A stretch of DNA of 64,000 nt from Methylococcales bacterium. GTDB lineage: Bacteria > Pseudomonadota > Gammaproteobacteria > Methylococcales > Methylomonadaceae. Both the position numbers and the translations under genes were made by a program. The stretch spans positions 19,899 to 83,898 of the forward strand of contig JAQTMV010000001.1 of assembly GCA_028714175.1 (NCBI GenBank), read 5' to 3'. This document shows positions 1 to 64,000 of this stretch, in pieces. Below the pieces are notes generated by a model. That model saw nothing but the letters and a program-made list of their open reading frames with translations. It had not been told where the DNA came from and made no database searches. Every line of letters begins with the position of its first letter. Positions within the stretch are counted from its first letter, which is position 1.

Positions 1-522
1 GCTGCCGAATTTTTGTTCTCCAAACGCCCAGGCGGCCAGATAGTTGTAGCGTGCGCCACCCGAAGTTTTGGGATTGGGGGTAATGACCGATACGCCTTCT
101 TTCGCCAGATCGTCCCAGTCTTTAATGCCTTTGGGATTGCCTTGACGCACTAAAAATACAATAGTGGAGGTGTAAGGCAAGCTGCTGTTAGGAAAATGAC
201 TCTGCCAGTCTTTTGGTAGCAACCCGGCCCGTTGAGAAATTTGATCGATGTCGTATGACATAGCCAGGGTCACAACATCTGCTTCCAAACCGTCGATAAC
301 CGCTCGTGTCTGCTTGCCGGCACCGCCGTGCGATTGCTGTATTTCGACATCTTCTCCGGTTTTGTCTTTCCAGTATTTAATAAACTCCTTGTTGAAGTCC
401 TGATACAGTTCCCGGGTTGGATCATAGGAAACATTGAGAATCCCTCTGCCCGCCAAAGCCATACCGCTCAGCAGTAAGGCTAGGGTGAGGAATAGGTGTT
501 TTAATGATTTGGTAAATTTCAT
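1..522 (-). CDS. sbp: Sulfate/thiosulfate-binding periplasmic protein, 3' end beyond window
   Basis: Reading the minus strand from ATG at 522 gives 174 codons open to the window edge. The protein starts with a signal peptide ([18 protein letters not shown], cleavage near LAG). The mature start carries the Sbp/CysP signature '[10 protein letters not shown]', followed by 'HGGAGKQ', 'DVVTLA', '[12 protein letters not shown]' and '[19 protein letters not shown]', which are anion-binding segments of this family. It would deliver sulfate or thiosulfate to a CysTWA importer, not visible here. A good Shine-Dalgarno (GGAGAA) lies just upstream of the ATG. It follows a porin gene and a DUF2292 gene in the same direction, suggesting a sulfur-limitation locus. 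Family assignment is firm; sulfate versus thiosulfate cannot be decided. Confidence 0.93.
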
Positions 523-630
523 AGCTTCTCCTTAATGGAAAGTGTTGTATTTGTTTTGACGCATCTTTTATTAATTGTCATATCCAAGTTATACGACAAA
601 TATCGTAAACAAATTAATTAGCACATAAAA

Positions 631-676
631 ACGATATATTTAGATTCATATATCTCTAAATTAGATATATTTCTAT
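631..676. promoter_or_regulatory. AT-rich inverted repeat upstream of sbp, possible CysB-type site
   Basis: The 278-bp gap between sbp and the porin gene is strongly AT-rich. It contains arms ATTTAGA (638-644) and TCTAAAT (655-661) flanked by GATATAT-like words. A similar GATATATATATC palindrome lies upstream of the DUF2292 gene. An operator for a sulfur regulator such as CysB is plausible, but this is inference; no -10/-35 pair stands out. Confidence 0.35.
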
Positions 677-800
677 TCAGAAAACCCATGGCAGACAGCA
701 CGAAAGGCCTTCATCGATTAAATGGATTTGCCTCATCCTCCCTTGCCGATGCAAGTGGAGTTATCATTTCAGCAATTCTTACCGCTACCTTTGTACCGGA

Positions 801-2312
801 TTACCAGTATGTGGGCTTACCGTCACCAAATGCATTCAGCGAAACTTCGAAGAAGAAGAAGTTGGTGGCCTCAGAGGTGAAGGGACCATTAACAGGTCTT
901 GCCTGTGCCGTGGTAAAGTCGCCAGGATTAAAACGGGCGTAGCTTAAACTCCAATCGACATAGGGGTTAAGTTTATGGCGCATACGGATGTCCCATTCCT
1001 GACCCAGGTAGCTTCCGCTCTTACCAGTCCGATCTTGTAAATTGGCGCGGCTCCAGGCGCCGGTATCGCTTTCCAGCCAATAAGTGTTAAAACCGGCATC
1101 GATGCGGACATCCTTGTATGGGGTAAACTCAATTCTGGCTTTTGGCGTGATGATGTTATCCCAGGAAAAATAATCGTTGCGGGACCACGGCTGGTTGAAG
1201 CCGTAAAAAGCATCGAAGCGTTGGTTGTTGTTATCTGCAGGGTTTTTGTCGCCGGTACCGTAGCCGAAAAATAAACTGGCTCTGGGCTTCCACTCATGGT
1301 CGAAGGTATAGCCGAGCTCTATCGCGTACGCCAGGGCATCATGCTGCTGCTTGGTCTGCCGGGTACCTGACAGTGAACCAAACCGGCCGAACTGTTTGTT
1401 GATGTCGGCATCGAAATCGAATCCGCTGCCAGGAATAAACCCGTAAACCCTGAGGCCCGGCGCATAAATGTCCATATCGGCCTTGCGATTAGCGGCAACG
1501 GAATTGGTTGGATCACCGTCGACTTTGCGGCCAAAGAAGTATGGCTGGATTGTGATAATATCCGACCAGCGGCGGATACTCAGCACGCCGCCATAAAACC
1601 AGGTATCTTCGTCGTTCCTGTCCCACTGGTATTTCAAGCGTTCTATCGGCTGCAACGCGAAGGTATCCAAATCCCAGTCGTTTTGCTGTTTACCAAAACG
1701 AACACGGTAGCCGAAGAAATTGTTGGTGGTGTTACGGAACTGGTTATTGGCCAGTAAGCGCCGATCCAGCACTTCGAAAGCCATGCGGCCTGCGCGAATA
1801 CTTAACGGCCGGTTGAAGCCCAGCGCGTTTTTGAAATACAGCTCACCGTAAGCCTGAATCAGTTCATGTTCGTTAACATCGGAATCGGATCTTTCATAGA
1901 GGCCGTTTTCACTGCTGGCGCTTTCATATTCGACTGCAAAACGGAAAGGATCGAGAATGTCCACCACACCAAGATAGGCTCGTGTTCTCAGCAACCATAG
2001 ATTGTCCGGGTCGGGACGGAATTTTCTTACTGCGCGGCCCGAAGACGTGTCGGTCCAAAACCGGTAATCGTTTTCGCGATATTCGTAGCGAGTGCGAAAA
2101 TCCAGGCCAACATTCAGCCAATCGATGTCGCGAAACTGTTCGAATTGGGTTTTGCTCAAATTTCGCACATAAGACGGCGGATCGGTGTCCGGTTCGACGC
2201 GATACCCTTTGGTTTTGCGGAAATAATCTTCGGCGTTTGCCAGGCCCGGCAACGCCAGCAACAAGCTCAGAACGGCGGCTACCGACTTGGCATTAACAAA
2301 ATCACGTTTCAT
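801..2312 (-). CDS. Outer-membrane porin of the alginate-export (AlgE-like) family
   Basis: A 503-residue protein with a signal peptide (cleavage near ANA|EDYF) and alternating beta-strand sequence throughout. It ends in an aromatic residue (...GDGKPTYW), as expected for a BAM-assembled beta barrel. The N-terminal part ('VGLDFRTRYEYREND', 'LLRTRAYLGVVDILDPFRF', 'RAGRMAFEVLDRRLL') matches the alginate-export domain family, seen in many bacteria without alginate genes. It lies between a DUF2292 gene and sbp on the same strand, so it probably admits a sulfur compound such as an organosulfonate or sulfate. That substrate is inferred from neighbours only. Family call is good. Confidence 0.85.
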   Translation of the reverse strand: MKRDFVNAKSVAAVLSLLLALPGLANAEDYFRKTKGYRVEPDTDPPSYVRNLSKTQFEQFRDIDWLNVGLDFRTRYEYRENDYRFWTDTSSGRAVRKFRPDPDNLWLLRTRAYLGVVDILDPFRFAVEYESASSENGLYERSDSDVNEHELIQAYGELYFKNALGFNRPLSIRAGRMAFEVLDRRLLANNQFRNTTNNFFGYRVRFGKQQNDWDLDTFALQPIERLKYQWDRNDEDTWFYGGVLSIRRWSDIITIQPYFFGRKVDGDPTNSVAANRKADMDIYAPGLRVYGFIPGSGFDFDADINKQFGRFGSLSGTRQTKQQHDALAYAIELGYTFDHEWKPRASLFFGYGTGDKNPADNNNQRFDAFYGFNQPWSRNDYFSWDNIITPKARIEFTPYKDVRIDAGFNTYWLESDTGAWSRANLQDRTGKSGSYLGQEWDIRMRHKLNPYVDWSLSYARFNPGDFTTAQARPVNGPFTSEATNFFFFEVSLNAFGDGKPTYW

Positions 2313-2433
2313 GTGTTCACCTTGTTTTAAAAATCTCTGTTGGTTACAGTAACTTCAGGTGGTCCTGTCAGTTTGCAATCACTGTTTGATAATATTTTTT
2401 TCGCCGTATTTTTTCGGTAAAATTTAATGTTGT

Positions 2434-2619
2434 TTATTTATCAGGGGCTGATTTGGCATCAAAACGCAGTTTCTCCTTACGTTCAATTTGAACAACCTTG
2501 CCTTCGTGGATGATGATTTCAACCGATCCAAAGCGAATCCCTTGCAAAGCAGCGGCAATCTGATTTGCGACGTTAGGCGCCTGCTGTTCTTTACTGTGTT
2601 TTTTTGTATCAAGCATCAT
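2434..2619 (-). CDS. Small DUF2292/YezD-family protein
   Basis: A 61-residue protein read from the first of two tandem ATG codons. GGAG lies about 8 bases upstream in 'gacaggagtactttg', which favours this ATG over a TTG one codon earlier. The core 'ALQGIRFGSVEIIIHEGKVVQIERKEKLRF' pattern (glycine-serine followed by two beta strands ending in QIER-E-RF) is typical of the YezD/DUF2292 family. These small proteins occur next to sulfate-assimilation and sulfate-transport genes; biochemical role unknown. It is the first gene of the apparent DUF2292-porin-sbp series, with 121 bp to the porin gene. Confidence 0.8.
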   Translation of the reverse strand: MMLDTKKHSKEQQAPNVANQIAAALQGIRFGSVEIIIHEGKVVQIERKEKLRFDAKSAPDK

Positions 2620-2734
2620 CAAAGTACTCCTGTCATACTTTCAGCTGAGAATGAAACGTGTTGTTTACGTTCAGTATGTTTTAAGATGGCTACACTATAG
2701 CAGCGAAACTGTAGAACATTTAATGATATGTTCT

Positions 2735-2746
2735 GATATATATATC
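2735..2746. promoter_or_regulatory. Perfect AT palindrome upstream of the DUF2292 gene
   Basis: GATATATATATC is a perfect 12-bp palindrome, set within CTGATATATATATCTGATTTAG. It lies about 115 bp upstream of the DUF2292 start. The same GATATAT/ATATATC words occur upstream of sbp, suggesting a common sulfur-responsive regulator. Low-complexity AT sequence can give such palindromes by chance. Confidence 0.3.
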
Positions 2747-2750
2747 TGAT

Positions 2751-3061
2751 TTAGTGATAAAGATGAGGTGTAAAGGAACGTGCATGAAATAACTCGGTCA
2801 TTTGTAGAGGTGAATTAATTCCACCCTGCACACCACGCAATGCAACACTCCCACCAATGTTAAGTGTTAGCAACAAATAGAAATGTCCGGTTTTGTAGCA
2901 AATGGATTGTCCACTTTTTCATGCGCCGTTTCCCGGCGCAGCCGACGCGAAGCGAATTTCCGCGATGTCCTTGCAATCTTCTTTCTTCTCCTGGGCTTGG
3001 GCATCGTACTATGCCAACCGGCGAGAGCCGTGAAACACCACCAACATGCCGTCTGTATACC
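2751..3061. other. Gene-poor stretch before the REP-associated transposase
   Basis: No convincing gene. The ORFs crossing it are mutually overlapping and resemble nothing known. It includes a perfect short hairpin, GCGCCG-TTTCC-CGGCGC, at 2923-2939 just before a REP-associated transposase remnant, so it may be the outer flank of that element. Confidence 0.4.
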
Positions 3062-3330
3062 ATGCAATATCGTCGAGATTACACAGCAGGCGCCACCATT
3101 TTTTCACCGTGGTTATGTTCTGCCGATTATCATTATTGGGCAGTGGGGAAGCGATGACCATTTTGCGCGAAGAGATCCGTGCCGAGAAGGTACCCAGACC
3201 ATTTCAGATCGATGCAATGGTCATTTTGCCGGATCACATCCACGCATTATGGACATTGCCAACCGATGATGCCGATTATTCCATTCGATGGCGAAACATC
3301 AAACGTTCATTCACCCAGCAAATAGAACCC
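3062..3330 (+). pseudogene. REP-associated tyrosine transposase (RAYT/IS200-like), frameshifted and truncated
   Basis: The protein begins 'MQYRRDYTAGATIF' in one frame and continues 'FTVVMFCRLSLLG' in the next. The break falls in a run of six T at 3099-3104, where one extra T would restore the frame. The continuation has the catalytic HUH motif in 'MVILPDHIHALWTLP', then 'YSIRWRNIKRSFTQQI', typical of the Y1 transposase domain of RAYTs. Homology stops near 3330, before the usual catalytic tyrosine region, and is replaced by REP-like palindromes. The copy is therefore probably dead. RAYTs mobilise or maintain REP elements, which fits the repeats immediately downstream. The frameshift could also be a sequencing error. 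Confidence 0.8.
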
Positions 3331-3336
3331 GTAATA

Positions 3337-3409
3337 GGTTGGGTTAAAATCCTGTTCCAACCCAACATTTGCCGCGCCAAATGTGTTGGGTTGCGAAAAG
3401 ATGCAACCC
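3337..3409. repeat. Cluster of REP-like inverted repeats behind the RAYT
   Basis: Three nested inverted repeats are visible: GGTTGGGTT (3337-3345) with AACCCAAC (3359-3366); AACCCAACATTTG (3359-3371) with CAAATGTGTTGGGTT (3378-3392); and GGGTTGC (3388-3394) with GCAACCC (3403-3409). Their position at the broken end of a RAYT gene makes REP/BIME material the likeliest explanation. Confidence 0.6.
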
Positions 3410-3430
3410 ATCGCGTCCGTCTTCGCTTTT

Positions 3431-3592
3431 GTAGGGTTTCGCGCCAGCAAACCACCATGCCCAAAATAGCACCCACTCGGGAAGAAGAAATTAACCAGTC
3501 CGAAATAAAAAACCCTCGCCTGGAAAAGTCCGGGCGAGGGTCGGTTTGGTTGGCTCCGATGTTGGCGGACTGCTAGCGCGAATCTGTCTTAG
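3431..3592. repeat. ~160-bp repeat, copy A
   Basis: Nearly identical to 4250-4410. Both copies begin GTAGGGTTTCGCGCCAGCAA and share the central hairpin and the GCTAGCGCGAATC end. In copy B the two ends are imperfect inverted repeats (GTAGGG...GCGCCAGCAAACCGCC against the reverse complement of GGCGGATTGCTAGCGCGAAT...CCCTAC), so the unit looks like a small non-autonomous palindromic element (MITE or long REP). Copy A has lost part of its right end. The two copies flank a toxin-antitoxin pair. Confidence 0.8.
3507..3540 (-). terminator. Rho-independent terminator inside repeat copy A
   Basis: On the minus strand CCCTCGCC and GGCGAGGG pair around a short loop and are followed by TTTTTT. It sits about 60 bp downstream of the RelE-type toxin stop codon and would end that transcript. 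The same structure occurs in copy B downstream of the peroxidase gene. Confidence 0.8.
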
Positions 3593-3602
3593 GGGTTATA
3601 AG

Positions 3603-3860
3603 TTATCGGTACACGTCTTTACGGTATGCAATCTTGACGACCGCAACAATTAGAACAGTATCATTAATACTGTAAATAACGCGATATTCGCCGACTCGAA
3701 TGCGGTAAAAATTAAAAGTGGATTTAAGCTTTTTTACCCCAGAAGGGCGTGGATTAACACATAACTGCTCTAAGGCTTCAAGTATTTTACCTTGCAAAGC
3801 TTTTGGCAATTTGCCAAACGCCTTTTCAGCCGATGGTTTAATGATGATTTCATAAGCCAT
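3603..3860 (-). CDS. RelE/ParE-superfamily toxin
   Basis: An 85-residue protein with the RelE fold pattern: N-terminal 'IIIKPSAEKAFGKLPKALQGKI', a middle 'PRPSGVKKLKSTFNFYRIRVGEYRVIYSI', and the C-terminal 'VVKIAYRKDVYR'. Such toxins are usually ribosome-dependent mRNA interferases. The start overlaps the end of the antitoxin gene by 11 bp, the normal arrangement for a translationally coupled pair. The length is full and no key segment is missing. The pair lies between two copies of a ~160-bp repeat. Confidence 0.88.
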   Translation of the reverse strand: MAYEIIIKPSAEKAFGKLPKALQGKILEALEQLCVNPRPSGVKKLKSTFNFYRIRVGEYRVIYSINDTVLIVAVVKIAYRKDVYR

Positions 3861-4044
3861 ATTTCGCCTTTAAATCATTTAAACCTATGCCACCTTCTTC
3901 ATTTAAGACTTGTTCAGCTTCACGAACATCAAGCTCTTCTTGGTAAATTTCTAACAGCATGGCAATAAATTCATTAGCTGATTTACCCGCTGAATGCGCC
4001 ATGGTAAGCAGTTCAGATTCGGTTTGTTCATTAATTTGTAGCAT
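3850..4044 (-). CDS. Antitoxin partner of the RelE-type toxin
   Basis: A 64-residue acidic protein upstream of and overlapping the toxin gene. The N-terminal half (TESELLTMAHSAGKSANEFIAMLLEIY) is a probable ribbon-helix-helix or helical DNA-binding part. The C-terminal half (EAEQVLNEEGGIGLNDLKAKYGL) would wrap the toxin. The exact antitoxin family is not clear by eye; the call rests mostly on gene order and size. A GGAG element lies about 12 bases before the ATG. Autoregulation is expected for such pairs. Confidence 0.75.
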   Translation of the reverse strand: MLQINEQTESELLTMAHSAGKSANEFIAMLLEIYQEELDVREAEQVLNEEGGIGLNDLKAKYGL

Positions 4045-4124
4045 TTGGGTTTAACTCCATTGATTTGTGAATTATCAAAATCAATGAAGTCTGTCCCCCA
4101 TTGATTTCCTAGTCGTAAGTATAC

Positions 4125-4150
4125 ACTTCCCCATCTGGAAAAGGGGAAGT
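4125..4150. other. Hairpin upstream of the antitoxin gene
   Basis: ACTTCCCC (4125-4132) and GGGGAAGT (4143-4150) form a perfect 8-bp stem with a 10-base loop. It lies about 80 bp upstream of the antitoxin start, so an operator or an attenuator-like element is possible. Nothing else is seen between 4045 and 4249. Confidence 0.4.
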
Positions 4151-4249
4151 AAGTAGTTATATGGATTCTATAGACTCATTGATTGTTTGCCAAATTTGTT
4201 TTCTGAGTCACTGCTAAGGAACGCGCACATTATAACTTCGATGAGTAGC

Positions 4250-4410
4250 GTAGGGTTTCGCGCCAGCAAACCGCCATGCCCAAAATAGCACCCAATCGGG
4301 CACAGAAATTAACCAGTCCGAAATAAAAAACCCTCGCCTGGAAAAGTCCGGGCGAGGGTCGGGATGGTTGGCTCCGATGCTGGCGGATTGCTAGCGCGAA
4401 TCCGCCCTAC
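4250..4410. repeat. ~160-bp repeat, copy B
   Basis: Second copy of the repeat at 3431-3592, here with both inverted ends (GTAGGG at 4250, CCCTAC at 4405-4410). It differs from copy A by a few substitutions and a small indel (for example cacccaatcgggcacagaaatt against cacccactcgggaagaagaaatt). It lies between the peroxidase stop codon and the toxin-antitoxin pair. Confidence 0.8.
4325..4358 (-). terminator. Rho-independent terminator inside repeat copy B
   Basis: The same CCCTCGCC/GGCGAGGG stem followed on the minus strand by TTTTTT as in copy A. It lies about 145 bp past the stop of the di-heme peroxidase gene and probably ends that operon. The repeat thus supplies a terminator to whichever minus-strand gene it follows. 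Confidence 0.75.
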
Positions 4411-4502
4411 AATTTATTCGCCGTACGGATGTCCTGAATCCAGCGGTACGCGGTGCTTTGTCGTGCGTCCGCTGGAACGAATAGTTGGGCGATGATAGCG
4501 AT

Positions 4503-5918
4503 CTAGTGCGCTTTCTCGAACTCGAAGTTGAGCGTCCGGCTGCCGCTCGGCACTCGCTTCGGAATGAGCGTCTTCAGGCGTTCAGGCAGGATACGCGGGT
4601 CAAGCAGACCGTATTTCACGAAATCGACAAGATCAGAGAACTCCTCGTCGGAGAGCACGATCGGAGTCTGTAGCAGTGGATCAAGCCTAGCGAGCACAGG
4701 TTCGATCGGGCCAGGCTGCCCCTGCATATCCACCGGGAGTCCGCTCGGAAAATAATTGCGCGCAGAAGTATAGGGGTCCAAATGGTGACGGATGGCATCC
4801 TCAAGATGGACGAATGCGCCATTGTGCATGAAAGCCGGCATAACCGCAGCGTTGCGTAGCGGTGCTGTCCGAAACATGTAGCGATCTGCGGGGACCCCAG
4901 TGATCTGCTCAAGGCCAAAATCCTCGTCAGCGCCCGGTCCATCGAATACCACGTTTCCAAACGAAGGAACGACCTGCGGAACTCCGATCACATGCTGCCT
5001 GAAGTCGCTAAACATCTCGTTGGACTGTCCCGCTACTTTATGACATTGCACACACCCTGCTTTTCCAAAAAAGAGCAACGCGCCCTTCTTCTGGCTCTCC
5101 GTCAACGCATTACGCTGGCCACGAGCAAAGCGGTCGAGGGGTGCGTTGGCGAAAACCAGGGTGAACTCGAACTCGGCGATTGCCTTGCCGAAGTGATCAA
5201 AGTTGATGGGGGCTCCGTTCGCGGCCTCCGGAAACACCTGACCGAATAATTTCCTATACTCGCTGATCCCGTTCAGGCGGTGCAGCACCTCGTTTCGGAT
5301 GTCATCGTTGCCGCCCGGAAAGCTGAATCCGGCGACCTCGACACGCTCCGTAGGCGGGATGAAGGCCTGCGCGACCAGCAGGTGTGGCTGGTAGGACAAC
5401 GAAAGTCCCTCGGGAGGCGGGAATTTGAATCCGGCGCTATTGTCAAATGGATCGCCCGACAACGCAGCAAACCGCGAATTCCACATTAGCGTGGGATACA
5501 ACGGCGTGTTAACAGCGAGCGGTGTGCGACGTTGATTGCGCGGCCCCGTCCGTTTCGGGCCAACGACGAGGTTGTTGTCAATACCGATGGCAATTGGCTG
5601 AGTGTCACCGAAGCCGTTCGTAGGCGAGTGACAACCACCGCAAGTGTTGTCGTCGTTCAGGCCGCCAATGATATCAAACCAAAGCAGCCGACCAAGATTG
5701 GCGCGCTTCTTATCGATCGGGCGCCCGAGCTTCTGCTTGAAATTCGTCTCGATGGTGCCTGTGAATCCGTGGCTCGCAAGCGCTGTAATGAGCTGACTGT
5801 CAAGCGAGTTGCCGTTACCAGTCTGAGTGCTCTGAAACCCCAAGAGGTAGATCAGTGTCGCTGCGAAGAAGTATAACGCAGCTTTAGGGATAGAAGAGAT
5901 AAAGAAGCCTTTTCTTAT
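4503..5918 (-). CDS. Di-heme cytochrome c peroxidase/MauG-family protein
   Basis: A c-type cytochrome with two heme attachment sites, 'CGGCH' in the N-terminal third and 'CVQCH' in the middle, and the family hallmark 'RTGPRNQRRTPLAVNTPLYPTLMWNSRF'. Members reduce peroxide or oxidise protein residues (MauG-like) in the periplasm. The start is unusual. The best Shine-Dalgarno (GGAGG at 5922-5926) lies five bases before an ATA codon at 5916-5918, and reading from it gives a textbook signal peptide (residues RKGFFISSIPKAALYFF...). TTG at 5930 or 6029 are alternatives. The gene follows a secreted-protein gene and a sigma54 activator, and a repeat-borne terminator lies downstream. Confidence 0.85.
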   Translation of the reverse strand: MRKGFFISSIPKAALYFFAATLIYLLGFQSTQTGNGNSLDSQLITALASHGFTGTIETNFKQKLGRPIDKKRANLGRLLWFDIIGGLNDDNTCGGCHSPTNGFGDTQPIAIGIDNNLVVGPKRTGPRNQRRTPLAVNTPLYPTLMWNSRFAALSGDPFDNSAGFKFPPPEGLSLSYQPHLLVAQAFIPPTERVEVAGFSFPGGNDDIRNEVLHRLNGISEYRKLFGQVFPEAANGAPINFDHFGKAIAEFEFTLVFANAPLDRFARGQRNALTESQKKGALLFFGKAGCVQCHKVAGQSNEMFSDFRQHVIGVPQVVPSFGNVVFDGPGADEDFGLEQITGVPADRYMFRTAPLRNAAVMPAFMHNGAFVHLEDAIRHHLDPYTSARNYFPSGLPVDMQGQPGPIEPVLARLDPLLQTPIVLSDEEFSDLVDFVKYGLLDPRILPERLKTLIPKRVPSGSRTLNFEFEKAH

Positions 5919-6080
5919 GGTGGCCTCCAAAAAAAATAGAATTACTATTCTTCGTATCCAGGTGTGGAGCAAAGGAAGACTACGAAGAACTATGACTGCA
6001 ACCGCATAAACTAACAAGCTATTATCCAAGCAGTTGGGTAAGGAGGCGATATCGCTATCACCTCCTCCCCGCAGTTGTCC

Positions 6081-6560
6081 TTATTTTTTATTAATCTGGA
6101 TCTCTTTCGTACCGCCTGGGATGAATTCTGATATAGGAGGATTCGGAGGAATAGTATTGAAGTTGACCAAGCTAGCTGAAGATTGCACGACGGCCGAACC
6201 CCCTCTGAATGTTCTAAGCTGGCTGGTTACAACAACTTCCAATCTCTGGGTATGGCGACCGTCATCTGTATTGATGTCTGTGCAGTTAATTTTAGTTGTG
6301 AGTGAATTTTGTCCAAAGGCAACCCAATCCCCCCCGGAGCGTTGAGTGAGTGTCAGATTTAGACCCACTTGGGCGTCCGCACCATCAGCAGGGGAGCAAG
6401 TGAAATCGACTATCACATTTGCACCCACACCCTCGAAGACAAGGCTGGCAGCTACCACATCGATGCTATCTATGTCTACCTCCGCAGTCGCCAGGGTAGG
6501 AATTGACAGCATAGCGATAGCAAGGGCTAATGCCGGGATGAAACGAATTTGCTTGTTCAT
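6081..6560 (-). CDS. Secreted protein of unknown function
   Basis: A 159-residue protein with a clear signal peptide (MNKQIRFIPALALAIAML..., cleavage near ATA|EVD) and a strong Shine-Dalgarno (AGGAGA) seven bases before the ATG. The mature part is rich in V, T and S with beta-strand character and two cysteines ('DFTCSPAD', 'TKINCTDINTDDG') that could form a disulfide. No family recognised. It precedes the di-heme peroxidase by about 160 bp on the same strand and lies directly behind a probable sigma54 promoter, so it may be a partner or substrate of the peroxidase; that is inference. Confidence 0.75.
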   Translation of the reverse strand: MNKQIRFIPALALAIAMLSIPTLATAEVDIDSIDVVAASLVFEGVGANVIVDFTCSPADGADAQVGLNLTLTQRSGGDWVAFGQNSLTTKINCTDINTDDGRHTQRLEVVVTSQLRTFRGGSAVVQSSASLVNFNTIPPNPPISEFIPGGTKEIQINKK

Positions 6561-6784
6561 TGCTTTCTCCTGTTAATTTAAACGCTCTCACAGAAGAACC
6601 TCGAAACTAATAGTCTCTCCTGTGAGAAATGAAGATATGAAAGGATACGTTTTACACCGTTAATCTGAAACCCATGTAATCAAAGACAGTACCTCCTTTC
6701 TCATCACCGATCGACTAACCAGTCTCGGAAAATATTTCATCTGCGTTCTCCGTTCATTAGTTTATGAAGAACACTCTATAATAG

Positions 6785-6804
6785 TAAGCACTATAAATGC
6801 CAAT
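6785..6804 (-). promoter_or_regulatory. Candidate sigma54 (-24/-12) promoter
   Basis: On the minus strand TTGGCATTTATAGTGCTTA contains GG (6801-6800) and GC (6789-6788) separated by exactly 10 bases, the invariant spacing of RpoN promoters, with TGGCA matching the -24 consensus. It lies about 230 bp upstream of the secreted-protein gene and is preceded by palindromic sites and a sigma54 activator gene. Confidence 0.55.
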
Positions 6805-6862
6805 GTTATATTCCCAGTAAAATCAATGCCTGGCTTAAAGCAGCAAACACGTTAACTCCTTT

Positions 6863-6903
6863 CTTGCAACAGAATGTTGCAAGTTTTGGTTGCAGTTGCA
6901 ACG
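6863..6903. promoter_or_regulatory. Palindromic upstream activator sites for the sigma54 activator
   Basis: CTTGCAACA-GAA-TGTTGCAAG (6863-6883) is a perfect 9-bp inverted repeat. A few bases on, GTTGCAGTTGCAAC (6889-6902) holds further TTGCA half-sites, including the 8-bp palindrome GTTGCAAC. They lie between the stop of the activator gene and the candidate -24 element, 60-115 bp upstream of it, where enhancer-binding proteins normally bind. That this particular activator binds them is inferred from adjacency. Confidence 0.6.
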
Positions 6904-6919
6904 TTTCGCAGTATTCGGC

Positions 6920-7978
6920 TCAGTTGTGTTTACTTAGCCCGAGGCTTTGCATCTGCCGCCACAGCGTCGTGCGGTGCATACCCAGGGCGGCGGCAGTACG
7001 CTCAAGATGCCAGTGATGCTGCTCCAGAGCTTTACACAAGGTCTCGGCGTCCGGGTTGGCGACTTGGATTGGGGGCGGGGGGATTACGGCGGGATTTGAA
7101 AAAGGTGATGGCGATCTTCTGTCGCCTTTTCTCTTTTCCTCGTAAAGCGGCCGGGGCAAGGCGATTTCAAATGGCCCCAGATCGTTCATATCGATGACGT
7201 CGCCCGGACAATAAACGAAGGCATGTTCGATCGCGTTTTTCAGCTCTCGCACATTGCCTGGCCAAGGACGGCCGGTCAATTCTTCCATCGCTTCGGAGGT
7301 AATGCCTTTGATCTTATTAGAAAAGCGTTGGTTGAAGAGTTGAATGAAATGCTCGACCAGTGCAGGGATGTCGTCGCGGCGCTCCCGCAGCGGCGGTAGA
7401 GTTAATGTTACGGTATTGAGGCGATAGAAAAGATCGGCGCGAAAACGGCCCGATGCAACTTCGGGCGCAAGGTTTTTGTTGGTGGCCGTAATGACCCGTA
7501 TGTCTAGTGGGTGCGTTATGTTGCAGCCCACTTGCTCGAGGCACTTTTGTTCCAGCACCCGGAGCAAACGCATCTGGATCGCCGGGGAAATATCGCCGAT
7601 TTCATCCAGGAAAAGGGTACCGCCCTGCGCTGCCTCAAAGCGCCCTAGCCGATCCTTGATTGCACCCGTAAAGGCGCCCTTGACATGGCCGAAAAGCTCG
7701 CTTTCCAACAGATGTTCACAGAAGGCGGAGCAATTCACCTGCACGAGCGGAGCAGCCCTCCGTGAACTCGATTTGTGGATCGCTTCGGCAGCCAGTTCCT
7801 TGCCGGTACCTGTTTCACCGTAAATAAGCACCGTCGTATCGGTCCGGGCAAGACACTCGATCTTCTGATACACCTGCTGCATGACAGGAGAGCGGCCCAC
7901 CAAACGGCCCAAAGAGGGACATTTTCTTTGTGCTTTGAAAAGAGGGAGGTGACTCATATTGCTAATCCCGTAAGGCAT
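6920..7978 (-). CDS. Sigma54-dependent enhancer-binding transcriptional activator
   Basis: A 352-residue protein consisting of the AAA+ sigma54-interaction domain (about residues 25-255) and a C-terminal Fis-type HTH (about 305-350, 'HHWHLERTAAALGMHRTTLWRQM'). Visible motifs are Walker A 'GETGTGKE', the sigma54-contacting loop 'GAFTGA', Walker B 'GGTLFLDEIG' and the 'WPGNVRELKNAIEHA' sensor II region. There is no N-terminal receiver, PAS or GAF domain, so activity must be controlled by a partner or by expression, as in PspF-like regulators. It probably drives the adjacent secreted-protein and peroxidase genes. ATG at 7978 or 7957 are both possible starts; neither has a strong Shine-Dalgarno. 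Confidence 0.92.
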   Translation of the reverse strand: MPYGISNMSHLPLFKAQRKCPSLGRLVGRSPVMQQVYQKIECLARTDTTVLIYGETGTGKELAAEAIHKSSSRRAAPLVQVNCSAFCEHLLESELFGHVKGAFTGAIKDRLGRFEAAQGGTLFLDEIGDISPAIQMRLLRVLEQKCLEQVGCNITHPLDIRVITATNKNLAPEVASGRFRADLFYRLNTVTLTLPPLRERRDDIPALVEHFIQLFNQRFSNKIKGITSEAMEELTGRPWPGNVRELKNAIEHAFVYCPGDVIDMNDLGPFEIALPRPLYEEKRKGDRRSPSPFSNPAVIPPPPIQVANPDAETLCKALEQHHWHLERTAAALGMHRTTLWRQMQSLGLSKHN

Positions 7979-8072
7979 TGATGCTGCTTAATAAGGGGAC
8001 GAAATCGCACAAAACCCATTATAAAACCGTAAGTCAGTTTTGCCTAGCAAACCGTCACAGCACATAGATATT

Positions 8073-8101
8073 AGCGGATTGCCTGACTGAGCGAATCCGC
8101 T
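8073..8101. terminator. Hairpin between the sigma54 activator and the coiled-coil gene
   Basis: AGCGGATT (8073-8080) pairs perfectly with AATCCGCT (8094-8101). It lies 53 bp downstream of the coiled-coil gene stop on the minus strand. There is no long T run, so the role as terminator is tentative; the sequence also resembles REP-type material. Confidence 0.4.
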
Positions 8102-8153
8102 GCTTTACAGGTTTCGGGATTTATACCTTAAATTTAATCAAGATCAGATATTA

Positions 8154-8393
8154 TTAGGTCAGTTCTAAACGTTTTTCAATACGGTCTATACGATCATTCA
8201 GCCGGTCATACCGCAGATGTTGATCTGCAATACTGGCCGCGAAATCACCACCATCTCTTCGCAGACTGGCAATACCACTTTCCACGATTATTAACCGTGA
8301 TTTAATTTCCCGCGTATCCTCTTTTACGGATGCTATATCAGCTCTGATAGCGCGTAGCTGCTCCAGCACAAGGTTGTCTATATTATCGGTCAT
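8154..8393 (-). CDS. Small coiled-coil protein of unknown function
   Basis: A 79-residue, charged, almost wholly helical protein with heptad-like spacing (IDNLVLEQLRAIRADIASVKEDTREIKSRL and RLNDRIDRIEKRLEL). No signal peptide or membrane segment. Similar short coiled-coil proteins are common in proteobacteria without known function. It stands alone between dapB and the sigma54 activator on the minus strand. Coding looks real from the amino-acid pattern; function unknown. Confidence 0.65.
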   Translation of the reverse strand: MTDNIDNLVLEQLRAIRADIASVKEDTREIKSRLIIVESGIASLRRDGGDFAASIADQHLRYDRLNDRIDRIEKRLELT

Positions 8394-8483
8394 CTTCTTG
8401 TCCCTTTCTTTAGATTTATGGATTAAATAATATCATACAGACCATTGATAAAACTATAATCGCACCGTCCATTCTTACCAACG

Positions 8484-9290
<807 letters not shown>

Positions 9291-10427
9291 TTATCCAGTT
9301 AGTTTGTCAAAAAAGTTTTTTACGCCATCAGTCCAGGAGTGCTCTTGAGGACTGTGGTGTTTGCCGCTGCCGGATAAGGATTCACCGAGTTTTTGCACCA
9401 GGGCTTTTTGTTCCTTGGTCAGTTGCACCGGGGTTTCTATAGTTACTTTACACAGCAAATCACCCACTGCGCCGCCTCTGACCGGTTTAATGCCTTTGCC
9501 GCGCAATCTGAACGTTTTTCCGGTTTGGGTTTCGGCCGGTATAGTCAGTTTCACTTTGCCATTCAAAGTGGGCACTTCTATCTCATCGCCCAGACAGGCC
9601 GTAACAAAACTGATGGGTACTTCGCAATATAAATTGGCGCCGTCACGCGTAAAAATGGCATGCTCTTTAACCCGAATCTCGATATAAAGGTCACCCGATG
9701 GGCCGCCACGTTCCCCAGCCTCGCCTTCTCCAGCCAGGCGTATGCGGTCACCGGTATCGACACCGGCAGGGATTTTCGCGGACAAGGTTTTGGTTTCCTG
9801 AACACGCCCTTGACCATGACAGACGCCGCAAGGGTCTTTAATTTGTTTGCCGGTTCCGCGACAGGTGGGACAGGTTTGTTGCACAGAGAAAAAGCCTTGT
9901 TGCATCCTGACTTGACCATGACCATGACAGGTTGAACATATAACAGGACTTGAACCTTTTCTGGCTCCTGAACCCTTGCATTCGCTACAGTTAACCATTA
10001 CCGGAATACGGATTTTGGTCTCCGTGCCGGCAACGGCTTCTTCCAGCGTTAATTCCAGGTTATAACGTAAATCCGAACCACGCTGAACACTGCTGCGCTG
10101 CCTGGCTCCACCACCGAAAATATCACCGAACACATCGCCGAAAATATCACTGAAACCTTCGCCGCCAAAGCCGCCGGGACGTCCGCCCATAGACTGGTCA
10201 ACGCCTGCATGACCGAATTGATCATAAGCGGAGCGCTTTTTAGGGTCTGATAAAATCTCGTAAGCTTCTTTAATCTGTTTAAATTTGGCTTCGGCTGCTT
10301 CTGCCTTGTCAGCGTTTCTATCAGGGTGATATTTCATCGCCAAACTGCGATAGCTTTTCTTAATTTCTGCGTCGCTGGCGTTTCTATCAACGTTGAGCAG
10401 CTTGTAAAAATCTTCTTTTGTTGCCAT
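9291..10427 (-). CDS. dnaJ: Chaperone DnaJ (Hsp40)
   Basis: A 378-residue full-length type I Hsp40, co-chaperone that stimulates DnaK ATPase. The J domain is residues 1-70 with the essential HPD in 'MKYHPDRN'. A glycine/phenylalanine-rich linker follows ('[18 protein letters not shown]'). Four zinc-binding CxxCxGxG repeats lie at about 145-215 ([32 protein letters not shown]), followed by the C-terminal substrate-binding domain. It belongs to the grpE-dnaK-dnaJ heat-shock set, but a toxin-antitoxin pair and a small ORF separate it from dnaK. Confidence 0.98.
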
Positions 10428-10607
10428 GTTTCAATCCACTCCTGATTGTTGCTCAGGAGATAAAGCATTGCTGCGAGGTTATTAAAAGCCGCACATAATG
10501 AAGGCGCGGAATAGCTTTTTGGTTAGGGTTAGCGTAGGGTACTTTGTACGTACCGCCGTCCATTACTAGCAAGATTAGCATATGAAATGCCTCTGCAAGA
10601 CTCAAAC

Positions 10608-10745
10608 TCAGATATTGTTTTGATCCTCGGGTAAATAATCTTTCTTTATCAACTGCTCAAAATTAAACTTATGTTGACGAAGCAAATCAGCATTTTTCAT
10701 GAGCCAGGCATAAAAGTCTTTGTTGTAATCTGCTAAAACTTCCAT
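10608..10745 (-). CDS. 45-residue protein, possible DUF29-type remnant
   Basis: A short ORF from ATG at 10745 encodes 'MEVLADYNKDFYAWLMKNAD' followed by 'LLRQHKFNFEQLIKKDYLPE' and a short tail. The 'DFYAWL...A-LLR' start recalls the N-terminus of DUF29 proteins, which continue for about 100 residues more, so this may be a truncated copy. An AAAGAGAG stretch upstream could serve as a weak Shine-Dalgarno. It lies between a toxin-antitoxin pair and dnaJ. The rest of the 10428-10819 gap holds nothing recognisable. Confidence 0.4.
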   Translation of the reverse strand: MEVLADYNKDFYAWLMKNADLLRQHKFNFEQLIKKDYLPEDQNNI

Positions 10746-10819
10746 AAGTTTGCTCTCTTTATTATCAAATGCTTATCTCTTTTTACCAGGATTGGTGCAG
10801 GGAAACTACCCTTTAAACT

Positions 10820-11067
10820 CTATTTATAAACGTCCTTTCGGTGACCTATTTTTACAATATGAATAATCAAACAATCATCAAAAACAGAATAGACAATACG
10901 ATAATCGCCGCATCTAATTCGGTAGGTATGATCTGAACCGATTAGTTTTTTATGCCCTGCAGGATGTGGGTTATCTGCTAATTCTTCTATTACCCGGGTT
11001 AATTTTTTAACAACCTGTTTGGGCAAGCGGGTTAATGATTTTTTAGCTCGATTCTATAGCAGGTCAT
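10820..11067 (-). pseudogene. RelE-type toxin with a frameshift near its start
   Basis: The main frame encodes 'RLPKQVVKKLTRVIEELADN' to 'HIVKIGHRKDVYK', a clear RelE-family body, but has a stop (TAG) just upstream and no good start. In the neighbouring frame an ATG at 11067, overlapping the antitoxin end by 14 bp as expected, gives 'MTCYRIELKNH' and then stops. One extra base in the six-base A/T run at 11039-11044 would join them as MTCYRIEL-KKSLTRLPKQV, a normal RelE N-terminus. So the toxin is broken, is made by slippage, or the run is miscounted. A TTG at 11026 could start a shortened product. Confidence 0.75.
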
Positions 11068-11236
11068 TATCAATCAATTCTTTTTTTACCTGCTCCCAAG
11101 GGATTGTTTCTTCGTTTCTCAATTCAGCAACTGCCGCCAAGTCCTCTAAATCTTCCATCAATTCAAGGTATTCATCCATGGATAATATGACGGATATTTT
11201 TTGTCCATTGGTATCGGTAATATACTGTTTTGGCAT
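11054..11236 (-). CDS. Antitoxin of a RelE-type pair between dnaK and dnaJ
   Basis: A 60-residue protein 'MPKQYITDTNGQKISVILSM' with an acidic helical C-terminal part (ELMEDLEDLAAVAELRNEE). This pattern is common in short antitoxins upstream of RelE-type toxins. The gene overlaps the intact toxin start codon by 14 bp. The antitoxin is full length while its toxin is frameshifted, a typical state for a decaying addiction module. Confidence 0.7.
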   Translation of the reverse strand: MPKQYITDTNGQKISVILSMDEYLELMEDLEDLAAVAELRNEETIPWEQVKKELIDNDLL

Positions 11237-11557
11237 GGCTTGAACTCGCTATTCTTTTTCTGTTTTTGGATTTAGACAAAAGGTACGTAATGGTTGCCCT
11301 GCATGGCTTCTTTTTATACGAAACTAGAGCTTCGCTGGCCACCACCATTCATCCATCATTACAAAGTATCGACGATTAAATGGTGCATAAAATGCACTCT
11401 GCATGGTTTAAGGCTTCTTCCTTGGGTAATTCATGCAACTTCGTAAGCTGAGTTGAACAACGTGAAACCCGGCAATTATCCAAAAATGCCGGGTTTGCGC
11501 TATCACTTCAACCCTGCGAGCTCAAAAATCAAGAAAAATTAGTGTAGCCGATTTAAT
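11237..11557. other. Non-coding gap downstream of dnaK
   Basis: About 320 bp with no supportable gene. It contains the dnaK terminator hairpin (11465-11496). The remainder shows only short dispersed repeats such as two GCATGG words. Confidence 0.6.
11465..11496. terminator. dnaK terminator hairpin
   Basis: AAACCCGGCA (11465-11474) and TGCCGGGTTT (11487-11496) form a perfect 10-bp stem with a 12-base loop. It lies 62 bp downstream of the dnaK stop codon and probably separates dnaK from the inserted toxin-antitoxin pair. Confidence 0.75.
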
Positions 11558-13486
11558 TTAGTCTTTTTTGATTTCCTCAAATTCAGCATCGACTACATCA
11601 TCGTCAGGCTTTGCATGATGTTCATGTGAACCGCCACCAGCATGTGTTTCACCTTCTTCAGACGCCGATTTTTGTGCATAAACACGTTCAGCAAGTTTAC
11701 CTGATAACTCGGTTAGAGCATTGGTTTTGGCTTCAATCTCTTCTTTATCGTCGCCTTTAACCGCTTCTTTTAACGCATTAATCGCCTGTTCAATGCTGGA
11801 TTTTTCATCCGCCCCGACCTGGTCACCCAATTCTTTCAATGATTTCTCAGTCGCATGTATCATGCCATCGGCATGGTTGCGGGCATGGACCAATTCAGTC
11901 AGCTTGCGGTCTTCATCGGCATGCGCTTCGGCATCTTTAATCATGCGTTGTACTTCTTCATCTGACAAACCGCTGGAGGCTTTAATCACAATGGATTGCT
12001 TTTTACCAGTTGCCTTGTCTTTGGCAGATACGTTCAAAATACCGTTCGCGTCAATATCAAAAGACACTTCAATTTGTGGTATTCCGCGTGGCGCTGGCGG
12101 GATGTCCGCCAGATCAAAACGCCCCAGCGATTTATTAGCTGATGCTTTTTCACGCTCGCCTTGCAAGACATGAATGGTTACAGCAGTCTGGTTATCATCA
12201 GCTGTTGAGAACACTTGCGAAGCATTGGTTGGTATCGTGGTGTTTTTCTCAATCAGTTTGGTCATGACGCCGCCCATTGTTTCAATGCCAAGAGACAATG
12301 GTATAACGTCCAGCAACAACACGTCTTTAACTTCACCACCCAAAACGCCGGCTTGGATCGCCGCGCCTAAAGCTACCGCTTCGTCCGGATTTACGTCTTT
12401 ACGCGGTTCTTTGCCAAAAATGTTTTTTACCATTTCCTGGACTTTCGGCATACGCGTTTGACCGCCCACCAGAATCACGTCATTAATATCTTTTGCCGAT
12501 AAGCCAGCGTCTTTAAGCGCTATTTCACAAGGGCCTTTAGTGCGATTAATCAATTCTTCAACCAAAGATTCCAGTTTGGCGCGAGTCAATTTAACATTCA
12601 AATGCTTGGGGCCTGTGGCATCCGCAGTAATGTAAGGCAGATTAACATCGGTTTGCTGGCTCGAAGACAATTCAATCTTGGCTTTTTCTGCCGCTTCTTT
12701 CAAACGTTGCAATGCCAATGGATCATTATGGACATCTACGCCACTTTCTTTTTTGAATTCGGCTGCCAGATATTCAATGATACGTGAGTCAAAATCTTCA
12801 CCACCCAGAAAAGTATCACCGTTAGTAGATAAAACTTCAAATTGATGTTCGCCTTCTATCTCGGCAATTTCAATAATTGAAATATCAAAGGTGCCACCGC
12901 CCAGGTCATATACTGCAATTTTGGTATCGCCTTTAGGCTTATCCATACCGAATGCCAGCGCAGATGCAGTCGGCTCGTTAATAATACGTTTAACTTCCAA
13001 ACCTGCAATGCGGCCTGCATCTTTAGTGGCCTGGCGTTGCGAATCATTAAAATAAGCCGGTACGGTAATAACGGCTTCAGTAACGGTTTCGCCCAGATAG
13101 GCTTCAGCGTCTTTTTTTAGTTTCATCAAAACGCGAGCTGAAATTTCAGGTGCGGCCATTTTTTTGCCATGCACTTCAACCCAGGCATCACCGTTTTCTG
13201 CTTCGATGATTTTGTAAGGCACCATTTTGATGTCTTTTTGCACGACATCATCTTTAAAACGGCGACCAATCAAGCGTTTGATCGCAAATAGCGTGTTTTT
13301 GGGATTGGTAACAGCCTGGCGTTTTGCCGACTGTCCCACCAATACCTCATCATCGCTGGTAAAAGCAATAATTGAAGGCGTAGTACGAGCGCCTTCACTG
13401 TTTTCAATCACTTTCGCTACGCCGTTTTCCAATACGGCAACGCACGAGTTGGTAGTTCCTAAATCAATCCCAATTATTTTAGCCAT
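11558..13486 (-). CDS. dnaK: Chaperone DnaK (Hsp70)
   Basis: A 642-residue full-length Hsp70. The N-terminal ATPase domain shows '[14 protein letters not shown]', '[20 protein letters not shown]', '[15 protein letters not shown]' and '[14 protein letters not shown]'. The substrate-binding domain has '[20 protein letters not shown]'. The C-terminal lid ends in an acidic tail ([15 protein letters not shown]). It folds and protects proteins with DnaJ and GrpE. The gene lies 71 bp downstream of grpE, with hrcA further upstream, the usual HrcA-controlled arrangement. Confidence 0.99.
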
Positions 13487-13557
13487 CGAATGCTCCAGAC
13501 TTGAATTATATAAAAAATGTAAAAGTTATTGCCGATATGGGGGCTGTTTTATTGTGT

Positions 13558-14160
13558 TCAAGCCTGCTCGTCAATTTCTGACGGTTTTTCTGCTGCTTTT
13601 GCTACAACAACCATAGCAGGACGCAGCAAGCGGCCATTCAGCATATAACCTTTTTGAAACACATTAACCACGGTATTGGGTTCTGCACCTTCCACCTCCT
13701 GCATGATCATTGCCTGATGCTGTTCAGGATTAAAAGGCTGACCGATAGGATCAATTGGGACGATATTAAATTTTGTAAACACTGATTCAAACTGTTTAAT
13801 AGTCATTTCGCTGCCAACACGAAACTTCTGCACATCCTCACTATCGCCTGTTGCCGCTTGCAAACCCAGTATCAGGCTGTCCAACACTGACAGCAGTTCT
13901 TTGGCAAAACTCGCCAAAGCAAATTTATGTGCATCTTCAAGATCTTTTCGCGTTCTTTTTTTCAGGTTTTCCATTTCTGCCTGCATGCGAACTACTTTAT
14001 CCCAGTTTTCATGGGCTTTTTGTTTAGCTTCAGCTAATTCCTTTTTTAGCTCATCTATCGTATATTCATGTTCGCCTACTTCAGTATGCTGAGGCTCTTG
14101 GTTCTCCATTTCGTTTTCAGCGTCAATTTGGGACTCAGGCGCTTCCTGATCTTTACTCAT
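13558..14160 (-). CDS. grpE: Nucleotide exchange factor GrpE
   Basis: A 200-residue protein that releases ADP from DnaK. It has a long N-terminal coiled coil (about residues 30-90, 'YTIDELKKELAEAKQKAHEN', 'MQAEMENLKKRTRKDLEDAHKFA') and the C-terminal beta domain ('FNPEQHQAMIMQE', 'VVNVFQKGYMLNGRLLRPAMVVV'). The ATG at 14160 has a GGAG eight bases upstream; an in-frame TTG five codons earlier is less likely. It precedes dnaK. Confidence 0.96.
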   Translation of the reverse strand: MSKDQEAPESQIDAENEMENQEPQHTEVGEHEYTIDELKKELAEAKQKAHENWDKVVRMQAEMENLKKRTRKDLEDAHKFALASFAKELLSVLDSLILGLQAATGDSEDVQKFRVGSEMTIKQFESVFTKFNIVPIDPIGQPFNPEQHQAMIMQEVEGAEPNTVVNVFQKGYMLNGRLLRPAMVVVAKAAEKPSEIDEQA

Positions 14161-14304
14161 TATATATAGCTCCAATAGTAGTTAGTTATGCCGTTTGAGT
14201 AACTCTTTACTCACCAGGAAGTACACAAGGTATTATGCTTCTTCATGATCTTCGTGTCTTTCATGGTAAATATTTATTTTGTAAAAAGGCTTTTGCCTAC
14301 CTGG

Positions 14305-15363
14305 TTACAATGGGGATGTGGATTTTGGATTCAAGGCCGCACTTAATAATTTTGCCGTGACATCGACAAACGGGATGATTTTCTCATAAGCCATGCGTGT
14401 CGGCCCTATAACACCCAGCACGCCGACCACTTCATCATTGACAGAATAGGAGGATGTGACCAGGCTGCAGTGGTCAAATGCCTGGTAACCGGATTCTTCG
14501 CCGATAAAAATCTGCACGCCCTCAGCCTTCATCGCTTGATCCAGAAGATGAATTACATCCTGCTTTTGACTGAAGGCATCAAACAGTTTTTTCAGATGAT
14601 CCCTGTCTGATAACTCCGAAAAACCCATTAAATTGGTTTCTCCAGCCAACACATAATCGTCTTTTTCATTATCTGATTCAAAAGTCAATCGCGCCATTTT
14701 TATCGCATCCAGCATAGCCTGATTCATGCGTTCCTGATCGTCTTGCAACTCTTTCAAAACGGCTTCACGAACAGCAGCCAGACTGCGGCCGCAATAGATT
14801 GAATTGAGATACGTGCCAGCCTGTTGTAATTCCGACGCACTAAAAATTTTGTCCGTATGAATGACTTTGTTATGAACTTCCTGTTCATTGGTGACAAAAA
14901 TAACCAGCACGCGTTTGTGCGATAAAGGCAAAAATTCGATATGACGCAAAAAAACAATTTCTCTTTTGGGCAGTGTTACCACGCCGGCCATCCGTGTTAA
15001 TTCTGCAAGCAATCGCGACGCAATACCGATTACCTTGCCGGAATCATCTCTCTCCGACAAGCCCTGATGCAGGCGTGTTAAATCTTTAGCGTCCAGCGGT
15101 TTAACCGTTAATAGGCTGTCAACAAACAGGCGATAACCGCTGACTGTGGGTACGCGCCCCGCTGACGTATGCGGGGAATGTATCAGTCCCAAATCTTCCA
15201 GATCCGCCATGACATTACGAATGGTTGCAGGGCTCAGATTTAGTTTTGAGTTTTTTGATAACACTCGGGAGCCAACCGGCTGTCCATCGCTGATATAGCG
15301 TTCAACGAGCGTTTTTAATAACTGCAACGACCGTTCATTTAAATACCGAGTATTATTACCCAC
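14305..15363 (-). CDS. hrcA: Heat-inducible transcription repressor HrcA
   Basis: A repressor of about 352 residues that binds CIRCE operators of chaperone operons and is kept active by GroEL. The N-terminal winged helix contains 'GQPVGSRVLSKNSKLNLSPATIRNVMADLEDLGLIHSPHTSAGRVPT'-type signature segments. The C-terminal part shows 'YSVNDEVVGVLGVIGPTRMAYEKIIPFVD'. The frame is open to GTG at 15390, but a GAGG just before GTG at 15363 favours the shorter form, which also leaves a CIRCE-like operator outside the coding sequence. It is first in the hrcA-grpE-dnaK series. Confidence 0.94.
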   Translation of the reverse strand: MGNNTRYLNERSLQLLKTLVERYISDGQPVGSRVLSKNSKLNLSPATIRNVMADLEDLGLIHSPHTSAGRVPTVSGYRLFVDSLLTVKPLDAKDLTRLHQGLSERDDSGKVIGIASRLLAELTRMAGVVTLPKREIVFLRHIEFLPLSHKRVLVIFVTNEQEVHNKVIHTDKIFSASELQQAGTYLNSIYCGRSLAAVREAVLKELQDDQERMNQAMLDAIKMARLTFESDNEKDDYVLAGETNLMGFSELSDRDHLKKLFDAFSQKQDVIHLLDQAMKAEGVQIFIGEESGYQAFDHCSLVTSSYSVNDEVVGVLGVIGPTRMAYEKIIPFVDVTAKLLSAALNPKSTSPL

Positions 15364-15383
15364 ACATACCTCAAAAAACCAAA

Positions 15384-15411
15384 CACGCACTCTACCTATG
15401 TTGAGTGATAA
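15384..15411. promoter_or_regulatory. CIRCE-like operator upstream of hrcA
   Basis: CACGCACTC (15384-15392) and GAGTGATAA (15403-15411) resemble the CIRCE arms TTAGCACTC and GAGTGCTAA, but are separated by 10 bases rather than 9 and have imperfect outer positions. The place, just before the hrcA start, fits autoregulation by HrcA. The gap from here to 15619 holds nothing else recognisable. Confidence 0.5.
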
Positions 15412-15619
15412 TATCGAAAAGTATCAGCTCATTTGTCTGTTGTCAATAAAGGCTGTAAGTCTGAATCAGGTTTGTTATACCGAACTGCGGAAGCTGAGTT
15501 TATAAGTCGTCCGAAACACATAACCGATACTTTCTTTACACTAAACTTTAGCGCTTGCAGTTAAGCATTTTTGGACAGGGGGTATCATGGCCAAAACAGG
15601 GTGGCCGCAAAATACCGGG

Positions 15620-16276
15620 TTATGCTGGCTTATCCTTATTATATTGCTCTGCAAATTTAGTTATTTTCTGAGGGTTGTAGGTAATCTTGTTATCTTTGAC
15701 ATTGATAATGCCTTGCTTTATCAACTCATCAAATAATTCTTCAGGATCGATTCTATTAACCTTAAATTTGTTTTTAATGCTATTAAGCAAGGTTTCTTTT
15801 TTTGCCGGCTTGCTATGATTCTTTAGATGTTCACAATATTTTTGCAAATAGTCTTGAATCTCCGTTTCAGTCTCTTTTGCCACTGTAACTATTGCAGGAT
15901 ATTCTTTTTTTGTACCGATCCTCTGCGCACTACGTTGTTGACTGATTAGTAAACTTACAACATGATCCAAATCTGTATCATTAGATACGATATCAAAATG
16001 TGTTTGAGGCGGTAATTGAGCCATTAACATGCCTGCCCAAAAAGTAATTCCAAAGTCGGCAGCATTTTTACCGCTATTCGGCATTTTGATAATTTTTAAT
16101 CTGTCATCATTGACGGTAGTGGTGAGTGGAATAACCCAATCAAGAGGTATTTTGGCTCCACTTTGTGCATAACAGACAACTACATGAGAATATTTCTCCA
16201 GATTTTCCATGAGCTGCTGAACCTGATTCGGACAATTTTCCAAATCTATCAATAATACTCGAATGGGTTTTTCCAC
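15620..16276 (-). CDS. PIN/NYN-like domain protein with C-terminal winged-helix-like part
   Basis: A 218-residue protein. Residues 1-135 look like a PIN/NYN nuclease-type fold with acidic residues in the expected places: 'VLLIDLENCPN', 'GKNAADFGITFWAG', 'FDIVSNDTDLDHVVSLL'. The C-terminal 80 residues are lysine-rich and helical ('ELFDELIKQGIINVKDNKITYN' looks like a small winged helix). It may cut RNA, but no target is indicated. Start is GTG at 16276. It lies 98 bp downstream of fhcC on the same strand with no functional link evident. Confidence 0.7.
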   Translation of the reverse strand: MEKPIRVLLIDLENCPNQVQQLMENLEKYSHVVVCYAQSGAKIPLDWVIPLTTTVNDDRLKIIKMPNSGKNAADFGITFWAGMLMAQLPPQTHFDIVSNDTDLDHVVSLLISQQRSAQRIGTKKEYPAIVTVAKETETEIQDYLQKYCEHLKNHSKPAKKETLLNSIKNKFKVNRIDPEELFDELIKQGIINVKDNKITYNPQKITKFAEQYNKDKPA

Positions 16277-16374
16277 TGTTTCTTTACTCGCATTTGGTAT
16301 TAATCCGGCATCGGTATTTTACTTATACACCTCTCCCCGAGGGAAAGAGAATTTTTAGAAGTTCCTTGAAATAG

Positions 16375-17187
16375 CTAAAGCTTGACCAAAATCTCGCCAC
16401 GCCCCATTTCCGACATATCGCCCGCATAACGTTGTACACGATTAAATGCCGAAGCTCCATTAGCAAATCTGGAATTGAGCTTATTAAAAGACGCAAATAA
16501 AATCGGTAAAAATGCCAGCGTATGTGCGCCGCAATCATTAAAACTGGCAGGCAGCCGGGGCTGATTCCATAATAACAAGGTACCGCGGCGCATCGCATAG
16601 CCTACATACCGGCCCGTTTGCCCCATCACGGCAATCGTTCCGGCGGTCATGCGTGAACCGCAATAATTGCCTGCATTGCCTTCAATCAAAATAATACCGC
16701 GGCGCATGTGGTCACCGGCGCGTTCGCCGACACACCCTTTAACGAGGATTGCACCGCCCTTCATGCCCATTTTATTGCCCGGCAAAGCCGCGCCCAAAAA
16801 GTCACCGGCATTGCCGGCAATTTCCAGATAACCGTTTTTCATTTCACAAGCAGCGTAAAGTCCGGCATTTCCGGATATTTTAATCTCACCGGACTTCATG
16901 CCAAACCCCAGGTAAGCGCCTGCATCACCTTCTACTGTAATGCTGCCGCCCTGTAACTCCTTACCGATAAAATCCAGTTTGGCAAAGCTGTTTTTAATGA
17001 CGATAGTTTGTGCGTTTGAACCTGAAATAGTAAATAATTCATCAACACGCAGCTTGCGTTTGCCGTTTTGCAACGTTAAAGCAGCAATATCAGGCAATGC
17101 CAAATCTTTTAAGTGATGGCAGACTAGCGGCGACATATCGACACGTTGATCGGGTCTGTGTTTTAACGTAAATGTTAAAGCGCTCAT
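16375..17187 (-). CDS. fhcC: Formyltransferase/hydrolase complex subunit C (FmdC-like)
   Basis: A 270-residue protein made largely of repeated GxxGxxxG-type turns of a right-handed beta helix ('GDAGAYLGFGMKSGEIKISG', 'GNAGLYAACEMKNG', 'GNAGDFLGAALPG', 'GCVGERAGDHMRRG', 'GNAGNYCGSRMTAG', 'GQTGRYVGYAMRRG'), the hallmark of formylmethanofuran dehydrogenase subunit C and related GXGXG domains. In methylotrophs the Fhc complex converts formyl-tetrahydromethanopterin to formate in formaldehyde oxidation. The ATG overlaps the fhcD stop (ATGA), so translation is coupled. It is last of the fhcB-A-D-C series. Confidence 0.95.
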   Translation of the reverse strand: MSALTFTLKHRPDQRVDMSPLVCHHLKDLALPDIAALTLQNGKRKLRVDELFTISGSNAQTIVIKNSFAKLDFIGKELQGGSITVEGDAGAYLGFGMKSGEIKISGNAGLYAACEMKNGYLEIAGNAGDFLGAALPGNKMGMKGGAILVKGCVGERAGDHMRRGIILIEGNAGNYCGSRMTAGTIAVMGQTGRYVGYAMRRGTLLLWNQPRLPASFNDCGAHTLAFLPILFASFNKLNSRFANGASAFNRVQRYAGDMSEMGRGEILVKL

Positions 17188-18080
17188 GCCATAATCTCCT
17201 GTAAGTGAAAGTGGAACGGCCCCAGTTTGCCGCCGTAATTGCCTGCACTGATACGTTTGATGCCATTATCCGCGCCCAAATCGCAGACTGCCTGAATACC
17301 TACGCGCATGGCTTTGGCGATGTCTTCCTTGGTTAAGCCGTCAATGACAATTTCCATGACTGATTCAATTTCAGATGACAAATCGGTTTTGGTCATGCCT
17401 TTTAACGTAGGGCAGAAAGCATCATTAGTCGATGCGTTCAGCGCTTTGTATTTTGAACCGACCTTAGAACCGGAACGCACCACACCACCAGGGAACGGCA
17501 TAATCACATTGGCGATTTTGCGCATTTCTTCAATTGCGGCTTCACAGGCTGCCAGCGCTTGCGGTTGTGACTCGGCCAATACTAAAAAATTACCGCCGCC
17601 GATGGCATCGACTTGTCCTGTAGTCGCTTCGGATAAAAATTCACCGTCCATCACGGGTATCCTCCAGTAACGTTTGCCGGAAATGACTTTGGCAATCTGA
17701 AATCCATCACCGAAATAGCGCAGATTTTTACCCAATGGTATTCTTATGCCGCCATCAATCCCGGCAAACAGCGCGGATGTTGGCGAGGTTAACACACATT
17801 GTCCGGCCCTGGTTTCAAGCTGTTTAGCCAGGCCTTTGCCGCCCATTGCAAATATCATGATGGAAACGCCTGGACGGCCGTCAGGCGTTTCGGAAGAGTC
17901 TAAAACGCGTTCGATTCCAGCTTCACAACCGCAGGCGATCACTGACGTTGCAAAGCCGGTCATGGCCTGCGCGGAAATCATCGCCCATTTTTCGTTTTGC
18001 GCGGTGATAATGGCTCGGGTAGCTTTCATCGGGAAAGCTTCGGCAAAAGTTAAGTCGATGGTTACACCGTTAATAATCAT
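17184..18080 (-). CDS. fhcD: Formylmethanofuran--tetrahydromethanopterin formyltransferase (Fhc subunit D)
   Basis: A 298-residue protein of the usual Ftr length. It moves the formyl group between tetrahydromethanopterin and the methanofuran-like cofactor within the Fhc complex, in the cytoplasm. Recognisable parts are 'TFAEAFPMKATRAIITAQNE', 'TSVIACGCEAGIER', 'ETPDGRPGVSIMIFAMG', 'MDGEFLSEATTGQVDAIGGGNFLV' and 'SAGNYGGKLGPFHFHLQEI'. It overlaps fhcC by 4 bp. Upstream, about 1.9 kb of toxin-antitoxin and Abi_C genes separate it from fhcA, an unusual split of this operon. Confidence 0.97.
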   Translation of the reverse strand: MIINGVTIDLTFAEAFPMKATRAIITAQNEKWAMISAQAMTGFATSVIACGCEAGIERVLDSSETPDGRPGVSIMIFAMGGKGLAKQLETRAGQCVLTSPTSALFAGIDGGIRIPLGKNLRYFGDGFQIAKVISGKRYWRIPVMDGEFLSEATTGQVDAIGGGNFLVLAESQPQALAACEAAIEEMRKIANVIMPFPGGVVRSGSKVGSKYKALNASTNDAFCPTLKGMTKTDLSSEIESVMEIVIDGLTKEDIAKAMRVGIQAVCDLGADNGIKRISAGNYGGKLGPFHFHLQEIMA

Positions 18081-18222
18081 ATTGTTATGCTCATTGTTAA
18101 TGTTTTTTCTGGTGTTGAGTATTGTCTATGGGTTAAATAAGTGGCTCGTCTGAAGTTTTAAGTGTTCTTTACAGGATTCGATGATTCCTGCATTCCGCAA
18201 GGGTAATTTGAGCGTTTTTAGT

Positions 18223-18507
18223 TTATAGCCGCTTTGCCGCCGTTTTGTATACGGCATTGCGCTCTCGCTTACCAACTGCCACTATTAGAATTACAAGTTC
18301 TTGGTCACGCACTTCATAAACGAGTCTGAAACCAGCTTTCCGCAGTTTTATTTTGTAACAGTCTTTCATTCCACTGAGTCTTGAATTTTCTACACGAGGA
18401 GTGTCCTTTAATGTGTGCAATTTTTTAGCGAACTGTTCACGAATAGAGTGATCGAGACTATGCCATTCTTGCAATGCCTGTTCTTTAAAGCGCAGTTTAA
18501 AGCTCAT
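18223..18507 (-). CDS. RelE/StbE-type toxin
   Basis: A 94-residue RelE-superfamily toxin: 'LRFKEQALQEWHSLDHSIREQFAKKL', 'RLSGMKDCYKIKLRKAGFRLVYEV', 'LVILIVAVGKRERNAVYKTA'. The basic core residues and the C-terminal KRER-VY segment are those of StbE/RelE mRNA interferases. It overlaps the Phd-type antitoxin gene by 11 bp. Together they form an apparently intact module inside the fhc operon, between fhcA and fhcD. Confidence 0.92.
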   Translation of the reverse strand: MSFKLRFKEQALQEWHSLDHSIREQFAKKLHTLKDTPRVENSRLSGMKDCYKIKLRKAGFRLVYEVRDQELVILIVAVGKRERNAVYKTAAKRL

Positions 18508-18745
18508 CCCAAGCCACTTCTATTTCAGCCTGACATTTTCTTGATTCAACGATTGCCGCCAATTCGACATCTTCCAGCTTATTCATCAGCATTTCATAAG
18601 CTTTAGCCGGAATGCAGTAAAAAGCAGGTTCATTATGGTCAAGAATAGCCACTGGAAAACCATCGCCAGCAGCTACAGTCGCCATTGGATCATTTTTTAG
18701 TTCCGTGAGACTCGCTGCAGTCTCTGCAAGAATGGTAGTAGGCAT
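18497..18745 (-). CDS. Phd/YefM (StbD)-type antitoxin
   Basis: An 82-residue protein with the Phd/YefM N-terminal DNA-binding fold ('AETAASLTELKNDPMATVAAGDGFPVAILDHNEPAFYCIPAKAYEML') and an acidic toxin-binding C-terminus. Its order before, and overlap with, the RelE/StbE-type toxin gene are as expected. It should repress its own promoter. Confidence 0.9.
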   Translation of the reverse strand: MPTTILAETAASLTELKNDPMATVAAGDGFPVAILDHNEPAFYCIPAKAYEMLMNKLEDVELAAIVESRKCQAEIEVAWDEL

Positions 18746-18798
18746 GTTTTATCTCCTGATGTATTGCTTGTGTCAGTAAAGTAATTGTTTAGTTTCAC

Positions 18799-18987
18799 TT
18801 AACATTCGCTTCTTATCTTGCCTTTACCAGCGATAGAAACAGGCGGTTGACGGCGTTTATCGACAGCTTGATGATTTTTGATTAATTCATGCAGCGCAAT
18901 GTTAATTATTTCATTGAAATCATCAATGCCCGCACACTGCGAGACATTTTTAAATAAGGTATCGTTTATGGTAATGGTTTGTTGCAT
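18799..18987 (-). CDS. Orphan VapB-like antitoxin
   Basis: From ATG at 18987 (AGGA seven bases upstream) it encodes 62 residues beginning 'MQQTITINDTLFKNVSQCAG' with 'FNEIINIALHELIKNHQ', the ribbon-helix-helix pattern of VapB antitoxins. The usual following PIN toxin is absent; the next gene downstream is the Phd/YefM antitoxin. It may be a leftover of a lost VapBC pair or may act in trans. An upstream in-frame start at 19047 is less likely. Confidence 0.65.
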   Translation of the reverse strand: MQQTITINDTLFKNVSQCAGIDDFNEIINIALHELIKNHQAVDKRRQPPVSIAGKGKIRSEC

Positions 18988-19124
18988 GACTAAATCCTGT
19001 TGTTGAAACCTACTAGTTTTATTGCTTAGTTGGTAATTATTGTGCATAAGACAATAGGAGGAGAAACAAAGTCATTCGAGAATGATGCGCTTCGTTCCTC
19101 GACACGTTCTATTGCACTACCGCG

Positions 19125-19964
19125 CTAATCATCATATTTTTCACTTAATAATCGGACGATGATTTGCGACCATTTGATGCTGTCAAAAACCAAGGGTTTT
19201 ATTACTGGCTTCGTCCCATGAACGTCTGACATATCACTTCTTAGTGTCTGCATTACATAAGCTGCTTGACTGAGTGATTGTTTAAGATTGTCCTTGAATT
19301 GGCTAATATTAGATTCTTTCCATTGAATTCCGCTAAGTTGCTGATCAATAGCTTCAAAAACGCCAATTGCCTTAAGTGATTTATTACATCGTTCCTGAAA
19401 GGATTTACTTTTATTTACATCACCAAGATTCTTATCTCGATATACTCGTGCCGTTACACTATCAACAACAGCACATGCAGACGATATTGCACCACTTAAG
19501 TCACTGTCACGAAATTTTGTTGCCGCTTTAATCAAATCCTCCCGTGCGGATGAATCTAATTCGCTTAAATCTGACAAATCTAAAATTTCAATCGGTAATA
19601 CCTTGTTATCAATTACTTGCCAACCTAATCGGTTAAGACAGTATTGCAATCTTTTTTCTAGGTTCTTTTTTTCATTTCTGTCATTACTGTTTAGGTCATA
19701 TATACCACTCAAAATTTCTTCTATGACGATGTTTAAAAAGCGATGCTTTGTTTCGTCAGCAAAGTCCAGAAAATGATCACCTATCTCTGTTACAAGTTGG
19801 TCTCTATCTTCTTTCGGCCCGAAATGTTCATAATAACCTAAGCGATTTAGGATTTTTATATCAAATCCAGCAAGTCCGACAATATCCTTAACAGAGTGGA
19901 AATCTAGTTTTCTAAGTATTGGAACTACAGCAGCCCATGCCGAATTAATATCTTGATTATTCAT
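19125..19964 (-). CDS. Protein with abortive-infection C-terminal (Abi_C-like) domain
   Basis: A 279-residue soluble protein. The C-terminal half ('FRDSDLSGAISSACAVVDSVTARVY', 'SQAAYVMQTLRSDMSDVHGTKP') resembles the Abi_C domain seen at the end of abortive-infection proteins, with its characteristic 'R...DVHG' near the end. The N-terminal 130 residues are helical and not recognised. Low GC and position with toxin-antitoxin genes inside the fhc operon suggest a horizontally acquired defence gene. The domain call is moderately sure; antiphage activity is inference. Confidence 0.65.
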   Translation of the reverse strand: MNNQDINSAWAAVVPILRKLDFHSVKDIVGLAGFDIKILNRLGYYEHFGPKEDRDQLVTEIGDHFLDFADETKHRFLNIVIEEILSGIYDLNSNDRNEKKNLEKRLQYCLNRLGWQVIDNKVLPIEILDLSDLSELDSSAREDLIKAATKFRDSDLSGAISSACAVVDSVTARVYRDKNLGDVNKSKSFQERCNKSLKAIGVFEAIDQQLSGIQWKESNISQFKDNLKQSLSQAAYVMQTLRSDMSDVHGTKPVIKPLVFDSIKWSQIIVRLLSEKYDD

Positions 19965-20031
19965 AGAACTTATTTCCTAAAAGCGTCTTCCGCAGTTCAC
20001 AGTTTGCTTTATCCGGAACTCGTAACCACTA

Positions 20032-21696
20032 TTACGACTGATTACGTAATGGATGCACTGTCAAACTGCCGCGCCCATCTTCGGTCATTTCATCATCACT
20101 GATTTTAAAATTGCCGAGCTTCATCGTCAGGTAGCGATCGAAATAGTCTTTCAAATCTTTTTCCACAGATGCGTCAAAGTCGGGCTTAACCGTGTGAGTT
20201 GTTCCCCATTTCGTAGAGACCACTTTGCCGTCAACCACAACCAATTGACCGTCCTTAAACACATAGTCGGGTTTTTCAAACATAAGTTGGCGGTCGGCAT
20301 TGTCGGTGTAAACGGTAATATCCGCCCAGTTGCCTGAGCTTAAGCCGCCGCGGTCTTTTAATCCAATAAGTTTTGCCGCTCCAGTCCGGGTCATAATGGC
20401 GATTTCCTGTAAGGTGTATTCACGCTCAATTGATGCCAGCGTCGTCATTTTTTGCGCTTCCGGATGAATCGTTGATAACACGTCATTACGGAAACTTCGG
20501 TCCATTAACAAACGTATCAAATGCGGGTAACAGGTAAACGGCGCGCCATTGGGATGGTCGGTGGTCAAGAAAATGCGCCACGGGTCATCAACCAGCAGGA
20601 AGGTCTCCAGACCTATCGCCCATTGCAAGGCATTAACAAAGTTTTGGTCTTTATACTTGAACGGCACAATACCGCAGCCTGCATCACATTCAATATCCAT
20701 CGTCACCCATTTATTCGGGCTGGCGTGTTTATGATTGGCATGTTGGCGCATACTGTCACCGGAAGCCGTTACCGTTTGACCAAATAGAATCTGCCCGACA
20801 TCGATGGTGATGTTTTTGTTTTTGTTGACGGCTTCGGCAATCTGCGCCGCACCCGATGAAAATTTGAAATCGCCTTCGGTACCGTAGCTATGAAACTGGA
20901 TATGGGTCAAGTGCATCGGTAAACCGCCTATGCCTTGTATCGTATCCAGCGTTGTTTGCATATTTCCGGGAACACCCAGATTACAACCGTGGACATGCAG
21001 CGGATGCGAAATGCCGATTTCTTTAACGGCAGTGGCAAGAACGCGCAGAATATCTCGCGGCGTCACGCCATAATGACTGTTTTGCTCATCCAGATCCAGT
21101 TTGCGCTGGTTAAATTTGAAAGCATTAATACCACCGGGATTAACTACTTTAATGCCGATGGCTTTAGCGGACTGAATCGTCCAGGCTACATAATCATTAA
21201 TGGCTTTTTGATCTTTTTTAGCAGTTAATAGGCGGAGTAGATAATCATCACTGCCCAGCATCACATACCCGCCTTTATCCAGAATCGGAATATCCGCCAT
21301 TTCCATATGCGCCTGCCGTGCATTAATCGGCAATAGCGCCGGTTCAAAACCGGCGGTATAACCCATTTCCGCATAACGATAACCGGTCACAAAGGTGCTG
21401 GGCATCGCATGGCCGCAGCCGGAACGGGTGATCGGTGTACGCTTTACAGTATCTTGCCGATGATCTTCCGGTAATAGGATTCTGGCAATGTTGCCCTTAC
21501 CGCCGCCGATGTGTGTGTGCATATCAATCGCGCCGGACATCACTATCTTGCCGTTTAAATCGTATTCTTTATCAACTTGAAAATCCCCGGACGGTTTACT
21601 CACAATGTGTCCGTCTTCAATGTAAATATCCTGTTGTTTACCATCGACACCGCTCGCAGGGTCGTAAACCGCTCCACCTGTTAACTTAATTAGCAT
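20032..21696 (-). CDS. fhcA: Formyltransferase/hydrolase complex subunit A (FmdA-like amidohydrolase)
   Basis: A 554-residue amidohydrolase-superfamily protein. It has the metal-binding 'DMHTHIGGGKGN' near residue 60, 'HPLHVHGCNLGVPGN' and 'TTDHPNGAPFTCYPHLIRLLMDR' in the middle, and ends as typical of the formylmethanofuran dehydrogenase subunit A family. In the Fhc complex it hydrolyses the formyl intermediate to formate. It follows fhcB by 30 bp. Downstream, instead of fhcD, comes a 1.9-kb block of defence and toxin-antitoxin genes. Confidence 0.96.
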   Translation of the reverse strand: MLIKLTGGAVYDPASGVDGKQQDIYIEDGHIVSKPSGDFQVDKEYDLNGKIVMSGAIDMHTHIGGGKGNIARILLPEDHRQDTVKRTPITRSGCGHAMPSTFVTGYRYAEMGYTAGFEPALLPINARQAHMEMADIPILDKGGYVMLGSDDYLLRLLTAKKDQKAINDYVAWTIQSAKAIGIKVVNPGGINAFKFNQRKLDLDEQNSHYGVTPRDILRVLATAVKEIGISHPLHVHGCNLGVPGNMQTTLDTIQGIGGLPMHLTHIQFHSYGTEGDFKFSSGAAQIAEAVNKNKNITIDVGQILFGQTVTASGDSMRQHANHKHASPNKWVTMDIECDAGCGIVPFKYKDQNFVNALQWAIGLETFLLVDDPWRIFLTTDHPNGAPFTCYPHLIRLLMDRSFRNDVLSTIHPEAQKMTTLASIEREYTLQEIAIMTRTGAAKLIGLKDRGGLSSGNWADITVYTDNADRQLMFEKPDYVFKDGQLVVVDGKVVSTKWGTTHTVKPDFDASVEKDLKDYFDRYLTMKLGNFKISDDEMTEDGRGSLTVHPLRNQS

Positions 21697-21726
21697 CGTT
21701 TTGTCCCACCTGTGTGTTTATCAACA

Positions 21727-22995
21727 TTATCTTTCCTGCAAGGCTTGTTCAATGGCATTCATTACGTGAGCCGTGCTGGGTAATCCGGAATCGCGTAACT
21801 TCTGCAGGCGAATGGCGACCACGTTGTCCATGCGATAGGCATGGCCGGCATGATCAATACCCGGCGTACCGACAGGAATTAACACATCCGGTTCTTTTTC
21901 GAAAGTCATTCCGGAACGGCCAATGACAATAGTTGGTAAATTCGTTACGGGCGGCACTGCATTGACATTAAACGCCTGTACCCATACCAAAGCGTCTGCT
22001 TCGTTATTGTCCAGCAAAAAACGGGTATCATTCAGATACGGGTCATATTCCGGATAACCCCGGCTAAATCGTGTCCGTGCAGGATAACCGGTTGTCCAGC
22101 CACAAACCTGATTAGCGGTTTGATCGCCTTCTTTACCCGCTAACGGCAAACCGGAACAACGGGTGTTTTGATTATTAATGTCCTTAATCATTTCTGATAA
22201 TGTCTGTACGGTTAATTCCGCCTGACTGTACGTCAATGCCCCCGCAGACCAGGTGACTACGCTGTATTTTGCCGCTTTTAAACTCGTAGCAATAGCTTGT
22301 AAATCAGCGACTGCAATGCCGCAGACCGAGGCGGCGCGTATTGGCTGGTCTTTAACCAGGGCTCTTAATACTGCAATCACATCGGGTAAATCTTCAGTCG
22401 CACATTCTAAAATCTTCGCCTTTTGACCATTAGGCGAAGTTGACGCATTGCCTGATGGCGCTTTCCCTAGATAAATAACCTGACGATTACCGGTATTATC
22501 CAGAAACATGGATTCCTTGTTCCATAGATAATGCTCGAAAAAGCGTGGCGCAAAGGCTTCCAGATCAGTGCCGACCACCAATAATAAATCACAGCGATTT
22601 TTGACTTCCGCCAGCGTGGTATTCATCCAGCCGGTATCCTGCATTGCCAGAAAGTTATTGCGCGCCCCGGTGAAATTCATGTTATCGACGACAGCGCCGC
22701 AGCGATCTGCTAATGCCAGCAATGCCCGCATACCGTTGACATCGGTTGCGCAGCCGCCAATAACAGGTTGATTGGTGTCTTTTAACAATGCGGCCGCTTT
22801 TGCCACGGCAATACCCAGACTGACTTCTTTGCCGTCAACTCTGGGGCTGGTGTCGGTAATCGCCTGCTCAAATGCAGGGGTATTAACCGCACAACCGTTT
22901 TCAATTACTTTCAGCGATACGCCGTCAACCCGAATGATCAGGTCATCCGTGCCAATACCGCAAAAAGGACTCGGTACTTCAGTTATTACAGTCAT
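21727..22995 (-). CDS. fhcB: Formyltransferase/hydrolase complex subunit B (FmdB-like)
   Basis: A 422-residue protein related to the molybdopterin-oxidoreductase fold of formylmethanofuran dehydrogenase subunit B. It begins 'EVPSPFCGIGTDDLIIRVDG' and has 'PVIGGCATDVNGMRALLALADRCGAVVDN', 'LLLVVGTDLEAFAPRFFEHY' and 'ALVWVQAFNVNAVPP'. In methylotrophs this subunit is thought not to perform the redox chemistry of methanogens but to support the hydrolase complex. It is the first fhc gene, about 87 bp after the JAMM gene. Confidence 0.95.
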   Translation of the reverse strand: MTVITEVPSPFCGIGTDDLIIRVDGVSLKVIENGCAVNTPAFEQAITDTSPRVDGKEVSLGIAVAKAAALLKDTNQPVIGGCATDVNGMRALLALADRCGAVVDNMNFTGARNNFLAMQDTGWMNTTLAEVKNRCDLLLVVGTDLEAFAPRFFEHYLWNKESMFLDNTGNRQVIYLGKAPSGNASTSPNGQKAKILECATEDLPDVIAVLRALVKDQPIRAASVCGIAVADLQAIATSLKAAKYSVVTWSAGALTYSQAELTVQTLSEMIKDINNQNTRCSGLPLAGKEGDQTANQVCGWTTGYPARTRFSRGYPEYDPYLNDTRFLLDNNEADALVWVQAFNVNAVPPVTNLPTIVIGRSGMTFEKEPDVLIPVGTPGIDHAGHAYRMDNVVAIRLQKLRDSGLPSTAHVMNAIEQALQER

Positions 22996-23081
22996 TCAGC
23001 TGTCCTTTTAGTTAGTCACACATATAGAGTTATTGTGACAGATGACTGCGAATACATGCAATGAATTCATTTCAAGTTAAT

Positions 23082-23537
23082 TCAATGTTTCCGGGTGTAC
23101 TTTTTTAGTTCGCTGGATTCATCATCGCTTAATATCAGCGGTATTTCCACAGCAGTGTTTTGGTCTATTTTAAAACCGCGCATTTCCAAAATACCTTTGG
23201 TATTGAGTGAAATAATCAGGTACAACACATCAGGGTAGGCCGCCAGCTCTAAATCAGCACTTGAAGGTTGTGCCGGTGCGGATGGGTGAGAATGGTAGAT
23301 GGCGAAAAGGTCTTCTCCCAGTTCACGCATTTTAGCCATAGTCGAGATTTGTTGCGCGGCATCGAGCAGAAAACGCTGCCTGGGTTGTTCGGCGGTATTT
23401 TTGATCGGATAGCAATGAGTAGCAAAGCCGTTTTTGCCACCGATGAGTCCGCATATTTCGAAGTCAGGCGACTGTTGTGCAAGATGTAATAATTGATTGG
23501 TTATTTTGCGGGGTATTTGGATTTCTTCTGGGGTCAT
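23082..23537 (-). CDS. JAMM/Mov34 (M67) metalloprotease-like protein
   Basis: From ATG at 23537 it encodes 151 residues. The JAMM zinc motif is complete: an upstream glutamate in 'FEICGLIGG', then 'YHSHPSAPAQPSSADLE' (HxHx7SxxD). Single-domain bacterial JAMM proteins act as isopeptidases or in sulfur-carrier processing; no sulfur-carrier or E1-like gene is adjacent here, so the substrate is unknown. It sits between prmC and fhcB on the same strand. An alternative start at 23558 lies within a heptanucleotide repeat and the prmC end. Confidence 0.85.
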   Translation of the reverse strand: MTPEEIQIPRKITNQLLHLAQQSPDFEICGLIGGKNGFATHCYPIKNTAEQPRQRFLLDAAQQISTMAKMRELGEDLFAIYHSHPSAPAQPSSADLELAAYPDVLYLIISLNTKGILEMRGFKIDQNTAVEIPLILSDDESSELKKYTRKH

Positions 23538-23544
23538 AATGTTT

Positions 23545-23565
23545 GGTTCAAGGTTCAAGGTTCAA
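23545..23565. repeat. Three tandem copies of GGTTCAA at the prmC/JAMM junction
   Basis: Perfect 7-bp repeats spanning the last codons and stop of prmC and just upstream of the JAMM start. A unit that is not a multiple of three changes the reading frame when copy number changes, though TGA occurs in the repeat itself, so the prmC tail would alter only slightly. Confidence 0.85.
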
Positions 23566-24435
23566 GGTTATAGGACGACACATTTGCCTCTGCACTGTAT
23601 TCCATTGTCCATAAGTTACCCGGGGTTGTCCCGATAGATCGGCGTACGTTTGAACGTTTGCGTAGTGGAAATCTTTAAAAATTGTTTGAACCTGTTGCTG
23701 CTGGTTGTAGCCATGTTCAATTAACAAATGTCCTCCATATTCCAGGCGGTTACGCGCAGTGGAGGCAATGATGTTAATATCGCTGAGTCCCTGCTCAGCG
23801 GCGCACAAGGCTGTTTGAGGTTCAAAGCGGATGTCGCCTTGCTGCAGATGGCTATCGTCTTCTGCAATGTACGGCGGGTTGCTGATAATCAGGTTGAATT
23901 TGGCATCGGGCACATTATCAAACCAGTTGCTTTGATAAAACTGAATGTTATCAGTGCGGTGTTTATTGGCGTTTAGCTGGGCGATGCGCAGTGCGGCCAA
24001 GCTGACATCGGTTGCGCTGACGTGTATATGCGGCCGTTCCGCAGCCAGCGTGATGGCTATAATGCCTGAGCCTGTGCCTAGATCAATAATCCTGAACGGT
24101 TTGTTTGCAGGTATCAGCTCCAAGCTGAGTTCAATAAGCAATTCGGTGTCGGGACGGGGAATTAATACATCCGGGGTGACGTGAAAATCCCGCGACCAGA
24201 ATTCCCGATTGCCGGTGATATAAGCAATAGGATTACCTTTTTGCCGTTCTTTTAGCAACGTCGAAAATCTGTCTATCTGTTCAGGCTGCAATGGCTTATC
24301 GGGCCAGGCGCGAAGATACGACCTTTGTTTATCAAGAACCAGGCACAGCAAAAGTTCTGCATCCAGTAATGCCGAATCAGAGCAAAATGCAAGTTTATTT
24401 GCCGCTTCTTCCAGCACGGATTTTATAGGCAGCAT
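23548..24435 (-). CDS. prmC: Peptide chain release factor N5-glutamine methyltransferase
   Basis: A 295-residue SAM-dependent enzyme that methylates the glutamine of the GGQ motif in release factors. It has motif I 'IIDLGTGSGIIAITLA' and the catalytic 'LIISNPPYIAEDDSHL'; 'GNPIAYITGNREFWSRDF' in the N-terminal domain is also family-specific. It directly follows its substrate gene prfA. The C-terminal residues are extended by a GGTTCAA tandem repeat (TLNLEP). A TTG precedes the ATG used. Confidence 0.96.
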   Translation of the reverse strand: MLPIKSVLEEAANKLAFCSDSALLDAELLLCLVLDKQRSYLRAWPDKPLQPEQIDRFSTLLKERQKGNPIAYITGNREFWSRDFHVTPDVLIPRPDTELLIELSLELIPANKPFRIIDLGTGSGIIAITLAAERPHIHVSATDVSLAALRIAQLNANKHRTDNIQFYQSNWFDNVPDAKFNLIISNPPYIAEDDSHLQQGDIRFEPQTALCAAEQGLSDINIIASTARNRLEYGGHLLIEHGYNQQQQVQTIFKDFHYANVQTYADLSGQPRVTYGQWNTVQRQMCRPITLNLEP

Positions 24436-24440
24436 CAAGT

Positions 24441-25526
24441 TTAATCTTCGCCAAGTTGGGTTAGCAGTTCTGCCTGATGTTCGCTAATCAGCGGCTGAAT
24501 CACCTGTTCCAGACCACCCTGCATGATGTCGTCCAGTTTATACAGCGTTAGGTTGATGCGGTGGTCGGTTAAGCGTCCTTGTGGATAATTGTAGGTACGA
24601 ATACGCTCTGAACGGTCACCGCTCCCGACTTGCAGTTTTCGAGTGGCCGATTGTTCTGCGTGGTGTTTTTCCTGTTCTGCGGATAATAGACGCGATGCCA
24701 GTAAGGACATCGCCCTGGCGCGGTTTTTGTGTTGTGAGCGTTCGTCCTGGCATTCCACTACCACGCCTGTAGGAATATGGGTAATACGTATCGCGGATTC
24801 GGTTTTATTGATGTGCTGTCCGCCTGCTCCTGATGCGCGGTAGGTATCCACTTTAAGGTCGGCCGGGTTGATGTCGATGGCATCGACTTCATCGACTTCG
24901 GGCATGATGGCGACAGTACAGGCGGAAGTATGGATACGGCCTTGCGATTCGGTTTCCGGCACCCGCTGTACACGGTGCGCGCCGGATTCAAATTTCAATT
25001 GTGAATACACATCACGCCCGGAAACACGCAAAATAACTTCTTTGTAGCCGCCGTGGTCGCCCAGGCTTTCGCTGATAATTTCAGTTTGCCAGCCTTTTCT
25101 TTCGGCATAGCGTTGATACATGCGGGAGAGATCACCTGAAAAAATGGCGGCTTCGTCGCCGCCTGTTCCAGCGCGTATTTCCAGGAAAATGTTGCGATTG
25201 TCATTGGGATCCTTGGGCAGTAATAAAACCTGTAATTCATGATCCAGTGTTGCTATCAGAGATTCCGCTTCATTGATTTCTTCTTTGGCTAATTCCCTTA
25301 ATTCGGGGTCGTTATCATTAACCATTTCCCGGGCTGAGGCGAGCATTTTTAAAGCTTGTTCATAGCGTTTGTAACAATCGACCAATGGGCCGATTTGGGC
25401 ATATTCCTGGCTCAGGGCGCGAAATTTGTTTTGATTACTTTGTACCTCGGGTTCTGAAAGTAAGGCGGCGATTTCGTCATAACGTTCAGAGAGGTTTTCC
25501 AGTTTAAGTTGTATCGAGTGTTTCAT
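24441..25526 (-). CDS. prfA: Peptide chain release factor 1
   Basis: A 361-residue protein of standard RF1 length. It has the peptidyl-tRNA hydrolysis motif GGQ in '[20 protein letters not shown]', '[16 protein letters not shown]' upstream and '[19 protein letters not shown]' downstream. It terminates translation at UAA and UAG. The start overlaps the end of hemA by 4 bp (ATGA), and prmC follows directly: the classic hemA-prfA-prmC order. Confidence 0.98.
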
Positions 25527-26782
25527 TGAGATTTGGTTAATTTAAAAATTTCGCGGGCAGCGGCAATCAAGTCGTGGCGTTCATTTTCGGCAGCGGCCCT
25601 GATTTGGGTGCTGGGCGTATGAATGAGTTTATTGGTCAGGCTGTAAGCGAGCCGATTAAGGGCTTCTTCAGCGGGGACGCCGTTTTTCAGTAACGCCAGG
25701 GCTTTTTGTAAGGTTTCATCACGGGATTGTTCGGCTTGCTGGCGGTAATCCCGAATCGTCGATTGTGCGCCTTGAGCGCGGAGCCAGGCTAAAAAATGGT
25801 CAACCTGCGTGTCGATTATTTCTTCGGCTTGTTCTGCTGCCAGCCGGCGCGAGTTCATGTTCTGGTCTATCGTGTGTTGCAAATCGTCCACGGTATATAG
25901 ATAGACATCGCCGAGTTGTTCAACTTCGGCTTCAATATCACGCGGTACCGCAAGGTCAACCATAAACATCGGCTTGTGTTTGCGTTTTTTAAGTGCGCTT
26001 TCTACACGGCCTTTGCCCAGTATCGGCAATTGGCTGGCTGTTGAGGAAATAACAATGTCAGCTTCAGCCAGATGAATAGGCAATTCGGACAGCGCAATTG
26101 CGTAACCATTAAACTGTGCGGCCAGCGTGTGCGCTTTATCGTAGGTACGGTTGGCGATAATTAGGCGGCCTATGCCTTGTTGGGATAAATGCCTCGCTGT
26201 CAGTTCTATGGTTTCGCCTGCACCTATCAGCAGAGCGGTCTGCTCGCTGAGTTTATCGAAAATTTGTTGCGCCAGCTGCACGGCGGCAAAGGCTACCGAT
26301 ACGGGACTGGAACCAATAGCGGTATCGGTGCGCACTTTTTTAGCGGCAGTAAAGGTATGTTGAAAAAGTCTGCCCAGACGTCTGCCTAAAGTGCCTGCAT
26401 CATAAGCAGCCTGATAGGCGGTTTTCATTTGCCCGAGAATTTGCGGCTCGCCTAATATCATCGAGTCCAGGCCACAAGCAACTCTGAAGATATGGCGGCA
26501 CACGGATTTGTCCGTATGGCAATACAGGTAGGGGGTGAAATCTGTAGCATTGATCTGTTTACTTTGAGCAACCCAGTCGATCAGAACTTGTTGGTTGCTG
26601 GTCGTTGATGTGCAGTAAAACTCGGTACGATTACAGGTTGATAATATGGCGGCTTCACTGATTTCCTTGAGCCGCCATAATTCTTTTAACGAAGATTCCA
26701 GTATATCGGCAGGGAATGACAGACGTTCACGGATGGAAACCGGTGCAGTATTGTAATTAATCCCTACGGCAAGAAGTGTCAT
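25523..26782 (-). CDS. hemA: Glutamyl-tRNA reductase
   Basis: A 419-residue enzyme that makes glutamate-1-semialdehyde from glutamyl-tRNA, the first step of C5 tetrapyrrole synthesis. Visible are the catalytic cysteine in '[12 protein letters not shown]', '[21 protein letters not shown]', the NADPH-binding '[16 protein letters not shown]' and '[16 protein letters not shown]'. It heads the hemA-prfA-prmC series and is divergent from the TPR lipoprotein/lolB genes. Confidence 0.98.
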
Positions 26783-27053
26783 GATATTAATAGTGCTAGG
26801 TGTTTATTCAAGTTACAAGTTGCGCGCAAGAGACAAGGCTCACATTTTTACCTTGTGTCTATAATATCTTACGTCAGATTGTATAACATTTCCCTGTATC
26901 AGATGGTTTTTGGCAGAAATACTCGTATATTATGTCGCCGTATTTTAAGAAATATAATAACTTTATCCAAATGGAATAAATCAGCTGTCTAAATCGATGG
27001 GTTTTTCTGATAATCTATTGTGTAATATATTGAGTAATAAATTAGGATTGTGT

Positions 27054-28799
27054 GTGTTAATTTTTAGACTGCTTTCAGTAATAACCATCGTTTTACTTAA
27101 TAGTTGCGCCGATTCACCTGCAAAGCCGGGTGCACGGGAGCTATCTGTTGCGCCTGTTAAAATAACTGAGACCAAAGGAAAGACTCAACAAAAAGAACTG
27201 AAAACCTCAATTGATCCTGATGTGCTTTTTATGCTGTTGACGGCAGAGCTTGCCGGACAAAGAGGTCAATATGATGTGGCTCTGGAGGGCTATATGGAAG
27301 CCGCCAAGCGTGTAAATGATTCGCGCTTTGCCGAAAGGGCGGCAATGATTGCTCTGTATTTGAAAGACAGCAATAAAACCGATGAGGCGGTGGCTTTATG
27401 GCTGCGACAGGATGCCAAAAACCCGACAGCAAGAAAAATTGCTGCATTATCGGCGTTAAGAACTGGAAATAAGCAGGCCGCTGTTGAACACTTAAATGTA
27501 TTGCTTAAGGCTGATCCTGCCGGTTTCGAGAATGCGGTGCTTGAATTGGCCAATGTTTTGCAAAGGGACGGTAAGGCAGCCGATGTTTACGATGCGCTGG
27601 AGGCTTTGTCGTTACAGCATCCAGGTCAGGCCGAGATATATTTTATGCAGTCATTGCTTGCTATGCAGATGAAAGACAAAGATCTGGCTGAAAGAAAAAT
27701 ACAACAGGCTTTAAAGATACGCCCGGATTGGGATAAGGCGCTGATTTTTCAGGCCCAGATAGCGGTATTTTCAGGCGACTTGAATTCAGCAAAATCGTTG
27801 TTAAAAGAGGCATCCGATAAGTATCCGGACAACAACAAAATTAAAAAACTGTTGGCGCAGGTGTTAATAAAATCCGAGGAATATCAAGAAGCCGGCGAGG
27901 TTTATCAGAGTATTATTTTGGCCGATCCCAAGGATTTTGAAAGTCAATTTGCACTGGGATTGGTCTATCTGCAATTGGAACAGGATGAACAGGCTGAAGA
28001 CATTTTTAAAAAACTGCTGGAACAGCCTGAGTGGCAGTATCAGGCAGGTTTTTATTTGGGGAAAATTGAAGAAAAACGGGGACATATGAAAAAGGCGCTA
28101 GCCTGGTTTGATAAAGTAACGGATGGGCCGTTAGTCTTTGAATCGGGGATATCCGCAATTGCTTTGCTGGCAAAAGATAAACAATACAATGATGCCAGTT
28201 TTCGACTAAGTACATTACAAACGCGGTTTCCAAAACAAAAACTGCGTATTCTGCTGGTTCAGGCAGAGCTGTATAGTCAGCAAAAGCGGTATGAGGAGGC
28301 CTTTAATCTGTTGACGAAGGCACTGGCGGATTCTCCTGATCAAAAAGAGCTGTTGTATACGCGTGCATTGATTGCTGAGCGTATTGGCAAGCCAGATATT
28401 GTGGAAGCTGATCTGAAGAAAATACTGGTAATGGAGCCTGATAATGTGGAGGCCTTAAACGCTTTGGGATATACGTTGCTGAGCAAGCCCGGGCGCTATG
28501 CTGAAGCGGAAAAATATCTCCAGCATGCGCTCAGGCTTCAGCCGAATGAAGCAGTCGTCATCGACAGTTATGGCTGGTTGCAGTTTAAATTAGGCAATAA
28601 TGAAAAGGCCCTGGAGTATTTACAACTGGCCTATGAAAAACAGCAGGAAAATGAAATAGCAGCGCATCTTGCCGAGGTATTGTGGGCTTTAGGTAGGAAA
28701 GACGAGGCTAGGGAGTTATTTGATAAGGCTATTAAAGCTGCGCCGGCAGATGAATATCTACTGGATTTTCAACGAAGAATACTGCACGGTGCACACTAG
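27054..28799 (+). CDS. TPR-repeat lipoprotein upstream of lolB
   Basis: About 581 residues if translation begins at GTG 27054, which has AGGA upstream and gives a short lipoprotein signal ending 'IVLLNSC'. The frame is open from ATG 26997, which lacks a Shine-Dalgarno. The mature protein consists of many tetratricopeptide repeats (for example 'AQIAVFSGDLNSAKSLLKEA', 'FALGLVYLQLEQDEQAEDIF', 'NEAVVIDSYGWLQFKLGNNE'). Such proteins commonly precede lolB in gammaproteobacteria and probably act as periplasmic scaffolds at the outer membrane. The stop TAG overlaps the GTG start of lolB. Confidence 0.88.
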   Translation: MLIFRLLSVITIVLLNSCADSPAKPGARELSVAPVKITETKGKTQQKELKTSIDPDVLFMLLTAELAGQRGQYDVALEGYMEAAKRVNDSRFAERAAMIALYLKDSNKTDEAVALWLRQDAKNPTARKIAALSALRTGNKQAAVEHLNVLLKADPAGFENAVLELANVLQRDGKAADVYDALEALSLQHPGQAEIYFMQSLLAMQMKDKDLAERKIQQALKIRPDWDKALIFQAQIAVFSGDLNSAKSLLKEASDKYPDNNKIKKLLAQVLIKSEEYQEAGEVYQSIILADPKDFESQFALGLVYLQLEQDEQAEDIFKKLLEQPEWQYQAGFYLGKIEEKRGHMKKALAWFDKVTDGPLVFESGISAIALLAKDKQYNDASFRLSTLQTRFPKQKLRILLVQAELYSQQKRYEEAFNLLTKALADSPDQKELLYTRALIAERIGKPDIVEADLKKILVMEPDNVEALNALGYTLLSKPGRYAEAEKYLQHALRLQPNEAVVIDSYGWLQFKLGNNEKALEYLQLAYEKQQENEIAAHLAEVLWALGRKDEARELFDKAIKAAPADEYLLDFQRRILHGAH

Positions 28800-29395
28800 T
28801 GATATTAAGTATTAAAGCAATGCAGCCAGGCTGGTGGTGTCTTGTAGTGATGCTGTCGGCCTGTGCTACCGTGCCTGTAGAGCCTGAAGTGCATTATTCA
28901 AAGATTGCAAGGGAGCATCTTTACCAGATGGAGCGATGGTCGTTTGAAGGCCGGCTGGCGTTAACCGGAAAGAATGATTCCTGGCAGGCAAGTATAAACT
29001 GGGGGCACAGGCCCGATGATGAGAAAATAAAGTTAACCGGACCCTTGGGTCAGGGTGCAACCGTTATTCAATTAACAGGCGATTCAGTCACGATAGACCG
29101 CGGGGATGATGAAGTGCAATCATCAACACAGCCGGAAGAGTTTATTAACCAACAACTGGGCATGTTCGTCCCGGTGCACTCCTTACGCTATTGGGTAGTA
29201 GGCCTGCCTGAGCCAACTCGTGCATTTGTAGAGACTGCCACAGGTTTTACGCAGTCCGGATGGTTGATAGAATACAAGCAAATGCAGTCCGTCGATGATC
29301 AATCTATGCCGCGTAAAATCACAGTCACGAATGAGCAGGTCAAATTAAAATTAATCATAGATCAATGGGTTTTAAATGTCGCAAAAGCAATATAG
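28799..29395 (+). CDS. lolB: Outer-membrane lipoprotein insertion protein LolB
   Basis: A 198-residue lipoprotein (lipobox 'MLSACAT') that accepts lipoproteins from LolA and inserts them in the outer membrane. It shows family features 'WSFEGRLALTGKNDSWQASINW', 'KIKLTGPLGQGATVIQLTG' and 'VPVHSLRYWVVGLPEP'. Start is GTG at 28799; an ATG at 28820 is also possible. The 3' end overlaps ispE by 20 bp, the conserved lolB-ispE-prs order. Confidence 0.94.
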   Translation: MILSIKAMQPGWWCLVVMLSACATVPVEPEVHYSKIAREHLYQMERWSFEGRLALTGKNDSWQASINWGHRPDDEKIKLTGPLGQGATVIQLTGDSVTIDRGDDEVQSSTQPEEFINQQLGMFVPVHSLRYWVVGLPEPTRAFVETATGFTQSGWLIEYKQMQSVDDQSMPRKITVTNEQVKLKLIIDQWVLNVAKAI

Positions 29396-30248
29396 GCAGT
29401 CTGCCTGGGCGGTAAGGTGGCCCGCACCGGCAAAGTTAAATTTAATGTTACGGATAGTTGGTCAACGGCCTGATGGGTATCATTTGTTGCAAACGGTGTT
29501 TCAATTTATCGAGTTGTGTGACTGGATAACATACCATCCTGTCGATGATGGGCGAGTCAGCTTGGAAAAAACGATTCCAGGCGTGGCAGAGGTGGATGAT
29601 TTAACGGTTAGGGCAGCGAAGCTGCTAAAAGCAGAAACAGCATGTGAGTCTGGCGTGCGCATCGAGGTGGAAAAAAACCTGCCTATGGGCGGCGGCCTTG
29701 GGGGGGGCAGTTCTGATGCCGCAACGACATTAGTGGTATTGAATAAATTATGGGGCCTGCAGTTATCAATTGAAAAATTGATGGAACTGGGATTGACTTT
29801 AGGCGCAGATGTGCCGGTGTTTGTCTATGGCTATTCATCATGGGCGGAAGGTGTCGGTGAAAAACTGGAGAAAATCAGTCTCCAGGAGCGCTGGGTTGTG
29901 GTTATCAAGCCTGAGTGTCATGTCAATACAAAAGAAATATTTTCAGCTAAAAATTTGACACGGAATAGTAAATCGATCACAATAGCCGACTTTATAGCGG
30001 GTCAGCACCAAAACGATTGTGTGGAAGTGGTTTGCCAGCTTTATCCGACTGTTAAGGATGCTTTGGTTGATTTGTCCAGATTTTCAGAGGCAAGGCTAAC
30101 CGGGACAGGGGCTTGTGTTTTTGCACAGTTTGATTCAGAAAGCGCAGCCGTTAGCGCTTATCGGACGCTTAAAGATAAGTGGCAGGTTTTTTTGAGTAAA
30201 GGTGTAAATGAATCGCCCTTGTTTTCAAAGCTGAAGATCGGTAAATAG
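29376..30248 (+). CDS. ispE: 4-diphosphocytidyl-2-C-methyl-D-erythritol kinase
   Basis: A 290-residue GHMP kinase of the MEP isoprenoid pathway. It has 'WPAPAKLNLMLRIVGQRPDGYH' at the N-terminus, the ATP-binding 'LPMGGGLGGGSSDAATTL', 'GADVPVFVYG' and the late 'ARLTGTGACVFAQF'. It phosphorylates the 2-hydroxyl of CDP-methylerythritol. Located between lolB and tRNA-Gln. Confidence 0.97.
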   Translation: MSQKQYRQSAWAVRWPAPAKLNLMLRIVGQRPDGYHLLQTVFQFIELCDWITYHPVDDGRVSLEKTIPGVAEVDDLTVRAAKLLKAETACESGVRIEVEKNLPMGGGLGGGSSDAATTLVVLNKLWGLQLSIEKLMELGLTLGADVPVFVYGYSSWAEGVGEKLEKISLQERWVVVIKPECHVNTKEIFSAKNLTRNSKSITIADFIAGQHQNDCVEVVCQLYPTVKDALVDLSRFSEARLTGTGACVFAQFDSESAAVSAYRTLKDKWQVFLSKGVNESPLFSKLKIGK

Positions 30249-30261
30249 TTATCTTGATTAT

Positions 30262-30336
30262 TGGGTCGTCGCCAAGCGGTAAGGCACGGGGTTTTGATCT
30301 CCGCATTCCAAGGTTCGAATCCTTGCGACCCAGCCA
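30262..30336 (+). tRNA. tRNA-Gln (anticodon TTG)
   Basis: A 75-nt cloverleaf with acceptor arms TGGGTCG and CGACCCA, discriminator G and encoded CCA. The anticodon loop 'gttTTGatc' reads CAA, and the T loop is GGTTCGAATCC. Placement between ispE and prs is the usual gammaproteobacterial one. Confidence 0.97.
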
Positions 30337-30376
30337 TTTACCTCCAACCGGTTAAATTCAATTTGGGAGTGCTTGA

Positions 30377-31330
30377 ATGGATGACACCCCGATGATGGTG
30401 TTTTCTGGAAATGCTAACCTGGCTTTGTCTGACGGAATAGCAAAAAAACTCAACATGCGCCTGGGGATGGCGGCCGTCGGCAGATTTAGTGATGGTGAGA
30501 TTGCGGTAGAAATTCAAGAAAATGTCCGTGGTAAGGATGTTTTTATTATTCAGCCGACCTGTTCGCCTACTAATGAGAATTTAATGGAATTACTGGTGAT
30601 GATTGATGCTCTCAAGCGGGCTTCAGCATCACGGATTACCGCGGTAATGCCTTATTATGGTTATGCGCGGCAGGATAGACGTTCGCGATCAGCCCGGGTG
30701 CCAATTACCGCCAAGCTGGTTGCTAAAATGATTGAACAAGCGGGTGCTCATCGAGTTTTAACGGTTGATTTGCATGCCGATCAAATTCAGGGTTTTTTTG
30801 ATATACCTGTAGATAATGTGTATTCGTCACCCCTTCTTTTAGGCGATGTGTGGCGGCAGCAGTATAAAAATCTGATTGTTGTTTCGCCGGATGTTGGCGG
30901 CGTTGTCAGAGCACGTGCGCTTGCCAAGCGCCTGGATGACGCTGATCTTGCCATTATAGACAAGCGCAGGCCCAAGGCGAATGTCTCGGAGATTATGCAC
31001 ATTATTGGTGACGTTGACGGCCGCAGCTGTGTGTTGATTGATGATCTGGTTGATACGGCAGGGACGCTGTGTCATGCCGCTGCTGCTTTAAAAAAACACG
31101 GTGCAATAAAAGTGGTTGCCTATTGTACTCATGCGGTATTGTCAGGCTCTGCGATGAAAAACTTGAATGGCTCGGAACTTGATGAGTTGGTGGTTACCGA
31201 TACGATACCGTTGAGGCGGGATGCTATTGATTCAGGTAAAATAAGACAGCTAAGCGTTGCAGAGATGTTGGCTGAGACTATAAGGCGTATGGCGGTCGGT
31301 GAGTCGGTTAGCTCGCTCTACGTAGATTGA
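30377..31330 (+). CDS. prs: Ribose-phosphate pyrophosphokinase
   Basis: A 317-residue PRPP synthetase of standard length. It shows '[25 protein letters not shown]', '[16 protein letters not shown]' (ATP binding), '[21 protein letters not shown]' and the PRPP loop '[18 protein letters not shown]'. It supplies PRPP for purine, pyrimidine, histidine and tryptophan synthesis. It is followed by rplY. Confidence 0.98.
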
Positions 31331-31411
31331 CACTACGTAGATTAATGGTTGTTGATTGAGAATGTAATGTGCATGCTTTACGGCAGGCACTTCAAAAAAT
31401 GGTGAGAAAAA

Positions 31412-32014
31412 ATGTCTAAGGTATTTGAATTTGTTGCCGAAGGTCGTGGACGATCAGGTAAGAGTGCAGCAAGAAACGTGCGTCGTCAAGGTAATGTGCC
31501 TGCAGTAATATACGGTGGCCATCGCGAGCCTCAAATGCTGGTGTTAAATCATAACGAAGTCATTAAGCATCTTAATCATGAGGCGGTTTATTCGCATGTA
31601 CTGGATGTCACTGTTGATGGAAAAACAGAGCAGGCAATTTTGAAAGGCGTTCAACGTAACCCTGCAAAATTTCAGATTTTGCATCTGGATTTTCTCCGGG
31701 TTAACATGTCCGAAGCGGTAAAAGTGCATGTACCTTTGCATTTTACCAATGAGCATACCTCCATTGGTGGAAAAAAGGGCGGTATTGCAGCCCATTCGAT
31801 GGTGGATGTAGAAGTGGCTTGCTTGCCTTCAGCTTTGCCTGAATTTATTGAAGTTAATCTGGCCGGCCTGGATATTGGCGAGACTTTCCATTTATCTGAC
31901 CTGATTTTGCCCACAGGTGTTGAGATTGTCGTTTTGGCACAGGGTCCAGAACATGACTTGCCTGTCGTCTCGATGATGGCTTCTAAAGCCAGTAAAGACG
32001 AGACTGCTGAATAA
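31412..32014 (+). CDS. rplY: 50S ribosomal protein L25/general stress protein Ctc
   Basis: A 200-residue long form (Ctc type) with the N-terminal 5S-rRNA-binding L25 domain ('RGRSGKSAARNVRRQGNVPAVIYGG', 'QILHLDFLRV') and the C-terminal TL5 domain ('VDVEVACLPSALPEFIEVNLAGLDIGETFHLSDL'). A GGTGAG stretch lies upstream of the ATG. Order prs-rplY-pth is conserved. Confidence 0.97.
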   Translation: MSKVFEFVAEGRGRSGKSAARNVRRQGNVPAVIYGGHREPQMLVLNHNEVIKHLNHEAVYSHVLDVTVDGKTEQAILKGVQRNPAKFQILHLDFLRVNMSEAVKVHVPLHFTNEHTSIGGKKGGIAAHSMVDVEVACLPSALPEFIEVNLAGLDIGETFHLSDLILPTGVEIVVLAQGPEHDLPVVSMMASKASKDETAE

Positions 32015-32034
32015 ATTGCAACTATAGATTAAAA

Positions 32035-32601
32035 ATGATAAAGCTTATCGTTGGTCTGGGTAATCCAGGCCGGCAGTATGAAAAAACCCGGCACAATGCC
32101 GGGTTTTTGTTTTTAGATTCCGTGGCGCAGAAACTGGGCTGTATCTGGTCCAATGATTCCAGGTTTCAAGGCTTGGTTGCAGAGGGCAGCGTTGCAAACG
32201 GCAAGGTCACGCTGTTAAAGCCTGACACTTTTATGAATAGAAGCGGCCAGTCTGTGGGCAAAATCGCCCGCTATTACAAATTGCTGCCTGAAGAAATTCT
32301 CGTGGTTCATGATGAACTGGATTTCAATCCCGGCGTCGTAAAACTTAAAAAAGATGGCGGTCATGCAGGCCATAATGGCTTGAGAGACATTATTGCGCAT
32401 TTGGGATCAAAAGAGTTTTACCGCTTAAGAATAGGCATCGGCCGGCCTGCCGCCGGAAAAATAGTTACCGATTTTGTGTTGTCTGCGCCGTCAAAAAATG
32501 AATGGGATTTGCTGCTTGCAGCGTTTGATACGGGCAAAGGCTTTATTGATGAAATGGTCGCCGGGGATATGGCGGCTGTGATGAATAAATTGAATTCTTG
32601 A
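32035..32601 (+). CDS. pth: Peptidyl-tRNA hydrolase
   Basis: A 188-residue enzyme that frees tRNA from dropped-off peptidyl-tRNA. The catalytic histidine lies in 'GNPGRQYEKTRHNAGFLFLD', with 'KPDTFMNRSGQSV', 'LVVHDELDFNPG' and 'GHAGHNGLRDIIAHLG' downstream. Usually ychF follows; here the next reading frame is a truncated M28 peptidase overlapping the pth stop, marking a rearrangement point. Confidence 0.97.
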   Translation: MIKLIVGLGNPGRQYEKTRHNAGFLFLDSVAQKLGCIWSNDSRFQGLVAEGSVANGKVTLLKPDTFMNRSGQSVGKIARYYKLLPEEILVVHDELDFNPGVVKLKKDGGHAGHNGLRDIIAHLGSKEFYRLRIGIGRPAAGKIVTDFVLSAPSKNEWDLLLAAFDTGKGFIDEMVAGDMAAVMNKLNS

Positions 32602-34679
32602 TCAAATTCCAAGTTCTGCGACCGGATTGGCTGAGTTGGCGGGAAGGATGTTTGCACGCAGAACTAATTGAAAAAATTCAGACAGAAAAAAGACTGGAAA
32701 GTATGGGGGTCGTACACAACGTTCTGGTTAGAATTCCCGGGAAAGTACCGGACAAGGCTTTGCTAGTGGCTGCACATTACGATTCGACGCCAACGGGTCC
32801 GGGCGCCGCAGACGACGGAGCATCAGTCGCCGCTATTCTGGAAACGCTGAGAGCATTGAAGACTCTGCCCACATTGCAAAATGACCTGATTTGCATTTTT
32901 TCAGATGGCGAAGAAGCGGGCCTGCTGGGGGCAGAAGCCTTCGTTGCTGGACATCCATGGTCAAAAAATATCGGACTGGTGCTGAATTTCGAATACCGCG
33001 GCAACCGTGGCCCTTTTGTTATGTTCGAAACCAGCCGGGGTAATGGCAAGCTCATCGATGGCCTGGCAAGCGCTGCTCCCCATCCTTTGGGCAACTCGCT
33101 GATGTATGAGGTATACAAGCGTATGCCTAATGATACGGATATGACAGTCTTCAAGCGAGCCGGCATTCCCGGCATGAATTTCGCCGCTATTGAAGGACAT
33201 ACCAGTTATCACACGCAACTTGACCGCCCCGAACTATTGCAGGAAGGCAGCCTGCAACACCAGGGCGATATCCTGCTCGCCCTGGCTCAATATTTTGGGA
33301 ATGCTTCCTTGGAGAATCTGCCTTCCGAGGATCGCGTCTATTTTGATGCGCCTGGATTAGGTATCGTGAACTACCCGGTTGGCCGGGTTTTTCCGCTCTG
33401 CTGTGTTCTGATTCTGATTTTCGGTATTGTGTTGGCTCTGGGCTTGAAATCCGGCGAACTGCGAGTCGCTCAAACAGCGCTGGGCACTCTTGCATTCCTG
33501 ATTATGATCCCGGTAATAGCTGGAATCTGCCAACTCTTGTGGATAGGCATTCGTCAACTCCATCCTGAATACGACACAATGTTGCAAGGAGACATCTACA
33601 ATAGCCATTGGTACCTGCTGGCTTTTGTTATGCTGGTGATCGGTTTATTTGGTTTTTTACAGTCTGGAATGCACAGATGGATATACCCGATGGAATTGGC
33701 TGTAGGCGCAGCGTCGTGTTGGCTGATATTTCTTGTTGCTGCCAGTATAGGGCTGCCGGGTGCGAGCTTTTTGTTCTTTTGGCCATTGGCGCCTGTTCTG
33801 CTGGTCATCTTCGTACTGTTTTTACCACAACGTAAATCCCCCGCATCCCTAATATATTCAGGATTGATGCTTCTGGGAGCCGCCCCAGGCATCCTTATAT
33901 TCACACCCTTCATCAAAGCCTTATCCGTCGGCTTAACACCGAAACTGATCGGCGTAGTAATGGCTGTACTCGTTATGTTACTCGGCTTGCTGGCGCCGCT
34001 TATTGACGCATTGATGCGACGCATCCTGTTGCCGTGGTTGCTGTTGACAGCAGCTATCCTGTTCCTGATAACAGGTTCATTCACTTCCGGTTTTGATGTC
34101 GGGCATCCACGCCCCAATAATCTGTTTTACGCACTGGATGAAGCAACCGGGAAAGCGTTTTGGCTTTCGACTGACAAGCAACTCGACGCATGGACCCGAA
34201 CTTTTTTCCCAGGCAATTCAGTTCGACGCCAGGTTAATGAGATATTTGGCGATAAGTCTCTGGTTTTTTGGGCGGCTTCAGCGCCGGTTTTGCCATTGCC
34301 AACACCCACCATCGAGGTGTTGGAAGACAATATCATATCCGATATCCGGAAGATTACTATTCAAGTCCGATCGCTGCGACATGCACCCAAGCTCAACATA
34401 TATGTAGAAGGAGCAAACGTCATCAGTTCGAAAGTAGAAGGGCGAATTTTTTCACAATCCCCTCGCCGGGACTGGAGCCTTGAAGGCTTTGGTATCCCTG
34501 AGAAAGGGCTCGCTATTGAATTGAAGGTACAGGCTGGACCGGCATTTAAAATCAGAGTCATCGACTTTTCCTACGGACTCCCGCAGACAGGTTCGCGATC
34601 ACGGCCTGCTGGCATGATTGCTCAGCCTTTCGAATTAAGCGATACGACGCTGGCAGCAAAAACTGTCGATTTTAAATGA
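32598..34679 (+). CDS. Membrane-anchored M28-family peptidase, probably truncated at the N-terminus
   Basis: The frame encodes 693 residues: an M28 aminopeptidase domain followed by about eight membrane segments and a soluble C-terminal domain, the layout of the vacuolar/ER-type M28 membrane peptidases. Zinc ligands are in place ('VAAHYDSTPTGPGAADDGAS', 'FSDGEEAGLLGAEAF', 'NFEYRGNRGP', 'SYHTQLDRPE'). Normal members begin with a membrane helix and about 100 more residues. Here the homology begins at 'QTEKRLESMGVVHNV', the only start is a TTG within the pth stop, and the first 25 residues look unrelated. Likely a 5'-deleted gene fused next to pth; function doubtful. Confidence 0.75.
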   Translation: MIKFQVLRPDWLSWREGCLHAELIEKIQTEKRLESMGVVHNVLVRIPGKVPDKALLVAAHYDSTPTGPGAADDGASVAAILETLRALKTLPTLQNDLICIFSDGEEAGLLGAEAFVAGHPWSKNIGLVLNFEYRGNRGPFVMFETSRGNGKLIDGLASAAPHPLGNSLMYEVYKRMPNDTDMTVFKRAGIPGMNFAAIEGHTSYHTQLDRPELLQEGSLQHQGDILLALAQYFGNASLENLPSEDRVYFDAPGLGIVNYPVGRVFPLCCVLILIFGIVLALGLKSGELRVAQTALGTLAFLIMIPVIAGICQLLWIGIRQLHPEYDTMLQGDIYNSHWYLLAFVMLVIGLFGFLQSGMHRWIYPMELAVGAASCWLIFLVAASIGLPGASFLFFWPLAPVLLVIFVLFLPQRKSPASLIYSGLMLLGAAPGILIFTPFIKALSVGLTPKLIGVVMAVLVMLLGLLAPLIDALMRRILLPWLLLTAAILFLITGSFTSGFDVGHPRPNNLFYALDEATGKAFWLSTDKQLDAWTRTFFPGNSVRRQVNEIFGDKSLVFWAASAPVLPLPTPTIEVLEDNIISDIRKITIQVRSLRHAPKLNIYVEGANVISSKVEGRIFSQSPRRDWSLEGFGIPEKGLAIELKVQAGPAFKIRVIDFSYGLPQTGSRSRPAGMIAQPFELSDTTLAAKTVDFK

Positions 34680-34740
34680 TTCGTCTTATAGAGAATCTCA
34701 GTATCGGGTTTAGCGCGAAAGACCGCTATGGCCATCGTTC

Positions 34741-35112
34741 ATGACATCACCCCTCCGCATGGATGCCCTCGTCGCAGCAAGGGAATTCACCGAAAGCATC
34801 GTCGCCACTATCCAGGAGCCCCTGGTGGTGCTGGACGTCGATGGACGGGTAGTTTCAGCCAACCGGGTTTTCTATCAGTTGTTTCAGGTTACGGAAGAGG
34901 AAACACTTATGCTGATGATGTGCTTCGATGACAAACCGTTTCTGAAGTTGATTTGGAAATGGCTAAAAGCAGTCATATTCGATACCGGCGGAAAGGTGCT
35001 GCATCCTATCACGGGCACACCTCAAAAGGGTATTGTTACTCTGAGTGACCAGGGAGTCGATAAAAAGGCTAGAAAAATAGAAATGAGGCCAGGTAGAGGC
35101 TGCCTGCTATAA
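34741..35112 (+). pseudogene. Chimeric relic: PAS-domain fragment joined to group II intron reverse-transcriptase fragment
   Basis: A 123-residue frame of two unrelated parts. Residues 1-58 ('AAREFTESIVATIQEPLVVL', 'GRVVSANRVFYQLFQVTEEE') are the start of a PAS domain as found in hybrid sensor kinases. From about residue 60 the sequence 'CFDDKPFLKLIWKWLKAVIF' and 'DTGGKVLHPITGTPQKGIVT' matches the group II intron reverse transcriptase around the TGTPQGG region, with degraded positions. This looks like an intron inserted in or next to a PAS gene, with later deletion. The reading-frame continuity is probably accidental. Confidence 0.6.
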
Positions 35113-35506
35113 AAGAAAACAGTATTGTTTTTTTTATTAAAGACAGTTCCTGCCAATAGATGGATGCGCGGGTTTTTTGCTCTGTCCAGGCTGTCAGCAT
35201 GTTATTGGTTAGCCGGGAAAAAAGGGACGACAGCACACGCCACAGGTTATATGCTACATATAGAATCATGCCCAATAACAAATAGAAAACGATGGCTTGG
35301 GTTTGATGGAGGTCAGTGTGGAATAAATGTTCGACAAGTGTATCAAGGGTGGATTCAATCCACTCGAATGAGATAAACAATAACTCAAAGAATAAATGGA
35401 CTAATTCAAACAATAATCCCATAACCACATCGGGCATTATTACAATACTAATAAAGCCAAGCAGAGCCAAACCGTAGAGAATTTTTCGATAAGTGCTTGA
35501 AATCAT
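35069..35506 (-). CDS. Small integral membrane protein of unknown function
   Basis: A 145-residue protein with about four hydrophobic segments (residues ~9-30, ~32-50, ~72-90, ~123-143) and an AGGATGATAA ribosome-binding stretch directly before the ATG. No family recognised. The C-terminal codons overlap the 3' end of the reverse-transcriptase relic on the other strand. The hydrophobic pattern and good start support a real gene. Confidence 0.6.
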   Translation of the reverse strand: MISSTYRKILYGLALLGFISIVIMPDVVMGLLFELVHLFFELLFISFEWIESTLDTLVEHLFHTDLHQTQAIVFYLLLGMILYVAYNLWRVLSSLFSRLTNNMLTAWTEQKTRASIYWQELSLIKKTILFSFIAGSLYLASFLFF

Positions 35507-35572
35507 TTATCATCCTGCCTGCTATTTGAAAAAAGGCATGGCTAAAATGCTGTCACTTGCACAGTGTGATTT

Positions 35573-38500
35573 TCATTTTAAGCCTTGCGTCCAGACCCTG
35601 GCATTTCTAAACATCCGCATCCACGCGCCATACTCGCTCCAGTCATCAGGATGCCATGAATTTTGCAAGGTTCTAAAGCAGCGTTCAGGATGCGGCATCA
35701 TGATAGTGAAGCGTCCATCGCTTGTGGTTAAAGCGGTAATACCGAAAGGCGAGCCATTGGGATTGGCTGGAAAATCCGTCGCAATAGCACCGTAGTCATC
35801 GACATAACACAAGGCGACGGCTTGCGAGTCAAAAGCAGTCCGAGGATCGAAAGCAAACTCTGCACGGCCTTCGCCATGGGCAACAGCAACGGGCATTCTG
35901 GAGCCTTCCATGCCTGCAAACAAAATGGAGGGTGATTTTTGAACTTCAACCATGGCTACCCGGGCTTCAAATTGCTCTGACGTATTACGCATAAAGCGCG
36001 GCCAATGCTCGGCTCCAGGAATGATTTCCTTTAATCCCGACATCATCTGGCAACCATTACAGACACCCAAGCCGAAGGTATCTGACCGTTGAAAAAATGC
36101 CTCAAATTCATCCCGGGCGCGTGGGTTAAATAGAATGGATTTGGCCCAGCCTCCACCTGCGCCCAGTACATCGCCATAAGAAAAACCGCCGCAGGCAACC
36201 AGTCCGGTAAAATCACGCAAACTTACCCGTCCATGAATAAGATCGGTCATATGCACATCGACGCTGGTAAAGCCGGCACGATCAAACGCCGCCGCCATTT
36301 CTACATGACCATTCACGCCCTGCTCTCGCAGGATAGCAACTTTGGGTCTGGGTGTTAAAATATACGGTGCGGTGACATCCTCATTAACATCAAACGTTAA
36401 TTTAACATGCAAGCCCGGATCATTATCATCGGCAATGCGTTCAAACTGTTGCCTGGCGCAATCGGGATTATCACGCAAAGCCTGCATTCTGAAGCTGACT
36501 TCAGACCAGAGGGTTTGCAATTCAGCGCGGCTGGCGGAATAAACAAATTTGTTTTCAAAGCTGATGGTTAATTGCTGTTCTTTCAACACCTTGCCTATGA
36601 AAAAAGTGCAGTCTTTCAAGCCCGATTTATTTAACAAGCCAATAACATGTTCACTATCGTTGGCACGAATTTGCAATACTGCGCCAAGTTCTTCATTAAA
36701 CAATGCAGACAAGGCATCATCGCCCAAGTAATCGAGTGATAGCTTGACTCCCAATCTGCCGGCGAACATCATTTCAGAAATAGTGGCTAATAAGCCGCCA
36801 TCAGAACGGTCATGATACGCAAGCAACTTGCCTTGGCTATTCAATGCTTGAATGGCATTAAAGAATATTTTTAATAAATCCGGATCGTCTAAATCGGGGC
36901 AGTCGTCGTCATCCCCCATTTGATTGTAAACCTGTGCTAACACCGAACCGCCCAAACGAGCTAGTCCCAAGTCAACGATGACTAATAAACTATCTTCATT
37001 ATCTAGCCATTTTAATTGAGGAGTCAGGGTCTTGCTGACATCGGCCACCGGCGCAAACGCTGTAACAATAAGCGACAACGGTGCCGTCATGATTTTTTCA
37101 CCGGCGTTATCTTTCCATACGGTTTTCATCGACAGTGAATCTTTACCTACGGGGATGGCAATGCCCAGCGCCGGACATAACTCCATGCCGACCGCTTTAA
37201 CAGTATCAAACAACGCCGCATCCTCACCCGGGAAACCCGCAGCCGCCATCCAGTTGGCGGAAATTTTAATTTTACTTAGTGATTCCACGCGGGCTGCCGC
37301 GAGATTGGTTAATGCCTCGCCTATCGCCATGCGGCCCGATGCAGGAGCGTCAATTACGGCAATTGGCGACCGTTCACCCATCGCCATGGCCTCGCCTGTC
37401 AGGGCATAAAAACCTGATGCGGTTACCGCGACGTCGGCCACGGGCACTTGCCAGGGACCGACCATTTGATCGCGCGCGACCAATCCTGTTATCGAACGGT
37501 CACCGATATGAATGAGAAAACTTTTATCGGCGACGGCAGGAAAAGACAATACACGCTTTACGGCTTCCTTTATTTTAATCCGGCTGATATTCAATGCGCG
37601 CGTTTTGGGCTTAACGCGCTTGACATTCCGGTGCATTTTCGGCGATTTTCCAAACAATACTGACATCGGAATATCAACGGGCTTGTCGCCCAGCAAGGCA
37701 TCATTGAGCAATAAATGCTCTTCTTCAGTTGCTTTGCCGATGACCGCAAACAGACAATGTTCACGTTCGCAAAAGGAGCTAAACAGCGCCAATGATTCCG
37801 GCTTGATAGCGACCACATAACGTTCCTGTGCTTCGTTACACCAGATTTGCATCGGTGACATGCCTTTGTCGGCATTGTGTACATTACGCAATTCGAAGCG
37901 TCCGCCGCGTCCGCAGTCATGGATAATTTCAGGTACGGCATTGGACAATCCGCCAGCACCAATATCATGTATCGAGATAATAGGCGTATCGTTACCCAGG
38001 GAATTGCAATGGTTGATAACCTCCTGACAACGGCGTTCCATCTCGGGGTTTTCCCGTTGCACCGAGGCGAAATCCAGATCCATGGAACCTGCGCCTGAAG
38101 CCTGGGATGAAGCTGCCCCGCCGCCCAAACCGATTAACATGGCAGGCCCGCCTAAAATAATAATCAACGAACCGGCCGGAATAGCGTGTTTTTCGATCAG
38201 CATCGGGCGGATGTTACCCATGCCGCCTGCAATCATAATCGGCTTGTGATAACCCCTGAATTCATTGCTAGTCCCTATGACGGGCTGTTCAAAGTTGCGG
38301 AAATAGCCCGCCAGGTTGGGCCGGCCAAATTCATTATTAAATGCAGCGCCGCCGAGAGGACCTTCAAGCATAATATCTAAAGCCGATGCAATACGTTCGG
38401 GCTTGCCGTTATGCTTTTCCCAGGGTTGAGGAAAGCCTGGAATTTGCAAATGCGATACTGAAAACCCGGTTAACCCTGCTTTAGTTGCAGAACCTCGCCC

Positions 38501-39463
38501 GGTTGCGCCTTCATCGCGAATTTCACCGCCGGAACCGGTAGCGGCTCCCGGGAAAGGAGAAATGGCGGTAGGATGATTGTGAGTTTCTACTTTCATCAGC
38601 AAATGCGCGTCTTCTTCGACATAGCCATATATGCCTGTTATGGCATTGCGAATAAAAACTTGTGCTTTTGAGCCTACTGCTACCGAAGCATTATCACTGT
38701 AGGCGGATAAAATCCCTTCCGGGCTTTTTTCGGCGGTGTTACGTATCATGCTAAATAAAGACTTGGCTTGCTCTACGCCATCTATCGTCCAGTCAGCATT
38801 GAAAATCTTATGCCGGCAATGTTCGGAATTGGCTTGCGCAAACATCATCAGCTCGACATCCGTCGGATTTCTGCCAAGGTTTTGAAAGCTGTCAGTCAAA
38901 TAATTAATTTCATCATCCGATAACGCCATGCCCAGTTGTGAATTTGCCTTAACCAGCGCGTCACGGCCATGCTCAAGTATATCTATGCTGAGTAATGGCT
39001 TGGGTTGATGTTGAATAAATAAATCCGGCTCTATAATGTCATATAAAACGGTTTGGGTCATGCGGTCATGAAGTAAAGCCGATAGCTGTGTTTTAGCCGA
39101 TGTTGATAACGGGTTGTTGGCTATTAGCTGGTATTCAATACCCCGTTCAATGCGCTTGACCGCTGACAAGCCGCACCGCTGCGCAATCTCTGTCGCTTTA
39201 CTGGACCAGGGTGAAATGGTGCCTGGTCTTGGCACAACCAGCAGGGATTCAAAATTTTGAATCCCTGCTGGTTGCCTGGAACCATAAGATAGCAACTGAT
39301 TTAAGATGGCGGCTTGACTGTCATTTAAGTCATTTTCAACATCCACAAAGTGGATAAACCGTGCTGAAACGGCTGTGATAGCTGATTCTGCAGCCTGCAA
39401 TTCAGTCAGTAGTTTTTTGACGCGAAAGTCAGATAATGCACAGGTTCCAGGGATTTTTAACAT
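35573..39463 (-). CDS. purL: Phosphoribosylformylglycinamidine synthase
   Basis: From ATG at 39463 it encodes 1,296 residues, the length of the single-chain gammaproteobacterial PurL. It converts FGAR to FGAM using glutamine and ATP in purine synthesis. Visible are '[19 protein letters not shown]', '[35 protein letters not shown]'-type segments, '[16 protein letters not shown]' and the C-terminal glutaminase with its nucleophile in '[14 protein letters not shown]' and '[10 protein letters not shown]'. An upstream in-frame start at 39526 would run into a REP-like repeat and is rejected. It follows bamC on the same strand. Confidence 0.98.
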
Positions 39464-39490
39464 GTAAGCAAAACAATAAATGTTGGTTAT

Positions 39491-39561
39491 CGGGTTAGCG
39501 CAGCGTAACGACAATACCGGGTGCAAGATGTCGGGTTACACTGCGCTAACCCGACCTACGC
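39491..39561. repeat. REP/BIME-type inverted pair between bamC and purL
   Basis: CGGGTTAGCGCAGCGTAAC (39491-39509) and GTTACACTGCGCTAACCCG (39535-39553) are inverted copies differing at one position, followed by ACCTACGCG. The GGGTTAGCGCAGCGTAACCC type is a common intergenic REP in gammaproteobacteria. It is the kind of sequence RAYT proteins process. Confidence 0.8.
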
Positions 39562-39577
39562 GATTTACCTGATCCAG

Positions 39578-40324
39578 TTATTTTTTTGCCAAATCAGCTT
39601 TAATGGTTTCCTGCAAAAGAGTCAGTAGCTTAAAACTGGCTGCATCAGAGAGCGGTTGCTGATCTTCACTCATGACAATGATATCCGTTAGCTGATTATT
39701 GGCTATCAACTTGAGTCGATATTCCTTGTCATAACTTTGGATGCCGCTAAAAATAAACACGAGTTCATCCCAGTATGATTTATCCTCTACTTTCCGCTCA
39801 TCAGGATCATAGTGGACGGTAAACTCTCCCGCTTCCTGATTACGTTCGGTTACTTCAATAGATTTTCGGCTTAATGCTTTACCCACTATGCGCCAGGCCA
39901 TGGCAAACGGCACATTGATACGCAAGCGGTTTTCGCCTATATCAAAGTTAACACGTTCCACTTTAATTAATTTGGGATCGATGACCGTTTCGCTTACAGA
40001 CGGCGCGGCGGCTACGGGCTGCGCTGCTGCTTTAGTTGCAGGCGGAGCAACATGCGCTGCCTCCTTGGCGGGCGCTGCAACAGGAGTGGAAGATATGTTC
40101 GCATCAGTATCGGCGCCAACAAGAGGGGAGGGCGGTGCCGAAGCCGAAGGGCCTGGAAGATGATCTTGCTTCAGATCATCCGGCAAGATCAGGGGCGGAA
40201 TTTCAGTGGTGTACTGATAATCTTTTTCCTTATCGGGAAAATAACTTTTAACATAACTGCAGGCTGACAGATTAATCAGGAAAGCTGCACTTATGAGGAA
40301 TGAACCCGTTTTAGAGTTTATCAT
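39578..40324 (-). CDS. bamC: Outer-membrane assembly lipoprotein BamC
   Basis: A 248-residue lipoprotein (lipobox 'LINLSACS'), component of the BAM complex. After the cysteine comes 'YVKSYFPDKEKDYQYTTEIPPLILPDDL', the conserved unstructured BamC segment that binds BamD, then a proline/alanine linker (about residues 55-110) and one helix-grip domain ('MAWRIVGKALSRKSIEVTER', 'YRLKLIANNQLTDIIVM'). It is shorter than E. coli BamC (344), apparently lacking the second helix-grip domain. The dapA-bamC-purL order supports the call. Confidence 0.9.
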   Translation of the reverse strand: MINSKTGSFLISAAFLINLSACSYVKSYFPDKEKDYQYTTEIPPLILPDDLKQDHLPGPSASAPPSPLVGADTDANISSTPVAAPAKEAAHVAPPATKAAAQPVAAAPSVSETVIDPKLIKVERVNFDIGENRLRINVPFAMAWRIVGKALSRKSIEVTERNQEAGEFTVHYDPDERKVEDKSYWDELVFIFSGIQSYDKEYRLKLIANNQLTDIIVMSEDQQPLSDAASFKLLTLLQETIKADLAKK

Positions 40325-40328
40325 TTAT

Positions 40329-41204
40329 TTAAATAATCCCAGCTTGATGCATGGCACCGCGGACTGCATCAAAACAATCTTCAGTTAGCCAGGTTAAAGG
40401 TAAACGAATACCTATACCAATTAAGCCCATTTGTGCTAGCGCCCATTTAACCGGGATTGGATTCGACTGAATAAACAGACTCTTATGCAAGGCAGCTAAT
40501 TTTGTGTCTATGGCTAATGCGGTTTGTTTATCGCCCGACATTGCCGCCATAATCATTTCATGTACCAGGCGTGGCGCAACGTTACCGGTTACGGTAATCG
40601 AGCCATTGCCACCTAGTAGACAAAACTCGCGGCTGGTGGCATCGTCGCCGGTATAAATAGCAAAATCGGTACTTGTCAAATCGCGGATTTTTTTTAACCT
40701 GGACAAATCGCCTGTCGCTTCTTTAATGCCCACGATATTGGCTAGTTGAGACAATCGGCCCACTGTTTCCGGCAGCATATCACAGGCGGTGCGCCCCGGC
40801 ACATTGTATAAAATCTGCGGAATATCAACCGTTTCAGCAATGGCTTTGTAATGCAGATACAAGCCTTCCTGAGTCGGTTTATTATAATAGGGGGTTACGA
40901 TCAAACAGGCATACGCGCCGGCTTGTTTGGCTTTGCGAGTCAGGCTGATCGCTTCAGTGGTTGAGTTTGCCCCGGTTCCGGCAATAACCGGAATTCTGCT
41001 GTTAACAAAGTCAACAACAGTTTTGATAACATCACAGTGCTCATCTTCATCCAGTGTCGCTGACTCACCGGTTGTGCCTACCGCAACAAGGGCATCGGTA
41101 CCTTGCGCTATGTGAAAGTCAACCAGTTTTTTTAAGCTTTCCTTATCCACGGCACCGCTTTCATCCATCGGTGTTACTAACGCTACGATACTACCTTGAA
41201 TCAT
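40329..41204 (-). CDS. dapA: 4-hydroxy-tetrahydrodipicolinate synthase
   Basis: A 291-residue TIM-barrel lyase that condenses pyruvate with aspartate semialdehyde, first committed step to lysine and diaminopimelate. It has 'GTTGESATLDEDEH', the tyrosine of 'ILYNVPGRTACDM' and the Schiff-base lysine in 'NIVGIKEATGDLSRL', plus 'YTGDDATSREFCLLGGNG'. It directly precedes bamC (4 bp) and is divergent from the DEAD-box helicase. Confidence 0.98.
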   Translation of the reverse strand: MIQGSIVALVTPMDESGAVDKESLKKLVDFHIAQGTDALVAVGTTGESATLDEDEHCDVIKTVVDFVNSRIPVIAGTGANSTTEAISLTRKAKQAGAYACLIVTPYYNKPTQEGLYLHYKAIAETVDIPQILYNVPGRTACDMLPETVGRLSQLANIVGIKEATGDLSRLKKIRDLTSTDFAIYTGDDATSREFCLLGGNGSITVTGNVAPRLVHEMIMAAMSGDKQTALAIDTKLAALHKSLFIQSNPIPVKWALAQMGLIGIGIRLPLTWLTEDCFDAVRGAMHQAGII

Positions 41205-41413
41205 AAAATCTCTGGCTCAAAATTGATAGGGTTATAAAACTGCCGTCATTATAACAAGCAAATACATAAAAAAGGTACAAGGTGCCTGGCTAAAAGAGAT
41301 TGTTCCTTGATACCTGAACTAGCAAAATCCTGTCATAATGCGGTATAATTCTTAAATAAACAAACATTTCCTTGGCGCTTTCCGCGCCTCCTCCTATGCC
41401 AACAGGTAAATCC

Positions 41414-43183
41414 ATGTCCAATGATGTTTCACCATTACCCTCTTTCCGTGATTTAGCGCTGATAGACCCGGTGCTAAAAGCGCTGGATGATGTCGGTTAT
41501 GAAACACCTTCGCCTATTCAGGCACAAGTTATCCCGCACCTGCTGCAAGGCAAGGATGTGTTGGGGCAGGCACAAACGGGAACCGGCAAAACAGCCGCTT
41601 TTGCACTGCCTATTTTATCGCGCATCGATCTTCGGCAAAAAGACCCGCAGGTTCTGGTTCTGGCGCCGACTCGCGAACTGGCGATTCAGGTGGCGGAAGC
41701 GTTTCAACGTTATGCTGCACATTTACATGGCTTCCATGTTTTACCCATTTACGGTGGCCAGGACTATAGCACCCAGTTACGCCAGTTAAGGCGTGGCGCT
41801 CATGTTGTTGTCGGCACGCCGGGTCGGGTCATGGATCATATGCGCAAAGGCACGCTGAATCTGGGCGGGCTTAACGTTTTGGTACTTGATGAAGCCGATG
41901 AAATGCTGCGCATGGGTTTTATTGATGATGTGGAATGGGTACTTGAACAAACTCCCGACGACATACAAATTGCGCTATTCTCAGCAACGATGCCACCGGC
42001 GATTCGCAAAATTGCTCAAGAGTATTTGCATGAGCCTGAACAAATCACCATTAAAGTGACCAGCGCATCTGCAGAATTCATACGCCAACGTTTTTGGATA
42101 GTCAGTGGCGTACACAAACTGGACGCACTAACCCGCATTCTTGAAGCCGAAACGTTTGACGGCATGATTATTTTTGTCAGAACCAAAACTGCAACTATTG
42201 AGCTGGCTGAAAAACTGGAAGCGCGTGGCTTTTCGGCAGCTGCGATTAATGGCGATATGTCTCAGGCGCTTAGAGAACGTACCATTGCCCATCTGAAGAA
42301 CGGCAAACTGGATATCCTGATCGCGACCGATGTTGCTGCACGCGGATTGGATGTAGACCGTATTACCCATGTCGTTAACTACGACATCCCTTACGATACC
42401 GAGTCGTACATTCACCGTATAGGCAGGACCGGACGTGCTGGACGTACAGGCGATGCGATATTGTTTATCGCCCCCAGAGAAAGAAAACTGTTGACTAATA
42501 TTGAAAAAGCAACCAAGAAAAAAGTTGAAGAAATGGGCTTGCCTTCAACTGAAGTCATTAACAATAAACGTATCGCCCGTTTTAAACAAAACATAACTGA
42601 TACCTTGGCCGCAGAAGAACTAAGTTTTTTCAGTCAATTGATTGAGCAATACCAGCAGGAACATAATGTATCGGCTCTGGAAATAGCCGCTGCTCTGGCA
42701 AAACTGGTGCAAGGGGAAACGCCGCTGTTAATGCAAAACTTGCCGAAAAAATCCTACGACAGCAGGGAGGACAGACCAGAACGAGCAGACCGGCCGCAAA
42801 GGGACCGTAAACCTAAACGTGCGTTTGGCGGAGGGGCTGATATTGAAATGGAATTATTCCGTATTGAGGTCGGCCACAATCATGGCGTAAAGCCTGGCAA
42901 TATTGTCGGAGCCATCGCCAATGAAACAGGCATTGATGGCGACCATATCGCCCGTATTAGAATCGAAGACGAATACAGTACTGTTGAGTTGCCGGCGGGC
43001 ATGCCGAAAGAACTGCTTCAGGAACTGAAAAAGATCAGAGTCGCCGGTCAGTTGCTTAACATATCAAAAATGCATAACAGTAGTAGCAAATCAAAACCGG
43101 ATGATGCGGATAAAAAAGTGGACAAAAGCAAAAAACGGATAGGTTCTACATCACGACGGGCAAAGCCGAAAGTGGCTGAATAA
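41414..43183 (+). CDS. deaD: DEAD-box RNA helicase of the DeaD/CsdA type
   Basis: About 589 residues from ATG at 41414 (AGG nine bases upstream; the frame also opens at 41372). It has all DEAD motifs: Q motif region 'GYETPSPIQAQVIPHLL', 'AQTGTGKTAAF', 'APTRELAIQV', 'VLDEADEMLRMGF', 'FSATMP', 'ATDVAARGLDVDRITHVVNYD' and 'YIHRIGRTGRAGR'. The C-terminal region includes the DbpA-type RNA-binding fold ('GNIVGAIANETGIDGDHIARIRIEDEYSTVELPAG') and a basic tail. It acts in ribosome assembly and RNA decay, often in cold adaptation. A TATAAT box lies at 41344-41349. Confidence 0.95.
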   Translation: MSNDVSPLPSFRDLALIDPVLKALDDVGYETPSPIQAQVIPHLLQGKDVLGQAQTGTGKTAAFALPILSRIDLRQKDPQVLVLAPTRELAIQVAEAFQRYAAHLHGFHVLPIYGGQDYSTQLRQLRRGAHVVVGTPGRVMDHMRKGTLNLGGLNVLVLDEADEMLRMGFIDDVEWVLEQTPDDIQIALFSATMPPAIRKIAQEYLHEPEQITIKVTSASAEFIRQRFWIVSGVHKLDALTRILEAETFDGMIIFVRTKTATIELAEKLEARGFSAAAINGDMSQALRERTIAHLKNGKLDILIATDVAARGLDVDRITHVVNYDIPYDTESYIHRIGRTGRAGRTGDAILFIAPRERKLLTNIEKATKKKVEEMGLPSTEVINNKRIARFKQNITDTLAAEELSFFSQLIEQYQQEHNVSALEIAAALAKLVQGETPLLMQNLPKKSYDSREDRPERADRPQRDRKPKRAFGGGADIEMELFRIEVGHNHGVKPGNIVGAIANETGIDGDHIARIRIEDEYSTVELPAGMPKELLQELKKIRVAGQLLNISKMHNSSSKSKPDDADKKVDKSKKRIGSTSRRAKPKVAE

Positions 43184-43200
43184 AAGATTCACTTTGATTT

Positions 43201-43690
43201 GAATCAAATACTCAAAGGCTTGGAGCCGTTCAAAGACAGCATTGAAGGGATTCCGGTAAATCAACCTACTACTGGTACTGGCTGGTGGATGGCTTGATGG
43301 AAGCAGGTTAACGTGTTCATTTGGTGAATACAGCAGCGGTTAAGCAATACGAGGGTTTGAAGCACACCGACGATGACCACGATGCGTTCCGGCTAGCGCA
43401 TTTGTTACGTTTAGGCCTATTGCCATCGGGGCATATCTAGCCAAAGCAAAGCAGGGCGGTGAGGGATTTATTACGCAAACGGGAGACAGTTAGTCAGGCA
43501 ACGAACTGGGCATATTTTGAGAATAGAAAACTTATATTCCCGTAATACCGGCAACCGTTTAAGTTGCAACGCCATCAAGCGTCTGACTCAAGAACAACAT
43601 ATTGAGAAATAGTTTGATGATCCGACTGTGGCGCTGATATTTTTCCATTGTGAAAGACCAGTAGCCTTTATCCTGATGGGTGACTGGCGC
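43201..43690 (+). pseudogene. IS110-family transposase remnant
   Basis: Several frames with stops encode the N-terminal DEDD region of IS110 transposases: 'STYYWYWLVDGLMEAG' then, after an in-frame stop, 'RVHLVNTAAVKQYEGLKHTD' and 'DAFRLAHLLRLGLLPSGHI', another stop, then 'AVRDLLRKRETVSQ', and 'NRLSCNAIKRLTQEQHIEK' in another frame. The C-terminal Tnp_20 region with the catalytic serine is missing. Multiple stops and shifts show an old dead copy. Confidence 0.75.
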
Positions 43691-43810
43691 GCATCAATGC
43701 TTGCACGAACCACTAAACGAGAAGACGGCTGCGTATAGTCAACTGATTACCCAAACAAAACGCTGCACATCTGCACACGAACAGGCAATTTGTACAAGGG
43801 GATAAAAACC

Positions 43811-44008
43811 ATGACAAGTTGGGCAGAAGAAGAAGTAAAAACGGCCGCGCTGGGCGACCAACGATTGAATAAGCGACTGCTTAAAGATATGAGGTCAACG
43901 CTAGAAGATTTGGCATCGCAAAAGGAATGCAAGATACATCAAGCATCAGGAAGAAGAGGACAAGCGAATAGATCAACTCGATTTATTTTAATGCATCACC
44001 ATATTTAG
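43811..44008 (+). pseudogene. IS4/Tn5-type transposase N-terminal fragment
   Basis: Encodes 'MTSWAEEEVKTAALGDQRLN' and 'KRLLKDMRSTLEDLA', the N-terminal DNA-binding segment of Tn5/IS4-family transposases ('WAE-EF--A-LGD-R---RL'). Homology then fades and the frame stops. No DDE catalytic core is present in the following 190 bp, which hold nothing recognisable. Confidence 0.65.
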
Positions 44009-44196
44009 GTGGGACAAAATTAACCCGCTTCGAGCGGCTTATCTTTTCAAACCACTGGCTTTGCCAGAGGTTTTTGATCGGTGTCCCGGGATAAGTACTT
44101 GTTGCTCGTAGGTTGAAGGTATGGATTCCTTCCTCACCCAAGCTGTCGGGTATATTCATTCCTGGATGTGGTCTAAAATTTTAGCTCATTGATTGT

Positions 44197-45399
44197 CTAG
44201 TACAGTAAAAACGCCGAACGCTCTTCTTCCCATGCCTGCTCATCCCTACGCGTTATAGCCTCCAAATCTTCCGGCATCGCGTGGGCATCATCCACCCATT
44301 CGCGTAAAAGCGGCGAGCCATTGATCACGTCGATAGCCAGGCGATCGAGTTCGTATTCATAGGGAAAATCGCGCCACAGAGGGTAATCCAGCTGCCGCAA
44401 GCGCAATGCCTTAAGCGCCAACGTCTGCAAGCGCCACGGGCGAAAAGCGAAGTGATCGTAAGCGGTATCTTCGACATGGATTTGCACCCCCGCACAAAGT
44501 TTGCCCGCGTGTTTGTGAAAAGTCGGTTCAAACCAGCACTCACGCAAGTGGCAACCCGCCAGCCATTGCGGAGCAATGGCGTGCATCGTCTTGATGAGGG
44601 TGCGGGCATCTATGTCCGGCGCGCCAAACAGTTCCAGTGGACGCGTCGTCCCTCGGCCTTCGGAGAGGGTTGTTCCTTCCAGCAGAACTGTTCCTGCGTA
44701 ACAGCGGGGCATCCACAAGTTCGGCGCATTTGGGCTGGGATTGATCCAGGCGCGCTCACCCAGCGGCCAGCCATAGCCGGGAGCAGCCCCAGGTTGCCAG
44801 CCTTGCATCGTGATAATCTGACAATCCACGTTCAGTGCGAGCGTACTGATAAACCAGTGCGCCAGTTCGCCCATCGTCAAACCGTGGCGCATCGGCATAG
44901 CGCCTGCGCCGACAAAGCTTGCCCAGCCCGGGCGCAGCATCAAGCCTTCCACCGGGCGGCCTGCCGGATTGGGACGGTCAAGTATCCACACCGGTTTTTG
45001 GTGCGTTGCCGCCGCTTCCAGCACATAACGCAAGGTTGTGATGAAGGTGTAGATGCGGCAACCAAGATCCTGCAAATCGACCAGCAGCACATCGAAGGTA
45101 TCCATCATCGCGTCAGTCGGGCGGCGTACTTCCCCATAGAGACTGAATACAGGAATACCAAGCGCTGGGTCGATGAAGTCGGAGGATTCCATCATATTGT
45201 CTTGCTTGTCCCCACGCAGGCCGTGCTGTGGGCCAAACGCAGCGCTAAGTTTGATGTCCGGCAAACTTGCCAAGGCATCCAGCGCATGGGTCAAATCCTC
45301 AGTAACCGAGGCCGGATGCGCCAGCAAAGCCACGCGCTTTCCCGCTAGTGGCCCGCGCAATGCAGCATCTTCTAGTAAACGGTCAATACCAAATTTCAT
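44197..45399 (-). CDS. DUF1343/NamZ-family exo-N-acetylmuramidase-like protein
   Basis: About 400 residues from ATG at 45399. Signature segments of the DUF1343 (NamZ) family are 'KRVALLAHPASVTEDLTHALDAL', 'LSAAFGPQHGLRGDKQDNM', 'IPVFSLYGEVRRPTDAMMDTFDVLLVDLQDLGCRIYTFITTL', here broken into visible blocks, then 'WILDRPNPAGRPVEGLML', 'LPMRHGLT'-like 'MPMRHGLTMGELAHWF' and 'LLEGTTLSEGRGTTRPLELFGAP'. Family members release N-acetylmuramic acid from peptidoglycan fragments. No signal peptide is seen, so a cytoplasmic recycling role is possible. IS fragments lie on both sides; the 5' end abuts an IS3 remnant that may supply or disturb its promoter. Confidence 0.88.
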   Translation of the reverse strand: MKFGIDRLLEDAALRGPLAGKRVALLAHPASVTEDLTHALDALASLPDIKLSAAFGPQHGLRGDKQDNMMESSDFIDPALGIPVFSLYGEVRRPTDAMMDTFDVLLVDLQDLGCRIYTFITTLRYVLEAAATHQKPVWILDRPNPAGRPVEGLMLRPGWASFVGAGAMPMRHGLTMGELAHWFISTLALNVDCQIITMQGWQPGAAPGYGWPLGERAWINPSPNAPNLWMPRCYAGTVLLEGTTLSEGRGTTRPLELFGAPDIDARTLIKTMHAIAPQWLAGCHLRECWFEPTFHKHAGKLCAGVQIHVEDTAYDHFAFRPWRLQTLALKALRLRQLDYPLWRDFPYEYELDRLAIDVINGSPLLREWVDDAHAMPEDLEAITRRDEQAWEEERSAFLLY

Positions 45400-45740
45400 A
45401 GTTTTCAGTTCTCCATAATCTTTCAACAAAAATATTATCCAAAGCCCGTCCACGTCCATCCATGGTTATTTGTATGCCTTTATCCAGCAATAATTGGGTA
45501 AATACCAGCCCGGTATATTGGGTGCCTTGATCGGTATTAAATATATCAGGCGCATTCAAAGCCAGTGCTTGCTCCAGCGCTTCCGTACAAAAGGAATTAT
45601 CGAGGGTGTTGGATAACGTCCACGACAACACATAACGGCTGTGCCGATCAATGATGGCGGTTAATTACACATTGGAATAACAGACTGGCATTTTTGGTAT
45701 CTGGCGTAGTCCTGCACCAAAGTGATGGGGCGGTTTTTCG
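45383..45740 (-). pseudogene. IS3-family transposase (OrfB) remnant
   Basis: The frame upstream of namZ encodes the end of the rve integrase core: 'MLSWTLSNTLDNSFCTEALE', 'APDIFNTDQGTQYTGLVFTQ' and 'MDGRGRALDNIFVERLWRT', with the D and E of the DDE triad. It stops shortly after 'TENYEIWY', before the usual end, at the namZ start. Further upstream the pieces 'INRHH/TAIIDRHSRYV' continue it through a stop and frame change. The N-terminal half and OrfA are missing. Confidence 0.8.
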
Positions 45741-45904
45741 GTCAGTTCCAGGATGAGCATAACGGACACTCTGATGATGGACAGATTATTGGGTATTTTT
45801 ACTATATTTTGACAAAAAAATTAAACTGCAAAAATAACCATTCGGAGTATATAGTGGCTCTTGTAGCATAGCTATCGAAATGCGCTGATAGATACATTAA
45901 AGTT

Positions 45905-46924
45905 TTAATGCACCGCGGTAAAAACTAGCGGATTAGGCCGCGCTAATACTTGTTGGGCTCTAATATCAGCGCCAGATGGAAGTTTTTTAGGGCTGTTATC
46001 TATCCAGGCAGCAATATCTTTCCATGTCGTAGGCGCTTGTAAATCGCGCAATAACATATGATAACCTTGCTGATAAAATGCCACAGTTTTTTCTGATTCA
46101 TCAGTAGCGAGAAATTTCTTCAAAAAAGCATAGGTCGGTTTTTTGGGGATAATTTCATCCTTTTCCCCGTAAAGCACTAAAAAATTTCCATGTAACAGCG
46201 ATGCATAATTAAATGCCGAATCCATCAGGTCGGTCAGTCCGTAAACAGTTTCAACACGGGTTGCTTTGATAACTAAAGGATCCCGTCCCAAGGCACGAAG
46301 CATTTCGATATTATCCGAGGCCATGACCCCAAGTCCTTCGCCCGTTAAAGTTAGCCAAGGCACGCTATGCGCCAGTGCCCACAACAAACTTCTTTGATAC
46401 CAGGGCATGGTTGGGCGCGCCCATAGTGCCGGAGAGACGAGAATAATGCCATTAACTTGCGGCATTTTTACCTGGTTTAAAGAGTTTATAATGATCGCAC
46501 CGCCCATGCTTTCGCCCAGTAGATAAACAGGACGGCTTGGGTAACGTTTTTTTAATAGATGCACTAAAACCTGTAAGTCATCAGTATAGGTTGCTTCTCC
46601 CGCCCATAAGCCACGCTGAGGAGCTGCACCAAAGCCACGTTGATCATAGGCAAAACAGGCAATACCAAGTTTGCTGAAATACTCTCCCGGTTGTTGAAAA
46701 AAATGGCTGTAATCATTAAATCCGTGCAACGCAATGAGTACCGCACGTGGTTCGGTATTGGGCAACCAATGGCGTAACGGTAAGTATGTGCCATCTTCAG
46801 TCCGAAAAGTATTTTCGCTAATTTGTGCCGCAAAGTTTTTCTCGCCAGGCGGATAAGTCATCGGCATACAAGCACTTAATGCAGTAAGTAGCAAAAGGGA
46901 GATTATTGTATGCTGGGTGTTCAT
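45905..46924 (-). CDS. Alpha/beta-hydrolase lipoprotein, monoacylglycerol-lipase-like
   Basis: About 339 residues from ATG at 46924, with a lipoprotein signal ('SLLLLTALSACMP'). The body is a Hydrolase_4-type alpha/beta hydrolase: oxyanion region 'LIALHGFNDYSHFF', 'FAYDQRGFGAAPQRGLWAG', nucleophile elbow 'YLLGESMGGAI', acid in 'LYGEKDEIIP' and histidine in 'QGYHMLLRD'. It probably hydrolyses lipid esters at the outer or inner membrane face. A longer start at 46978 would bury the signal peptide. Downstream lies the IS3 remnant region; upstream glk. Confidence 0.85.
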   Translation of the reverse strand: MNTQHTIISLLLLTALSACMPMTYPPGEKNFAAQISENTFRTEDGTYLPLRHWLPNTEPRAVLIALHGFNDYSHFFQQPGEYFSKLGIACFAYDQRGFGAAPQRGLWAGEATYTDDLQVLVHLLKKRYPSRPVYLLGESMGGAIIINSLNQVKMPQVNGIILVSPALWARPTMPWYQRSLLWALAHSVPWLTLTGEGLGVMASDNIEMLRALGRDPLVIKATRVETVYGLTDLMDSAFNYASLLHGNFLVLYGEKDEIIPKKPTYAFLKKFLATDESEKTVAFYQQGYHMLLRDLQAPTTWKDIAAWIDNSPKKLPSGADIRAQQVLARPNPLVFTAVH

Positions 46925-47058
46925 GATCTCCGGATACTGTTTTTTTAGAAGAATAAGGTAGCTATGAAAACTTGTCAAATTTCATGAAATCTGGTTCGGT
47001 AAGTCATTTGGCTATGAGCTTACCCGAACTGAAATATTAGAATTTATAGGGCCAGTCT

Positions 47059-48033
47059 TCATAAATCAAAATAGTTAATAGCTCCAATTAAAGGAGTGCG
47101 CGGGTTCACTGACAATTTTACCGGGATTTTATGGAGCAAGGGGAGGAAACGGCCTTTAGCTTTAAACGTGTGCATAAATTTACCGTCCTGCATTGCTGGC
47201 AGTATTTTTGGAGCTATACCACCGCCAATAAAAATCCCGCCCGTTGCAAGTGACTTTAATGCCAAATTGCCTGTTTCAGCCGCATAGAGTTCGACAAAAA
47301 GCCTTACCGCTTCTGCACATAAAGGGTCTTCTCCTGCAACGCCTAGGCGTGAAATAACGGCGTTTCTGTCAATGCCGCTGTTGCTATCAGGAACATCAGG
47401 GCAAGGCGGTGCAAACCCCAGGTCGCAGAGAAAATCATACAGGTGACTGAAACCGATACCCGATATGATGCGCTCGCAACTGACATGATCAGGATATATT
47501 TTTCTAAGGTAAGCCAACAGCTGGTCCTGCCGGGTATTTTGAGCGGCAAAGTCACTGTGGCCGCCTTCAGTCGCCATCGGATGGTGTTTGTTGCCGTCCC
47601 AATAAAGAATAGCTTCGCCCAAGCCTGTCCCAGCTGCTATGACTGCGATATTGCCCGCTTGAGTTTCTGCATCGGGATTCAACTCTACCAGATCATCTGC
47701 AGTCAAATACAGCATGCCCAGCGCCATGGCTTCCAGATCATTCAGGAGCTTTACTTTGGCTATGCCCAGCTTTTTTTTCAGCTCTGCGGCATCCAGCACC
47801 CACGGCAAATTAGTCGTTTGGCAGCGTTGGTTGACGACTGGGCCTGCAACCCCGAAACACGCTGACTTGATATTAACGTCAGCGGGTAAAAAATCGGCCA
47901 AAATATCATCAAATTCCGGGAATTGCTGGCTTGAGTAGGTTTGTTCCTGTAAGCATGTCAGTGAGCCGTTGGTATCTCTGGTCAAAATGGATAACACCGT
48001 TTTTGTTCCGCCTATATCGCCTGCAAGTATCAT
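47059..48033 (-). CDS. glk: Glucokinase
   Basis: A 324-residue ATP-dependent glucokinase of the proteobacterial Glk type: 'ILAGDIGGTKTVLSIL' phosphate-binding loop, 'ACFGVAGPVVNQRCQTTNLPW', 'VKLLNDLEAMALGM', 'AVIAAGTGLGEAIL', 'ATEGGHSDFA' and 'GGIFIGGGIAPKIL'. A GGAG seven bases before the ATG supports the start. It is co-directional with, and 3 bp after, the large GH15-like gene, suggesting joint glucan or glucose use. Confidence 0.96.
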   Translation of the reverse strand: MILAGDIGGTKTVLSILTRDTNGSLTCLQEQTYSSQQFPEFDDILADFLPADVNIKSACFGVAGPVVNQRCQTTNLPWVLDAAELKKKLGIAKVKLLNDLEAMALGMLYLTADDLVELNPDAETQAGNIAVIAAGTGLGEAILYWDGNKHHPMATEGGHSDFAAQNTRQDQLLAYLRKIYPDHVSCERIISGIGFSHLYDFLCDLGFAPPCPDVPDSNSGIDRNAVISRLGVAGEDPLCAEAVRLFVELYAAETGNLALKSLATGGIFIGGGIAPKILPAMQDGKFMHTFKAKGRFLPLLHKIPVKLSVNPRTPLIGAINYFDL

Positions 48034-48036
48034 TTT

Positions 48037-51000
48037 TTACTCCTTTTGTCTATTGTTAAGTAGATGTATTAAAGCATCGAGGATGCCATTGGCAACTTTA
48101 TGCGGCGGTAATTGATAAAAATCCTGCCAAGCTAATGATACACACTCTTCGTAATTTTCTTTGCTTTCGGGGTGAGATCGTAACCAGCTAATTTTTACTG
48201 CATGGCCAATAATAATGTCTGTTAATAAGGTATCATCAATATGTAATGATAGATTATCACGAAAAATAGACGCAATTGCTTTTAGCGCTTCTACCGTTAA
48301 TTGGCGATAGACGGGGGCTTGAATTTTGTTAAGCAAATGGTTGACGTACAACTTGAAGCTTTGTTCACCCGCCGTCATCTGTGACAGCGTATTCTCGCTA
48401 TCCAGCCTATTCTTACTGTTAAGTTTTTCACCTATCACCAGTCCTTTGCAATGGTGCAGGATGTCCCAGACACTGGCAAAAAATGCATTATTTTCTCTGC
48501 CGACGCTCCCTTGCTGTTCGCGCCATTGGTACCAGTCGCCAGTTTCTCTGCGGTCTTTTGGATCCATGCTGTTTGAGAAACGCGCACTGATTAATTCACG
48601 GCGACCAGTCTCAGACAGAGGGCCCTCATAGTGCAGCGTTTCAGCCAAATCCAGTTGATTTTCTGTATTGCTATAGTCTGCCAGAGTTTCCTTTACTTTT
48701 ATGGACAATTGATAAGGCGCTAAAGAAAGAAGCTCGTTAAAGGCCTGATCCAATGTACTGCTGCCTGATTCGCGTTGATGTCTGACGATAATCAGCTGCA
48801 GAATATGACCCACTCGTACCGTGTGCATATCGGTGAACAATTCTGGATTGGATTTGATTAACATGCCCAAATAAAGGATCAATTCCTGAATAATAATATG
48901 TTCGCTGGCATCATTATTATTGTAGGCGCGGATAGTTTGCAAAATTTCCGAGGAATCGGCGGGACGCGTTAAGGTTGCCCTGCCGCTGTAGGCGCGACCC
49001 AATGTTAGTGCATGCTGTCGAACCAGTATTTCGGTTGCCGCCTGTTCCAGGTTTATATCGTATTTGCCCAGTAATCCGGCACAGCGCCTGACAATGTACC
49101 AGGCATGTTGATCGCCGGCGCGCTCATAGATTTCTTCCAGCAAGTAATGCACATATCCGGCTGTGCCATCTATTGCTGTTAATCCGGTGTCATAATCCAG
49201 GCCATGACGAAGGCTCAGTAAACTTAGTGCTTCAAGTTGTGCGTATAGGTTGGCGCTGGTCTTTAGTTGCCCGATGAGTTGCTCATCCGGACTGATTTCC
49301 CATTCCGTCAACGTGTTTGTATCCAATGGTGCCGGCGGCGCGGTAGTCAATGGCAATACCTGAAAAAAGGGCCGCTCTGCTTCCTCCCAGGAAGCTTTAG
49401 AAAATTGAAAATCATGCAAATAGTTGATTTTTTCATAGCTTGCCGTTTCTGCAAATTCGGAAAGTAATCCCAGTTGTACCGAAAGGCCTTGCGTAAAGCC
49501 GCTTTGCAGTTCTTTAATGAAGCCAATAAGGACTTCACGGTTATGACTGCCTAACATATTATGCCTGATAGTCATAACAACCAGAGGGTTGCCCGTTCTG
49601 TCCCAATGTTTATAGATATACGCAAATTCCAGGCGCAGACGCTGTATTAGCAAGCGGTTATCCATCGCAAGATAAAAACCTTTTTGATTAAGGCACTGCG
49701 GCAAAAAAAGCAGCCGCTCACCTGCCAGTATATACATTTTGGATGTTGCCAGCGTCCTAAGTTGCCGCAGCGGGCGGCCTGTTAAACCGATTCGGTCATT
49801 TCTGCCTACATGTGTATAGGCTTCGGCGAGCTCCATCGCTTCTCTGACCTGTATAGGTATTATTTCGGCAAGTGTCTGTGTATCAATGCCTTCAGCGATC
49901 AAATCGTTCTGCACAGCTTCATCCTGTGCCAGCAGTGCGATTTGTAGTTTGTACGCCTTTTGCTTAATGACTTTATATCTGCCAAGCGGATCGATGTCAT
50001 CTATATCCAGTAAACCATCCTGAATCAGACTTCCCAATATAAAAAGACTTTGTGCCCAAACCAAAGGAATATTTTCGTTCGGAACACGCTCCTGGCTATG
50101 GGGGCTGGCTTTTTCTGCTGCAATCGACGCTATTGGAACACCATAAAGTTCCGGTAATAATTGCTGGCCATTTTGTTCAACGAGTAAACTTTCCAGTTTA
50201 TTACGATAACGCATGGCGGCATCGTTATCGCCTCTGAATAAGTTGGTAAGCAGTAAATAGGTAAAAAACAAGGGCCATTCACATTCAATATCCATGAATT
50301 GTTTTAATTCATGCGGGTCATAATATTGGCGATAACCATCTTCTATTGCCGTTTGATGGCCGTCTAGCAAGAAGCGTTTGCAGCCATACCGGCCTTCCAG
50401 TTTTTCGCAAATAATTGCTTCTGTTTTTGCCCGGATGACCTCATTATCAATCGCGAAAGCGGGAAATCCGGTGATACTGAGAACGGCTGAATCCGTTTCT
50501 TTGGAAATGGATTCTCTGGGTAAGAGTGATTCCAGCGTAATCCGTGTCCTGGCGATATCGTCGCTGATTACATGGACAACAGACGCTTGTCCGCCCTTTC
50601 TGCCAAATAAATTAAAACCGGACAGCGCTTCCAGCGCCGCTTTAGCCATGCCGATTGAGCTGGCATTCAACTCGGCGATGCCATGATTAATTTTATGGCC
50701 GCGCTCCCAGATACCGTAATCAGGTGTGCGGTAAGTTCGACTGATATAGTGAACCAGGTTTTGTACAAAATTGACTTCATCTATCGTAAATACAATGCGT
50801 AAGCCGGATGCCGTCATTTGCGCCAGCATCAACAGAAACAAAGACGTGGCATCCAGTTGCAAATGCCCCCATTCATGATCACCCACGACACAACCCCCCG
50901 ATTTTGTGTCGTATTTGGCATGCAAGGCGTCCATCGGGTTCTGGGACTGCTTGAATTTTTCAACTTTCGGCGCCTGCCGCATCATGGCCGTCAGCAGTCC

Positions 51001-51264
51001 TCGCATCAACTTGACGACACTTTGCTCAAGAACGTAGGTTCGTCCCTGATTTTCTGCAACGCGGCGGAAAGCCAGCGCCAGTCCCCATGCCGCAAGTATG
51101 CTGTAGACATTATCCCTTACCCAGGCATCGGTATAGTTGCCATGGCCATTAACAGCCGTGCTGGCAGGCAGTAAACCGCTTACCCAATCCTGTTTGTCAA
51201 GAATGATGTCCTGCACCTGCCGGTAGTAAGTATCAAGTTTGTCGTTCGAGTCATTCAATTTCAT
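48037..51264 (-). CDS. Large GH15/phosphorylase-kinase-subunit-like protein
   Basis: About 1,075 residues. The N-terminal half is an (alpha/alpha)6 domain like glycoside hydrolase family 15 and eukaryotic phosphorylase kinase alpha/beta subunits: 'SGLLPASTAVNGHGNYTDAWVRDNVYSILAAWGLAL', then 'DHEWGHLQLDATSLFLLMLAQM' and 'RKGGQASVVHVISDD'. The C-terminal half is helical and less clear. It may hydrolyse an alpha-glucan or regulate glycogen turnover; bacterial members are poorly studied. No signal peptide. It precedes glk by 3 bp. The start could be 51273 or the ATG at 51264. Confidence 0.85.
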   Translation of the reverse strand: MKLNDSNDKLDTYYRQVQDIILDKQDWVSGLLPASTAVNGHGNYTDAWVRDNVYSILAAWGLALAFRRVAENQGRTYVLEQSVVKLMRGLLTAMMRQAPKVEKFKQSQNPMDALHAKYDTKSGGCVVGDHEWGHLQLDATSLFLLMLAQMTASGLRIVFTIDEVNFVQNLVHYISRTYRTPDYGIWERGHKINHGIAELNASSIGMAKAALEALSGFNLFGRKGGQASVVHVISDDIARTRITLESLLPRESISKETDSAVLSITGFPAFAIDNEVIRAKTEAIICEKLEGRYGCKRFLLDGHQTAIEDGYRQYYDPHELKQFMDIECEWPLFFTYLLLTNLFRGDNDAAMRYRNKLESLLVEQNGQQLLPELYGVPIASIAAEKASPHSQERVPNENIPLVWAQSLFILGSLIQDGLLDIDDIDPLGRYKVIKQKAYKLQIALLAQDEAVQNDLIAEGIDTQTLAEIIPIQVREAMELAEAYTHVGRNDRIGLTGRPLRQLRTLATSKMYILAGERLLFLPQCLNQKGFYLAMDNRLLIQRLRLEFAYIYKHWDRTGNPLVVMTIRHNMLGSHNREVLIGFIKELQSGFTQGLSVQLGLLSEFAETASYEKINYLHDFQFSKASWEEAERPFFQVLPLTTAPPAPLDTNTLTEWEISPDEQLIGQLKTSANLYAQLEALSLLSLRHGLDYDTGLTAIDGTAGYVHYLLEEIYERAGDQHAWYIVRRCAGLLGKYDINLEQAATEILVRQHALTLGRAYSGRATLTRPADSSEILQTIRAYNNNDASEHIIIQELILYLGMLIKSNPELFTDMHTVRVGHILQLIIVRHQRESGSSTLDQAFNELLSLAPYQLSIKVKETLADYSNTENQLDLAETLHYEGPLSETGRRELISARFSNSMDPKDRRETGDWYQWREQQGSVGRENNAFFASVWDILHHCKGLVIGEKLNSKNRLDSENTLSQMTAGEQSFKLYVNHLLNKIQAPVYRQLTVEALKAIASIFRDNLSLHIDDTLLTDIIIGHAVKISWLRSHPESKENYEECVSLAWQDFYQLPPHKVANGILDALIHLLNNRQKE

Positions 51265-51837
51265 GTTGTGCAATGCGCCGATTATCCAGTGAAAACGTTA
51301 TAGTCATAAGAAATTCTCAAGCAGAAGTTGTGCCATCATTCATTTTACCAACAGTTTCAGCTTGATACAGCCGGAATTGCAATTGCTATAGGTGGACTGA
51401 TGTCTTATTTTGAGATTCTGTCGGCTAATTTGGGGGGTAACAATCAGTATGTCGGGAAATCTGCGAAATTGAAAAAAAGATGATTTTTTGACAGATATAA
51501 CTTAATACCAGTTTTTGCACCAAGTTTGATTTTAATCTTACAAAGCGCACTGAAATAGCGCTATTTTTAATTAAGCGCTTATATGGCTTTAAAGATCCGC
51601 GCAAGCCGGGGGCTGGCCCGCGCAAATTGAATGATAGACAACATTATCAATTACTCAATAGTTATAATGGCATATAATCGGTTCATTAACGGCTGGATCA
51701 TTTCGAGTTCAGATTTTGAGTGCTTTTAATTGATTGCCCATTTAAACTGACAATAAAATCAAATCAGGCGACGATCGCAAACCCAACTTCATGATTCATC
51801 CCTTAAAATAACCGTCTTAACCAAGAGGACTTTTCTT
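51265..51837. other. Gene-free divergent intergenic region
   Basis: About 570 bp between the minus-strand GH15-like gene and the plus-strand SHOCT gene. It should hold both promoters; GTTATAATGGCATATAATCGG at about 51661-51681 offers two TATAAT-like boxes for the SHOCT gene. No coding pattern, tRNA or clear repeat was seen. Confidence 0.5.
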
Positions 51838-52695
51838 ATGAAACAGCTTACGCCGGAAGGCCGGCAAATAATCAATAATATTGCACAACGTTATAATTTT
51901 AGTCCCGATGCCGTATTCAGCATGTTGCTATCGGTAATTAACGGCAACGGTTCTATGGCGCAGTTTAATCATCCTGAATTTGGCGGTTCCGGCCAATGGA
52001 TGAAGGGCGGCATGATTATGTTGGGCGATATGTTCAATAACAGCTTAAAAAACAGTGTAGGCGGGCTGTGCCAGGAGCTTTCCAATCTGATAGCCAATCA
52101 ACCGGGCCTTATTCAAAGCGGCAGCTTTCAATCGCAGCACCAAGGCACTCAGCAACAAAGTAATTACGGTGGAGGTAATCAACAACAGCAAAATAGTTCC
52201 GGACCTACCGGACCAGTCAGTTTGTTTGTGCCACCGCCAGCCGGCAATTCCGGAAACTGGTGGCCCGCAGGTCTGCAATTTCCCACCAGCACAGGGTCGC
52301 AAAATAACGTCCGTTATGCGTACTTTGCCACGATCCGGCGACTGGCTATCGAAGTCAATGGACATGTAACGCTTTACGATACGCTGGATCATCAGATCGG
52401 TGGTTTTTCCCAGCAACAGTCGGTAGGTGGTTCTATTACTTTTACCAGTCAATACGGGCTGGTCGATGTTAATACGCTACCCATCATTTCTATCGACAAT
52501 GTGCCTGTGCAAAAGCCGGCTCAATCTCAACCTGCCCCCTCCAGTATTCAACCGACACCTGTTAATGCACCAGTTGCAAGTCAAGAGGCGGATATTTTTG
52601 AAGCTATCGAGAAATTGGCCAATCTGAAAGATAAAGGCATCTTGACAGATACTGAATACAGTGCCAAGAAAGCGGAACTGTTAGCCAGGCTATAA
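51838..52695 (+). CDS. SHOCT-domain protein of unknown function
   Basis: A 285-residue soluble protein with an AGAGGA element before the ATG. Residues 1-90 are helical, 'LTPEGRQIINNIAQRYNFSP' onward. A glutamine/serine/glycine-rich low-complexity linker follows (about 100-130), then a beta-rich part (about 140-225, 'WWPAGLQFPTSTGSQNNVRYAYFATIRRLAI'), a proline/glutamine linker, and a C-terminal SHOCT motif ('IFEAIEKLANLKDKGILTDTEY'). SHOCT domains commonly mediate oligomerisation. Function unknown. Confidence 0.8.
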   Translation: MKQLTPEGRQIINNIAQRYNFSPDAVFSMLLSVINGNGSMAQFNHPEFGGSGQWMKGGMIMLGDMFNNSLKNSVGGLCQELSNLIANQPGLIQSGSFQSQHQGTQQQSNYGGGNQQQQNSSGPTGPVSLFVPPPAGNSGNWWPAGLQFPTSTGSQNNVRYAYFATIRRLAIEVNGHVTLYDTLDHQIGGFSQQQSVGGSITFTSQYGLVDVNTLPIISIDNVPVQKPAQSQPAPSSIQPTPVNAPVASQEADIFEAIEKLANLKDKGILTDTEYSAKKAELLARL

Positions 52696-52769
52696 CATGT
52701 CCACTTTGTAGAGCAAAACTCTCTTAAGCTTGGCATGAACGGATCTTATATTATCAATAGGTTATATTC

Positions 52770-52794
52770 CTGGCGAAGCCTTCGGCTTCGCCAG
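52770..52794. terminator. Strong hairpin after the SHOCT gene
   Basis: CTGGCGAAGCC-TTC-GGCTTCGCCAG is a perfect 11-bp stem with a 3-base loop, 75 bp past the SHOCT stop codon. There is no T run after it, so it may be a terminator needing help, an RNA-stabilising stem or a short REP. Confidence 0.6.
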
Positions 52795-52864
52795 GAGAGA
52801 CTTGTCGAACCATGAGCGTATTCTAATTTTTTTGAGGTTCCCATAATTTCATCTGACTACATTT

Positions 52865-53380
52865 ATGAAAGCCACTAAAGCAGCCAAATTGCGCAGTGTA
52901 ATATTCTTACTGTTCATGTGTTTATGCCTTGAAAATGTGACGGCAGAAACCCGCATAGCTGTTCTGGATTTTGAGCTAAAAGACGTGACGCTGGCTCCGC
53001 GCATAGCCACCGAAATATTGCGCACCGCCTCAATTAAGCCGATGCTGGACAATGAGCTTAAGCATTCAGGTTACGAACTCGTGCCCATCCCTGAGGATGC
53101 TCAACAGCAAGCGACTGCCGGAGTCGGCTATCTATTTGATCATGCTGATGTTGCAGCTCAGCTCGGCGATAAATATGGCGCCGATTATGTGGTTGTCGGA
53201 CGACTGCACAAGCCCAGTTTCCTGTTTTTTTATCTTATGGCCCATCTGGTCGATGTCAAAAAAGCAACTCTGGTCGGTAATTACCTTTCTGAAGTCAAAG
53301 GCGGCGAGAAGAAATTAGTCGCGAAAGGCGTAGAAAACCTTGCAGCCAAAATCATTAAAACCCTTAATGCGACAGAGTAA
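52865..53380 (+). CDS. DUF2380-family secreted protein
   Basis: A 171-residue protein with a signal peptide (cleavage near VTA|ETRIAVLDFEL). The mature part 'TRIAVLDFELKDVTLAP', 'VGYLFDHADVAAQLGDKYGADYVVVGRLHKPSFLFFYLMAHLVDV' is typical of the DUF2380 family, often found in methylotrophs and near PQQ-dependent dehydrogenase functions. Its fold resembles periplasmic assembly proteins that read 'AVLDFE' beta strands. Function unknown. It precedes, by about 1 kb, the PQQ-linked ABC cluster on the same strand, with a MOSC gene in between on the other strand. Confidence 0.82.
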   Translation: MKATKAAKLRSVIFLLFMCLCLENVTAETRIAVLDFELKDVTLAPRIATEILRTASIKPMLDNELKHSGYELVPIPEDAQQQATAGVGYLFDHADVAAQLGDKYGADYVVVGRLHKPSFLFFYLMAHLVDVKKATLVGNYLSEVKGGEKKLVAKGVENLAAKIIKTLNATE

Positions 53381-53388
53381 TCCGATAA

Positions 53389-54213
53389 CTAGATCGGCGG
53401 TTGTTTTGCGCCTGTTACTTTAACTTGTACAGTATCGCCGACCGTCAATATGCCGCATTGGTTATGCAGTGCGTTTTGTCCAAAGTAGACTTTATTCTGC
53501 CATTTTCTGAAACGGTTGAGCGTGCTTAATGGTTCTTTGCCTGTTTGCGCTGTTTCCGGATCTATAGTGGGAATCGAGCAGCGGGAGCAGGGCTTGGGCA
53601 GTCTGAAATCAATTGATCCAATGCTGATTTCACGCCAGCTGTCTTCGGCATAATCGGGGCAGCCGGAAATAACCAGATTGGGTCTGAAGCGTGTCATTGG
53701 TAAATTCAACTGCATTTGCTGATTTAATGAGACCAGCGAGTTTTCAGCAATAATCAGAAAAGGAAATCCGTCAGAAAATGCCACGTTGTCAGTGGCAAAC
53801 CCATAGTTGGCATCAACGGGGCGAATCATTTCATCAGGTTGATACACCAGCCGGCAGTCCGTCTTTAAAAAATCGCTCAGCCATTGATCGGCTTCAGTTG
53901 AAACGCTGTACGCATCGCACTGGTCGTGCCAAATAGTACTGTTAATGATGTCGCCATCAACAGGACTTAGAGGCAGCGCCAGGTTTTTCATTCCTGATGC
54001 AGACAGGATTAAATGGCAGCCGGTTAGCGCTGTTTTAATTAAAGCCATTTGCGGTAATTTGCGCTGACTAAGGAATTGCCCGGCAGCATCAACAAGCATC
54101 CATTTTCTATCGTACTGAAGTCCTGTTTTCGTAACTTTCCAGCTGTTTGCACTAATTCCCGCTAATGATTTTACCGGATAAATGGTTATAGAGCTTAAAG
54201 TCATGTGTGTCAT
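53389..54213 (-). CDS. MOSC-domain protein (YcbX/mARC-like, without ferredoxin domain)
   Basis: A 274-residue protein with the N-terminal MOSC beta barrel ('ITIYPVKSLAGISANSWKVTKTGLQYDRKWMLVD') and the C-terminal MOSC catalytic domain ('TRFRPNLVISG', 'FRLPKPCSRCSIPTIDPETAQTG'), whose cysteine is the molybdenum ligand. Relatives reduce N-hydroxylated compounds. Unlike E. coli YcbX it lacks the C-terminal 2Fe-2S ferredoxin domain, so it needs an external electron donor. It is transcribed opposite to both neighbours. Confidence 0.9.
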   Translation of the reverse strand: MTHMTLSSITIYPVKSLAGISANSWKVTKTGLQYDRKWMLVDAAGQFLSQRKLPQMALIKTALTGCHLILSASGMKNLALPLSPVDGDIINSTIWHDQCDAYSVSTEADQWLSDFLKTDCRLVYQPDEMIRPVDANYGFATDNVAFSDGFPFLIIAENSLVSLNQQMQLNLPMTRFRPNLVISGCPDYAEDSWREISIGSIDFRLPKPCSRCSIPTIDPETAQTGKEPLSTLNRFRKWQNKVYFGQNALHNQCGILTVGDTVQVKVTGAKQPPI

Positions 54214-54411
54214 TTTGGTCGACCTTTAAATTCCAGTCCGGGCTCAGAAAAGTTAGACTCGGAAGAATGATGATGATTGAAGTTTGAGTGAATTGAACTC
54301 AGGTATCAAGAATTAGTTCAACTGCCGGTTGTAGTAAACTTTTGCGAAAACTAAAAAAAAGTTTGTGAATCCGTTAGAATTAGAAAACATGAACTTTTTT
54401 ATTGTTAGGAA

Positions 54412-55611
54412 ATGATGCAATCAATTAACTTAGCCTTTAGGATAATTGTTAATATTTTATTAATTATTCAGTTACTTAACGTGGGACTTGTTTATGCCAA
54501 AACTAAACAGACAATCAATATTGCTTATTTAACACAAGAACAGAACATTCCACCGCCATCGTCAAATCTGGATGTTTTTATTAAAAACAAGGGGGTTTCA
54601 GGAGCTGAACTGGCGATTAATGATAACAATACCACCGGAGAATTTACCGGACAGCATTTTAATTTGAAAAAATTTATTGTGCCGCTGGATGGCAATGTTG
54701 TTGATACGTTTAATAAAGAGTTAGCCAAAAAATTTCCATTTGTTGTGGTTAACTTGCCTGCTGATCAGATAAACCTGCTTGCTGATTTGCCTGCTGCCAA
54801 GCAAATGCTGTTATTCGATGTGGCAACAGTGGATGATGCGTTACGCAATGAGCAATGCCGCAATAATGTTTTGCATATTATGCCCAGCCGGGCGATGCGG
54901 GCTGATGCATTGGCGCAATACATGATGAAGAAACGCTGGAGCAAGTGGTTTCTGGTCATAGGAACCACTCCGGAAGATCAATTATTTGCCGAGGCGCTCA
55001 GGCGGGCTGCCAAGCGTTTCGGTATGGACATAGTGGCGGAAAAAACCTGGGAGCATACCTATGATGCCAGGCGCACGGCTCAATCCGAGGTAGCGGTATT
55101 TACCCAGTTGGATGATGACTATGATGTGCTGGTGGTAGCCGATGAACAAGGCCAGTTTGGCGAATATCTTGACTATCAGACCTGGATTCCAAGACCGGTG
55201 ATTGGCACTCAGGGTCTGATTGCTACGGCATGGCATAGAACTCATGAGCAATGGGGCGCTGTGCAGATTCAAAATCGCTTCAAGGAAAAAGCCGGGCGCT
55301 GGATGGAGGAGCAGGATTATGCCGCTTATTTAGCCGTAAGAGCTATTGGCGAGGCGACGACACGCACTAAATCCAATGACACAAACCAGGTTAAAAATTA
55401 TATGTTGAGTGACGCGTTTGCATTACAGGGTTATAAAGGCAATCCTTTATCCTTTCGCTCCTGGGATGGACAGTTGCGGCAGCCGGTTTTACTGGCGGCT
55501 TCCCGGTCATTAGTCGCTGTCGCTCCGATTGAAGGGTTTCTGCATCCAAAAACTGAACTGGATACGTTAGGTTATGATCAACCTGAAACTCAATGTAAAT
55601 GGGATAAATAA
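54412..55611 (+). CDS. Substrate-binding protein of the PQQ-associated ABC system
   Basis: A 399-residue protein with an N-terminal hydrophobic signal, then a branched-chain-amino-acid-type periplasmic binding fold: 'KTKQTINIAYLTQEQNIPPP', 'VSGAELAINDNNTTGEFTGQHF', 'FLVIGTTPEDQLFAEALRRAAKRFGM', 'RPVIGTQGLIATAWHRTHEQWGAVQIQNRF'. It matches the family annotated as ABC binding protein of PQQ-dependent alcohol dehydrogenase systems. The ligand is unknown. Start is one of two tandem ATG codons. It lies 2 bp before the beta-propeller gene and leads a four-gene operon. Confidence 0.88.
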   Translation: MMQSINLAFRIIVNILLIIQLLNVGLVYAKTKQTINIAYLTQEQNIPPPSSNLDVFIKNKGVSGAELAINDNNTTGEFTGQHFNLKKFIVPLDGNVVDTFNKELAKKFPFVVVNLPADQINLLADLPAAKQMLLFDVATVDDALRNEQCRNNVLHIMPSRAMRADALAQYMMKKRWSKWFLVIGTTPEDQLFAEALRRAAKRFGMDIVAEKTWEHTYDARRTAQSEVAVFTQLDDDYDVLVVADEQGQFGEYLDYQTWIPRPVIGTQGLIATAWHRTHEQWGAVQIQNRFKEKAGRWMEEQDYAAYLAVRAIGEATTRTKSNDTNQVKNYMLSDAFALQGYKGNPLSFRSWDGQLRQPVLLAASRSLVAVAPIEGFLHPKTELDTLGYDQPETQCKWDK

Positions 55612-55613
55612 TA

Positions 55614-56576
55614 ATGAAAAAATACGGTTCAAGTTTGTTTTTAGCACTTGTATTAGCAGGAGCCGTGCATGCTGAAACGGTTTTTGTCACGTTGGAAAAA
55701 GACAATGCGCTGGCTGTGGTTGATCCGATTGAGGGCAAGTTAATCAAGACGGTACCGGTGGGCCAGCGCCCCAGAGGCATTGCCATCAGTCCGGATAACA
55801 AGTTTTTGTATATCGCAACCAGCGATGACAATGCGATAAAAATTATTGACGCCGAAACGTTGAAAGAAATCGGAAAATTACCGTCCGGCGATGACCCCGA
55901 GACCTTTGCGTTAAATCCGGCAGGAGACCGGCTTTATGTCTCAAACGAGGATGACAGTCTGGTGACCGTTATTGATCTTGCCAGGAAAAAAGCCGTCAAG
56001 CAAATCAAGGTCGGTGTAGAGCCCGAAGGGATAACAGTGAGTTCCGATAATCGCTGGCTCATCAGCGCTTCCGAAACGACTAATATGGTGCACTGGATTG
56101 ATACCAAAACCAATGCTATCGTGGAGAATACCCTGGTTGATCCACGTCCGCGTGCAGCCGGTTTTACAGCGGATAGTCAACAACTCTGGATAACCTCAGA
56201 AATGGCCGGAACTTTAATGATTCTGGATGCCAAAACCAAACAAATCATCAAAACCATCAGGTTTGAAGTTTCAGGCGTCACTGCCGATAAAATTCAGCCG
56301 GTAGGCGTTGTCATTGATAAAGGCAGGGGTAGGGGCTATGTGGCTCTGGGGCCGGCAAATCGTGTGGCGGTGCTTAACGCACAGACATTTGAAGTTGAAA
56401 AATACTTGCTGGTTGGCCAACGGGTATGGAATCTGGCCTTTTCTCCCGATCAAAAGCGGCTTTACACCACCAACGGTGTCAGTAACGACATTTCCATTAT
56501 TGATCTGGAGAGCCAAACAGTAACCAAATCCGTAGGCGTAGGCACTTATCCCTGGGGCGTTGCAGTAAAGCCATGA
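55614..56576 (+). CDS. PQQ-dependent catabolism-associated YVTN beta-propeller protein
   Basis: A 320-residue secreted protein (signal peptide cleaved near VHA|ETVFVTLEKDNALAVV). It is built of seven repeats of the YVTN type: 'KTVPVGQRPRGIAISPDNKFLYI', 'LPSGDDPETFALNPAGDRLYVSNEDD', 'QIKVGVEPEGITVSSDNRWL', 'VGQRVWNLAFSPDQKRLYTTNG'. It occurs regularly in the PQQ-linked ABC operon and may act as a periplasmic scaffold or binding protein. Its stop overlaps the ATPase gene start by 4 bp. Confidence 0.93.
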   Translation: MKKYGSSLFLALVLAGAVHAETVFVTLEKDNALAVVDPIEGKLIKTVPVGQRPRGIAISPDNKFLYIATSDDNAIKIIDAETLKEIGKLPSGDDPETFALNPAGDRLYVSNEDDSLVTVIDLARKKAVKQIKVGVEPEGITVSSDNRWLISASETTNMVHWIDTKTNAIVENTLVDPRPRAAGFTADSQQLWITSEMAGTLMILDAKTKQIIKTIRFEVSGVTADKIQPVGVVIDKGRGRGYVALGPANRVAVLNAQTFEVEKYLLVGQRVWNLAFSPDQKRLYTTNGVSNDISIIDLESQTVTKSVGVGTYPWGVAVKP

Positions 56577-57313
56577 AGCCGTCGATAGCATTATCCGTTG
56601 AAGATTTGAGTTTCTCGTATGGCGGCAAGAAGGCGCTGGATAGGGTCAGTTTCAAGATACAATCAGGTGATTGCACGCTATTATTAGGCCCTAACGGCGC
56701 CGGCAAGAGTACGTTATTTTCGTTGATTACCCGCTTGTACGATACCCGTGACGGCCGTATCGAATTGTGCGGCTTCGATATTAAACGGCAAACACGCAAG
56801 GCCCTGGCAAAACTTGGCGTGGTTTTTCAGCAAACCACGCTGGATATGGATTTGACGGTGATGCAAAATTTACGCTATCACACCGCTCTGCATGGTATGG
56901 GGCGCAAATTGGCAGCACAGAGAATTCAACAGGAACTGGAACGCTTGAACATGTACGAACGCCGGTTTGAAAAAATACGCCAACTCAACGGCGGGCACCG
57001 GCGGCGCGTAGAAATTGCCCGGGCCCTACTGCATAAACCCTCCGTGTTGTTGCTGGATGAACCCACGGTGGGACTGGATGTGCCCAGTCGGTTAGCCATT
57101 GTCGAGTATGTGCATCAGTTGGCCATCGATGAAAAGCTGGCGGTCTTATGGGCCAGCCATTTAATTGATGAAATTTATCCGGACGATCATTTAATCGTGC
57201 TGCATAAAGGCCGGATTAAAGCCAGCGGCACCGTTGATGAAGTCCTGAAAATATCAAATACTGTAATGATTAAAGATGCGTTTTACACGTTGACGCAGGG
57301 AGATCAGGCGTGA
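56573..57313 (+). CDS. ABC transporter ATPase of the PQQ-associated system
   Basis: A 246-residue ABC ATPase with Walker A 'LLLGPNGAGKSTLFSLI', Q loop 'VVFQQTTLDMDLTVMQNLRYH', a signature with unusual sequence ('QLNGGHRRRVEIARALL', NGGH instead of LSGG) and Walker B 'VLLLDEPTVGLD', followed by a switch histidine in 'WASHLIDEI'. It matches the ATP-binding family of PQQ-dependent alcohol dehydrogenase loci. It overlaps genes on both sides by 4 bp. Confidence 0.93.
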   Translation: MKPSIALSVEDLSFSYGGKKALDRVSFKIQSGDCTLLLGPNGAGKSTLFSLITRLYDTRDGRIELCGFDIKRQTRKALAKLGVVFQQTTLDMDLTVMQNLRYHTALHGMGRKLAAQRIQQELERLNMYERRFEKIRQLNGGHRRRVEIARALLHKPSVLLLDEPTVGLDVPSRLAIVEYVHQLAIDEKLAVLWASHLIDEIYPDDHLIVLHKGRIKASGTVDEVLKISNTVMIKDAFYTLTQGDQA

Positions 57314-58176
57314 CTAATAAGCCGGGAGCGGATATGCATTTACCCGAAGGGCGCAGGGCAGGACCGTCCCGCATGAATATACTTCATTATTGGCGGGCAA
57401 TGTGGGGGATTATCGGGCGTGAATTATGGCGCTTCGTTACCCAGCGTGAACGCTTTATTTCTGCGCTGGTGCGCCCTTTGGTCTGGTTGTTTGTTTTTGC
57501 AGCCGGATTCAGGGCGACATTAGGTCTTGCCATTACCCCGCCTTATGAAACCTATATTCTTTACGAGGTTTATATCACACCGGGGTTGTGCGGTATGATT
57601 CAATTATTTAACGGTATGCAGAGTTCCTTATCCATGGTTTATGACCGGGAAATGGGCAGTATGCGGATATTGATGGTATGTCCGCTGCCGCGCTGGTTTT
57701 TATTGCTCAGTAAATTATTGGCAGGCACTGCCGTATCTATTCTGCAAGTCTATGTGTTTTTAGCGATCGCCTGGTTTTATGACATCAAGGCGCCATGGCA
57801 GGGTTACTTGTGGGTGCTGCCCGCGCTTATGTTGGCCGGGTTGATGCTGGGAGCCTTGGGGTTATTGTTGTCATCGTTCATAAAACAATTGGAAAATTTT
57901 GCCGGGGTCATGAACTTTGTGATTTTTCCCATGTTCTTTATGTCAACGGCATTGTACCCTTTGTGGAAACTTAAAGAATCCAGTGCCTTACTTTATAACC
58001 TGGCAAAATACGATCCATTTTCACAGGCCATTGAGTTAATCCGTTTTGCCCTGTATGGGCAGTTTAATCAGCCGGCTTTCATTTATACGCTGGCTGCTTT
58101 TATCGTTTTCATGACTGCCGCGATTATTGGCTATAACCCATCAAAAGGGATGATGTCAAAAAAAGGCGGTGGTTGA
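57310..58176 (+). CDS. ABC-2 type permease of the PQQ-associated system (PedC-like)
   Basis: A 288-residue inner-membrane protein of the ABC-2 family with six hydrophobic segments. Typical parts are 'WGIIGRELWRFVTQRERFISALVRPLVWLFVFAAGFR', 'YITPGLCGMIQLFNGMQSSLSMVYDREMGSMRILM' and 'NFVIFPMFFMSTALYPLWKL'. It pairs with the ATPase just upstream, probably as an exporter acting together with the binding protein and propeller. The substrate is unknown; relatives occur with PQQ-dependent alcohol oxidation. Confidence 0.92.
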   Translation: MTNKPGADMHLPEGRRAGPSRMNILHYWRAMWGIIGRELWRFVTQRERFISALVRPLVWLFVFAAGFRATLGLAITPPYETYILYEVYITPGLCGMIQLFNGMQSSLSMVYDREMGSMRILMVCPLPRWFLLLSKLLAGTAVSILQVYVFLAIAWFYDIKAPWQGYLWVLPALMLAGLMLGALGLLLSSFIKQLENFAGVMNFVIFPMFFMSTALYPLWKLKESSALLYNLAKYDPFSQAIELIRFALYGQFNQPAFIYTLAAFIVFMTAAIIGYNPSKGMMSKKGGG

Positions 58177-58303
58177 TGAGTCATGCAGCAGTGGATTGCC
58201 GAACCGCCTACGGCTAATCCGGGATTAGCCACGCACCTGATTCACGATTTTATTAAAGAGTTTAATTTGTTCATCCCAGCCTACAATTTTTACAGGTTAA
58301 TTT

Positions 58304-59092
58304 ATGCGCGGAATATGCGGTTGCGGTCAAACCAACAACACCACGAAGCTGAAACCTGTACTCAACAAGAATCAGTACCTTCTCAAACACGACCCCAGTC
58401 ATCACGGTCATGTTCATGATCATCATGACACCGAGCGCCTGGTTAAAGTTGAACAGGATTTACTCAGTAAAAATAATGCTTACGCCGCGCAGAACCGCGC
58501 GTATTTTCAACAGCATCATATATTTGCGCTGAATCTGGTTTCAAGCCCCGGAGCAGGCAAAACAACGCTGCTGGTTGAAACCATTAAAGTTTTAAAAGAC
58601 CGTTTTCCTATTGCAGTTATCGAAGGCGATCAACAGACCGAGCACGATGCGGATCGAATCAGAGCCACCGGCGTACCGGCCCTGCAAATCAATACCGGTC
58701 GCGCTTGTCATCTGGATGCGCACGGTATCGGTCATGCGATCATGGATCTCGGTGTCAAAGACCACAGTCTGCTGGCAATAGAAAATGTCGGCAATCTAGT
58801 GTGTCCGTCTTCATTTGATTTGGGTGAAGCACATAAAATGGTCGTGTTGTCGGTGACCGAAGGCGATGATAAACCAATCAAATACCCGGATATGTTCCAT
58901 GCGGCAGATTTAATGCTGATCAATAAAACTGACTTGTTACCTTATATCGATTTTGATGTGGAGCGTTGTATTCAGTACGCCAGACAGGTTAATCCCGACA
59001 TAGACATCATCAAACTGTCAGCGACTAAAGGTGATAATTTTTCTAAGTGGACAGACTGGCTTGCAGAGCGGGTTAAGCCCAAATTTATGTAA
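58304..59092 (+). CDS. hypB: Hydrogenase nickel incorporation GTPase HypB
   Basis: A 262-residue SIMIBI GTPase that loads nickel into [NiFe]-hydrogenase. It has the N-terminal cysteine motif 'MRGICGCGQ', a histidine-rich stretch ('HDPSHHGHVHDHHD') for nickel storage, Walker A 'LVSSPGAGKTTLLVETI', 'VIEGDQQTEHDADRI', the metal site in 'ALQINTGRACHLDAHGIGHAI', 'LLAIENVGNLVCPSSFDLGEAHK' and 'LINKTDLLPYIDFD'. The other hyp gene visible is hypE at the window end, on the opposite strand, with a restriction-type operon between them. Confidence 0.96.
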   Translation: MRGICGCGQTNNTTKLKPVLNKNQYLLKHDPSHHGHVHDHHDTERLVKVEQDLLSKNNAYAAQNRAYFQQHHIFALNLVSSPGAGKTTLLVETIKVLKDRFPIAVIEGDQQTEHDADRIRATGVPALQINTGRACHLDAHGIGHAIMDLGVKDHSLLAIENVGNLVCPSSFDLGEAHKMVVLSVTEGDDKPIKYPDMFHAADLMLINKTDLLPYIDFDVERCIQYARQVNPDIDIIKLSATKGDNFSKWTDWLAERVKPKFM

Positions 59093-59362
59093 AAGTCCGA
59101 ATATGATCTAACTTTTTCAGGAATTAGTTTAAGCCTCTACAGATATTAAAAATGGTCACTAAAACTGATGGGCTCAAGAAGGTCAAGGACAGCTATACAA
59201 TATAGTGCTCAAACTTTGACCGGATGCATTTTCTTGAAACACATATTTAGATGTGTTTTTCACATTTTATGCTGTAAAATTATTAAGAATTTCTTGAAAT
59301 AGTTTTCGGATAGAAAGATTAGTGCTTCCAACATTACACAGTGTTTTCACTGATTGATAAAC

Positions 59363-59656
59363 ATGACTTACGATGAATTTAAACGACAAGTTGGGAAAGC
59401 CGGCATTACTACTCGTGAATTTGCTAAGTTAGTTAAATTGAACCCTAACTCTATTACTAATTATGCAAAGAAAGGGATAGTTCCATCCCATCTGGCAATT
59501 ATAGTGACACTAATGGGTGAAATGGCTGAAAACAAAATTAACTTCAAGGAAACTTTAGAAAATATCGGCCTTGATTCCAAAAAGCCCCGCAGTAAAGAGA
59601 CTAAAAGTGGATTTAAGCAAAAAAATGCAAATTCGATTGTTACTTCTTCACAATGA
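59363..59656 (+). CDS. Small HTH protein, candidate controller of the methyltransferase operon
   Basis: From ATG at 59363 it encodes 97 residues: 'MTYDEFKRQVGKAGITTREF' and 'AKLVKLNPNSITNYAKKGIV', an XRE-like helix-turn-helix, followed by a lysine-rich tail. A TTG three codons earlier is a weaker start. It ends 9 bp before the methyltransferase gene, as do controller (C) proteins of restriction-modification systems. The 260 bp upstream hold only AT-rich promoter-like sequence. Regulation of the operon is inference. Confidence 0.7.
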   Translation: MTYDEFKRQVGKAGITTREFAKLVKLNPNSITNYAKKGIVPSHLAIIVTLMGEMAENKINFKETLENIGLDSKKPRSKETKSGFKQKNANSIVTSSQ

Positions 59657-59665
59657 TTAAAGATC

Positions 59666-60610
59666 ATGCGCAATAAGATCTTTATGAAAAATACTGAAAA
59701 TTACACAATAAATCCAGGGTCAAGCTCGAAAATACTAACACCAGAAAAGAGTACTTTGGCTGATGTTCTCAAGCATGCTGATTGGTTTGGTACTTCAATA
59801 GAAGGATTTCCATGGGGAGTATATTGTGGAGATGCAGAAGAAGTACTTGAGCGCTTCCCATCGGAATCTATAAATTGCATTGTTACATCCCCACCATATT
59901 ATTGGCTTAGGGATTATGGAGTTGACGGTCAAATAGGACTAGAAGACTCCGTGGATGGTTATGTAAAAGCAATTGTGGGTGTTACTAAAGAGGCCCTTCG
60001 AGTTTTGAGGAAAGATGGTGTGTTGTTCCTCAATATTGGTGACACATACTATTCAGGCAAAGGTGCCTCTCAAGGTCAAGATAAAAAAAGTAATAAACGT
60101 AGATTCGGACTTCGTGCCGTCGATAAGAGTGGTGGACTGGGTATTGGTCTGCAAAGAAAATCAATAATAGGTATTCCATGGCGGGTTGCCATAGAAATGA
60201 GTACTAGCGGATGGGTGTTGAGGAGTCCCATTATTTGGCATCGTGAAAGTTGTTTGCCTGAGCATGTGCGAGATAGACCTAGCCGTAGCTATGAATATGT
60301 TTTTATGTTTGTAAAAGATCGTCGTTACTATTTCAACAAACAACCCTTGATAGATCAGAAGGTGGAAGAGGACATGTGGACAATCCCTGCAAAACCAAAA
60401 GCTAATGGCCTCGATACAGCTCCATATCCAGATGAATTGGTTCGCAGATGTTTAGAAATTGGCTGTCCGCCAGGCGGTGTTGTTTTAGACCCATTCTTAG
60501 GTAGCGGTACTACCGCTAGGGTAGCAGTAAAAATGGGGCACACTGCTATTGGCATTGAGCTCAAAGACGAATTCTGTCGTTATTCAGTAGACCAGTTAAG
60601 AGCAGTCTAA
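59666..60610 (+). CDS. Beta-class DNA methyltransferase (N4-cytosine or N6-adenine)
   Basis: A 314-residue DNA methyltransferase. Motif IV 'CIVTSPPYYWLRDYGVDGQIGLE' is near residue 75 and the SAM-binding motif I 'VLDPFLGSGTTARVAVKMGHTAIGIEL' is near the C-terminus, which is the beta-class order. SPPY rather than DPPY favours N4-methylcytosine. The middle part has 'LRVLRKDGVLFLNIGDTYYSG' and 'IIGIPWRVAIEMSTSGWVLRSPIIWHRESCLPEHVRDR', with a probable target-recognition region in between. The stop abuts the ATG of the ATPase gene. It could protect host DNA from the downstream nuclease. Confidence 0.92.
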   Translation: MRNKIFMKNTENYTINPGSSSKILTPEKSTLADVLKHADWFGTSIEGFPWGVYCGDAEEVLERFPSESINCIVTSPPYYWLRDYGVDGQIGLEDSVDGYVKAIVGVTKEALRVLRKDGVLFLNIGDTYYSGKGASQGQDKKSNKRRFGLRAVDKSGGLGIGLQRKSIIGIPWRVAIEMSTSGWVLRSPIIWHRESCLPEHVRDRPSRSYEYVFMFVKDRRYYFNKQPLIDQKVEEDMWTIPAKPKANGLDTAPYPDELVRRCLEIGCPPGGVVLDPFLGSGTTARVAVKMGHTAIGIELKDEFCRYSVDQLRAV

Positions 60611-62476
60611 ATGTTTATTACGGCTGCCCAAATAGCATCTGCTATCAACGCCTTAAGTGACGTTCATCCATTTCATGGAATAACATTTCTAGCTTGTAAA
60701 AGAGCGAAGTTGCCTGTTGGTGAAAAAATCAATTTTGCGATGGACTCAGTAACAAATGTTTTTCTAACAGAGTTTCACAAGATAGATCCAGACTCAGAGT
60801 GTTTCTATCAGCCATTTAAATCCACGAAAAAATGGTTAAAACATGATTATGCTGCAAGTGGTTTGCAAGCGATTAATACTCAAACATTTGGCAATGCCTT
60901 TTTACATGAACCAAATACTCGTATATGGGGGTGGCACTCTGATTATGTTTCGGTATTGGCATCTAAACTGCCAAAAAGAAAGCGTATACCAGCCTTCCAT
61001 TTGGCTGTTTGGCTTTTCAAGAACAGAGACTGGGATGATAAAACCACCTCTCAGGATTTAATTGATAATTTTGTAAAGGAATTTTTCATAACAGAGGAAG
61101 AGCAAAAAGAACTTTTTGATCTATCAATCCCTTCAGACCTATCGTTAAATAATATTTTCCAGAAAGCTAAAGCTTCTTGGTTTGATCTTCGTCAAATTGT
61201 CACACAACCACCTGATGCTAAACCGGATCAAGGTGGCACACTAGCATTTCTAGAAACTATAAATCTTGGTCCAGCTGAGCATTTAATATTAACACCTGCA
61301 AATCGGCTTACTTTAATAACAGGAGATAATGGACTTGGAAAAACATTTTTACTTGAATGTGCATGGTGGGCATTAACAGGTATTTGGGCAGACAGACCAG
61401 CATTTCCTCGTCCAGCAGTTGAAAAGAGCAAAGCGATGCTTATTTTTGCTATACAGGGAGAACAGTATAGCTCTGAAAAAAAAACTATAGCTTTTGATTG
61501 GAAGACATTGTCATGGCAGGAACCAAAGCAACGACCTACTATCCCTGGTTTGACTGTATATGCTCGCGTAGATGGCTCATTTGCTGTTTGGGATCCAGCT
61601 AAGCAAATGACTCAATCTGTGACTTCTCAGTTTGGGAAGCAAGCAGTTTTTTCAGGAAATGAAGTTTGGGATGGACTACAAGGCAGAATTGAGGGTTTAA
61701 TTCGTGATTGGGTGCGTTGGCAAAACAATCCGACTAAGTATCCATTTGGGATATTTACAAAAGTCTTGGCTTGTTTATCTCCCCCAGATCTTGGTCCTTT
61801 GATACCTGGAGAGCCGGTTCGAATTCCTGATGATCCCAGAGATATTCCTACGATAAAACACCCGTACGGTGACACTCCGATTGTTTATTCTTCAGCAGGG
61901 GTAAAAAGAATTATTACACTTGCGTACTTAATTGTATGGGCATGGAATGAACATATAATTTCTGCCGAATTAGCACGCACAAAACCACAGCGGCGTATGG
62001 TTATACTTGTTGATGAGATGGAGGCTCATCTTCATCCTAGATGGCAGCGCGAGGTCTTACCGGCTCTAATGTCGATTGGAGTATTGCTGAACGAGAAACT
62101 TGAAACGCAGTTTCTTGTTGCGACACATTCTCCTCTAGTTATGGCTTCTGCTGAACCTGTTTTTGATGAGAGTATCGATTCTCTATATCACTTCGACATC
62201 AGTAATGCTGGAGACGTGAGTCTCAAAGAGATGAATTTTGCTCGGTTTGGTGATATATCTTCATGGTTAACTTCACCTATCTTTGAACTTAAACATGCTA
62301 GATCAAAGGAAGCTGAGATTGCAATTGAAGCTGCCAAAGAATTACAAAAGACTAAAGACGTTTCTTCTACAGATGTAAAAGAGGCATCTTTTCAATTAAT
62401 AAAATATCTTGGTTCCGATGATAAGTTTTGGCCGCGTTGGATTTCATTTGCTGAAAAACACGGAATAAAACTGTGA
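60611..62476 (+). CDS. AAA/SMC-type ATPase with unique N-terminal domain (restriction/defence)
   Basis: A 621-residue protein. Residues 1-200 are a domain I do not recognise ('FYQPFKSTKKWLKHDYAASG', 'GWHSDYVSVL', 'IPAFHLAVWLFKNRDW'). From about 225 an OLD/SMC-like ATPase begins: Walker A 'RLTLITGDNGLGKTFLLECAWWALTG', then 'YSSAGVKRIITLAYLIVWAW' (signature-like), Walker B 'MVILVDEMEAHLHPRWQREVLPALM' and 'FLVATHSPLVMASAEPVF'. Such ATPases pair with HNH nucleases in Septu (PtuA) and retron systems. It is sandwiched without gaps between the methyltransferase and an HNH gene (4-bp overlap). The N-terminal domain may read modified or foreign DNA. Confidence 0.85.
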   Translation: MFITAAQIASAINALSDVHPFHGITFLACKRAKLPVGEKINFAMDSVTNVFLTEFHKIDPDSECFYQPFKSTKKWLKHDYAASGLQAINTQTFGNAFLHEPNTRIWGWHSDYVSVLASKLPKRKRIPAFHLAVWLFKNRDWDDKTTSQDLIDNFVKEFFITEEEQKELFDLSIPSDLSLNNIFQKAKASWFDLRQIVTQPPDAKPDQGGTLAFLETINLGPAEHLILTPANRLTLITGDNGLGKTFLLECAWWALTGIWADRPAFPRPAVEKSKAMLIFAIQGEQYSSEKKTIAFDWKTLSWQEPKQRPTIPGLTVYARVDGSFAVWDPAKQMTQSVTSQFGKQAVFSGNEVWDGLQGRIEGLIRDWVRWQNNPTKYPFGIFTKVLACLSPPDLGPLIPGEPVRIPDDPRDIPTIKHPYGDTPIVYSSAGVKRIITLAYLIVWAWNEHIISAELARTKPQRRMVILVDEMEAHLHPRWQREVLPALMSIGVLLNEKLETQFLVATHSPLVMASAEPVFDESIDSLYHFDISNAGDVSLKEMNFARFGDISSWLTSPIFELKHARSKEAEIAIEAAKELQKTKDVSSTDVKEASFQLIKYLGSDDKFWPRWISFAEKHGIKL

Positions 62477-63084
62477 TAGGTATAGTACTACAGCCGGAGC
62501 CTCTTAACTTTAATTCTGATGTTCGAGAACCGGGTAATAAGTTACTTCAAAGAAATCAGAATATAACAGGAAAAAAATTAAAAAATTATTGGACAAAGAT
62601 ATCTTACGATTTGCATGCAGCATATCAAGGAATCTGTGCATACACTTGTATGTATATATTACCGCCTGGTTCAGTAGATCACTTTATGCCAAAAACACAT
62701 TATCCGGATCTAGCTTATGAATGGAATAACTATCGATTGGCATCGCCACGAGTTAATCAACACAAGGCCGATAGCACAGATGTAATTGATCCGTTTAACA
62801 TTCAACCTGGATGGTTTGTGCTTGATTTTCCGAGTTGTCTAGTATTTCCTGGTGATGGATTGCCAGATCTGATCAAGGTGCAGATTGAAAAGACTATAAA
62901 AGTTTTGAAACTTAACGATGATGATATCTTAGTGCAAGAGCGATGCGATATGATGTTAATGTATGCAGATGGTGAAGTTCAACTTGGTTTCTTATCAAGA
63001 CGTTACCCGTTCTTAGCTTTAGAAATCGAAAGACAAAATATCCAAGATACTGTCAATAAAATATTTAAGAAACGTACAAATTAA
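62473..63084 (+). CDS. HNH endonuclease-like protein, PtuB-like partner
   Basis: A 203-residue protein starting at GTG 62473 within the ATPase stop (GTGATAG). The HNH core is visible: 'GICAYTCMYILPPGSVDHFMPKTHYPDLAYEWNNYRLASPRVNQHKAD', seen here as zinc/structural 'CAYTC', catalytic 'VDHF', and the asparagines of 'EWNNYRL' and 'RVNQHK'. The pattern resembles the HNH proteins paired with ATPases in Septu (PtuB) and Ec78-type retrons. It is the presumed effector nuclease of this operon. The quoted core is a family resemblance by eye, not a search result. Confidence 0.75.
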   Translation: MIGIVLQPEPLNFNSDVREPGNKLLQRNQNITGKKLKNYWTKISYDLHAAYQGICAYTCMYILPPGSVDHFMPKTHYPDLAYEWNNYRLASPRVNQHKADSTDVIDPFNIQPGWFVLDFPSCLVFPGDGLPDLIKVQIEKTIKVLKLNDDDILVQERCDMMLMYADGEVQLGFLSRRYPFLALEIERQNIQDTVNKIFKKRTN

Positions 63085-63318
63085 CCAGTTTGAAAATTTT
63101 TAGTTAGTAATGCTGCTTTTCCAAACTTGTCGTTTGATTTCTTTAGAAATCTATGGGTTATTATCGATAAATAATTCTATTAGTTTTTCCAGTATCTGAA
63201 ATGTATCGAATCCAGCTCATCAATGCCAGATTTGGTTTGAACTAATTTTTTAGAAGCCGTCAAATCAAGTCTAGGAGGCTTATACAGATCACAAGGGTTG
63301 ATTAGCTGTGGTATAGTA
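63085..63318. other. Non-coding gap between the HNH gene and hypE
   Basis: AT-rich, convergent gene ends on both sides. No integrase, tRNA or obvious direct repeat marking an insertion end was seen. Confidence 0.5.
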
Positions 63319-64000
63319 TCAGCATATCCTCGGCAATTGCTCGCCGCTCAATAAATCCAGAACCCGGCTGATGCCCATCGCCGTTTGTAGTGTTACCAGT
63401 CCTTTCGGGTGAGCTGTTTTAACCTTGCCGATCAAACAAGCCTGTGCACCAAGGAGATGTTCGCATAAAGCGGCCAAGGCTTGTCCGGTATGGGCTTCAG
63501 GCACAAACAGCGCAAAACAACCTTCGTTGGCGATGTAAATCGGATCAAAGCCTAAAATTTCACAGGCACTTTTAACATCCGGGTGTATTGGCAGTGCTGT
63601 TTCGTTGATTTCGATAGCATGATGTGATGCAGTGGCCAGTTCTATCAGACAGCTGGCTAACCCGCCGCGTGTTAGGTCGCGCATGCAGTGGATGTCGATA
63701 CCGGCTAGAATTAAATGCTGAACCAGTCCGGACAGGTCTGCACAGTCGCTTTGTATCGTGCTTTCAAAGTTTAAGCCTTCCCGCTCCAGCATGACGGCGA
63801 TGCCGTGTCGTGCCAGGTCGCTGTTAATGATAATGCTGTCACCGGCTTGAATTCCCGCAGGCGAAACGTTGATGTTTTCGCCAACAATGCCGATGCCGGC
63901 GGTATTGATATAAACCCCGTCGCCGCTGCCGTGGTCGACCACTTTGGTGTCGCCGGTCACAATCAATACACCTGCCTGTTGCGCAGTTTGCTGCATGGAC
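63319..64000 (-). CDS. hypE: Hydrogenase maturation protein HypE, N-terminus beyond window
   Basis: The C-terminal two thirds of HypE, open to the window edge. Visible are 'AGVLIVTGDTKVVDHGSGDGVYINTAGIG', 'IIINSDLARHGIAVMLEREGL', 'IHCMRDLTRGGLASCLIELA', and the invariant C-terminal 'LPRIC' whose cysteine carries the carbamoyl that becomes the cyanide ligand of [NiFe]-hydrogenase. It is convergent with the restriction-like operon and with hypB beyond it. Its presence suggests the organism assembles a [NiFe]-hydrogenase. Confidence 0.96.
   Translation of the reverse strand, partial: SMQQTAQQAGVLIVTGDTKVVDHGSGDGVYINTAGIGIVGENINVSPAGIQAGDSIIINSDLARHGIAVMLEREGLNFESTIQSDCADLSGLVQHLILAGIDIHCMRDLTRGGLASCLIELATASHHAIEINETALPIHPDVKSACEILGFDPIYIANEGCFALFVPEAHTGQALAALCEHLLGAQACLIGKVKTAHPKGLVTLQTAMGISRVLDLLSGEQLPRIC

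Follow-up and report, generated by a model that had tools for sequence, protein, structure and literature searches.

How does a Septu ATPase/nuclease pair choose its target, and what would a DNA methyltransferase gene placed directly in front of the pair contribute to this choice? To our knowledge, target choice and the avoidance of self-attack are unsettled for Septu outside the retron-controlled forms. The question is raised here by a Methylococcales genome, of which a stretch of 64,000 nucleotides (the window) was analysed. The window contains an AT-rich insert of about 4.2 kb between the convergent genes hypB, which ends at 59092, and hypE, which starts at 63319 on the opposite strand. In a genome of the same family (L134) the site is empty, with about 30 bp separating the ends of the hypB and hypE ORFs and nothing between them. 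The GC content is approximately 33-43% in the insert, and the closest coding regions on either side (55000-58750 and 63250-63999) have 45-52%, in agreement with the preliminary description of an AT-richer region between hypB and hypE. A further AT-rich dip is found near position 54250, outside the insert.

The four ORFs of the insert are tightly packed, and the spacing given for them earlier (a 9 bp gap, a 0 bp gap and a 4-bp overlap) was confirmed:

59093..59362, no strand: left edge of the insert, AT-rich intergenic DNA after hypB (empty site in L134)
59363..59656, plus strand: small HTH protein, 97 aa (ATG start; a TTG start at 59354 is possible)
59666..60610, plus strand: beta-class N4/N6 DNA methyltransferase, 314 aa (Pfam, PADLOC, motifs)
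60611..62476, plus strand: PtuA, 621 aa, N-terminal domain followed by an ABC/SMC-type ATPase
60611..61240, plus strand: N-terminal domain of PtuA, approximately residues 1-210, predicted site or methylation reader (structural model and hhalign)
62473..63084, plus strand: PtuB, HNH-type nuclease by motif, 203 aa (PADLOC; conserved DH..N..K)
63085..63318, no strand: right edge of the insert, AT-rich intergenic DNA before hypE (minus strand)

The methyltransferase is of the SPPY type, as had been proposed. It matches Pfam N6_N4_Mtase (148 bits) and PADLOC MTase_II (280 bits), and its SAM and catalytic motifs are intact, with TSPPY (59885-59899) near the N-terminus and DPFLGSGT (60488-60511) near the C-terminus, which is the order of the beta class. 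The suggestion that the ATPase and the HNH protein form a PtuA/PtuB (Septu) pair was likewise upheld. PtuA matches PADLOC PtuA1 over its full length (865 bits), it carries a Walker A motif (GDNGLGKT, 61322-61345) and a Walker B motif (VDE, with DE at 62012-62017), and the best structural matches of its model are the PtuA proteins of E. coli Septu and of a retron. PtuB, whose gene starts directly after that of PtuA, matches PADLOC PtuB1 with 231 bits and keeps the conserved DH (62677-62682), N and K residues; its matches to NCBIfam PtuB (E 1.8e-8) and TIGR02646 (E 9e-7) are both under the cut-off and no match was found in Pfam. In an E. coli Septu the Walker residues of PtuA and the HNH residues of PtuB are essential (PMC13096335). 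Note that the PADLOC models label the window pair PtuA1/PtuB1 and put the methyltransferase in a separate family.

The unit that recurs in other genomes consists of the SPPY-type beta-class methyltransferase, a PtuA with an N-terminal domain of about 210 residues (N-domain) and PtuB. Among 64 loci encoding a PtuA with the N-domain, the methyltransferase lies directly upstream in 51, as remnants in 5 and is missing in 7, while the remaining locus is cut by a contig end. The 51 methyltransferase-bearing loci are spread across many phyla, and in every one of them, the window included, the methyltransferase and PtuA are on one strand at a distance of -11 to +31 nt (the methyltransferase of L044 seems to carry a frameshift close to its end, and that of L023 runs into the end of the contig). 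Because this layout holds in 51 of 51 cases, it is far beyond chance. The window thus differs from Septu type I both in the added N-domain of PtuA and in the methyltransferase directly upstream: across 19 loci with a short PtuA, neither the extra domain (0/19) nor this methyltransferase in the directly upstream position (0/19) was found. The search for a conserved four-gene neighbourhood, as originally envisaged, therefore had a divided outcome: the methyltransferase is a conserved partner of the ATPase/HNH pair, and the HTH gene is not.

The HTH protein shows weak matches to MerR/HTH_17 and mad1 families, the Pfam ones being under the cut-off. A homologue was found in the window alone among the loci compared, and L082 is the only methyltransferase-bearing locus that has another HTH-like ORF (identified by eye) directly upstream. 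HTH genes also precede the methyltransferase in three McrB-type rhizobial cassettes. The HTH gene is a local feature outside the conserved core, and the idea of a built-in controller is unsupported for the family.

The N-domain sets the PtuA of the window apart, and it was missing from the earlier reading. Its AF2 model has a pLDDT of 93.6 and a pTM of 0.89, it has no Pfam family and the fold comparison gave no confident match. In profile comparison the N-domain (A2) aligned end to end with the N-termini of one group of McrB-like proteins (hhalign Prob 97.9, E 2.9e-12, 177 columns) and with those of a second group (Prob 89.9, E 2e-7, 196 columns). All the controls of this comparison, i.e. the methyltransferase, PtuB, three parts of the ATPase, two profiles in reverse order and 16 shuffles of the columns, remained at Prob <=0.2. 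Against the full-length McrB-like alignments the values were Prob 96.6 and 82.8. When the two McrB-like groups were compared with each other, only their AAA parts were aligned. As judged from these profile alignments, the N-domain is homologous to the N-terminus of methyltransferase-linked McrB-like AAA+ proteins, a relationship that is new here. Searches of plasmid and viral collections with McrB baits gave six loci with a full-length N-domain McrB, and the methyltransferase is directly upstream in 6/6, although four of these had first been met via the methyltransferase and the independent ones are the two viral loci. Against this association, a further McrB-like protein (L123) has a weak, partial N-domain match (E 2.4e-4), and no such methyltransferase was found in the approximately 1.3 kb that is readable upstream of it.

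Plasmid records with this methyltransferase family number 239, of which 9 were inspected; here the adjacent gene was an XcyI-family endonuclease in three, a SmaI-like ORF (under the Pfam cut-off) in one, an N-domain McrB-like ATPase in four, and a short gene with an AAA_5 ATPase without the N-domain in one. The same methyltransferase family thus precedes the McrB-like homologues and elsewhere has XcyI-type endonucleases as partners. This suggests a modular restriction system able to carry PtuAB, McrBC or an ordinary endonuclease, in which the N-domain probably serves to read the site or its methylation.

On balance we lean towards the view that the locus is a restriction-modification-like Septu cassette, a proposal that builds on the gene order, spacing, catalytic motifs, three-gene recurrence and N-domain homology read from the sequences. 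The likely role of the methyltransferase is to mark sites in the host. For the N-domain of PtuA we predict that it recognises copies of the same site that lack the mark, upon which the ATPase of PtuA would be permitted to set the HNH nuclease PtuB on incoming DNA. We infer in this scheme DNA binding by the N-domain, a block of this binding by methylation, an ATP-dependent activation of PtuB upon binding, and DNA as the substrate. The N-domain and the methyltransferase would form a recognition module combined with different effectors (PtuAB, McrBC), and the methyltransferase family pairs with plain endonucleases as well, e.g. of the XcyI type. The original suggestion of a methyltransferase and controller that confer methylation-guided restriction is strengthened by the XcyI-type and McrBC-like partners as far as guidance is concerned, and lacks support in the family as far as the controller is concerned.

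Any such proposal has to account for the 12 of the 64 N-domain loci that have no intact adjacent methyltransferase (5 remnants, 7 none). They count against guided restriction because the loss of the methyltransferase should be intolerable with a toxic endonuclease of the classical kind, and yet 9 of the 12 retain intact Walker and HNH motifs (in L059 PtuB is split, in L084 it is short and in L019 it lies past the end of the contig). The genomes of nine of these loci were searched; six contain a related methyltransferase somewhere, with E values of 1e-10 or below and for the most part as partial or distant matches, and three contain none. Some loci could be served by methyltransferases located elsewhere. 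The tolerated loss is compatible with an abortive infection mechanism, in which PtuAB is a host-tRNA nuclease that is released when the N-domain senses methylation loss or phage inhibition of the methyltransferase. The methyltransferase would then be a guarded partner, following the logic of PrrC in EcoprrI or of PARIS, and not a self-marker for DNA cleavage. There are precedents: tRNA-Tyr is lost or cleaved through PtuAB of retron-Eco7 (PMC11555353) and of Septu EcB88 (PMC13096335), and PrrC and PARIS sense inhibited restriction systems (PMC12707154). That some PtuAB pairs attack tRNA and not DNA also counts against the guided-restriction view. We nevertheless hold this explanation to be unlikely. 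If methyltransferase loss were the trigger, the remnant loci with intact PtuAB motifs (e.g. L013, L018, L068) should be toxic, and DNA is indicated as the target both by the plain type II endonucleases that the methyltransferase family serves and by the homologous N-domain on McrB-like effectors, where a PD-(D/E)XK nuclease domain is found in the downstream partner of one of these ATPases (L151).

The seven loci with neither methyltransferase nor remnant beside PtuA could also mean that the methyltransferase is an accessory, i.e. a stabilising addiction gene, while PtuAB works alone and the N-domain senses a phage feature unrelated to methylation. A Nostocales clade with four loci without the methyltransferase and one unreadable locus fits this picture, as the N-domain changes fast there, as an arms-race sensor might (protein difference 14-35% versus 2.4-4.7% in the ATPase; dS 0.24-0.44 versus 0.07-0.12). 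We regard an accessory role as rather doubtful, since 51 of the 64 loci keep the methyltransferase in translational range and the N-domain is tied to the same methyltransferase family on an unrelated effector. Moreover, one PtuA clade (L038, L039, L042-L046) carries a non-orthologous methyltransferase, and the slot has therefore been refilled. Against a reader role of the N-domain, the N-domains beside the swapped enzyme are just 0.01-0.05 more diverged than expected, and the methyltransferase distances track the N-domain no better than the ATPase (partial r 0.27 each, and -0.22 with PtuB, over 48 loci); the phylogenetically independent pairs for the N-domain/methyltransferase link number just 2-4. 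Finally, a solitary methyltransferase may have landed by chance in a defence island next to a Septu pair of the ordinary kind; the insert indeed shares with many acquired genes that it is AT-rich and that a relative lacks it, but the 51 loci in many phyla with near-zero spacing contradict this and make it highly improbable.

The target choice of Septu becomes directly testable in this conserved, methyltransferase-linked form, by methylation state and by its dedicated N-terminal domain. The shared domain would link Septu and McrBC restriction via one recognition module and would give a handle on specificity by domain exchange. We also speculate, with somewhat less than even confidence, that the portable reader of about 210 residues and its cognate N4-type methyltransferase are a plug-in module of bacteria and archaea for unrelated effectors, found on Septu ABC-ATPase/HNH pairs, on McrB/McrC and possibly as a stand-alone protein, and that the readers re-diversify as free-running sensors where the methyltransferase was dropped. 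If true, the module would turn innate Septu immunity into methylation-guided restriction with exchangeable targets.

It is useful to compare the cassette with known systems. The effector pair is common to the window and to Retron I-A/Ec78 (Septu type II in PADLOC), but the third component in the window is a DNA methyltransferase; no reverse transcriptase was found among the four insert genes with PADLOC, Pfam and NCBIfam, and the flanks are hypB and hypE. The PADLOC paper covers a reverse transcriptase-linked Septu variant and a separate Hma operon, and its accessible part holds no description of the methyltransferase-PtuA-PtuB unit (PMC8565338). A precedent for the proposed mechanism is LlaJI, a McrBC-like pair with methyltransferases that restricts unmethylated DNA. 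DNA with the LlaJI site is bound by its McrB-like subunit, and the binding is ascribed to the N-terminal part of this subunit (PMC1459862). Both have an NTPase with an N-terminal specificity part (predicted in the window), a separate nuclease gene and a cognate methyltransferase (more than one in LlaJI). The effectors are different, since LlaJI-type systems use a McrB-like AAA+ GTPase and a PD-(D/E)XK McrC, whereas the window has an ABC-type ATPase and an HNH-type nuclease.

The XcyI/Cfr9I/SmaI type II systems, which target CCCGGG, have methyltransferases approximately 39-44% identical to that of the window; their restriction partner is a single endonuclease, as opposed to the predicted PtuAB here. 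A published table places M.Cfr9I, M.SmaI and M.XcyI among the cytosine-N4 methyltransferases (PMC8557920). There is also a distant resemblance to MADS, where an HTH protein, a methyltransferase and an AAA/ABC-type ATPase are among the genes. MADS is an eight-gene system, and the insert holds four genes in place of the mad1-mad8 set, with weak similarity to mad1 (E 0.011), mad2 (E 8.7e-13) and MAD3 (E 1.8e-4, under the cut-off).

The four ORFs of the window lie on one strand, with 9 bp between the first two, 0 bp between the second and third, and an overlap of 4 bp between the last two:

59363-59656, + strand, ORF 1, HTH gene
59666-60610, + strand, ORF 2, DNA methyltransferase (MTase)
60611-62476, + strand, ORF 3, PtuA (ATPase)
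62473-63084, + strand, ORF 4, PtuB (HNH nuclease)

The outer coordinates and the gaps are those of the tightly packed genes in the preliminary description, and the stretch is, as claimed there, AT-rich compared to its nearest flanks. The position between hypB and hypE was also confirmed: hypB ends at 59092 and a convergent hypE lies at 63319. In a genome of the same family (L134) about 30 bp separate the ends of the hypB and hypE ORFs and the site is empty, so the four genes constitute an insert of about 4.2 kb. PtuA of this kind occurs once in the window's genome, a second weak match (E 1.2e-6) being another ATPase. The same genome carries a second hypB-like copy (L145, G000:C90:19066-19632), 95% identical over residues 1-189. 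PADLOC models name the ATPase/HNH pair, earlier called Septu-like, PtuA1/PtuB1.

We compared the window with 79 genome loci and 14 viral loci. The genome loci were drawn from the best 80 of 501 confirmed relatives, hence this sample is biased to the window's family. A tree of the ATPase domain (quick method) placed 85 PtuA rows, three fragmentary ones being left out. The roughly 210-residue N-terminal domain of PtuA (N-domain) is present in 64 of the 85 rows and absent from 19 (short PtuA), while two are cut by contig ends. The MTase is found beside PtuA in 51 of the 64 N-domain loci, always on the same strand and at positions from an 11 nt overlap to 31 nt before PtuA; it has an apparent frameshift near its end in L044 and is cut by the contig end in L023. 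MTase remnants lie upstream in five others (L013, L018, L019, L036 and L068), neither MTase nor remnant is seen in seven (L025, L028, L029, L053, L059, L066 and L084), and L022 is too near a contig end for an upstream call. This MTase was directly upstream of none of the 19 short PtuA genes, of which L062 is preceded by just 846 bp of sequence; at 5.5 kb from L058 there is a distant MTase. Sixteen short forms make up one branch and three (L058, L062, L067) fall among MTase-less N-domain forms; there are not enough phylogenetically independent pairs to test the link between N-domain and MTase. The hosts include Pseudomonadota, Thermodesulfobacteriota, Bacillota, Cyanobacteriota, Chloroflexota, Acidobacteriota, Bacteroidota, Planctomycetota, others, and one Methanosarcina. 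The conserved unit thus consists of three genes, MTase, N-domain PtuA and PtuB, which do recur together as the proposed four-gene operon implied, but the HTH gene is outside it. Among 398 genomes drawn evenly from the window's phylum, the N-domain profile found three matches, namely the window's own, a PtuA with MTase (L122) and a weak McrB-like one (L123). Upstream of PtuA in L036 (518-4158), a 1112-aa gene runs straight into a 101-aa C-terminal MTase fragment, and in L059 two short ORFs make up a split PtuB.

Plasmids hold 239 records with the same MTase family. At the nine neighbourhoods inspected, the gene after the MTase is an XcyI-family endonuclease in three (L110, L118, L120) and a SmaI-like ORF, under Pfam's cut-off, in one (L119). 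In four (L111, L112, L115, L116) an AAA ATPase comes next and then another gene, and in one (L117) a short hypothetical gene stands between the MTase and an AAA_5 ATPase. Of two second genes scanned with Pfam, that of L111 matches McrBC and that of L112 gave no match; the L115-type second gene is conserved among viral relatives.

In hhalign, the PtuA N-domain and the N-termini of these McrB-like proteins match from one end to the other (26-sequence L112-type set: Prob 97.9, E 2.9e-12, 177 columns; 26-sequence L115-type set: Prob 89.9, E 2e-7, 196 columns; the E-values are pairwise, not database values). The controls in this comparison (AAA parts of McrB, the ATPase of PtuA, PtuB, the MTase, two reversed profiles and 16 column shuffles) stayed at Prob 0.2 or less. 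Full-length McrB-like alignments gave Prob 96.6 and 82.8. The two McrB-like sets align with each other via their AAA parts only. With an McrB bait, the plasmid and viral collections yielded six full-length N-domain loci, all with the MTase directly upstream; four were already known from the MTase search, which leaves the two viral loci as independent support. L123, with a partial weak N-domain match and no such MTase within about 1.3 kb upstream, is a weak counter-example. On the three rhizobial plasmids L151-L153, an HTH gene and the MTase are accompanied by genes for a 672-aa protein and for a DUF2357 protein. For L151, which alone was analysed, hhalign places an N-domain-like stretch at the start of the 672-aa protein (Prob 69.5, E 4.2e-5, 194 columns); this protein also matches AAA weakly, and the final gene combines DUF2357 with PD-(D/E)XK; the layout is that of the window with another engine. 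By profile comparison, the N-domain is a module common to PtuA and McrB-like proteins.

The MTase beside PtuA has been replaced in one clade. PtuA of L038, L039 and L042-L046 is nested within the N-domain clade but their MTases form a separate branch with the McrB-linked plasmid MTase of L117, so a non-orthologous MTase took the same slot. Distance tests are less clear than the tree: MTase distances correlate equally with both PtuA parts (partial r 0.27 each; -0.22 with PtuB), and N-domains beside the swapped MTase exceed the expected divergence by only 0.01-0.05.

XcyI-type endonucleases cut the same site that their MTase protects. Since the N-domain sits on two unrelated NTPases beside that MTase family, it would most simply serve to read the site. 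What is observed is the parts and their arrangement, from which we infer each functional step: the MTase would mark host sites, the PtuA N-domain would bind sites without the mark, this binding would change the state of the ATPase, and PtuB would cut. The McrBC-like pair of LlaJI, which comes with MTases, attacks DNA that is unmethylated, and its McrB-like subunit binds DNA containing the LlaJI site (PMC1459862). The mark is plausibly m4C by analogy, because PMC8557920 gives M.XcyI, M.Cfr9I and M.SmaI as cytosine-N4 MTases. A tRNA-based action of PtuAB is a rival reading, as some PtuAB effectors lead to tRNA cleavage (PMC11555353, PMC13096335).

Against this predicted chain stand the 12 N-domain loci with no intact MTase beside PtuA, nine of which retain intact catalytic motifs. 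Nine of these 12 genomes were searched: six have a related MTase elsewhere, mostly partial or distant (one, in the L053 genome, shows 44% identity along most of its length), and three have none. In the Nostocales clade, L025, L028, L066 and L084 lack an adjacent MTase and the flank of L022 is unreadable. Their PtuA genes are mosaics of a near-identical core and a hypervariable N-domain, with a variable PtuB. Proteins differ by 2.4-4.7% in the ATPase core vs 14-35% in the N-domain, dS is 0.07-0.12 vs 0.24-0.44, and nucleotide identity to L066 is 92-99% in the core, about 72-94% in the N-domain and mostly 70-99% in PtuB. In close MTase-bearing pairs (n=28, ATPase difference up to 0.30) the N-domain/ATPase ratio is 1.3-2.6, and in seven usable pairs dS is comparable between the parts, slightly higher in the N-domain in five and lower in two. 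The raised dS suggests that N-domain alleles were exchanged in Nostocales, rather than being under relaxed selection alone, and the pattern fits a specificity or sensor role not tied to an adjacent MTase in those lineages.

The MTase-linked form appears to be a variant of Septu, with an N-domain that appears undescribed in the literature searched. The accessible part of the PADLOC paper (PMC8565338) describes RT-linked Septu and a separate Hma operon and no MTase-linked Septu; our literature search, mostly short of full texts, met no description either. The CoCoNuTs paper (PMC11090510) mentions an association between McrB-like GTPases and DNA methyltransferases and leaves these GTPases for later study.

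Some further proteins deserve mention. In P0161 (472 aa), an N-domain-like stretch leads into another kind of C-terminal region that has neither a precomputed Pfam domain nor a PADLOC match, possibly a further effector type. The Arthrobacter-group plasmids L146 and L147 encode a regulator, two DNA MTases, a protein of about 266 aa, an McrB-like ATPase that lacks the N-domain and a large partner protein, a layout similar to LlaJI; the 266-aa protein of L146 matches MTaX1. In L117, a 161-aa protein (4576-5058) between the MTase and the N-domain-less AAA_5 ATPase has a weak N-domain likeness (Prob 24) and is possibly a stand-alone reader.
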